A stretch of DNA of 33,126 nt from the NCBI GenBank assembly GCA_009886115.1, contig VFJJ01000160.1:1-33126 (forward strand), in the 5' to 3' direction. This DNA comes from Actinomycetota bacterium (lineage in GTDB: Bacteria; Actinomycetota; Acidimicrobiia; IMCC26256; VFJJ01). Below are positions 1-33,126 of the stretch, piece after piece. Within the stretch, counting starts at the first letter, position 1; every line of letters starts with the position of its first letter. Position numbers and translations under genes: made by a program. The notes below the pieces were generated by a model that was not told the DNA's origin, made no database searches, and was given only the letters and a program-made list of their open reading frames with translations.

Positions 1-669
1 ATGCTGAACCAGGGCCACCTCGTCGGCGAGGTCATCAGGCGCATCACGGGCTTGCGGCTGCGCCGGTTCTTCGCCGACGAGGTCGCTGGCCCGTTGGGCG
101 CCGACTTCCACATCGGGTTGCCGGCCGATGCCGACCACCGGGTCTCGAACGTGATCGCCCCGCCGCCGATGCCGTTCGACATGAGCACCATCGACCCCGA
201 CGGTCCTGCGGTCAAGACCTTCACCGGTCCGATGATCGACGTGTCAACGGTGTCGAGCGAGGCCTGGCGTCGAGCCGACATCGGAGCAGCCAACGGGCAC
301 GGCAACGCCCGTTCGGTGGCCCGGATCCAGGCGGTGGTCGCCAACGGCGGTGAGGTCGACGGCGTGAGGCTGCTGTCGCCCGAGACGATCGCGCTCATCT
401 TCGACGAGCAGTCGAACGGCTTCGACCTCGTGATCGGCATACCCGTCCGCTTCGGTATCGGGTACGCCCTCACCCCCGCGCCGACGCTGCCGTACATTCC
501 CGACGGTCGCATCTGCTTCTGGGGCGGCTACGGCGGGTCGATGATCATCGTCGACCTCGATCGCCGCATGACCTTCGCCTACATGATGAACAAGATGGCC
601 GCCGGCCTCGTCGGTAACCCGAGCGCCGAGGCACTCATCACCTCGCTCTACGACCGGAAGGCACCATGA
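1..669 (+). CDS. Beta-lactamase-family serine hydrolase, C-terminal part
   Basis: This is the C-terminal two thirds of a class C beta-lactamase/EstB-type serine hydrolase; the N-terminus lies outside the window. These enzymes are usually esterases or amidases that use a Ser-x-x-Lys nucleophile. That motif is not visible here because it belongs to the missing part. The recognisable segments are the helix beginning LVGEVIRRITG, the stretch EVAGPLGADFHIGLP, and the C-terminal FWGGYGGSM (about residues 176-184), which corresponds to the family's third active-site motif. The first in-frame ATG is probably internal rather than the true start, because family members run straight through this segment. 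The gene is convergent with the flavin monooxygenase at 794. The 124 bases between them hold no clear terminator. The substrate is unknown. Confidence 0.8.
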   Translation: MLNQGHLVGEVIRRITGLRLRRFFADEVAGPLGADFHIGLPADADHRVSNVIAPPPMPFDMSTIDPDGPAVKTFTGPMIDVSTVSSEAWRRADIGAANGHGNARSVARIQAVVANGGEVDGVRLLSPETIALIFDEQSNGFDLVIGIPVRFGIGYALTPAPTLPYIPDGRICFWGGYGGSMIIVDLDRRMTFAYMMNKMAAGLVGNPSAEALITSLYDRKAP

Positions 670-793
670 GCGCCAGCGTGGCGACATCGGCGCCGTCGTG
701 AACCGATCCGGTGGTGCTCGACGAGTGGCATCCGATCTCCGCTCTCGCCGAGATCGCGCCGTCGATCGTGCACCGCACCATGCCTCTCCACGA

Positions 794-2338
794 TCAGCCG
801 ACCGGTCGGGGTTCCGATCCGTCACGGGCGCTGGCCTCGGAACGGGTCCGCGTGGTCTCTGACAAGCGCCCGAGCGCTCTGACGAGCGCACGGTAGGCGA
901 GGGGGCTGTAGGGCCACTGCGTCACGACCTTGCCGCTGCCGGACTTGAAGTAGTTGTTCGAGACCGTCCACGCCGTGCCCTGCATCGTCGACTGCAACCA
1001 GCGGTCGTAGCGGTCGGCCCAGCGGCGCTTCACCTCGACGGAGGTCGCCCCGGTTCGGGCCAGGCGCCGCACGGCTCGCACCGCGTGCTCTGCCTGGCGC
1101 TCCAGCATCCAGACGATCTCGCCACCGTTGGTGCCGGGGCCGTACATGATGAAGAGGTTCGGGAACCCGGGGACGGTGATGCCGAGGAACGCCCGAGGCT
1201 CTCCGGCCCAGTGCTCGTGGATCGAGCGACCCCCGCGGCCGATCACTTCGAGATGCGCGAGGTAGTTCGTGGGCTGGAACCCGGTCGACATCACGAGCAC
1301 GTCGGCCGCGCGCTCGACACCGTCGACGTCGACGACGCCCGTCTCGGTGACCGCAGCGACCGCACGGGGGATCAGCTCCACGTTGTCGCGCTTGAGGGTC
1401 GGGTAGAACGACGACGCCATGATCACGCGCTTTCCCCAGTAGGGGTAGGTCGGCGTGACGGCCTCGCGCAGGTCGGGGCGATCGGCGAACTCGCGATCGA
1501 TGTAGTCGCGGCACATCTGCTCGTAGGTGGCGTTGACCTTCGAGCCGGGGCGGTACACATTGCGGCGCCAGAGGCTCTTCTCGATCCGACGCAACTGGCG
1601 GAGGCGCTCGCGCTGCCATTTCCACGGCCGACGAAGGGCGGTCCGCTCCTCGGGGCTCAGGTCGCGATCTCCCTTGGGCATCACCCAACCGGGCTCGCGC
1701 TGGAACACGAGCACCCGTCCGGCCACCTTGGCCACTTCGGGCACGAGCTGCGATGCGCTCGATCCGGTCCCGACGACCGCCACCCGCTTGCCGGTCAGGT
1801 CGTGCTCGTGCTCCCAGCGCGCCGTGTGGAACGCCGGGCCACGGAAGGTGTCGAGGCCGGGCCAGTCGGGGTAGCGAGGGACGTTCAAGAAGCCGACTGC
1901 GCTGATGAGCACCTGGCACGTCGCCGACGTCCCGTCGTCGAGGGCGAGCGTGTACGTGTGTGATCGCTCGTCCCACACCGCCTCGTTGACGCCGACGCCG
2001 GTGCGGAAGTGGTTGCGCAGGTCGAACTCGTCGACGACACCCTCGAGGTACTTCTGCAGCTCGGCCTGGCGGGCGTGGGTCCTCGTCCAGTCGGGGTGCG
2101 TGAAGGAGTAGGCGTAGAGGTTCGAGTGCGTGTCGACCTCGCACCCCGGATAGGTGTTGTCGCGCCAGGTGCCGCCGACGGAGAGCGACTTCTCGTAGAT
2201 CGTGAACGTCTCGATCCCCGCCCGTCGGAGCTTCACGCCGGCGCAGATGCCGGCGAAGCCCCCGCCCACGATCGCCACGTGCGGGGTTCGGGCCTGGCCG
2301 AGACGCCGACGGACAGCGGCCGCGCTCGTGACCTTCAC
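794..2338 (-). CDS. Flavin-containing (Baeyer-Villiger-type) monooxygenase
   Basis: A 514-residue class B flavoprotein monooxygenase, predicted to insert oxygen into a ketone or oxidise a soft nucleophile using FAD, NADPH and O2. The FAD Rossmann motif GGGFAG is at residues 25-30 and GGTWRDNTYPG follows at 55-65. The Baeyer-Villiger fingerprint appears as FRGPAFHTARW (165-175), just before the NADPH Rossmann motif GTGSSA (190-195). The start is GTG, preceded by GAGAGGGG about 7 bases upstream on the minus strand. It is the last gene of the minus-strand set that begins with the acyl-CoA dehydrogenase at 5778. A 170-bp gap carrying a tandem repeat separates it from the SnoaL-like gene, so it may have its own promoter. 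The substrate cannot be predicted. Confidence 0.88.
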   Translation of the reverse strand: MKVTSAAAVRRRLGQARTPHVAIVGGGFAGICAGVKLRRAGIETFTIYEKSLSVGGTWRDNTYPGCEVDTHSNLYAYSFTHPDWTRTHARQAELQKYLEGVVDEFDLRNHFRTGVGVNEAVWDERSHTYTLALDDGTSATCQVLISAVGFLNVPRYPDWPGLDTFRGPAFHTARWEHEHDLTGKRVAVVGTGSSASQLVPEVAKVAGRVLVFQREPGWVMPKGDRDLSPEERTALRRPWKWQRERLRQLRRIEKSLWRRNVYRPGSKVNATYEQMCRDYIDREFADRPDLREAVTPTYPYWGKRVIMASSFYPTLKRDNVELIPRAVAAVTETGVVDVDGVERAADVLVMSTGFQPTNYLAHLEVIGRGGRSIHEHWAGEPRAFLGITVPGFPNLFIMYGPGTNGGEIVWMLERQAEHAVRAVRRLARTGATSVEVKRRWADRYDRWLQSTMQGTAWTVSNNYFKSGSGKVVTQWPYSPLAYRALVRALGRLSETTRTRSEASARDGSEPRPVG

Positions 2339-2476
2339 GCTGGCGCCCCTCTCAGGTGGTCCATCCGACGGAGTCGACGCACCCTCGATGCTCGTTGAGC
2401 CCGACGGGTGGCGTCAACCCGCTGACGTGGAGCACGAACGCGAACCATGCCGCCGTGCCTGGGGACCGACCAGCCT

Positions 2477-2504
2477 GGTCGGTGGTCGGTGGTCGGTGGT
2501 CGGT
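2477..2504. repeat. Short tandem repeat, GGTCGGT x4
   Basis: Four perfect head-to-tail copies of the 7-mer GGTCGGT lie in the gap between the SnoaL-like gene and the flavin monooxygenase. The first copy is also the right arm of an inverted repeat (ACCGACC at 2465-2471, spacer AGCCT, GGTCGGT at 2477-2483). No T-run follows on the minus strand, so a classical terminator is not supported. Confidence 0.85.
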
Positions 2505-2508
2505 ACGG

Positions 2509-2910
2509 TCAGCGGTCGGGGCGGTCGCTCAGACCGTCGGCCACGATGAACTGGCACCGGGTGGCGGCGATCTTCCAGCCGTCGCCGGTGCGGACGAGGT
2601 CGTCGTGGTACACGGCGCAGCGCGGGGTGCCGACACCGCGTTCGATGAACAGCAGGTTCCGCACCGTGTGGGCGTGGTCGTCGTCGACCATCTCGATCAC
2701 CGGCGGGCCGCCGAGATGCAAGCCTCCGGGAGCGGCGCCCATCATCCGGCGGAGCCCGTCGTGGCCCACCCAGGGGCGTCCGTACACCTGGTAGGTGGCG
2801 TCGGGCGTGAACAGCGCCACCCACCCCTCGGTGTCGTCGAGGTCGAGGGTCAGGCAATAGCGGGCCACGAGATCGCTGATGGCCACGTGGTCGTCAGGGC
2901 TCGGGATCAC
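2509..2910 (-). CDS. SnoaL-like (NTF2-fold) protein
   Basis: A 133-residue single-domain protein of the SnoaL_4/NTF2-like type. Members are cone-shaped alpha+beta barrels that act as isomerases, dehydratases, cyclases or small-molecule binders. Family-typical segments are ISDLVARYCLTLDLDD near the N-terminus, WVALFTPDATYQVYGR, and a late HDDLVRTGDGWKIAATR strand pair. The chosen start is the GTG at 2910-2908, which overlaps the ligase stop codon as GTGA and has GGAGAG upstream. A longer frame to 2973 exists but its extra residues read as shadow sequence. Position after an acyl-CoA ligase suggests an auxiliary ring-modifying or hydrating step. The reaction is unknown. Confidence 0.8.
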   Translation of the reverse strand: MIPSPDDHVAISDLVARYCLTLDLDDTEGWVALFTPDATYQVYGRPWVGHDGLRRMMGAAPGGLHLGGPPVIEMVDDDHAHTVRNLLFIERGVGTPRCAVYHDDLVRTGDGWKIAATRCQFIVADGLSDRPDR

Positions 2911-4526
2911 GATGCGCTCTCCGGTGGACGGTCGAGGTTCGACGGGATGTGCACACGAGCAGCCAGCTCGCACGGCCGGCCCGCTGACTCCCCGGCCAGG
3001 CGTGACCGGACGACCTTGCCCGAGGGGGTTCGGGGGAGCGGCCCGTCCCAGACCACCAGCTGCTCGGGCAGCTTACGGGTGGCGATCCCACCGGCGCGCA
3101 GGTGCTCGACGACGTCGCCGAGCCGGATCGTCGCTCCAGCCTCCGGCTGCACGGCCACGGCGAGCCGCTCGCCGGTGTCGGGGTCTCCGACCCCGAACGC
3201 CGCGCACTCCACGATCCCCGGAAGACGGGCCAGCGCACCGTCGAGCTCGCTCAGCGAGATCTTGAGCCCGTTGCGGTTCACGACCTCCGCGATGCGCCCG
3301 ACCACGGTGAGCCGATCGTCGTGCACGTCGACGGCGTCACCGGTGCGGAACCAGTCGTCCTCGAATGCGGCGGCGTTGTCGGCGGGGTCGACGTAGCCGA
3401 GGAACAGGGCGGGCCCGCGCAGCAGGCCTTCCTGGGCGTGGTCCCGGGAGCCCACCCTCACCTCGGTCCCCGCCATGAAGGCGCCGTCGTCGCCCAGTCG
3501 GGTGGAGGGGTCGTCGCTCGGCAGGCTGCCGGTGGTGTTCGGCGCCTCCGACGATCCGTAGACGCGAGCGGCCACGATTCCGAACTCGCCGGTGGCCTGC
3601 TCGAGGAGCGGGCGGGCCAGCATGGCGCCACCCAGGGCGACGGTGCGAAGGGCGATACGGCGGTCGTCCCGCCCGGCCGCCGCTCGCAGCAGCCGCTCGA
3701 CGATCACGGGTGCGCCGCCGAGCACCTCGGCGCCGAGCTGGTTGATCCGTTCGAGCGACGCCTCGGCCTCGAAACGGTCTTCGAGCGCCAAGGTGGCGTG
3801 CTGGTCGGCGCACAGGTGCATCTGCATCACGCCGGCGATGCTGGTGAGCGGGCTCACGAGGAACACCACCGTCCCGGCTCGGGTGCCGGTGACATGCGCC
3901 ATGTTCCGGGCTCCGGCCGTGAGCGTGTTGAGCGAGTGCACGACCCCCTTGGGACGGCTGGTGGTGCCCGAGGTGAACAACACCACGGCCGGCCCGTCGC
4001 GTTCGGGCTCGCCAGCGGTGTCGCGACTGCCGTCGAGGACGGCTCCGTCGGCGGCTCCGGACAGATCGCCCAGGCGCTCCAACGGCCAGGGGTCGACCTC
4101 GAGACCGGCGAGCAGCCGCCCGATGTCGGAGGCGGGGGCCACCACGACCGGGGCGCCGCCGATCGTCTCCACGGCCAGCGCCACGTCGGCCGTCCCGACG
4201 CGCCGGTCGAGGACGATCGTCGTGGCGCCCGTGCGCAGGAGGGCGTGGTAGGCGACCACGCCGTCGACGGTGTTGCCGGTCACGAGCACCGCTGCGGTTC
4301 CGGGCCGCAGCCCGCCCGACCGGAGCACGGCTGCGGCGCGGGCGACGTCGCGGGCGAGCTCGGTGGCGGTGAGCGACCTCTCGTTGTCGATCACCGCGAG
4401 CATGTGGGGACGGCTCGACGCCGCCGCTTCGATCCCGTCGGTCAGGGTCCGGTCGTCCCAGAGCCGCTCGGCTCGGTAGCGGTCGGCCCGGTCGGTCGGA
4501 ACGGGCTTCGTCGGCGTGATCACCAT
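2907..4526 (-). CDS. AMP-dependent acyl-CoA synthetase/ligase
   Basis: A 539-residue ANL-superfamily enzyme that would activate a carboxylic acid to its acyl-AMP and then its CoA thioester. The P-loop core FTSGTTSRPKG is at 184-194, the VYGSSEAPNTTG segment lies in the middle, and WFRTGD plus VVGRIAEVVNRNG mark the hinge to the C-terminal domain. LPRTPSGKVV carries the expected catalytic lysine (about residue 504). The ATG lies one base after the stop of the upstream acyl-CoA dehydrogenase, and the 3' end overlaps the SnoaL-like gene, so the three are almost certainly co-translated. An acid activated here could feed directly to the adjacent dehydrogenases. Chain type is not predictable. Confidence 0.92.
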   Translation of the reverse strand: MVITPTKPVPTDRADRYRAERLWDDRTLTDGIEAAASSRPHMLAVIDNERSLTATELARDVARAAAVLRSGGLRPGTAAVLVTGNTVDGVVAYHALLRTGATTIVLDRRVGTADVALAVETIGGAPVVVAPASDIGRLLAGLEVDPWPLERLGDLSGAADGAVLDGSRDTAGEPERDGPAVVLFTSGTTSRPKGVVHSLNTLTAGARNMAHVTGTRAGTVVFLVSPLTSIAGVMQMHLCADQHATLALEDRFEAEASLERINQLGAEVLGGAPVIVERLLRAAAGRDDRRIALRTVALGGAMLARPLLEQATGEFGIVAARVYGSSEAPNTTGSLPSDDPSTRLGDDGAFMAGTEVRVGSRDHAQEGLLRGPALFLGYVDPADNAAAFEDDWFRTGDAVDVHDDRLTVVGRIAEVVNRNGLKISLSELDGALARLPGIVECAAFGVGDPDTGERLAVAVQPEAGATIRLGDVVEHLRAGGIATRKLPEQLVVWDGPLPRTPSGKVVRSRLAGESAGRPCELAARVHIPSNLDRPPESAS

Positions 4527-4527
4527 C

Positions 4528-5778
4528 TCAGGCCCGCGGGAGCCCGAGGAGCTGACGGCTGATCAGGCCCCGCAGGATCTCAGACGCGCCACCCGAGATC
4601 GTGAGCGCCCGCCCCCAGAGGAAGGCCGCGTACCAGCGGTCGACGACCTCGCGTCCGGCGTCATCGACCGATGCGGATGACGCGAGCAGCTCGAGAGCTG
4701 CTTCCCCAAGGGCCACATGGAGCTCCGAGTAGGCGAGCTTTGCGAGCGGACCGTCGCTCACGTGCTCGTCGTCGCGCAGGAGCCGCTCCACGGTGTCGGC
4801 GACGACGAGCTTGGTGGCCTCCACTCGGGTGAGCAGCACGGCCAGTTGGTGCTGGATGTCCTCGTGGTCGATGGCCCGGCTGCCGTCGGGGAAACGGGCG
4901 AGGCGGGCGAGGGCAACGAGGTCGTCGAACATCATCTGGAGCTGCACGGCGTTGGCGCCCACGTACGCCCGCTCCGACGCCAACCCCGACGTGACCACCG
5001 GCCAGCCGCCGTGCAGCGGGCCGAGCACGTGCTCGGCCCCCAGGCGGACATCGTCGAGGAACACCTCGCAGAACTCCGCGGCGCCCGTCATCTCCCGGAT
5101 GGGACGAACCGTGATCCCCTGTGCCGCCATGGGGACGATGAACGCGGTGAGCCCCGCGTGACGGTCGACGGTCGGGTCGGTGCGCGCGAGCAGGAGGCCC
5201 ACGTCGGCCCACTGGGCATCGGTGCTCCAGATCTTCTGGCCGGTGACGACGAAGCCGTCGCCATCGGCCTCGGCCCGGGTTCGCAGTGACGCCAGGTCGC
5301 TGCCGGAGTCGGGCTCGCTGAACAGCTGACACCAGATGTGCTCGCCGCTGCGGATGCGCGGGAGGTACCAGCGCTTCTGGGCGTCGGAGCCGAACTCGAT
5401 GAGCGCATGGGCGGCCAGCAGGACCTGCTCGATCGGACGGTAGGCCCGGGCCCGGTAGAGCTCCTCCATGAGCACGAGGTCGCGCGTCGGGTCATGCCCG
5501 ATACTGCCGCCCCACTCGACGGGCCATCCGGCGCCGAGGTAGCCCGCGCCGTAGAGCGCGCCCAGCCACGCTCGGATCGCCGCTTCCTCAGTGGCGTCAC
5601 GGGGTGACCGGACGCCCTCGGGGAACGGCAGGAAGGGAGCCCGCTCGGCGATGAACCGTCGAACGTGAGCACGGAACTCGTCGACTCCGAGGTCGTCGCC
5701 GCCGGAGCCTCCGGCGCGAGGCTCAGCTTCGTCCGGTGCTGGCCCTTGGTGATCGGTCCGACCCCCGGACGAGTCCAT
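4528..5778 (-). CDS. Acyl-CoA dehydrogenase, large subunit type
   Basis: A 416-residue FAD-dependent acyl-CoA dehydrogenase that introduces an alpha,beta double bond into an acyl-CoA. The middle beta domain shows FSEPDSGSD (153-161) and GQKIWST (180-186), both flavin/substrate-contact signatures. The C-terminus has ISGGASEILRGLISRQLLG, the usual adenine-binding end of the family. The reading frame is open far upstream, but the ATG at 5778 is preferred: GAGGAG sits 6 bases before it, and family similarity begins after a short Gly/Asp-rich leader. It opens a minus-strand operon with the ligase (one-base gap). A shorter dehydrogenase is transcribed divergently 162 bp away. In Actinobacteria such pairs (for example FadE28-FadE29) form alpha2beta2 enzymes acting on steroid CoA esters. 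Confidence 0.9.
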   Translation of the reverse strand: MDSSGGRTDHQGPAPDEAEPRAGGSGGDDLGVDEFRAHVRRFIAERAPFLPFPEGVRSPRDATEEAAIRAWLGALYGAGYLGAGWPVEWGGSIGHDPTRDLVLMEELYRARAYRPIEQVLLAAHALIEFGSDAQKRWYLPRIRSGEHIWCQLFSEPDSGSDLASLRTRAEADGDGFVVTGQKIWSTDAQWADVGLLLARTDPTVDRHAGLTAFIVPMAAQGITVRPIREMTGAAEFCEVFLDDVRLGAEHVLGPLHGGWPVVTSGLASERAYVGANAVQLQMMFDDLVALARLARFPDGSRAIDHEDIQHQLAVLLTRVEATKLVVADTVERLLRDDEHVSDGPLAKLAYSELHVALGEAALELLASSASVDDAGREVVDRWYAAFLWGRALTISGGASEILRGLISRQLLGLPRA

Positions 5779-5780
5779 CT

Positions 5781-5830
5781 CGCTCCTCGGTGCTCGCTCC
5801 TCGGTGCTCGCTCCTGGCTGCTCGGTGCTC
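5781..5830. repeat. 14-bp tandem repeat in the divergent promoter region
   Basis: Two exact copies of CGCTCCTCGGTGCT (5781-5794 and 5795-5808), a third copy with two changes (5809-5822) and a partial fourth. On the minus strand every exact unit contains GAGGAGCG, and the copy nearest the acyl-CoA dehydrogenase start supplies its ribosome binding site. The repeat occupies about a third of the 162-bp gap between the divergent dehydrogenase genes. Confidence 0.8.
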
Positions 5831-5940
5831 GCTGTTGTCAGTGTGACCCAGTTGCCCTGAGGCGGGCAGATCCGTAGCTTGACGCCGATGTCGTTGCCGC
5901 GTGTGCCCGTCGAGCTCGTTGTGCCTCCCGGCGTCTCGCT

Positions 5941-7008
5941 GTGACGACATCGGCCGCCGAGCTGCACGACCTCCGCGACACCGTCCGACGGGCTCTGGGC
6001 GGCGGTCCATCCGGTGGCGGGCCGCCGTCGCTCGATCCCGCGTGGCGCGACTCCTGGCCCGAGCTCGCCGGGCTGGGGGTGCTGGCCCTGTGCGTTCCCG
6101 AGGATCTCGGCGGGCTCGGGTGGGAGATCGAAGCCGCGTTCGTCGTCGGCCACGAGCTCGGAGCCGCGTTGCATGGTGCCCCCTACGCCGGCGCCGCCGC
6201 CGCCACCGCAGCCCTCGCACCCGGGCTGTCCGACTCCCAGCGGGCCGAGGTGGTCGGCGCCGTGCTCGACGGGAGCGAGCTGCCCACCGTGGCCCTCCTC
6301 GAACCGGGCGGGGTCATCAGCTCGTCGGTCTCGTCGGGTGCGTCCGACACGTCGGTGCGGGTCGACGGGATGGCTCGCGCCGTGGCCGGCGCAGGGCACG
6401 CCGACGCCTTCCTCGTGATCGGCGCCGATGCCATGGCCTACGTCCGCCGCACCGGGCGTTGCGCCCTGGTGAACGAGAACAGCTTCGATGTCACGCGCTC
6501 GTGCGCCGACGTGCGTTTCGACGGCGCCTCGGGGCTGGCCGTGGCGAGCGACCCCACCCGCCGGGCCACGACACTCTCGCTCCACGGGCTCCTGCTCGCC
6601 GCCGACGCGCTCGGCGGTGTCGAGCGCACGCTGGCGCAGACCATCGACTACGCCCGCACGCGACAGGCGTTCGGTCGACCGATCGGCGGGTTCCAGGCCG
6701 TCCAGCACCGGATCGTCGACCACACCGTGACGGTACGAGGAATGGTCCTGCTCGCCAGGAAGGCGGGCGATCAGCTCACGTCCGGCGACCCCGGTGCCGG
6801 GCGCACCGCGTTGCTCGCCCAGGCCGCCATCGCCACCGACGCCGTCGCCATCCTGCACGACCTGCTGCAGCTCACCGGCGCGATCGGCTTCACGTGGGAG
6901 TACGGCCTGCACCTCTACGAACGCCGAGCCCATCTCGACGCTCGCCTCGCCGGCAACCCGCGCCACGCCCGTCACGCCCTCGCCCTGCTCGAAGGCTGGT
7001 GCGCCTGA
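5941..7008 (+). CDS. Acyl-CoA dehydrogenase, short subunit type
   Basis: A 355-residue acyl-CoA dehydrogenase paralogue of the shorter kind found as one partner of heterotetrameric actinobacterial enzymes. It carries LGVLALCVPEDLGGLGWE in the N-terminal helical domain, the family signature TRQAFGRPIGGFQAVQH in the C-terminal domain, and IGFTWEYGLHLYERRA, which resembles the IGFTWEHD segment of FadE27-like subunits. The central domain is compact and lacks a clear FSEPDSGSD equivalent, in contrast to the neighbour at 4528. The start is a GTG without a convincing Shine-Dalgarno, so the exact start is uncertain. It is divergent from the large-subunit gene, whereas such pairs are usually adjacent in the same direction. 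Pairing of the two products is inferred. Confidence 0.85.
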   Translation: MTTSAAELHDLRDTVRRALGGGPSGGGPPSLDPAWRDSWPELAGLGVLALCVPEDLGGLGWEIEAAFVVGHELGAALHGAPYAGAAAATAALAPGLSDSQRAEVVGAVLDGSELPTVALLEPGGVISSSVSSGASDTSVRVDGMARAVAGAGHADAFLVIGADAMAYVRRTGRCALVNENSFDVTRSCADVRFDGASGLAVASDPTRRATTLSLHGLLLAADALGGVERTLAQTIDYARTRQAFGRPIGGFQAVQHRIVDHTVTVRGMVLLARKAGDQLTSGDPGAGRTALLAQAAIATDAVAILHDLLQLTGAIGFTWEYGLHLYERRAHLDARLAGNPRHARHALALLEGWCA

Positions 7009-7035
7009 GCGAATCCAACGTGCGGGAACCTGCCG

Positions 7036-8454
7036 TCACACCTGCGAACGGGCGCCGGCGACCACGGCCTCACGAACGATGGGGAGGCGCACCCGAACCG
7101 TGGTCGACCCCGGGTGTGAGTCGAACTCGATCACGCCGTCGTGACGTTCGACGATCCGACGCGAGATGTCGAGCCCGAGACCGGTCCCCTTGCCGACGTC
7201 CTTGGTGGTGAAGAACGGCTCGAAGACCCGGTGCAGCACCGCCGGATCGATGCCCGGCCCGCTGTCGGTGAGCTCCACGACGATGTCGGCTCCCCGGCGG
7301 AGCGTTGCGATGCGCAACGTCCCGCGCCCCTCCATCGCATCGACGGCGTTGTCGATCAGGTTCGTCCAGACCTGATTGAGCTCGGCCGCGTACACCTCGA
7401 TCTCGGGGATCTCGGCGTCATAGGCACGAACCACCTCGATGTCTCGCAGCTTGACCGCCAGCATCGTGAGCGTGCTCTCGATGCCCCCGGTCACGTCGAT
7501 CCGATTGAGCGCTGCGCGATCCATCGCGGAGTACGTCTTGACGTCCTCGACGAGGTGCGAGATACGGGCGGTGGCCTCGGCGAGCTCGTCGAGGATCGAC
7601 ATCATCCCGACCGTGCTGGTGATCCAACGCACCGCCGGCGACAGCGCCTCGGAGCCGACGGCGGCTTCGAGCTCCTCCAGCCAGACACGGTCGACACCTG
7701 AGGCGGCGAGAACCGGGGCCAGCCGCCAAGCGATGCCGACGTCGTGGTCCTCGAGCCAGGAGCCGATGGCATCCTCGCGATCGGCGCGCTCGATGGCGCC
7801 GTCATCGGCGTCGGGACGTTGTCGGAGCTCGGCCCGGAAACGGTCGAGCTTCAAGAACTGATCGGCGGCGACCCCCTGTTCGGCGAGGGCGACGAGCGAG
7901 GACATCATGTACTCGCTGGCGTTTCGCAGCCCTTCGACAGCACGCATCGACGCCGCCGCGGGATTGTTGATCTCGTGGGCGAGACCGGCGGCGAGGGTTC
8001 CCAGGGCAACGAGCGACTCGCGCTCGCGGGCATGGGCGTCGATACTGCGAACCGTGTGGAAGACGCCGGTGATCATGTGCATCGCGAACGGCGACCACGA
8101 GCCGACCACCGAGGCGAGCTTGTCGGACGGCACGACCAGGCACCGACCCGGAGTCACGGCGCGCCCAGACGCCCGGTAGACCCCGTCGGCGCCGCCCCAC
8201 GCCGCGAGGCCGCCGGCCCATTGACCCGGTGTCGACATCGTGGCGACGACGTTGCTCCGATTGGCGACCCGACGCGACAACTCGATCTCACCCTCCAGCA
8301 AGATCCACAACTGATCTGCTTGGCGGCCCTCGGTGAACAATTCGTCATCGGGCGCAAAGCGGATCTCGTGCCCGGCATCGATCAGCTCGGCCCGCTGCCC
8401 GTCGTCGAGCTCTGCGGTGAGGAACGCGGCCCGCAGATCGTCGGCGAGGCTCAT
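7036..8454 (-). CDS. Sensor histidine kinase with N-terminal cyclic-nucleotide-binding-type domain
   Basis: A 472-residue soluble kinase with no membrane segment. Residues about 20-125 form a CNB/CRP-like beta-roll (FAPDDELFTEGRQADQLWIL, then LLEGEIELSRR). The H-box LGTLAAGLAHEINNP places the phosphorylated histidine at H160. The ATPase domain shows the N-box NLIDNAVDAM (365-374), DSGPGI (397-402), FEPFFTTK (411-418) and GKGTGLGL (421-428). A roughly 150-residue helical insert separates the H-box from the ATPase. The ATG overlaps the stop of the response-regulator gene as ATGA, so the two are translationally coupled and very likely cognate. The ligand could be a cyclic nucleotide, or the domain may sense something else; no ligand-binding residue set was confirmed. 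Confidence 0.92.
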   Translation of the reverse strand: MSLADDLRAAFLTAELDDGQRAELIDAGHEIRFAPDDELFTEGRQADQLWILLEGEIELSRRVANRSNVVATMSTPGQWAGGLAAWGGADGVYRASGRAVTPGRCLVVPSDKLASVVGSWSPFAMHMITGVFHTVRSIDAHARERESLVALGTLAAGLAHEINNPAAASMRAVEGLRNASEYMMSSLVALAEQGVAADQFLKLDRFRAELRQRPDADDGAIERADREDAIGSWLEDHDVGIAWRLAPVLAASGVDRVWLEELEAAVGSEALSPAVRWITSTVGMMSILDELAEATARISHLVEDVKTYSAMDRAALNRIDVTGGIESTLTMLAVKLRDIEVVRAYDAEIPEIEVYAAELNQVWTNLIDNAVDAMEGRGTLRIATLRRGADIVVELTDSGPGIDPAVLHRVFEPFFTTKDVGKGTGLGLDISRRIVERHDGVIEFDSHPGSTTVRVRLPIVREAVVAGARSQV

Positions 8455-10115
8455 ACCGTCTCCAGGTAGAGGTGCACGTTGCTGATCGCGCTCGAGCCTT
8501 CACCGACCGCGGATGCCACTCGTTTCATCGAGGAGCGCCGCACATCGCCGGCCGCGAACACGCCGGGTGCACTCGTCTCCAGGAGGAACGGCGGCCGTCG
8601 CAGCGCCCAGCCGGGGCCGTCGACGCCGCCCAGCGCACCAACGTCGGGACCGGTCAAGATGAACCCGTGCTCATCTCTCGCGACGACGTGAGCGAGCCAG
8701 TCGGTGCGCGGTTTCGCCCCGATGAACGCATACAACCAGTTCGCCGACACGTCCTGCTGCGTCCCGGTGTCGCGCTCGACAAGGGTGAGCCATTCGAGGT
8801 GATCGGAGCCGCCACCCCGGACGATCTCGGTGCGTAGACGTACTTCGATCCTGTCGGAGGCGAGGATCCGATCAACGAGGTACCTCGACATCGAGGCCTC
8901 GAGCGACTCGCCGCGCACCAGCATCACCACGCGGCGTGCGTACTGAGCGAGGTGGAGCGCCGCTTGCCCGGCCGAGTTGGCAGCGCCGACGAGATACACG
9001 TCGTCGCCCTCGGTCGTGCGGGCATCACTCACCGAGGCGCCGTAGTACACGCCTCTCCCCGTGAAGTCGGCGAGCCCTTCAGCGGTCAGCAACTGGTACG
9101 ACACGCCGGTAGCGACGACGACGGCTCGCGACTCGATCTCGGAACCGTCGTCGAAGCTGAGCGCGAAGATCGAACCGCGCAACTCGAGCGACTGCACATT
9201 GCGGGCGAGCACCATCTCGGCTCCGAGCCGGCGCGCCTGTGTCGCCGCTCGATGGGACAGATCGGCGCCGCTGAGGCCGTTCGGGAAGCCGAGGTAGTTC
9301 TCGATCCTCGAGCTCTGGCCTGCCTGTCCCCCCGGCGCATCGCGTTCGATCACGATGGTCCGCAAGCCCTCCGAGGCCGCGTAGACCGCCGCAGCCAGAC
9401 CAGCAGGCCCGGCGCCCACGACCACGACGTCGTACAGCGCTGCTTCTGTGGTGGTGTGGAGTCCCAGCGCGCTCGCGAGCTCGAGCGTGCTCGCGCCGTG
9501 CAGCACCGTGCCGTCCGGCAGGAGCACCAGAGGAAGCCCGCCCTCCGAGGCGCCGAAGAGGCCGTGCAGCCGCTGGGCCTCGGCGTCGGTGTCGAGCTCG
9601 AGCCACTGGTAGTGGACATGGTTGCGGGCGAGGAAGATCCGCGTGTCGTAGCTCCGTTCCGACCACCGGTTCCCGACCACGCGAACGCCTTCGAATCGTT
9701 GGCTGTTGGCACGGTCCCAATCGTCCAACAGATCGTCGAGCACCGGGTACAGACGCTCTTCCGGCGGCGCCCACGGCTTCATCAGATAGTGGTCGAGGCC
9801 GATCTCGTTGATCGCGGTGATCGCCACCTCGGTGTCGGCGTATGCAGTGAGGAGGAGGAGCTTGGCGCCCGGCGCGATCGGTCGAGCCCGTTCGAGGAGC
9901 TCGATCCCGGTCATCTCCGGCATGCGATGATCCGACAGGATCAACGCAACCGGATGATCACGTCGACCGAGCTCCTCCAACGCCGCCAGTGCCTCTGCGC
10001 CCGACGTGGCCCGGATGATCCGGTACCGCTCGGCGTAGCGCGCCCGCAGGTCACGGGCCACCGCCTGCGAGACCGTCACGTCGTCGTCGACAGTCAGAAT
10101 CGCCGGTCTCGCCAC
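8451..10115 (-). CDS. Response regulator fused to glutaredoxin-like and thioredoxin-reductase-like domains, cysteine-free
   Basis: A 554-residue three-part protein. Residues 5-125 are a receiver domain: acidic pocket D10-D12, phospho-acceptor D62 in LILSDHRMPEMTG, T90 and K113. Residues about 143-220 resemble a glutaredoxin fold, but the CPYC position reads W-S-E-R-S-Y (151-156). Residues 228-554 are a two-Rossmann thioredoxin-reductase-like flavoprotein with FAD motif GAGPAG (234-239), NADPH motif GAANSAG (377-383) and C-terminal GVFAAGD. The usual CATC is replaced by G-A-S-V (359-362). I find no cysteine in the whole chain, so disulfide reduction is not possible. The GTG start has a strong AAGGGAGGT upstream. 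It is the first gene of a unit with the kinase at 8454. Related fusions are annotated in Actinobacteria as response regulator/thioredoxin-disulfide reductase; I know of no assigned function. Confidence 0.9.
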   Translation of the reverse strand: MARPAILTVDDDVTVSQAVARDLRARYAERYRIIRATSGAEALAALEELGRRDHPVALILSDHRMPEMTGIELLERARPIAPGAKLLLLTAYADTEVAITAINEIGLDHYLMKPWAPPEERLYPVLDDLLDDWDRANSQRFEGVRVVGNRWSERSYDTRIFLARNHVHYQWLELDTDAEAQRLHGLFGASEGGLPLVLLPDGTVLHGASTLELASALGLHTTTEAALYDVVVVGAGPAGLAAAVYAASEGLRTIVIERDAPGGQAGQSSRIENYLGFPNGLSGADLSHRAATQARRLGAEMVLARNVQSLELRGSIFALSFDDGSEIESRAVVVATGVSYQLLTAEGLADFTGRGVYYGASVSDARTTEGDDVYLVGAANSAGQAALHLAQYARRVVMLVRGESLEASMSRYLVDRILASDRIEVRLRTEIVRGGGSDHLEWLTLVERDTGTQQDVSANWLYAFIGAKPRTDWLAHVVARDEHGFILTGPDVGALGGVDGPGWALRRPPFLLETSAPGVFAAGDVRRSSMKRVASAVGEGSSAISNVHLYLETV

Positions 10116-10395
10116 GGCACCTCCCTTCTGAAGCGACCCCTTCGGGGCTCAGGCGAGGGAAGCTACCCCACCAATCCGCAGAGCGACATGCCTCATCAGG
10201 CGTGGATCGGCCCCGAACGACGACGCGAACGAACGCCCCCGTCGTCGAAGAGCGAACTACGTTGGGTTCGCAGTTCGAGGAGCCGCACGAGAGGCGTCAC
10301 CGACGACGACGCACCTGGGCACAACCGGCGCTTCGCAGGAGCGTCTCTCACGGCCGAGACCGCTGGACAACATCGAGCACCGAAGGATCGTGACC
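10116..10395. other. Divergent intergenic region between the signalling unit and the P450
   Basis: 280 bases with no plausible gene. It holds the ribosome binding site of the response regulator at its left edge, a small CCCC-TTC-GGGG hairpin in that gene's leader (about 10136-10146), and a perfect 6-bp inverted repeat GCGAAC/GTTCGC (10252-10257 and 10266-10271, 8-base spacer) that could be an operator. AAGGA at 10383-10387 is the P450 ribosome binding site. Confidence 0.5.
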
Positions 10396-11637
10396 ATGGC
10401 CATGATCGAACCGATCGAGGATCTCTCCGACCCCACCTGGGATCCGCATCTCGGCGACGAGTTGTTCTTCGGGACGCTCAGCGATCCGTACCCGATCCTC
10501 GCCCGGCTCCGGGAGAGCGCCGGAGTGGTGCCTGGTGATTTCCGCGACGCCATGGGATTGCCGCCGAGCCCCCCGCAGGCGTACGCCCCGCACTACATGG
10601 TGCTGTCGTTCGCGGCCATCGACCATGTGCTGAGCCATCCCGAGGTGTTCTCGAACAAGGCGTTCGATTCCACGCTCGGGGCCGCGTTCGGCCACACGCT
10701 CAGCGTCATGGACCAGCCCGAGCACACGGGCTACCGCAAGACCCTCCAGCGGGTGTTCCGGCCCAACATCGTCCAGGAGTGGGGTACGGGGATCGTCGAC
10801 CCGGTGATCGACGAGCTCGTCGGTGCTTTCCGCGAGAACGGCAGGGCCGAGCTCGTCGAGCAGTTCTGCCGTCCATACCCGTTCACGGTCATCTACCGGA
10901 TGATCGGCCTCCCGGCTCGCGACATCGCCACCTTCTACCGGTTGACAGTCACCCAGATCCTCTCGCCCGTGCGGATGGACATGGCGCTCGAGGCCTCGGC
11001 CAAGCTCGGCCGGTACTTCACGGCGATGCTCGCCGAGCGGCGCAGGAACCCCGGCACCGACCTCGTGAGCGTCCTCGCCACCGCCGAGACCGACGGTGAA
11101 CGGCTGCCCGACGATGTGGTCATCTCGTTCCTGCGTCAGCTCATCAACGCCGGCGGCGACACGACCTTCCGGACGACGACCATCCTCCTCACCGGCCTGT
11201 TGACCAACCCCGATCAGCTGGAGGCGGTCCGCGCCGACCGCTCGCTCATCGGTCCGGCCATCGAGGAGGCCCTGCGATGGGACGGCCCCGTCGTCGCCAG
11301 CATGCGCGAGACGATCGAGGACACCGTCGTCGAAGGCGTGCCCATCCCCTCGGGGACCTTCATCGACCTCCTCTACGGCGCCGCCAACCACGACCCGGCC
11401 ATGTACGAGCACCCCGAGCGCTTCGACATCTTCCGCGCGAGGCGCCGCCACTTCGGCTTCTCCAGCGGCATCCACAACTGCATCGGCCAGCAGCTCGCCC
11501 GTCTCGAGATGACCCGGGCCGTCAACGCCATCCTCGACCGTCTCCCCAACGTGAGGCTCGACCCCGAAGCCCCGGCCCCCCAACCCCGGGGAGCCATGAT
11601 GCGCACGCCCCCGGCGATCAACGTCGTGTTCGACTGA
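10396..11637 (+). CDS. Cytochrome P450
   Basis: A 413-residue soluble bacterial P450 that would hydroxylate a hydrophobic substrate using electrons from a ferredoxin and its reductase (neither gene is in the window). The I-helix oxygen-activation motif AGGDTT is at 252-257, ExxR is EALR (291-294), and the haem-binding loop FGFSSGIHNCIG gives the axial thiolate C362. The start at 10396 is preferred over the upstream in-frame GTG at 10390, because AAGGA lies 8 bases before the ATG but only 2 before the GTG. The stop codon lies inside the first unit of an 8-bp tandem repeat. The family number and substrate cannot be given from sequence alone. Confidence 0.93.
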   Translation: MAMIEPIEDLSDPTWDPHLGDELFFGTLSDPYPILARLRESAGVVPGDFRDAMGLPPSPPQAYAPHYMVLSFAAIDHVLSHPEVFSNKAFDSTLGAAFGHTLSVMDQPEHTGYRKTLQRVFRPNIVQEWGTGIVDPVIDELVGAFRENGRAELVEQFCRPYPFTVIYRMIGLPARDIATFYRLTVTQILSPVRMDMALEASAKLGRYFTAMLAERRRNPGTDLVSVLATAETDGERLPDDVVISFLRQLINAGGDTTFRTTTILLTGLLTNPDQLEAVRADRSLIGPAIEEALRWDGPVVASMRETIEDTVVEGVPIPSGTFIDLLYGAANHDPAMYEHPERFDIFRARRRHFGFSSGIHNCIGQQLARLEMTRAVNAILDRLPNVRLDPEAPAPQPRGAMMRTPPAINVVFD

Positions 11638-11682
11638 GTGACTGAGTGACTGAGTGACTGAGTGACTGAGTGACTGAGTGAC
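11633..11682. repeat. 8-bp tandem repeat (ACTGAGTG x6)
   Basis: Six perfect copies of ACTGAGTG followed by a partial AC. The P450 stop codon (11635-11637) is part of the first unit. Because the unit length is not a multiple of three and contains TGA, the array places stop codons in all three forward frames. It separates the P450 from the MerB-like gene, whose start lies 52 bases further on. Confidence 0.95.
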
Positions 11683-11734
11683 GGCCCGCCGAGCATGGGC
11701 GACGTCGAATCCGTCACACCTACACTCGAGCGGC

Positions 11735-12394
11735 ATGGAAGCTGCCGATCTTCAGGTGCGGAACACGACGTATCACGGCTTCGTGGAGCTGGGCCGGGCC
11801 CCTGTCGTGGGCGAGATCGCCGGGCGCCTCCAGATGAGCGTCGCCGAGGTGGGGGCGAGTTGGCAACGACTCCACGGTCTCCATGCACTCGTCCTCGACG
11901 GTGACGGCTCCAGCCTTCGGATGGCCAACCCGTTCTCTGCCGTGCCGACCCGTCACCGAGTTCGCGCCGATGGACGATGGTGGTTCGCCAACTGCGCGTG
12001 GGATGCTTTCGGAATCTGCGCGGCGTTGCACGTCGACGGGCACATCTCGTCGGTCTGCCCGGACTGCAGCGAACCGATCGAGATCGACCTTGTCGCCGAG
12101 CAGCCCAGCGATACCTCGCTGCTGTTCCACAGCATCGTCCCCGCCGCACGGTGGTGGGATGACATCGTGTTCACGTGAGGCTCGATGAACCTCTTCCGGT
12201 CGGAGGAGCACATCGCCCACTGGCTCGACGGCCGTAGTCCTGGCATGACCACCACGGTCGTCACACTCAGCGAGCTCGCGCACGCCTGGTGGGGCAACCG
12301 CCTCGACCCCGCGTGGCAGCCCAGGTCGAAAGCGGCCAACCGCGCGATCCTCGACTCCCTCGGCCTCACCGGGCCGCTCTGGTCGCTCGACTGA
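11735..12394 (+). CDS. MerB-like organomercurial lyase, predicted selenoprotein (in-frame TGA = Sec148)
   Basis: The ATG at 11735 opens a frame that meets TGA at 12176-12178 and continues in the same frame to a TGA stop at 12392-12394, giving 219 residues including Sec; MerB of plasmid R831b has 212. The N-terminal part has the winged-helix-like segment and FANCAWDAFGIC, where C87 and D90 match MerB C96 and D99. SSVCPDC places C108 at the structural Cys117. The interrupted segment reads WDDIVFT-U-GSMNLFRS, and aligning NLFRS to MerB HFFAS puts the TGA exactly on catalytic Cys159. MerB breaks C-Hg bonds by attack of these two cysteines with the Asp as proton shuttle. A SECIS-like hairpin follows the TGA. 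The conceptual product is therefore a Cys/Sec lyase. No merA, merR, merT or merP is nearby, so the substrate need not be mercury. Alternative: a nonsense-mutated pseudogene. Confidence 0.82.
12176..12208 (+). promoter_or_regulatory. Candidate bacterial SECIS element after the in-frame TGA
   Basis: The TGA (12176-12178) is followed by 12 bases and then a perfect 7-bp stem (12191-12197 CTCTTCC with 12202-12208 GGAGGAG, one G-U pair) closing a four-base loop GGUC (12198-12201). The first loop G lies 19 bases after the TGA. The E. coli fdhF SECIS has 18 bases before its GGUC-containing loop, which SelB recognises. Both loop sequence and distance therefore fit the bacterial SECIS pattern. The hairpin lies wholly inside coding sequence, as bacterial elements do. 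Confidence 0.8.
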
Positions 12395-12517
12395 GCTCCG
12401 CCGCACCCGGTTCACCAGCACCCCGGCGTGTCGGCCGTCGTGTCGTGTCGCGTCCGCCTGGTTCGATCAGGTTTCGACGCGCTACTCGAACCGGTGATCG
12501 TCGTCGCGGCGGCGTTC

Positions 12518-13579
12518 TCACGGCACGGATGACGCGGCCCGAACGTGTTCCACGACAGGGGCGAACGCTTCGATCGTCTCCCTGAGCCCCTGATACATCG
12601 AAAACCCCGGCCGGCGCACGGCCGCCAGGTTGAAGCTGAGGCTCGTGAATCCCAAGTCCAGCACTCGCTCGACGAGCCGCATGCAGTCGTCGGCAGTCCC
12701 GGCCACACCGAACGCCTCGACCATCTCGGCCGAGATGAGCTCGTCGAGCTCGGGTGGGTCGTAGCGGTCGTGGGCGAAGTACCAGCCCCGCGCCCCGGTG
12801 AGTTCCGCGGTGATGGCGGCGAGTTGCTCGTCATCGATGGCGATGTCGTCGGGTCGGATCAAGGTGAGGTAATGGGCCACGTAGCGCTTGATCGACCGTC
12901 GGGCCAGGCTGCCGTCGGTCGAGGCGCACAGGGTGAGGCGGGGGGCGATCTCCACGGCGTTGACGGAGCGCCCGACGCGTGCCGCGCCGTCGGCCAGCCA
13001 ACCCCTGTATCTGTCGGCCACCTCGGCCGAGAGATATCGGGCCCCTACCAGCGCGATATCGGCCATCTCGCCAGCGAGCCGCATCACCTGTGGACTGCGA
13101 GTCCCGATCGAGATCGGAACGCCGCCCGCCAGGGCACCGCGCTCGAGCCTTCCGCTCGTGAGCGTGGCGCGGATCGTGTCGACGGCCGAGCGCAGCGTGG
13201 CAATGGGATCGGGATAGCCGATACCGAGGTCTTCCAAGCCGGCGCCGACCCCCAACCCGCAGAACACCCGTCCATCGCTCAGCTCGTGCAGCGACTGGAG
13301 TGCCCCGGCGATGATCGCCGGATGGCGGGTGTAGGCATTGGTGACCATCGATCCCACGTGGATGCGACTCGTGGCCCGCAGGCACTCGGCCTGGACGAGA
13401 AAACAGTCGGGGTACCACAACACGTCGGAAACGCCGAGCCGGTCGAAGCCGGCGTCCTCTGCAGCGCGAGCCAGCGAGGCGGCTTCGGCCAGCGTCATGC
13501 CCGGGGTGATCTCGGCCTCGAGCGTGAGCGGCCGTCGTTCGTGGAGCGCTGATGGCATGTGCGTCGTCGCGGCGCTCAC
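12518..13579 (-). CDS. LLM-class flavin-dependent oxidoreductase
   Basis: About 353 residues of the luciferase-like (LLM) TIM-barrel family, whose members use FMN or F420. Typical segments are EAASLARAAEDAGFDRLGVSD, SMVTNAYTRHPAIIAGAL, LSDGRVFCGLGVGAG and a late GTADDCMRLVERVLDLGF. The nonprolyl-cis-peptide region around SMVTNAYTRHP resembles F420-dependent members of Actinobacteria. The chosen start is the GTG at 13579, which overlaps the stop of the SnoaL-like gene as GTGA; the ATG at 13558 is an alternative and neither has a good Shine-Dalgarno. The longer frame to 13849 is a shadow of the upstream gene. The substrate is unknown. It is convergent with the MerB-like gene across 123 bases without a recognisable terminator. 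Confidence 0.82.
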   Translation of the reverse strand: MSAATTHMPSALHERRPLTLEAEITPGMTLAEAASLARAAEDAGFDRLGVSDVLWYPDCFLVQAECLRATSRIHVGSMVTNAYTRHPAIIAGALQSLHELSDGRVFCGLGVGAGLEDLGIGYPDPIATLRSAVDTIRATLTSGRLERGALAGGVPISIGTRSPQVMRLAGEMADIALVGARYLSAEVADRYRGWLADGAARVGRSVNAVEIAPRLTLCASTDGSLARRSIKRYVAHYLTLIRPDDIAIDDEQLAAITAELTGARGWYFAHDRYDPPELDELISAEMVEAFGVAGTADDCMRLVERVLDLGFTSLSFNLAAVRRPGFSMYQGLRETIEAFAPVVEHVRAASSVP

Positions 13580-14025
13580 GGCATCTGCAGCAGGTGGTGG
13601 CTCACGTCTCCCGGGAGGTGTCCCGAGCCCTCGCGGTAGACGATCCTCCAGCGCCCGTCGATGCGACGGAAGCGGTCTTCGTAGCGGTTGGCCCACACGG
13701 GCTGCAGGGGGAACTCGTCGGTCCGCTGGATCACCGTCATGTAGTAGTGGCATGACGCGGTGCCGGCCTCGTCGTCGATCTCGACGATGTGGTTCGTGGC
13801 GATGTGGCGCGTGTGCGGTGTGCCATCGTCGGGGTAGCGCCGAGTCCACTGCTCGAACGACTCCCTCACGGCGTCGCTGCCGTGGTACGAGCGGCCCTCG
13901 GCCATGACCACCTCGGCATCCTTCAACAGCTCACCGATCCCGGCGAAGTCGCCGGCGTCGATGAGCCGTGGATACGAGTGCACCAGATTGATGATCTCCA
14001 GGTAGCTCTCGAACGACGCGGTCAT
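13576..14025 (-). CDS. SnoaL-like (NTF2-fold) protein
   Basis: 149 residues, a second SnoaL-like domain, distinct in sequence from the one at 2509. It begins FESYLEIINLVHSYPRLIDAG, a typical first helix. The middle has GTPHTRHIATNHIVEID and the last strand pair is YEDRFRRIDGRWRIVYRE. ATG at 14025 has GAGGAG 7 bases upstream. Its 3' end overlaps the LLM oxidoreductase gene by four bases, so the two form one unit and probably serve the same pathway. The 194 bases upstream, shared with the divergent SDR, contain a run of eight G at 14163-14170 and no obvious operator. A catalytic role (isomerase, dehydratase) is possible but not shown. Confidence 0.8.
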   Translation of the reverse strand: MTASFESYLEIINLVHSYPRLIDAGDFAGIGELLKDAEVVMAEGRSYHGSDAVRESFEQWTRRYPDDGTPHTRHIATNHIVEIDDEAGTASCHYYMTVIQRTDEFPLQPVWANRYEDRFRRIDGRWRIVYREGSGHLPGDVSHHLLQMP

Positions 14026-14219
14026 GGTCACGCTCCTCGAGTTCGTGGACGGTTCCGAAAGCGCGGGCTGCTGGCGAACCCGACGGGCCATGCGAGACAC
14101 CGGTACGTTACGGTCGCCGGACCCCGGGCACACGCGCCAACGACCGACCGGCGCTCGCGATCGGGGGGGGTGCTCGCTTTGGGCACCTGCACCACGTCGA
14201 CCGGGCGGAGGCCAGTGGC

Positions 14220-15056
14220 ATGGAGCTGAACGGCGCAGTGGCGGTGGTGACGGGCGGGGCGAGTGGCATCGGGCTCGCGCTGGCGCGGCGGGCGCTGGCC
14301 GAGGGCGCACGCGTCGTGCTGGCCGACGTCGAGGAGGCTGCGCTCGACAGGGCCGTCGCCGAGCTCTCGACCAACGGCAACCAGGTCTGGGGTGTGCGTA
14401 CCGATGTGAGCGATGCGTCATCGGTGGAAGCGTTGGCCCGTGAGGTTTCGGAGCGCCATGGCGACGTGCGGGTTGTGTTCGCCAACGCCGGGGTCACAGC
14501 CAGCGGAGCCATGTGGGAGAGCACGATCGACGACTGGCGCTGGATGCTCGATGTGAACGTGATGGGAACCGTCCACTGCGTGCGCTCCTTCGTGCCGAGG
14601 ATGATCGACGCCGGTCTGCCCGCGCACGTGTGCATCACCGGGTCGCTGGCCGGCTACCTGAACCAGCCCGGTTTCGGCGCGTACAACGCATCCAAGCACG
14701 CCGTGGTGGCCATCGCCGAGACCCTCGCCGCCGACCTGCGCGAGGCTGGGCACGCGATCGGCGTCACCGTGGTCGCGCCGTGGTTCGTGAGCACCCGCCT
14801 GGCCCAATCGGCCCGCAACCGCCCTTCGGCCCTCACTGACGCCACCGTCGCCAGTCCCTACATGCAGGCCCTGTGGGGAAAGCTCGCCGCGTATCGCGAG
14901 ATCGCTCAGACGGCCGACGAGGTTGCCGCCCAGACGGTCGACGCGGTGAAGGCCGATCGGTTCAGCGTGTTCCCGTTTCCCCCGTCGATCGACGCCGTCA
15001 GGGCCCGGTTCGAGGCCGTGCTCGGTGGCGACGTGCTCGGGCTCTACCAGCCGTAG
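14220..15056 (+). CDS. Short-chain dehydrogenase/reductase
   Basis: A complete 278-residue classical SDR that would oxidise or reduce an alcohol/ketone with NAD(P)(H). The cofactor loop TGGASGIG is at 11-18. NAG follows strand four, the catalytic serine is in CITGSLAG, and the active-site pair is in YNASK. After this comes VVAPWFVSTRLA, the usual PG-motif region with A-P-W in place of PG. The D in VVLADVEEA suggests NAD(H) preference. GGAG lies 9 bases before the ATG. The gene is divergent from the SnoaL-like/LLM pair and convergent with the cyclase-family gene, 32 bases away. The substrate is unknown. Confidence 0.9.
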   Translation: MELNGAVAVVTGGASGIGLALARRALAEGARVVLADVEEAALDRAVAELSTNGNQVWGVRTDVSDASSVEALAREVSERHGDVRVVFANAGVTASGAMWESTIDDWRWMLDVNVMGTVHCVRSFVPRMIDAGLPAHVCITGSLAGYLNQPGFGAYNASKHAVVAIAETLAADLREAGHAIGVTVVAPWFVSTRLAQSARNRPSALTDATVASPYMQALWGKLAAYREIAQTADEVAAQTVDAVKADRFSVFPFPPSIDAVRARFEAVLGGDVLGLYQP

Positions 15057-15088
15057 CGCGCCTCGGGGCCCGGGCGCACCCTGCGCGG

Positions 15089-16060
15089 CTACAGGACGGC
15101 GATGGGGTTGACGGGGCAGCCCGTCCCCCCTCGAATGCGCAACGATGCCACGATCATCTGGAACTCGTAGCGACCGTGCTCGCGACATGCGGCTGCGAGC
15201 GTCTCGAGGTGCAGGTTGTCGATGAGGTGCAAGCCGATCCCGGTGATACCGATCTGGTGGATGGGGAACGGCCAATCGGCGATGGTGTGGAAGGGCATCC
15301 TGTCGGAGATGCCATCGCTCCCGAGCACCGATATCTCACGCTCGTGCAGGAACGTCAGACACTCTGGATGCAGCCCGGGCAGGCCCTCACCGAACGGGCT
15401 GAGCTGGCCGTGATGCTGTCGGCGGCGGGCATCGCGCCCGGTCGAGATCACGAGGAAGTCACCGGTTCCGACGCGGACGGCTTGCGCATCCTCGGCGGCG
15501 TGCAGGTCGTCGAGTGTCACGAGGTCGTCAGCGCTCAGGAACTCGCATCCCCGGAGGGCGGGGACGTCGATCAGAACGCCCCGCCCGACGAGACCGTCGG
15601 AGACGCTCATGATCGTGTTGGCCCGGGCGCCGTCGGCACGCACCTCCGATGCCGGGATGCCGTTGTACATCTCGCCCCGCACGAACATGTGGCACAGGGC
15701 GTCGATGTGGGTGAGGCCGAGACCGTGCACCTGGGTGCCCACGTAGTCGCCACACGCTTCGTAGCCCGGAATCCCGGTGCTGTCGCGCGAGTCGCCCGAC
15801 GTGAGCATGTGGTGCTGCGCCGGGAATGGCGACTCGGCAGATGGCATGACGGGGAGGTCGTGGGCCATGCTCAGCGTCACGCCCTGCCTGACGAGCGCGG
15901 CGGCCGCGGCCCGGTGCTCGGCCGTCTGATGGTTCAAGGCGCCCCGCTGGTCGTCGCCACCCCAGCGCCCCCAGTTCTTGAGCCGCTCGTACGCGGCGTC
16001 GAGGTCGGCTGTTGAGGGCAACGGCCGGGGCTGGACGGGTGCAGGTGTGGGTGTGGTCAC
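15089..16060 (-). CDS. Cyclase-family (kynurenine-formamidase-like) hydrolase
   Basis: A 323-residue protein of the cyclase family (Pfam PF04199), metal-dependent hydrolases that include bacterial kynurenine formamidase and ring-opening lactonases. The metal-binding signature appears as VHGLGLTHIDALCH (111-124), with H118, D120 and H124 the likely ligands. The N-terminal WGRWGGDDQRGALN is typical of the long-form actinobacterial members, as is the late GISDRMPFHTIADWPFPIHQ. A GTG start at 16060 is chosen because GGGAG lies about 7 bases upstream; the longer frame to 16105 is not supported. In this context it could open a lactone made by a Baeyer-Villiger enzyme, which is an inference. Confidence 0.85.
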   Translation of the reverse strand: MTTPTPAPVQPRPLPSTADLDAAYERLKNWGRWGGDDQRGALNHQTAEHRAAAAALVRQGVTLSMAHDLPVMPSAESPFPAQHHMLTSGDSRDSTGIPGYEACGDYVGTQVHGLGLTHIDALCHMFVRGEMYNGIPASEVRADGARANTIMSVSDGLVGRGVLIDVPALRGCEFLSADDLVTLDDLHAAEDAQAVRVGTGDFLVISTGRDARRRQHHGQLSPFGEGLPGLHPECLTFLHEREISVLGSDGISDRMPFHTIADWPFPIHQIGITGIGLHLIDNLHLETLAAACREHGRYEFQMIVASLRIRGGTGCPVNPIAVL

Positions 16061-16175
16061 GAAGGCTCTCCCAGCGGATGTGCGACGGCCGACGGCAGCC
16101 CGCACCGGCGTAGCTTACGGAGCGGGTCGGGGCCCCAGAGGCGCTGGTTCGACGGGGGAGCCGTGCGGGGAATCA

Positions 16176-16379
16176 TCATCGCCGGGGTGGCGCCCGTCTC
16201 ACCGACAAGCTCACGCGGCGCGAGCCCGGTGCGCACGAGGTCGTCGGCCGGGCGGTTAGGAGCTCGACGAGCGGGCCGAACGACGTGCTCCGGTCGTGCA
16301 TCCCATGCACGAGCACGACGCGTGGTGCGTCGACCCGGCCGCTCGAGTGCTCGCGCCGGTGGATGGTCGCCGCTGTCAT
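16176..16379 (-). pseudogene. Truncated alpha/beta-hydrolase remnant
   Basis: A 67-codon frame starting 26 bases after the dehydratase stop. Residues 18-41 read APRVVLVHGMHDRSTSFGPL-type sequence, the first strand and oxyanion HG loop of an alpha/beta hydrolase. After VELL the frame loses similarity (Arg/Pro/Ser-rich) and stops. No nucleophile elbow (GxSxG) or later strands are found in any frame before the cyclase gene, so the gene has lost its 3' portion. It occupies most of the 345-base gap between 16060 and 16406; the rest of the gap shows nothing else recognisable. Confidence 0.5.
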
Positions 16380-16405
16380 CGAACCACCCGCCCTCGAACC
16401 ACCCG

Positions 16406-17728
16406 TCAACGGGGTGCTCGGCGCTTCTGATCGGCGAGCTCGTTGTGTCGGGCGAACATCTCGAATGCCTTGCGCTGCAGGTCGACCGGCACGGCCGGCA
16501 GCGGGGGAAGGCCGGCGTCGCGTGAGGGGAGCGAGACCGTGGCTGACGCATAGGCCGTCTCGGTGTCGCGCTGGTTGACCATGTGCAGCTCGAGGTCGAC
16601 CAGGTATCGGCCATCGACCTCGCGCTGGGCCACCACCTTGCCCGAGAGGAACTGCGTGTCGCCCTGGTAGTTGAACTTGCGGATCGAGTCCTCCATCCGC
16701 TCGATGAAGGCGTCGTCGCCGGCCCAGTCGGACACGTGGTGGTAGAACCACGACTGCCGCAGAACCCCGTAGTCGTACGCCATGGGGTTGCCGATCGCCT
16801 TGGCCCACTGCGAATCCCAGTGCAGTCGTTGAGCGACGTCGTAGACCCCGTTCTCGTTCTTGATGTAAAAGGGTCCGATTCGCTTGCGGTTCTTGTACCC
16901 GACCCGTGACGAGCGCAGCCCATAGGGCACGAAGCCGTAGCCGCCGGCATGGAAGGCGATGATCTCGGTGACGGTCAAGGGCCCCTTGACCATCGGCGGG
17001 AGCTCGTCGCCAACCACGACATCCTCCCAATAGCGCTTCTCGCTCCCGAAAGGTCGTTCCTGCTCGTAGATGGCGTCGATCTTCTCGTAATCGGCGTCGG
17101 TGTAGTGGGCGGCCTCGATCTCGGCGTACTTGCCGCGATCGCGGGCTGTCTTGCGCTCGGTAAGCACGCGCACGATGCGATAGACGCCGACCACCTCGCC
17201 CCGCTGGTTGATGGCGACGTCGCGCCGCACCTGGATCACCGATCGGCCGGCGAACTCCGACTGCTTGACGTCGATGGTCTCCTCACCGTCGAACGAGAAG
17301 ATGCGGTCGCCGGGGTAGATGGGCCGGTACCAATCCCACGTGCCGCCCGACACGAAGACGTGGATGCCTCGAAAGAGGCTCTTGGTCTTCTTCTTCACGT
17401 CGTCGGGAATGGGGTCGCCGAGCATCGGCGTCTTGACGTGGCCGACCATGGTGCCGTGGCCGATCTGGGAACCCCAACGAGTCGTGCGCCCGTACTCCTC
17501 GTCGGTGTAGAGGGGATTGTCGTCACCGACGCCGAGCGACCAGTTGCGGATCGCGTCCTCGGTGGCGACCGAGTACAGCTCGCGATGACGCGAAGCGGTG
17601 TCGTGGCCCAGCAGATGGTGGGCCCGTTCTATGTCCTCGTCGGTGAGGAGGTAGGCCGTGGCCCGTTCGAACTCCGCCTCGAGCGACGGGTCGACCTTGA
17701 GCGATTCGGGTGCGGCGTCGTTCGACAT
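16406..17728 (-). CDS. MaoC-like double-hotdog acyl dehydratase (FAS1-like dehydratase type)
   Basis: A 440-residue protein with two hotdog repeats, the arrangement of MaoC/enoyl-CoA hydratase-2 enzymes, which hydrate enoyl-CoAs. The N-terminal repeat contains the hydratase-like segment NWSLGVGDDNPLYTDEEYG (62-80), with Tyr where many members have the catalytic His of DxNPxH. The second repeat contains TVTEIIAFHAGGYG. ATG at 17728 is chosen over an upstream in-frame ATG because GGAGG lies 7 bases before it. It follows the acyl-CoA dehydrogenase at 17764 by 35 bases, so a dehydrogenation-hydration pair is likely. That short gap holds its own promoter-like sequence and a palindrome. Confidence 0.85.
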   Translation of the reverse strand: MSNDAAPESLKVDPSLEAEFERATAYLLTDEDIERAHHLLGHDTASRHRELYSVATEDAIRNWSLGVGDDNPLYTDEEYGRTTRWGSQIGHGTMVGHVKTPMLGDPIPDDVKKKTKSLFRGIHVFVSGGTWDWYRPIYPGDRIFSFDGEETIDVKQSEFAGRSVIQVRRDVAINQRGEVVGVYRIVRVLTERKTARDRGKYAEIEAAHYTDADYEKIDAIYEQERPFGSEKRYWEDVVVGDELPPMVKGPLTVTEIIAFHAGGYGFVPYGLRSSRVGYKNRKRIGPFYIKNENGVYDVAQRLHWDSQWAKAIGNPMAYDYGVLRQSWFYHHVSDWAGDDAFIERMEDSIRKFNYQGDTQFLSGKVVAQREVDGRYLVDLELHMVNQRDTETAYASATVSLPSRDAGLPPLPAVPVDLQRKAFEMFARHNELADQKRRAPR

Positions 17729-17742
17729 GCGTGGGCCTCCCG

Positions 17743-17766
17743 GGTGAAAAGTCTTCACCTATATTA
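17743..17766 (-). promoter_or_regulatory. Promoter-like -10 with a palindromic operator before the dehydratase
   Basis: On the minus strand TAATAT (17766-17761) is an unusually AT-rich -10-like hexamer. One base later comes a perfect inverted repeat GGTGAA-GACTT-TTCACC (17759-17743), which would cover the transcription start. The dehydratase Shine-Dalgarno GGAGG and ATG follow immediately. A repressor bound here would block initiation. The cognate regulator is not known. Confidence 0.45.
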
Positions 17767-18930
17767 TCCAGACGGTTCGTGGGGCAGCCCGAGGGTGCGC
17801 TCGGCCACGGTGTTCTTCTGGATCTCGATGGTGCCCGCGCCGATCGTCGAGGCCCGGGTGCGCAGGAAGCCGAAGGTCCAGCGCCCACCTTCGATGGCTC
17901 GGGGATCGCGCGCTCCGAGGAGCGCGTCGGCTCCGAGGAGCTCGAGCGCCAGCTCGTGGAGACGCTGTTCGAACTGCGTCACGAGGATCCGCGTCGTCGA
18001 GGCGCCGGGCCCGGGCTCACCGTTGGCGACGATCTGGCCGATCGTGCGGGCGCCCGCGTAGGCCATCAGGCGCACGTCGATCTCGACGGATGCCAGGCGC
18101 TGGCGCACGATGGGATCGTCGGCGATGCCACGGCTCCGGGCGAGCACGTGGAGCTCGTCCACGATTCGCCGGTACCTGTGAGCCTGGTTCATCGCCCCGG
18201 CGGCCCGCTCGTGGCCGAGGCTGGTGCGCGTGATCGCCCAGCCGCCGTTCTCGTCGCCGATGCGGTCGGCGACCGGCACCACCACGCCATCGAGATGGAT
18301 CTCGCAGAAGTCGCTCCGCCCCGTGAGATCACGGATGGGGCTGACCGCCACCCCCGGGGCGTGGGCATCGACGATGAGATACGTGATGCCGTCTTGACGG
18401 CTTCCGGGGGGACCGGTGCGGACGAGGCAGAACAAGATGTCGGCGATCTCGGCCGAGCTGCTCCACACCTTCTGGCCCGTCACCACATAGTGATCTCCGT
18501 CGCGAACGGCCAAAGTTCGCAGTGACGGGAGGTCGGAGCCGGCGTCGGGCTCGGAGTACCCTTGGGCCCAGATGCGGTCGGCGCGCAGCATCGGACGCAG
18601 CCACCGCTCGCGCTGCTCCTCGGTGCCGTGCCTGACGATCGTCGGCCCCGCGATCCCCACGCCGGTACCGAGCGGCCCGGGGACCTTGGCCCGGGCGAAC
18701 TCCTCCGAGTACACGACCTGGTGAGCGAACGGGAGATCGGAACCGCCGTAGCGAACGGGCCAGCTGGGACTGCCGAAGCCCCCGTCGACCAGCGTCGCGT
18801 TCCACGCCTTCTGCCAGGCCAACCGCTCTGGTCGGCTCTTCGGCGCGGATCCCGGATGGTTCTCGTGCAGGAACTGCCGGAACCGCTGCCGAAACCGTTC
18901 AGGCGCTTCGCGGAGATCGGTCTCGGTCAT
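17764..18930 (-). CDS. Acyl-CoA dehydrogenase
   Basis: A 388-residue FadE-type acyl-CoA dehydrogenase (395 from an alternative ATG at 18951). The flavin/substrate loop reads YSEPDAGSD, followed by VTGQKVWSSSAEIAD. The C-terminal end has ASTIGAGTIEIQKNTVAERTLGLP, the usual adenine-contact motif. FLHENHPG at the N-terminus is common in large subunits of actinobacterial heteromeric dehydrogenases. Neither ATG has a Shine-Dalgarno, so the start is uncertain. The gene precedes the double-hotdog dehydratase and follows an amidohydrolase, giving a short beta-oxidation-like module. No second small-subunit gene lies beside it; the one at 5941 is 12 kb away. Confidence 0.9.
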   Translation of the reverse strand: MTETDLREAPERFRQRFRQFLHENHPGSAPKSRPERLAWQKAWNATLVDGGFGSPSWPVRYGGSDLPFAHQVVYSEEFARAKVPGPLGTGVGIAGPTIVRHGTEEQRERWLRPMLRADRIWAQGYSEPDAGSDLPSLRTLAVRDGDHYVVTGQKVWSSSAEIADILFCLVRTGPPGSRQDGITYLIVDAHAPGVAVSPIRDLTGRSDFCEIHLDGVVVPVADRIGDENGGWAITRTSLGHERAAGAMNQAHRYRRIVDELHVLARSRGIADDPIVRQRLASVEIDVRLMAYAGARTIGQIVANGEPGPGASTTRILVTQFEQRLHELALELLGADALLGARDPRAIEGGRWTFGFLRTRASTIGAGTIEIQKNTVAERTLGLPHEPSG

Positions 18931-19019
18931 GGGGAGATACTGCCGCAGCATGACGGCGCGCGAGCAACCGCCCTGTCACTGCTGCTCGCCCGCCAGGCGG
19001 GCCTGCCTGACCGCCGCCG

Positions 19020-19898
19020 TCAGGACGGATCGAGCTTGAGAACTCGACGGGCGTTGTCGCGCAAGAACTTCGGCCACACGTGGTCGCGGAACGGAACGGC
19101 CGGCATCTCGGAGAAGATCCGTTGCAACGTGAGCCCTGAGGGGAAATAGCCGGCGTACATGACCTTGTCGGCCCCACGGCTGTTGGCATAGTCGATGATC
19201 TCGTGGGGATAGTGCTTCGGCGCAAAGGCCGACGGCGAGTAGTGGAGGCCGGGCCACTTGAGCATCAGCTTGACCAGGAGGTCGCACCACGGCTCACCCC
19301 CGTGCCGTGTGACCAGCACGAGCTCGGGGAAGTCGTAGCAGACGATGTCGAGGCGGGCGACCTCCTGGGGCCACATGGGAAATCGTGGTCCAGGAACGCC
19401 GGCGTTGATGAACATCGGGATACCGAGCTCGACGCACTTGGCGTAGAACGGGTACATGAGGGCGCCATCGATCCCCACCTGGGGCTGCGTGCCGCAGGGG
19501 AAGCAGGCCGCGGCGATGGCCCCGTGCTCCCGCACGGCACGCTCGAGCCGACGCACGTCGTGCATGCCCTGGTTCGGGTCGATGGTGTACGAGCCGAACA
19601 ACCGACCGGGGTGTCGAGCCACCGCTCGCGAACCCACATGGTCGACGTCGACACCCACCGGGAGCAGGCCGGCCTCGATCTCGAAGGCATCGAGCTGGGC
19701 GACCATCCAGTCGCCGTAGTCGACTTCCTCGGCCGCTGGCGCCTCGGGCAGGTCCTTGAACATGTATCCGGCGGGATGCTTGAACTCGGAGCTTCCCTCG
19801 TCGCGCACGAGCGAGCCGAAGTCCTTCTGCCAGCTGTCTCGCTTCGACGGCAGTCCGAGCATGGTGTCGAAGGTGCGGGGGTTCGCCGGGATCGCCAT
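19020..19898 (-). CDS. Amidohydrolase-family protein (Amidohydro_2 type)
   Basis: A 292-residue TIM-barrel protein of the metal-dependent hydrolase/decarboxylase superfamily that includes ACMSD-like decarboxylases. Recognisable segments are VGVDVDHVGSRAVARHPGR, GIPMFINAGVPGP, ELVLVTRHGGEPW (a candidate metal-site His) and DKVMYAGYFP near the end. It lacks the N-terminal HxH-type metal motif of classical members, so either it starts later in the fold or the metal site is altered. TACGAT lies about 6 bases before the ATG and there is no Shine-Dalgarno, so a leaderless transcript is plausible. It heads the minus-strand set amidohydrolase, acyl-CoA dehydrogenase, dehydratase. Confidence 0.78.
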   Translation of the reverse strand: MAIPANPRTFDTMLGLPSKRDSWQKDFGSLVRDEGSSEFKHPAGYMFKDLPEAPAAEEVDYGDWMVAQLDAFEIEAGLLPVGVDVDHVGSRAVARHPGRLFGSYTIDPNQGMHDVRRLERAVREHGAIAAACFPCGTQPQVGIDGALMYPFYAKCVELGIPMFINAGVPGPRFPMWPQEVARLDIVCYDFPELVLVTRHGGEPWCDLLVKLMLKWPGLHYSPSAFAPKHYPHEIIDYANSRGADKVMYAGYFPSGLTLQRIFSEMPAVPFRDHVWPKFLRDNARRVLKLDPS

Positions 19899-19915
19899 CG
19901 TGGGATCGTAACGAG

Positions 19916-19973
19916 GCGCCCCGGCAGGCGCAGCTTGGCAAGCACAGCCCGGGAAGCGCCCCGGCAGGCGCAG
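19916..19973. repeat. 18-bp direct repeat, two copies
   Basis: GCGCCCCGGCAGGCGCAG occurs at 19916-19933 and again, identically, at 19956-19973, 40 bases apart. Each copy contains a small inverted repeat (GCGCC/GGCGC around CCGGCA). They lie between the amidohydrolase start and an SDR gene fragment, in the 307-base gap 19899-20205, which otherwise holds only that fragment. Confidence 0.8.
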
Positions 19974-20024
19974 AGCAGGGCACGGTGCGCAGATGCGAGG
20001 CGGCGGTCAGAATCAACGCCATGG

Positions 20025-20192
20025 GCGAGGGGCTTCGCCGACGAGGGGGCCCGCGTCGTGTGCGTTGCTCGTACCGTGCACGAAGGCGACCATCGCTGGC
20101 CGGGATCGCTCGACTCGACCGTGAGCGACATCGAGGCCAGTGGTGGCCCGTCGCAGGTCGTCGTCACGGCGGTTACGCGCAGATCTGAGTAA
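20025..20192 (+). pseudogene. SDR gene fragment
   Basis: 55 codons that read like the early part of a short-chain dehydrogenase: ARGFADEGARVVCVART, then HEGDHRWPGSLDSTVSDIEA and SGGPSQVVVTAVT, matching helix A-strand 2-helix B-strand 3 of the fold. The glycine-rich cofactor loop upstream is missing, and the frame ends at a TAA just after strand 3. It is therefore a remnant trimmed at both ends. It faces the P450 at 20206 convergently. Confidence 0.6.
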
Positions 20193-20205
20193 CGGACCCC
20201 GCAGC

Positions 20206-21477
20206 TCAGCCCGCGAGCTCACCCCAGGCGACGGGTACGGCGTCGGGGCCGCGCTCGTACAGGCCGATGATGCGAGGCGCTGGACGAGCGGGGTCGAGCC
20301 GCAGGTTCGGTAGACGATCGATGAGCGCGCTGATCGCCGTGGTGATCTCGGCGCGAGCCACGTGCGCGCCCAGACAGGCGTGCGGGCCGGTGCCGAAACC
20401 GAGGTGTTGGCGCGGGGCGCGTCCGGGGTCGAACACGTCCGGATGCTCCCACCGTGCGGGATCGCGGTTGGCCGACGCGAAGCAGGTGTGGATCACCGAG
20501 CCCGCAGGCATCGCCACACCGTGGAGCTCGGTGTCGTTGCGAACGAAGCGAGCGAACACCGGATCGGTGGGCATCCACCGTACGGACTCTTCGATGACAT
20601 CGCGCAACAGCGACGGATCTCTGCGCACTCGATCGAGCCACTCGGGGTGCTGCATCAGCGCGACGAGGGTGATGCCCATCTGCTTCCAGGTGGTGCCCGA
20701 GCCTGCCGCGAGAAGCAGGAACGCGAAGCCGAGGATCTCGCTGTCGTCGAGCACGTGTCGAGATCCGTCGTCGTCGACCAGCTCGGCCTGAACGAGCACG
20801 CTGATGAGGTCGTCGTGCGGTCGGGCGCGACGGGCGCTCACGATGGGCATGACGATCTCGAAGAACCGCCCCAGCCCGAGTCCGTCGCTCGTGACCGCGG
20901 CGCGGATGTCGAGGGCATCGGCGACCGAGACCCCGAAGCTGCCGCAGATGGTGAGCAGTGGGATCGGGGCGCAGAACTCGACGTTGAGGTCGGCGTGGCC
21001 GTTGGCCTCGATGCCGTCGAGGAGCGCGTCGACCGTGGCGCGGATCCATCGGTCGATCCACCACTGGGCACGCTTGGGCACGAACGACGGTTGGACGAGC
21101 ATGCGATGGCGGCGATGCTGCTCGCCTTCCATCATGAGCATCGTCTGCTCGTGCAGCGAGGAGCCGGCGGCATGGGCATGAGCCTGGGGCGTGAAGCGAG
21201 CGGTGTCGCGCAGGACGAGGTCGCAGGTGTCGAAATCGAAGGCCGTGAAGTGCCGGCGGTCGGGGAACGGCAGACCCTCGAACACGGCCTCGCCGTGGAA
21301 CCCGGCCATGGGACCGGGGACACCTTCGTGCACCGGGGCGTGGTCGCGCAGCGCGTTGAAGATCGGGTTGATGTCGAGGTCGAACGCGCCACCGCGGGTG
21401 GCGTAGACGTCGCCGCTGAGGTCGAAGAGCTCCCGGAGCCGGCCCGGGTCGAGCCGTAGCTCGCTCTTCGCCGTCAT
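20206..21477 (-). CDS. Cytochrome P450 with altered I-helix motif
   Basis: A 423-residue P450. The haem loop FGTGPHACLG gives axial C368, and ExxR is ESVR (297-300). The I-helix oxygen-activation motif reads AAGSGTTWK (257-265): the conserved acidic residue before the Thr pair is Gly261, unlike AGGDTT in the P450 at 10396. The ATG at 21477 shares its first base with the TGA of the upstream Ddn-like gene, showing coupled translation. It is the last gene of the eight-gene minus-strand operon. Ferredoxin and reductase partners are not in the window. Loss of the acid may change proton delivery, or the protein may belong to a clade where this is normal. Confidence 0.9.
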   Translation of the reverse strand: MTAKSELRLDPGRLRELFDLSGDVYATRGGAFDLDINPIFNALRDHAPVHEGVPGPMAGFHGEAVFEGLPFPDRRHFTAFDFDTCDLVLRDTARFTPQAHAHAAGSSLHEQTMLMMEGEQHRRHRMLVQPSFVPKRAQWWIDRWIRATVDALLDGIEANGHADLNVEFCAPIPLLTICGSFGVSVADALDIRAAVTSDGLGLGRFFEIVMPIVSARRARPHDDLISVLVQAELVDDDGSRHVLDDSEILGFAFLLLAAGSGTTWKQMGITLVALMQHPEWLDRVRRDPSLLRDVIEESVRWMPTDPVFARFVRNDTELHGVAMPAGSVIHTCFASANRDPARWEHPDVFDPGRAPRQHLGFGTGPHACLGAHVARAEITTAISALIDRLPNLRLDPARPAPRIIGLYERGPDAVPVAWGELAG

Positions 21478-21923
21478 CACGTCACCGGCTCGAGCACGAC
21501 CACGGGAATCAGGCGGGTGGTTCGCGCTGCGTACTCGTCGTAGTTCGGCCAGATACCGGTCATCAGCGTCCACAAGCGGTCACGTTCAGCGCCCTCGGCG
21601 GTGCGAGCGACAGCGGCGAAGCGCTCGCTCTTGACCTGCACAGTCACATTCGGATCGGCGACGAGGTTGTGGTACCACGACGGGTGCGTGGGTGCGCCGC
21701 CACGTGAGGCGACGATGATGCAGTTGTCGCCATCGAAGCCGCAGATGAGCGCCGACTTGCGCGGCTGTCCGCTCGTGCGTCCGGTGGTCTGCAGAACCAG
21801 GCACGTGGCCCCGTTCCACAGATACCCGACCTCGCCGTTGGTCTCTTCGTAGCGGCGGACGTGCTCGTCGCCCATGAGGGAGAGGTCGGGCTTGAAGATG
21901 GGAGCTGGTTCGTTCTGAGTCAT
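21477..21923 (-). CDS. Ddn-like deazaflavin (F420)-dependent nitroreductase-family protein
   Basis: A 148-residue split-barrel protein of the DUF385/Ddn family, which binds F420H2 and reduces quinones, enones or nitro compounds in Actinobacteria. The family core is visible as LQTTGRTSGQPRKSAL followed by ASRGGAPTHPSWYHNL and ADPNVTVQV. The ATG at 21923 has AGGA 5 bases upstream; a longer frame to 21959 overlaps the SDR gene and is not preferred. It sits 13 bases after the SDR stop and overlaps the P450 start by one base. Its presence implies that the organism makes F420. The substrate is unknown, but reduction of an enone-type intermediate would fit the cluster. Confidence 0.88.
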   Translation of the reverse strand: MTQNEPAPIFKPDLSLMGDEHVRRYEETNGEVGYLWNGATCLVLQTTGRTSGQPRKSALICGFDGDNCIIVASRGGAPTHPSWYHNLVADPNVTVQVKSERFAAVARTAEGAERDRLWTLMTGIWPNYDEYAARTTRLIPVVVLEPVT

Positions 21924-21936
21924 GTCTTCCTGTCTC

Positions 21937-22524
21937 TCAGCGAGCGGTGTATCCACCATCGACCGGCAAGAGCACGCCGGTGATGTTGATCGAGTCGTTG
22001 CACGCGAGGAAGAGCGCGGCTGCTGCGCAGTCCTCGGCGGTGACGATACGGCCGTTGGGTTGGAGCGAAGCGGCGAACTCCACGTACTCGTCGGAGGGCG
22101 CCTCGAAAGGCTTGTCCGGGTTGGCCATGATGAACTGCTTCACGGCGTGCTTGCAGCCGAGAAACACTCCCTTGAAGTTGATGTCGGTGAGCCGTTGCCA
22201 ATCGTCGACGGTGTGGTCCTCGAACATCTGCCCCGGCTTCATCCCGGTTATGCCCGCGTTGTTGAACATCACATCGAGGCGACCGAACTGCGTGACGGCG
22301 GTCGAGACCGCGGCCTCGACATCGGCCTCCGACCTCACGTCGCAGTGGACTCCGAAAGCGATGCCGCCGGCCGCGGTGACGAGACGGACGGTCTCGGCCG
22401 CCCACTCGTCGTGCACATCAGCCACGACGACCTTCGCACCCTGCGCGCAGAACAGCAACGTCGACGCGCGCCCAACGCCTGAGCCGGCGCCGGTGATCAC
22501 GACCGATGTGTCAGCGAGCTTCAT
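21937..22524 (-). CDS. SDR-family protein with the catalytic segment deleted
   Basis: 195 residues, about 60 shorter than classical SDRs. The N-terminal half is normal: TGAGSGVG cofactor loop (11-18), ADVHDE, CDVRS, NNAG (88-91) and INFKGVFLGCKHAVKQFI. The sequence then jumps at about residue 132 straight to ANPDKPFEAPSDEYVEF and the C-terminal TAEDCAAAALFLACND and GVLLPVDGGYTAR. The section that should carry the catalytic Ser, the YxxxK pair and the PG motif is absent, and no YxxxK exists in the chain. The frame is intact and the ATG has GAGGAG upstream, so a protein is probably made but cannot work as a normal dehydrogenase. It may be a recent in-frame deletion, an assembly error, or a cofactor-binding non-enzyme. 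Confidence 0.82.
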   Translation of the reverse strand: MKLADTSVVITGAGSGVGRASTLLFCAQGAKVVVADVHDEWAAETVRLVTAAGGIAFGVHCDVRSEADVEAAVSTAVTQFGRLDVMFNNAGITGMKPGQMFEDHTVDDWQRLTDINFKGVFLGCKHAVKQFIMANPDKPFEAPSDEYVEFAASLQPNGRIVTAEDCAAAALFLACNDSINITGVLLPVDGGYTAR

Positions 22525-22567
22525 GGATCGGACTCCTCGGCGAAAGACGGTGATGGGGCGTTGCAGT

Positions 22568-23791
22568 TCACAGCACCACCCCCTTCATCTTGAGGGCGAC
22601 AACGTCATCCCAGCTGTAGCCGAGGGATTGCAGCACGTCGTCGGTGTTCTCGCCCAGGTCCGGACTGGCGTGCAGCGCGGCCGGCTGCTCATCGAACTGC
22701 ACGGCACCCGCCGGGAGGGGGAACGTGGACCCGTCGGCTCGCGTGGCGGTGCCGATGTATCCGTTGGCGATGACGGCGGGATCGTTCATGAGCTCGTCGA
22801 TGCGCTGGTACGGACCCCACGGAACCCGGGCCGCGTTCAACGGTTCGCGCCAGTGCGCGAGCGGTCGCGACGCGAATGCCGCCTCGAGCTCGGTGACCAG
22901 GGCCGCGCTGTTCAGCCCACGGTCGTGCATCGAATCGAACCGCTCGTCGGAGAGCAGGTCGGCCCGGTCGAGCAACGTGCACAGGTCGGCCCAGTACCTG
23001 TCGGGCTGCAGGCAGCAGATCATGAGCCATCGTCCATCGGCGCACTTGTAGTTCGCGGCGAGCGGGTTGGGCAACGACGTGCGCGGCCGGCCCAGCGGTG
23101 GGCTCTGACGGTACGCGCCCTGCATCTGTGACAGCACGTCGGAACCGATCATCCACAGTGCCGTGCCGAGCAACGACACGTCGACCACCGAGCCCTCACC
23201 GGTGCGCTCCCGGCGGAACAGTGCGCCAGCGATGCCGAACGCGAGTTGCGTGCCGGCATAGCGGTCGCCGAGGGCGCCTCGCTGCGGGATCGGCTCGACC
23301 AACCCCTCCGGGGCGATCGTCTCCTCGATGGCGCCACGCGCCCAGAACGATGTGGAGTCGTACGCCGGCGTGTCGGCATCGTCGCCACGTACGCCGTAAC
23401 CGTGGCCCCGCGCGTAGATGAGCCGCGGGTTCACGGCCCGCAGCGCGTCGACGCCGAGACCGAGCCGATCGAGCACCGATGGCAGGAAGTTCGTGAGGAA
23501 CACGTCGGCCTGCTCGATGAGCTGCAACAGGATCGTCCGGCCCTCCTCGGCCTTGAGGTCGATGGCGACGCTCGACTTGTTCCGATTGGCCATCTCCATG
23601 GCGTAGTTCACCGACGACGTGCCTGCACCAGGCAGCGCGAGCCCGCGATAGCCGTCGCCGCCGTGTGGGTGCTCGACCTTGATGACCTCCGCACCCCAGT
23701 CGGCCATGAGCGCGCCGGCCACGGGGACGAACACCCACTGCGCGAGCTCGACGACGCGCACGCCACCGAACACGTTCACGGACGGTGCCAT
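22568..23791 (-). CDS. Family III (CaiB/BaiF-type) CoA transferase
   Basis: A 407-residue family III CoA transferase, predicted to move CoA between acyl groups. The N-terminus has RVVELAQWVFVPVAGALMADWGAEVIKVEHP, and NRNKSSVAIDLKAEEGR follows. The catalytic aspartate is expected in GALGDRYAGTQLAFGI, which is present and intact. The protein ends with SLGYSWDDVVALK, typical of full-length members. The ATG is two bases after the amidohydrolase stop, so it is part of the eight-gene operon. It offers an ATP-free route to the CoA esters used by the neighbouring thiolase-like and P450 steps. The donor and acceptor are not predictable. Confidence 0.92.
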   Translation of the reverse strand: MAPSVNVFGGVRVVELAQWVFVPVAGALMADWGAEVIKVEHPHGGDGYRGLALPGAGTSSVNYAMEMANRNKSSVAIDLKAEEGRTILLQLIEQADVFLTNFLPSVLDRLGLGVDALRAVNPRLIYARGHGYGVRGDDADTPAYDSTSFWARGAIEETIAPEGLVEPIPQRGALGDRYAGTQLAFGIAGALFRRERTGEGSVVDVSLLGTALWMIGSDVLSQMQGAYRQSPPLGRPRTSLPNPLAANYKCADGRWLMICCLQPDRYWADLCTLLDRADLLSDERFDSMHDRGLNSAALVTELEAAFASRPLAHWREPLNAARVPWGPYQRIDELMNDPAVIANGYIGTATRADGSTFPLPAGAVQFDEQPAALHASPDLGENTDDVLQSLGYSWDDVVALKMKGVVL

Positions 23792-23793
23792 GC

Positions 23794-25023
23794 TCAGGTC
23801 CCCTGGGGGACGGCGGGTTCGATGGGGGTGAAACGGAACAGCCGCTCGGCGTTGGTGCGGAGGATCTTGCGCTGCGTTTCGGGGGGGAGCTCCTTCACCA
23901 ACCGCTGGGCAACCTCGATGCAGTCGGGCCAGGTCGTGTCGGAATGCGGATAGTCGGTCTCGATCATCACGTTGTCTTCACCGATGATGTCGAGGCACCG
24001 CAAGCCCGAGGTCTCCTCGATGAAGCAGCCGTAGACGTGGTCGCGAATCGTGCGGCGGATGTCGAGCGTGGCGAGGTTCGCCTGGGGGACCGGTGCCGTC
24101 GCCTCGGATCCCGAGTCGCCCTTGTAGAACTGCACGCCCCCCGTGGCCGCCCAGTGCCGCTGCTTGTCGATCACCTGCTCGGCCCGCTCGATGAAGTACG
24201 GCATCCAACCGATGTTGCCCTCCGAGAGTGCGATCTTCAGGTTCGGCATGCGCTCGAAGTAGTCGCTGAACAACCAGGCGAGCATCGTCCCCGCCGCGCG
24301 CACGGCGCCGAAGGTGAGGTTCGCGAGCGGCGGCGCATCGGATGAGATCGACGGCATCGTCGACGACGACCCGACGTGCATGCTCACCACCATGCCGGTC
24401 TCTTGCGCCGCTGCCATCACCGGATCCCAGTAGCGGCCCGGATCGTGAATGGTCGGCAGACCGAGCGGCTCGGGGTTCTCGGAGAACGCGAACGTTCGGG
24501 CTCCCTTCGCCGCCGTGCGCTCGATCTCCCTTGCTGCGCCCATCGGGTCCCACAGCGGGATGAGCACGAGCGGGATGAACCGACCAGGCGCCGAGCCGCA
24601 CCATTCGTCGATCATCCAGTCGTTGTATGCCCGGACGCAGATCGCCGCGAGGTCCTTGTCGCGGGCCTCCCAGAAGATCTGGCCGCAGAACCGAGGAAAC
24701 GACGGGAAGTTGATGGAGGCCAGGATCCCGGCACGGTCCATGTCCTTCACCCGGGCGACCGGGTCGTACGCTCCCTCGCGCATGTCGTCGAACGACACCG
24801 GGTTCGGCGAGAACTCTTCCTTCTCCTTGCCGGCCGCCACCGATAGCCCAATGGTGTGCACGAGCATGTCCTCGTATTGCCACACCGCACCCCGGGCGCC
24901 CTTGGCCATGCGCGGCGCGCGGTCGTGGTACTTCGCCGGGAGCCGGTCGAGCCACACGTTCGGCGGTTCGATGACATGGTCGTCGACGGATATCAGCCAG
25001 TCACTGGGCGGAACGAGCGTCAT
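23794..25023 (-). CDS. Amidohydrolase-family protein (Amidohydro_2 type)
   Basis: A 409-residue TIM-barrel hydrolase/decarboxylase-like protein, a longer relative of the one at 19020. It starts with LISVDDHVIEPPNVWLDRLP, a D-D-H version of the metal motif. It continues with MDRAGILASINFPSFPRF, GMVVSMHVGSSS (His in strand 5), ALSEGNIGWMPYFIERAEQV and METDYPHSDTTWP (Asp of the last strand, here IETDYPHSD). This architecture is very common in actinobacterial catabolic clusters. GGAG lies 8 bases before the ATG. It sits between the DUF35 protein and the CoA transferase. A hydrolytic or decarboxylating step is likely; the substrate is unknown. Confidence 0.88.
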   Translation of the reverse strand: MTLVPPSDWLISVDDHVIEPPNVWLDRLPAKYHDRAPRMAKGARGAVWQYEDMLVHTIGLSVAAGKEKEEFSPNPVSFDDMREGAYDPVARVKDMDRAGILASINFPSFPRFCGQIFWEARDKDLAAICVRAYNDWMIDEWCGSAPGRFIPLVLIPLWDPMGAAREIERTAAKGARTFAFSENPEPLGLPTIHDPGRYWDPVMAAAQETGMVVSMHVGSSSTMPSISSDAPPLANLTFGAVRAAGTMLAWLFSDYFERMPNLKIALSEGNIGWMPYFIERAEQVIDKQRHWAATGGVQFYKGDSGSEATAPVPQANLATLDIRRTIRDHVYGCFIEETSGLRCLDIIGEDNVMIETDYPHSDTTWPDCIEVAQRLVKELPPETQRKILRTNAERLFRFTPIEPAVPQGT

Positions 25024-25062
25024 GACGTTGCTCCTGGTTCATCGAAAGATGGGAACTGTTCC

Positions 25063-25473
25063 TCACGACTCGGCGTCGGGCGCGAAGTGCGGGATGACGG
25101 CGTGGTCGTCGATGACCTCGAACGTGACGTGGACGCGCATACCCACGTGCACGTCGGCGGCCGGGCAGCCGACGATGTCGGTATGGAAGAACGGCCCCTC
25201 GTCGAGCTTCACGACGCATGCGGCATAGGGCACGGCGTCGACGAGTGAGCGGTCGTAGGCGTGATGCACGACGGTGTAGGTGAAGACCTCGCCGAGTCCC
25301 GATGCCGGCTGCCATTGCATCGAGGCCGAGCCGTGATCGATGCACGTCGACGCTGGCCAATATGCGCGACCACAGATGGTGCACCGGTGCACCATGAACA
25401 CGCGATGCGCGCAGGCTTCCCAGAAAGGGTCGTCGAGGTCGTCGGGCGCCACGTCGTCGGGTCGAAGCGTCAC
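25063..25473 (-). CDS. DUF35 OB-fold protein with N-terminal zinc ribbon
   Basis: A 136-residue OB-fold protein of the DUF35 family, the usual partner of thiolase-like enzymes. The N-terminal rubredoxin-like ribbon reads CTICGRAYWPASTCIDHG: C31, C34 and C44 are present but the fourth ligand position is H47 rather than Cys. The OB domain follows with GEVFTYTVVHHAYDRS and HVGMRVHVTFEV. The GTG start overlaps the stop of the thiolase-like gene as GTGA, so the two are made together. In steroid degraders the DUF35 part of ChsH2 binds the thiolase-like aldolase Ltp2, which suggests the same kind of complex here. Confidence 0.88.
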   Translation of the reverse strand: MTLRPDDVAPDDLDDPFWEACAHRVFMVHRCTICGRAYWPASTCIDHGSASMQWQPASGLGEVFTYTVVHHAYDRSLVDAVPYAACVVKLDEGPFFHTDIVGCPAADVHVGMRVHVTFEVIDDHAVIPHFAPDAES

Positions 25474-27035
25474 CGGTCGACCCCCAGCACCATGGTGGCG
25501 TGGGCCCAGGTGTTCTGGACGCCTCCGTTCCCACCGTGACCGCTCACAAGCGCAACCTGCGCATCGGGCACCTGCGTTGCGGCGCTCTCGCGTCGGATCT
25601 GCCGTAGGCCCTCGATCACCGCCGTGAAGCCGGTGGCGTAGAACCCCGATAACTGACCGCCGCCCGTGTTGGTGGGTATCGCACCGTCGAGCCGCAGGGC
25701 ACCCGAAGCGACGAACGGGCCACCGTCGCCCGGTGCACAAAAGCCGAAGGCCTCGAGCTGCATGATCACCGAGATCGTGAATGGGTCGTAGAGCGCGGCG
25801 ACGTCGACGTCACCGAGCGAGATGCCGGCCTGACCAAAGGCCGTGGCCTTGGCTGGTGCGATGTCGTCGTGGAGGTCGTACACGTCTCCGGTCCACCAGT
25901 TGCGCATGTTGTGTCCGGAACCGAAGCCGAGAACCACCGCCGGCGTCGACGCCAGATCGCGAGCACGCTCGACGGAGGTGACGATCACACAGACGCCGCC
26001 GTCAGTGTCGCGGCAACAATCGAGCAAGCGGAGGGGGTCGACCACCATCCGCGAGCTCTGGTGCTCTTCGAGGGTGATCGGTGTGCCGTAGCCGAGCGTG
26101 CCGGGCCGCACCGATGCATGCGCCCGCTGCGCGACGGCGACGGCGCCGAGGTGCTCGGAGGTGGTGCCGTAGCGGTGCATGTGACGACGGGCGTGGAGGG
26201 CGTGGCTCATGCCGGCACCGATGAAGCCGTAGAGACGTGGGTAGCCATAGCTGTACGTGCCGAACGAACCCTTGGTGCCGTCGGCCCGGGCCATGCGCCC
26301 GCCGGTGGGCGCAGCGCCGTAGATGCACGCCACCGTTGCGGCCTGCCCGGTGAGGATCGCACCGATCGCGTTGATGATCGACCAGATCGCGGTCGCGCCA
26401 CCCGATTGCATCGTGTAGGCGAAGCCTGGAGCGAGACCGAGATGGCGAATGTCGTCGAACATCTCGCTCGACGTTCCGATGCAGCCGTCGATGTCGCGAC
26501 GGGAGAGGCCGGCATCCCCGAGCGCGAGCTCGAGCGCCTCACGTCGCAGGTCGCGCGGCGAGCGGCCCAAGTGCGGTCCCTGATCGGTGACGCCGAGGCC
26601 GGCGACGGCGAAGGAGCGACTGATCCCCGTCGTGGGCACGAGCCCTCCCTCATCTCCTGCCCGGTACCTGAGGCTGTCGCTCTCAACCGGCTCGAATCTC
26701 AGCGGATCGCTCGGCATGCTAGTACCGCGCTCGTCGGTGACGGTGGCGACGACGACCTGCAGGCGCTTGCCCTCCCGCACCACCTCGGCATCGACGCCGA
26801 GGCGTCCGAGCGGGACGGGCCGGTGCATGTCGATGGTGATCCGAGCGATCCGCATCGGCACGCGGGTCGGCATGCGCTCCACGGTCCACGTCAGCAAGGC
26901 TGCGGGTGTCCCCCCATGCTGGGCGTTCGGATCCCAGGGCCCCTGCGTGAGGACGGTCGCCACAACCGCAGCGTCCCGTCCGGTATGAACATCGCATCCA
27001 CTCGGACTTCCTACACGACGCGCGGATACATCCAC
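25470..27035 (-). CDS. Thiolase-like (Ltp/SCP-x type) protein in frame with an N-terminal thioesterase-like hotdog segment
   Basis: The frame encodes 521 residues. Residues about 22-118 resemble the first hotdog of TesB-like acyl-CoA thioesterases (LTQGPWDPNAQHGGTPAALL, then DMHRPVPLGRLGVDAEVVREGK). Residues from 140 onward are a lipid-transfer-protein-type thiolase: FAVAGLGVTDQG, YDPFTISVIMQLEAFGFC (416-433), NTGGGQLSGF (456-465) and SGHGGNGG (498-505). The nucleophilic Cys position reads TMQSGGATA, so no condensing cysteine is present, as in the aldolase-like Ltp2 group. The fusion may not be real: a GTG at codon 133 has a strong Shine-Dalgarno and would give a 389-residue stand-alone thiolase, with the hotdog a decayed neighbour whose own GTG start lacks one. 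It is coupled to the DUF35 gene downstream. Confidence 0.85.
   Translation of the reverse strand: MDVSARRVGSPSGCDVHTGRDAAVVATVLTQGPWDPNAQHGGTPAALLTWTVERMPTRVPMRIARITIDMHRPVPLGRLGVDAEVVREGKRLQVVVATVTDERGTSMPSDPLRFEPVESDSLRYRAGDEGGLVPTTGISRSFAVAGLGVTDQGPHLGRSPRDLRREALELALGDAGLSRRDIDGCIGTSSEMFDDIRHLGLAPGFAYTMQSGGATAIWSIINAIGAILTGQAATVACIYGAAPTGGRMARADGTKGSFGTYSYGYPRLYGFIGAGMSHALHARRHMHRYGTTSEHLGAVAVAQRAHASVRPGTLGYGTPITLEEHQSSRMVVDPLRLLDCCRDTDGGVCVIVTSVERARDLASTPAVVLGFGSGHNMRNWWTGDVYDLHDDIAPAKATAFGQAGISLGDVDVAALYDPFTISVIMQLEAFGFCAPGDGGPFVASGALRLDGAIPTNTGGGQLSGFYATGFTAVIEGLRQIRRESAATQVPDAQVALVSGHGGNGGVQNTWAHATMVLGVDR
26637..26650 (-). promoter_or_regulatory. Internal ribosome binding site and GTG start for the thiolase domain
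   Basis: On the minus strand AGGGAGGG (26650-26643) is followed by CTC and then GTG (26639-26637), which is codon 133 of the long frame. Translation from here would yield the thiolase domain alone. The site is far stronger than anything before the long frame's GTG at 27035. Confidence 0.55.
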
Positions 27036-27071
27036 GGGTCGACGCGTACCGGATCGCTCGCCAGCGGGGCC

Positions 27072-28880
27072 TCAGGTCTCGCTGGTGGGCAGCGGGGTCC
27101 GTACGAGACCGGGGAACGTCCCGTCTTCGCGCCATTGCCGAAGGATCTCCACGAACTCCAGCGCGCTGGCCATGTAGGCGCCACCGCGCTTGGCGCTCTC
27201 GGGAGGCGGGGCGCCCTCCATGTTGAGGTAGCTCGGCGTGCAGTCGGCGTAGTAGTTGCCGTAGGCCGGCAGCGTACGGACGATGACCTGATACCAGTCC
27301 TCCTCGGCGTCCATCGTCGGTTCGATGGTGTCGACCCCGTCGTCGATCGCGGCGGCGATGGTGACGGCGGTGTGGCGGGCGATCTCGGTGATGGCAAAGG
27401 CGAAGTTGATGTGTTGGCCGCCCTGCACGAAGCTGTTCATCGCCAGGTTCGGGAAGCCGTGGGTGTGGATGCCGTGCAGCGTCCAGGGGCCGTGCTCCCA
27501 GGCCTCCGACAATGAGACGCCGCCGATGCCCACGGGGTCGAAGCCGAGCCGGTGCGTGTAGAAGGTCTGGTTCTCGAAGCCCGACGCGTAGATGATGCAG
27601 TCGACCGCGTACTCGGTCTCGCCGACGACCACACCAGTGGGCGTGATGCGGTCGACCCCACGACCGTGGGTGTCGACGAGCTTCACGTTGGGGCGGTTGA
27701 ACGCCGGCAGGTAGTCGTCGTGGAAGCACGGCCGCTTGCAGCTGACCTTGTACCAGGGCTTGAGCGCATCAGCGGTCTCGGGATCGTCGACGATCCCGTC
27801 GACCCGGGCGCGGATGCCTTCCATCAGCTGGAAATCGAGCAACTCCAGCTCGCGCGCCTCGTCGTCGGTCGCGGCCGGCTTCTTCGGGTCGACGCAGAAC
27901 AGGGCGGTCCACCCGTCGTCCACCATGTCGACCGGCGGGTTGAGCCCGGTGGTCATGGCCACGAAGTTGGCGATCCGGTCGAGCTGCCAGCCCGGCGTGC
28001 TGGCCATCTCCCGGAACCACTCGGGGTCGGTGTCGCGCTGGTCGCGAGCGCTCACGGCCGAAGGCGTCCGCTGGAAGACATAGAGCTGCTTGGCCGCCTC
28101 GGCGAGCTTGGGGACGGCCTGCACCGCCGTGGCCCCCGTGCCGACGATGGCGACGACCTTGTCGGCCAACTGGTCCATCGGCTCCTCGGGCCCGCCGCCG
28201 GTGTAGCGGTAGTCCCACCGGCTGGTGTGGAACGAGTGCCCCTGGAACGTTTCGATTCCGGGGATCCCCGGGAGCTTGGCCTTGTGCAGCACGCCTCCGC
28301 AGATCACCACGAACCGCGCCGAGATGCGATCGTCGCGCGTGGTCGTCACCTGCCAGCGGTGCGCCCCCCGGTCCCAGACCATGTCGGTGACCTCGGTCTG
28401 GAACATGGCCGCCGGATACATGTCATAGCGACGAGCCGTCTGCTGGCAGTACTCGAAGATCTCTGCGGCGTGCGAGTACTTGTGCTTGGGCATGAAGCCG
28501 CTCTCCTCGAGGAGCGGCAGGTAGCAGTACGACTCCACATCGCACATGCAGCCGGGGTAACGGTTCCAGTACCACGTGCCGCCGAAGTCGCCGGCCTTGT
28601 CGATGATGCGGAAGCGATCGATGCCCTGCTTGCGCAAGAACGCAGCGGTGGTCATGCCGCCGAAGCCGGCCCCCACGATGAGGACGTCGGTCTCCTCCAC
28701 GATCGGGTCACGCACGAAGCCCGGCTCGACCCACGGATCGGCGTCGAAGTCGCCAGCGACGTCGGCGAGATCTCGGTACTGGCCGTCGCCCTCGGGCCGG
28801 AGCCGAGCCTGCCGCTCGCGCTCGTAGCGCTCGCGTAGCTCCTCTGGCGAGAACTCCAGGTGTGCACCCTGCTCGGTCAT
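27072..28880 (-). CDS. Baeyer-Villiger-type flavin monooxygenase (cyclohexanone-monooxygenase-like)
   Basis: A 602-residue class B flavoprotein monooxygenase of the longer Baeyer-Villiger type. The FAD motif GAGFGG is at 70-75, GGTWYWNRYPGCMCDVES at 100-117, the fingerprint FQGHSFHTSRWDY at 212-224, and the NADPH motif GTGATA at 247-252. A charged 60-residue N-terminal extension precedes the first Rossmann fold. GAGGT lies upstream of the ATG. It is the first gene of the eight-gene minus-strand operon and is divergent from the KstR-like regulator, with the TTCTAG operator between them. It would convert a cyclic ketone to a lactone, or a linear ketone to an ester, at the head of the pathway; the specificity is unknown. 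Confidence 0.93.
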   Translation of the reverse strand: MTEQGAHLEFSPEELRERYERERQARLRPEGDGQYRDLADVAGDFDADPWVEPGFVRDPIVEETDVLIVGAGFGGMTTAAFLRKQGIDRFRIIDKAGDFGGTWYWNRYPGCMCDVESYCYLPLLEESGFMPKHKYSHAAEIFEYCQQTARRYDMYPAAMFQTEVTDMVWDRGAHRWQVTTTRDDRISARFVVICGGVLHKAKLPGIPGIETFQGHSFHTSRWDYRYTGGGPEEPMDQLADKVVAIVGTGATAVQAVPKLAEAAKQLYVFQRTPSAVSARDQRDTDPEWFREMASTPGWQLDRIANFVAMTTGLNPPVDMVDDGWTALFCVDPKKPAATDDEARELELLDFQLMEGIRARVDGIVDDPETADALKPWYKVSCKRPCFHDDYLPAFNRPNVKLVDTHGRGVDRITPTGVVVGETEYAVDCIIYASGFENQTFYTHRLGFDPVGIGGVSLSEAWEHGPWTLHGIHTHGFPNLAMNSFVQGGQHINFAFAITEIARHTAVTIAAAIDDGVDTIEPTMDAEEDWYQVIVRTLPAYGNYYADCTPSYLNMEGAPPPESAKRGGAYMASALEFVEILRQWREDGTFPGLVRTPLPTSET

Positions 28881-28940
28881 CTGGCACCTACCTCGTGGTT
28901 CGTCGTCTGAACGGGCGTTGCGTGCACGTCCGAGAACATG

Positions 28941-28963
28941 CTAGAAGTAGATTCTAGTTCTAG
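28941..28963. promoter_or_regulatory. Candidate TetR/KstR-like operator
   Basis: CTAGAA (28941-28946), spacer GTAGA, TTCTAG (28952-28957) form a perfect inverted repeat, and a second TTCTAG (28958-28963) abuts it. The site is AT-rich in a GC-rich region and lies midway between the divergent BVMO and TetR starts. KstR of mycobacteria binds a palindrome built on TAGAAC/GTTCTA, so the half-sites match well, but the spacer here is one base longer. Confidence 0.65.
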
Positions 28964-29007
28964 TCAAGGTGTGCCGTACTGTTCGAGATTCCGATGGAAC
29001 GGAGCCG

Positions 29008-29652
29008 ATGAGCGCGATCCCGAGATCCGAGGCGCTCGAACGCACATCGGGGCCCCCCGAGCGCGATGGGCTGCCGGCGGCGCAGCGCGCCCGGCGCGAC
29101 CGCATCGTCGGCGCGGCCATCGCGCTCCTCGACGACGCCGAGTACGAAGCGGTCCAGATGCGAGACGTCGCCAAGCGCGGCGGGGTCGCGCTCGGGACGC
29201 TCTATCGCTACTTCTCCTCGAAGGAACATCTCTACGCGGCGTCGCTCGTCGCCTGGTCGTCGGAGTACGGCCAGCCGCGACGGATGGCGGCGTTCGCCAG
29301 CATGGACGATGAAGACCGCCTGCGGGCCCTGTTGCGCCGGACCGTCCGCGCGTTCGAGCGCTCCCCCCAGATGTTCCGGGTCCACATGGTCGTCGAGCAA
29401 TCGACCGATCCCAACGCCGCTGCGCTCTACCACGACTTCTCGGCCATGAACACCGCCGTGCTGCGGACCGCGCTACGCGACCTGGAGCCGTCAACGGCGA
29501 GCGCCGTCATCAACACCGTCGACGGCGTCCTCGAGACCTGGCTGCGCGCCTGGGCCCTGGGCCGGTGCCCGATCCAGGAGGTCAACACCGTCGTGCAGGA
29601 CGCGATCGGCCTCATCTTCGGCGGACACCCGGCGACGGCCGGCACGTCGTGA
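29008..29652 (+). CDS. TetR-family regulator, KstR-like
   Basis: A 214-residue TetR repressor. The helix-turn-helix region EYEAVQMRDVAKRGGVALGTLYRYFSSKEHL (residues 45-75, read as two segments) closely follows the KstR pattern YEAVQMRAVADRA-VAVGTLYRYFPSK. The C-terminal ligand domain begins near residue 85 and is not informative. In Mycobacterium, KstR controls cholesterol catabolism and responds to a CoA-thioester intermediate. The ATG has GGAG only 3 bases upstream; an in-frame GTG at 28969 is an alternative. It is divergent from the BVMO operon, with a TTCTAG palindrome between, and upstream of a third flavin monooxygenase in the same direction. It probably represses both directions. Confidence 0.9.
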   Translation: MSAIPRSEALERTSGPPERDGLPAAQRARRDRIVGAAIALLDDAEYEAVQMRDVAKRGGVALGTLYRYFSSKEHLYAASLVAWSSEYGQPRRMAAFASMDDEDRLRALLRRTVRAFERSPQMFRVHMVVEQSTDPNAAALYHDFSAMNTAVLRTALRDLEPSTASAVINTVDGVLETWLRAWALGRCPIQEVNTVVQDAIGLIFGGHPATAGTS

Positions 29653-29723
29653 GCCCGGCACCGAACCATCCCGCCGACCGAGAATCGGCGGCGACACCAC
29701 CCGAACCCAAAGGAGCGGCAACC

Positions 29724-31601
29724 ATGGAGCCAACGATCGATCGGACCTTCATCCGGCGGGCGATCGAGCTCGCCGACCTGAACGCGGTGCGGGTCACCCT
29801 CTACCAGCACACGCACGATCCGGAGATCGCCGCCCTGCCGGTAGCCGCCCAGCTCGACGAGACCGGGCGGGAGGTGCTCGTCGCCAAGGCCGTCGACTGG
29901 CTCTGCGAGCACGCCGATCCGGCGATGCCGGCCGAGCCACCCGAGGTCGAGCTGCGGGCACTCATGGACATGGCCACCGGAGGGCACATGGGCGATCTCG
30001 AGTTCGAGTCCCGCCGTGACCTGCCGGCGTTCAAGGCGTTCCCCTGGACGGTGGAGTGGAGCGACGCCAAGCCGGACCTGCCAGAGGGTTTTCAGGTCGC
30101 GATCATCGGCAGCGGATTCAGCGGTCTGGCGATGGCGGTGCAACTCGAGCTGCTCGGCATCCCGTACGTCGTGCTCGAGCGCCGCCCTGACCCGGGCGGG
30201 ACGTGGAGCGTCAACCGTTACCCCGACATCCGCGTCGACACCATCTCGATCACCTACGAATACAGCTTCGAGAAGAAGTTCCCGTGGAAGGAGTACTTCG
30301 GGCGGGGTGCCGAGGTGCGGGAGTACCTCGAATACATCTCGAAGAAGTACGGCGTGTTCACGCACACGCGCTTCGAGCGGGAGCTCACGTCGGCCACGTT
30401 CGACGAGTCTCGTGACCTCTGGGTCCTCGAGCTCCAGACACCCGATGGCGTCGAGACGGTCGAGGCCAACGCGATCGTCAACGCGGTCGGCACGTTCGCC
30501 AATCCGAACTTCCCCCGCTTCGAGGGCCAGGAGATCTTCGGTGGCCAGATTCTGCACCCGGCTCGTTGGCCGGCCGACTTCGACGCGACAGGCAAGCGTG
30601 TGGCGATCATCGGGAACGGTTCCACGGGGGTGCAACTCCTCGCCCCGATCGCCGAGGACGCCGACCAGGTCCACGTCTTCCAGCGCACACCGCAGTGGAT
30701 CAGCCCGCGCGACAAGTACGGCAAGCCCGTCGAACCCGAGATCCGTTGGCTGGTCGACAACTTCCCGGGCTATTGGAACTGGTGGCGCTACATGGCCATC
30801 GCCTCGCTGTTCGGTACCCACGGCTATCTCGTGGCCGATGAGGAGTGGAAGGCCCAAGGCGGCAAGTTCAACCCGATGAACGACAAGCTGCGCGACGACC
30901 TCACCGGCTATATCAAGGTCCAGACCGGCGGTCGCCAGGACCTCGTCGACCGCCTGATCCCTGAGTATGCGCCGTTTTCACGCCGCCCCGTCGTCGACAA
31001 CGGGTGGTACAAGGCGCTTACCCGCGACAACGTGGAGCTGGTCACCGACGACATCGCTCGCCTCACGCCCACCGGTATCGAGACGGTCGACGGCACCGTT
31101 CGCGAGGTCGACACGATCGTCACCGCCACGGGATTCGAGGTCGCCAAGTACCTCTGGCCGGCGCGCTACTCGGGTAGGGGCGGCATCGAGCTGCACGAGC
31201 AATGGTCGGTCGACGGCCCGCGGGCCTATCTCGGCATGATGGTCCCGGGGTTCCCCAACATGTTCACGCTTTATGGTCCGAATTCGCAGCCGCTGTCGGG
31301 CGGGACCGGCCTGCCCATCTGGTACGTGATCTGGTCGGCATACGCGGCGCGCTGCCTGGTCACGATGCTCGAGACCGGGCGGTCGCGCGTCGAGGTCAAG
31401 CAGGAGGCGTTCACCCGCTACAACACCGACCTCGACGAGACCGCCAGCAACCTGCTCCTCCTCCGCGAGGAAGGCGCCCCCGACAAGAACTACTACGTCA
31501 ACAGCGAGCACCGCCGGCTCCAGGTGAGTGCGCCGTGGTATGGCCCCGAGTACCACCGGATGTGTACGCACGTGAACTGGGACGACCTCGAGCTCGCCTG
31601 A
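29724..31601 (+). CDS. Baeyer-Villiger-type flavin monooxygenase with N-terminal extension (HAPMO-like)
   Basis: A 625-residue class B monooxygenase whose first Rossmann motif GSGFSG (129-134) comes after a 120-residue N-terminal domain, as in 4-hydroxyacetophenone monooxygenase. GGTWSVNRYPDIRVD is at 158-172. The fingerprint reads FGGQILHPARWP (272-283), with Pro instead of the usual Thr/Ser after the His. The NADPH motif is GNGSTG (297-302). ATG at 29724 is chosen because AAAGGAG lies 8 bases upstream; the in-frame GTG at 29649 would overlap the TetR stop but has no such site. It is in the same direction as and 71 bases after the KstR-like gene. The substrate is unknown; aromatic or cyclic ketones are plausible. 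Confidence 0.92.
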   Translation: MEPTIDRTFIRRAIELADLNAVRVTLYQHTHDPEIAALPVAAQLDETGREVLVAKAVDWLCEHADPAMPAEPPEVELRALMDMATGGHMGDLEFESRRDLPAFKAFPWTVEWSDAKPDLPEGFQVAIIGSGFSGLAMAVQLELLGIPYVVLERRPDPGGTWSVNRYPDIRVDTISITYEYSFEKKFPWKEYFGRGAEVREYLEYISKKYGVFTHTRFERELTSATFDESRDLWVLELQTPDGVETVEANAIVNAVGTFANPNFPRFEGQEIFGGQILHPARWPADFDATGKRVAIIGNGSTGVQLLAPIAEDADQVHVFQRTPQWISPRDKYGKPVEPEIRWLVDNFPGYWNWWRYMAIASLFGTHGYLVADEEWKAQGGKFNPMNDKLRDDLTGYIKVQTGGRQDLVDRLIPEYAPFSRRPVVDNGWYKALTRDNVELVTDDIARLTPTGIETVDGTVREVDTIVTATGFEVAKYLWPARYSGRGGIELHEQWSVDGPRAYLGMMVPGFPNMFTLYGPNSQPLSGGTGLPIWYVIWSAYAARCLVTMLETGRSRVEVKQEAFTRYNTDLDETASNLLLLREEGAPDKNYYVNSEHRRLQVSAPWYGPEYHRMCTHVNWDDLELA

Positions 31602-31650
31602 CGCATGACGCAGTGACGGGCGTGTCTCGCAGGCTTCTACACGTGATGCC

Positions 31651-31884
31651 ATGGCGGTCACGATCGAGCTCCCAGCCGAAGCGCAGGCACGCCTCGAGGC
31701 CGAGGCCGCCCGCCGTCGGATCACGCTTGATCAACTCATCGCCGATCTCGCCGCGACCCTCCCCGCCGAGGACCCGCTCGAAGCGTTCATCGGGTCAGGG
31801 TCGTCGGGCCAAGGAGACCTCGGTCGTCGCCACCGCGAGATCCGAGCCGAGCACACGGCCGGTCTCGCCGCGCGCGATCTCTGA
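31651..31884 (+). CDS. VapB-type antitoxin
   Basis: A 77-residue protein with the ribbon-helix-helix-like N-terminus AVTIELPAEAQARLEAEAARR, then ITLDQLIADLA. The Gly/Ser-rich linker AFIGSGSSGQGDLGRR and an Arg-rich tail complete a layout common in VapB antitoxins, where the C-terminal tail occupies the toxin active site. No Shine-Dalgarno is seen. The stop is 4 bases before the GTG of the PIN-type frame at 31889, the normal antitoxin-toxin arrangement. Such antitoxins bind their own promoter, but no palindrome stands out upstream. Confidence 0.7.
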   Translation: MAVTIELPAEAQARLEAEAARRRITLDQLIADLAATLPAEDPLEAFIGSGSSGQGDLGRRHREIRAEHTAGLAARDL

Positions 31885-31888
31885 GCGC

Positions 31889-32236
31889 GTGACGATCATC
31901 GTCGACACGGGAGTCCTGATCGCCGCAGCCGACACCGACGACACCGATCACGACCGCTGCGCGGCGGTGCTGCGCGACCACCACGGTGAGCTTCACGTGC
32001 CAGCGCCGGTCATCCCCGACGCCGACGGCTACGGCTACGGCTACGGCTGGGCGTTGCTCTCCGAGGCGCGAGTCCCTGCCCGGGTCGCCGTCGGTCGCAT
32101 GTTGCTGGCTGGCAACTCCCAAGCGATCGCCGTGGTACGTGTGGTGGCCGTCGACGACGACGGCCAGGTCCACTTCGCCGTCCTTCCCGGACCCGTCAAC
32201 AAGAACCAGCATCTGCTCGACCACGCGTCGGCCTGA
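31889..32236 (+). CDS. Chimeric or truncated PIN-domain toxin (VapC-like N-terminus)
   Basis: 115 residues. The first 45 follow a VapC ribonuclease: TIIVDTGVLIAAADTDD (first metal-binding Asp), then HDRCAAVLRDHHGELHVPAPVIPD. At that point, where VapC proteins have a conserved Glu and continue through two more acidic positions, the sequence passes through a GGCTAC x3 repeat (encoding YGYGYG) into an unrelated tail, RVPARVAVGRMLLAGNS and VHFAVLPGPVNKNQHLL. The tail is itself protein-like but not PIN. At least two of the expected metal ligands are therefore lost and the product is probably not an active toxin. It may be a decayed toxin or a recombinant of two genes. Confidence 0.6.
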   Translation: MTIIVDTGVLIAAADTDDTDHDRCAAVLRDHHGELHVPAPVIPDADGYGYGYGWALLSEARVPARVAVGRMLLAGNSQAIAVVRVVAVDDDGQVHFAVLPGPVNKNQHLLDHASA

Positions 32237-32369
32237 CAAGCCACCGGCGCGACGCCTCAGGAGCACCACGAGCTACATCGCGTGATCTCCAGGGCGTGCC
32301 AGCATCGCTATCCGCTGCCCCATGATCGAGGGCGAGCGGTGGTGGTGGTCGGCGTGGGAGGCTGGGCGT

Positions 32370-33126
32370 GTGGAGAGCCTGCCTTCGGGAACCGTCACCT
32401 TCTTGTTCAGCGATATCGAGGGTTCGACGCGTCGTTGGCAGGACGAACCCGAAGCGATGCGGGCCTTGCTTTCCGAGCACGACACGATCCTGAGGGACGT
32501 GATCGTCAAGCATCGTGGAACGCTGTTCAAGCACACCGGTGACGGGGTGGCGGCGGTGTTCGCTTCGGCGGCCGATGCGGTGAACGGGGCGGTCGACGCG
32601 CAGGCCCGGCTCCACGGGGTGTTACCGGTGCGGATGGGTTTGCATACCGGTGAGGCCGAGTTACGTGACGGCGACTATTTCGGCTCCACGTTGAACCGGT
32701 GTGCCCGGTTGATGGGTGTTGCGCATGGCGGCCAGGTCGTGTGCAGCGCCGCGACCGTCGAGTTGGTACGTGACCGGGATGATCTGACCGATCTGGGGGA
32801 GCATCGTCTGCGGGATCTGCTGCGGGCGGAGCACGTGTGGCAGGTCGGAGGTGGTGGTGAGTTCGCGGCGTTGCGGTCGCTGGCGAATTTGCCGACGAAC
32901 TTGCCGTTGCAGCAGACGTCGTTGATCGGCCGTGACGTTGATCTGACCGAGACGATCGAGGCGCTCGACGAGGCTGTTGTGGTGACCCTGACCGGTGTTG
33001 GTGGTGTGGGTAAGACACGGTTGGCGTTGCAGGTCGCGGCGGAGCTTCTGCCGGGGTTCGCGGGGGGAGCGTGGCTGGTCGAGTTGGCGGCGGTGGGTGA
33101 GGCCGAGACGTTGCTCGATGTGATCG
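32370..33126 (+). CDS. Class III adenylate/guanylate cyclase fused to an NB-type ATPase, N-terminal part
   Basis: The frame is open to the window end (252 codons). Residues 8-155 are a class III cyclase catalytic domain: TFLFSDIEGSTRRW with metal-binding D15, HTGDGVAAVF with D58, GLHTGEAE, and GSTLNRCARLM. Residues about 183 onward begin an AAA/NB-ARC ATPase with Walker A GVGGVGKT (209-216). Full-length relatives are 900-1100 residues with a C-terminal TPR or LuxR part, and make or sense cyclic nucleotides as signalling hubs. The GTG start has GGGAGG 8 bases upstream. Codon use is richer in TTG and GGT than in the neighbours, which hints at a different history. A cyclic nucleotide made here could in principle reach the CNB-domain kinase at 7036; that link is speculative. 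Confidence 0.88.
   Translation, partial: MESLPSGTVTFLFSDIEGSTRRWQDEPEAMRALLSEHDTILRDVIVKHRGTLFKHTGDGVAAVFASAADAVNGAVDAQARLHGVLPVRMGLHTGEAELRDGDYFGSTLNRCARLMGVAHGGQVVCSAATVELVRDRDDLTDLGEHRLRDLLRAEHVWQVGGGGEFAALRSLANLPTNLPLQQTSLIGRDVDLTETIEALDEAVVVTLTGVGGVGKTRLALQVAAELLPGFAGGAWLVELAAVGEAETLLDVI

Follow-up and report, generated by a model that had tools for sequence, protein, structure and literature searches.

Methylmercury demethylation decides how much of this compound enters food webs, and many sites with measured demethylation lack MerB, the known enzyme. In a 33,126-nucleotide stretch of Actinomycetota DNA (contig VFJJ01000160.1), referred to here as the window, a MerB-like reading frame is crossed by an in-frame UGA codon. 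The locus raises the question of whether this codon is a lesion or is read as selenocysteine (Sec) and, in the latter case, what the protein might do. A widespread Sec-containing MerB that occurs apart from MerA, and that ordinary annotation overlooks on account of UGA codons, would add a candidate for methylmercury demethylation, which makes the question testable.

The window gene encodes a MerB-family protein

The reading frame starts with an ATG and passes through the in-frame TGA into 71 more sense codons before a TGA stop at 12392–12394 (Table 1), which verifies the continuous frame of the original prediction; standard annotation would end the gene early, at the UGA codon. With Cys put at the TGA, the translated protein matches the Pfam MerB family (PF03243) with E = 6.5e-26 and 91.2 bits against a gathering score of 27, and its relatives likewise score above that threshold. 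The nearest solved relative by sequence is MerB2, with about 22% identity, and a profile built from 43 family members recovers MerB2 (3.6e-25) as well as MerB (about 1e-13). An AlphaFold model, computed with Cys replacing Sec and without active-site distances, has a mean pLDDT of 97.2 and a pTM of 0.93. Its best Foldseek match is Hg-bound MerB2 (PDB 5c17; E = 3.4e-10), and every one of the top solved matches is a MerB structure; VIA-align gives Z 18.2 and rmsd 3.3 over 186 aligned residues for 5c17, and Z 14.4–14.9 for MerB crystal structures. Membership of the window protein in the MerB family is confirmed.

The fold, an N-terminal winged-helix-like part and the Cys96, Asp99 and Cys117 columns are common to the window protein, MerB (PF03243; PDB 3f0o, 3f2f, 1s6l) and MerB2 (5c17), and the alignment bears out the residue pairing that had been proposed for the window protein (Cys87 and Asp90 for Cys96 and Asp99, Cys108 for Cys117). 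The proposal that the TGA falls on Cys159, the position at which MerB has its metal-attacking cysteine and the window protein a putative Sec followed by the MNLFRSEEH motif, is confirmed by separate alignments with the solved MerB2 structure and with the MerB C160S mutant. In the 43-member profile, codon 148 aligns to the Cys preceding S160 of that mutant, that is, Cys159, and Cys87 aligns to Cys96. The homologue alignment used a plasmid-type MerB reference, and sequences from the PDB confirm its assignment of columns. Two columns of the active-site triad, Cys96 and Asp99, are thus kept, and the third would hold Sec, a chemical analogue of Cys but a different residue. Nearly every homologue has Cys or Sec in the two metal-binding columns and Asp or Glu in the acid column. 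The window protein nevertheless lies far below the cut-offs of the NCBIfam MerB equivalogs NF009710 (34.5 against 193 bits) and NF033555 (30.5 against 200 bits), and no NCBIfam model claims it or any relative tested.

Table 1. Features of the window and loci of the double-TGA relatives
Feature	Position or loci	Strand	Basis or remark
Cytochrome P450 gene, neighbour	10390–11637	+	Context; no conserved operon
Sec-containing MerB-family gene	11735–12394	+	219 residues, then TGA stop
Cys87 codon (MerB Cys96)	11993–11995	+	Alignment; TGA in double-Sec relatives
Asp90 codon (MerB Asp99, proton donor/acceptor)	12002–12004	+	Alignment
Cys108 codon (MerB Cys117)	12056–12058	+	Alignment
UGA codon 148, predicted Sec (MerB Cys159)	12176–12178	+	Alignment, motif scans
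Predicted SECIS hairpin CUCUUCC-GGUC-GGAGGAG	12191–12208	+	Apical loop GGUC at 12198–12201, 19 nt after UGA
Luciferase-like monooxygenase gene, neighbour	12518–13849	-	Context
Double-TGA loci	L089, L090, L095, L098, L099, L100, L102 and 69 loci in L119–L237		

Decoding of the in-frame UGA

The genome that contains the window (5.4 Mb, 95.6% complete) encodes the components of Sec insertion: a tRNA-Sec with anticodon TCA (66 bits), selA (459 bits) and selB (294 bits, or 320 with a second piece) share one contig, and selD (398 bits) lies elsewhere. A search of 395 genomes of the class yielded more than 30 homologues of full length, each with a single TGA, which in every one occupies the Cys159 column; other homologues have Cys there. 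The region was also scanned for as a DNA motif (TGA, TGC or TGT, then x-x-M/I-x-L/F-F-R-S-E-E-H) in GTDB contigs, each bacterial or archaeal species being represented by a single genome; the counts are lower bounds. All 119 matches listed carry TGA and none TGC or TGT; 116 of them are MerB-like, and the other three are chance frames of short length. Within the class (395 genomes), the motif was again found with TGA only (17/17), and a reversed-pattern control gave 0 matches. Moreover, selA is enriched in genomes that contain Sec-MerB (37/44 versus 218/351, p = 0.004). Six genomes without a selA match (G204, G363, G344, G378, G360 and G362) also lack a selB over cut-off. Three of these, G204, G363 and G378, have a tRNA-Sec over cut-off, so that assembly gaps are the likely reason there; the other three are 60–75% complete.

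Downstream of the UGA, the window RNA can form a hairpin that meets all features of a published bacterial SECIS model, which specifies a loop of 3–9 nt with G in one of the first two places, a stem of 4–16 bp, a distance of 16–37 nt from the UGA and an MFE of at most -7.5 (PMC13188914). The predicted hairpin has the loop GGUC, 7 bp and a distance of 19 nt; it starts 15 nt past the U of the UGA. The MFE is -16.9 kcal/mol when 48 nt are folded and -8.8 when only the hairpin is. Among the Sec loci listed, 161/164 fulfil the model. The 48 nt after the UGA are more stable than synonymous-codon shuffles (mean z -1.36, SE 0.09, n = 164). Such extra stability is lacking in two control windows elsewhere in these genes (z -0.23 and -0.02) and in Cys homologues downstream of their Cys codon (z -0.32, n = 28). 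Against dinucleotide shuffles, the single sequence of the window is not exceptional (z -1.0); the case for a SECIS, as inferred here, rests on the family and not on this one sequence.

The family alignment carries two further signals. In the motif loci listed, an Arg and a Ser codon are nearly fixed among their synonyms (CGG in 109/113, TCG in 111/113), compared with 26% for CGG and 29% for TCG elsewhere in the same genes. Across 64 distinct sequences, 94.9% of the pair cells are standard, and changes on both sides occur in six of the seven pairs, with 41 such cells where shuffles give 11.2 (0/500); slid versions of the hairpin alignment all fail this covariation test. The pair at columns 17/32 (UA 47, GC 10, CG 5) joins second codon positions, and residues 5 and 10 after the Sec therefore covary in a way that keeps the RNA pair.

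A nonsense mutation, a pseudogene or a sequencing error would also place a stop codon inside a frame, which is the sole point in favour of that reading. It is rejected, with next to no probability left to it, because the TGA recurs in the same column, accompanied by a covarying SECIS, in at least about 160 homologous loci from more than ten phyla; this recurrence also upholds the earlier argument that the placement is beyond chance. The three observations that had been named as fatal to the original prediction did not materialize: relatives do have Cys at the TGA column, selA, selB, selD and tRNA-Sec are all in the genome, and the conservation of the TGA across independent genomes excludes a read error. 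With a SECIS hairpin at a fixed distance and a genome that has tRNA-Sec, SelA, SelB and SelD, codon 148 is almost certainly decoded as Sec, a judgement made from sequence evidence. Reading of TGA as Trp or by another altered code was considered separately and discarded; the window gene and its P450 neighbour both terminate with TGA, and the nearest stop-free homologues have Cys in the column.

One locus stands apart. L113 (positions 739–1293, genome G363) has the TGA at the Cys159 column without a SECIS hairpin, in a genome that has a tRNA-Sec but neither a selA match nor a selB over cut-off. It is doubtful that this locus encodes Sec, and its TGA may be a true nonsense codon.

Distribution and a double-Sec form

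By organism name, the motif loci fall into Chloroflexota, Actinomycetota, Desulfobacterota (Thermodesulfobacteriota), Myxococcota, Rokuibacteriota, Acidobacteriota, Calditrichota, Nitrospirota, Nitrospinota and others. A TGA at both the Cys96 and the Cys159 column is present in at least 76 relatives, most of them from Chloroflexota, Desulfobacterota and Myxococcota. The additional TGA commonly lies in the sequence W[FY][AG]QU[AG]xE, usually 65 codons upstream, and is followed by a conserved hairpin of its own (z -0.67, SE 0.11); these proteins mostly have Glu in the place of Asp99. The predicted structure of a double-Sec relative is again MerB-like. In a quick tree of 172 sequences, the exchange of Sec and Cys takes three changes at position 159 and eight at position 96. 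Whether all these proteins form one large family, as yet without a name, of selenium-dependent organometal lyases encoded by stand-alone genes in more than ten phyla, including a double-Sec clade with Glu as the proton donor, is a proposal on which we hold evenly balanced confidence. No double-Sec MerB was found in the literature searched; the original SaoL paper lay outside that search, and an earlier mention is not excluded.

Relation to SaoL

A MerB-like protein with Sec has a precedent in SaoL. The study behind SaoL and its model NF040728 is reportedly that of Haft and Gwadz in 2023, as cited in a review (PMC13188914). Among NCBIfam models, this one matches the window protein best, which might suggest that the latter is the SaoL of an SAO operon; both are MerB-like selenoproteins. 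The score, however, is 50.8 bits where the model requires 140, related proteins score 14.6–37 bits, and none of 346 Actinomycetota genomes has a protein that reaches the cut-off. Reviews describe SaoL as a MerB-like selenoprotein with a Cys-Sec motif and one Sec, whose operon, SAO, encodes several selenoproteins (PMC13188914, PMC9312934); the protein is named a MerB-like organometallic lyase (NF040728). In the window protein, by contrast, Thr precedes the Sec, the gene stands alone, with no ABC transporter, thioredoxin-like or Sao-like gene among the ten flanking genes tested, and in a sister clade of the family Sec occupies the two catalytic positions together. Identity with SaoL is hardly tenable. 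Because the score is under the cut-off and both the Cys-Sec motif and the operon are missing, the Sec-MerB family is distinct from SaoL, as far as can be judged without a SaoL sequence, none having been compared, and with the SaoL Sec column unknown. A published table of predicted selenoproteins has an entry 'Organic mercuric lyase MerB2' without sequence, taxon or Sec position (PMC7435645); the name suggests a Sec-containing MerB homologue, which could be SaoL or a member of the window family.

Genomic context and proposed function

Around the window gene, the absence of mer genes that had been noted from the sequence holds for the ten flanking genes scanned, and across 137 clustered loci no conserved partner gene was found, save generic catabolic genes and response regulators. 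Class-wide, Sec-MerB is not associated with MerA (4/44 versus 40/351 genomes, p = 0.80), whereas Cys-MerB does co-occur with it (11/29, odds ratio 6.2, p = 7e-5); the genome sets for these counts were compiled by hand, and related genomes are not independent. In the genome of the window itself, the best MerA match is below cut-off. Because there is neither a mer operon nor a MerA association, unlike for Cys-MerB, the classic route from organomercury to Hg(0) is not supported for Sec-MerB.

The best explanation, which we consider probable, is a MerB-fold enzyme in which Sec148 acts in an organometal lyase. In such an enzyme, the Sec148 selenolate (in the place of Cys159) and Cys87 (Cys96) would coordinate the metal of an organometallic compound, the likeliest substrate being an organomercurial, for example methylmercury; Asp90 (Asp99) would supply the proton that breaks the carbon–metal bond in a MerB-type protonolysis. 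The bound metal ion might then pass to small thiols or selenols, a step proposed since no MerA partner is linked. In the sister clade, Sec would serve as both metal-binding residues, with Glu in the place of Asp99. Of the predicted Sec-containing MerB-like lyase, then, the Sec part stands on machinery, conserved TGA and SECIS, and lyase activity and substrate remain inferred. Use as a carbon–metal lyase is favoured only somewhat; activity and substrate are extrapolated from MerB chemistry, with no biochemical evidence. The anatomy inferred is that of a carbon–metal lyase with a stronger soft-metal ligand, in a physiology that would be unlike that of the mer operon.

The lack of a mer operon, of conserved neighbours and of a MerA association would also suit a MerB-fold selenoprotein that is no organomercurial lyase and that acts on another organometal or metalloid substrate or serves as a non-catalytic trap for Hg(II) or soft metals. 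Many of the genomes are environmental MAGs without sign of a resistance cassette, and a double-Sec pair could grip Hg(II) very tightly. Retention of the acid (Asp or Glu) together with Cys or Sec in the metal columns goes beyond the needs of a scavenger, and we regard this alternative as unlikely without dismissing it. A protein that handles no metals and switches through a Cys87–Sec148 selenenylsulfide is far less credible: most bacterial selenoproteins are thought to work in redox reactions (PMC9312934) and both residues meet in the MerB active site, but the fold is not thioredoxin-like, the closest structures are all MerB and the Asp/Glu proton-donor column is kept.

If the organometal lyase reading is true, it would provide a route of mercury or organometal demethylation that is independent of the mer operon. 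Standard gene calling would truncate the family at the UGA, and MerB-based gene surveys may miss it. A two-selenium active site in a carbon–metal lyase would be a useful test case for why enzymes bear the cost of selenium in reactions that are not redox.

Several minor features were recorded nearby and in other genomes. A perfect 8-bp tandem repeat, GACTGAGT, with 6.4 copies at 11632–11682, lies between the stop codon of the P450 gene and the start of Sec-MerB. On the minus strand of the window, 8451–10115 encodes a response regulator fused to a thioredoxin-reductase-like domain, which is adjoined by a histidine kinase with a cyclic-nucleotide-binding domain (7036–8454, minus strand). A response-regulator gene is also found near merB in L214, just downstream, and in about ten other loci. 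Two other genomes encode MerA-like flavoproteins with one in-frame TGA (G058:C16:200235-201584 and G236:C67:48411-49787), which are possibly selenocysteine disulfide reductases.
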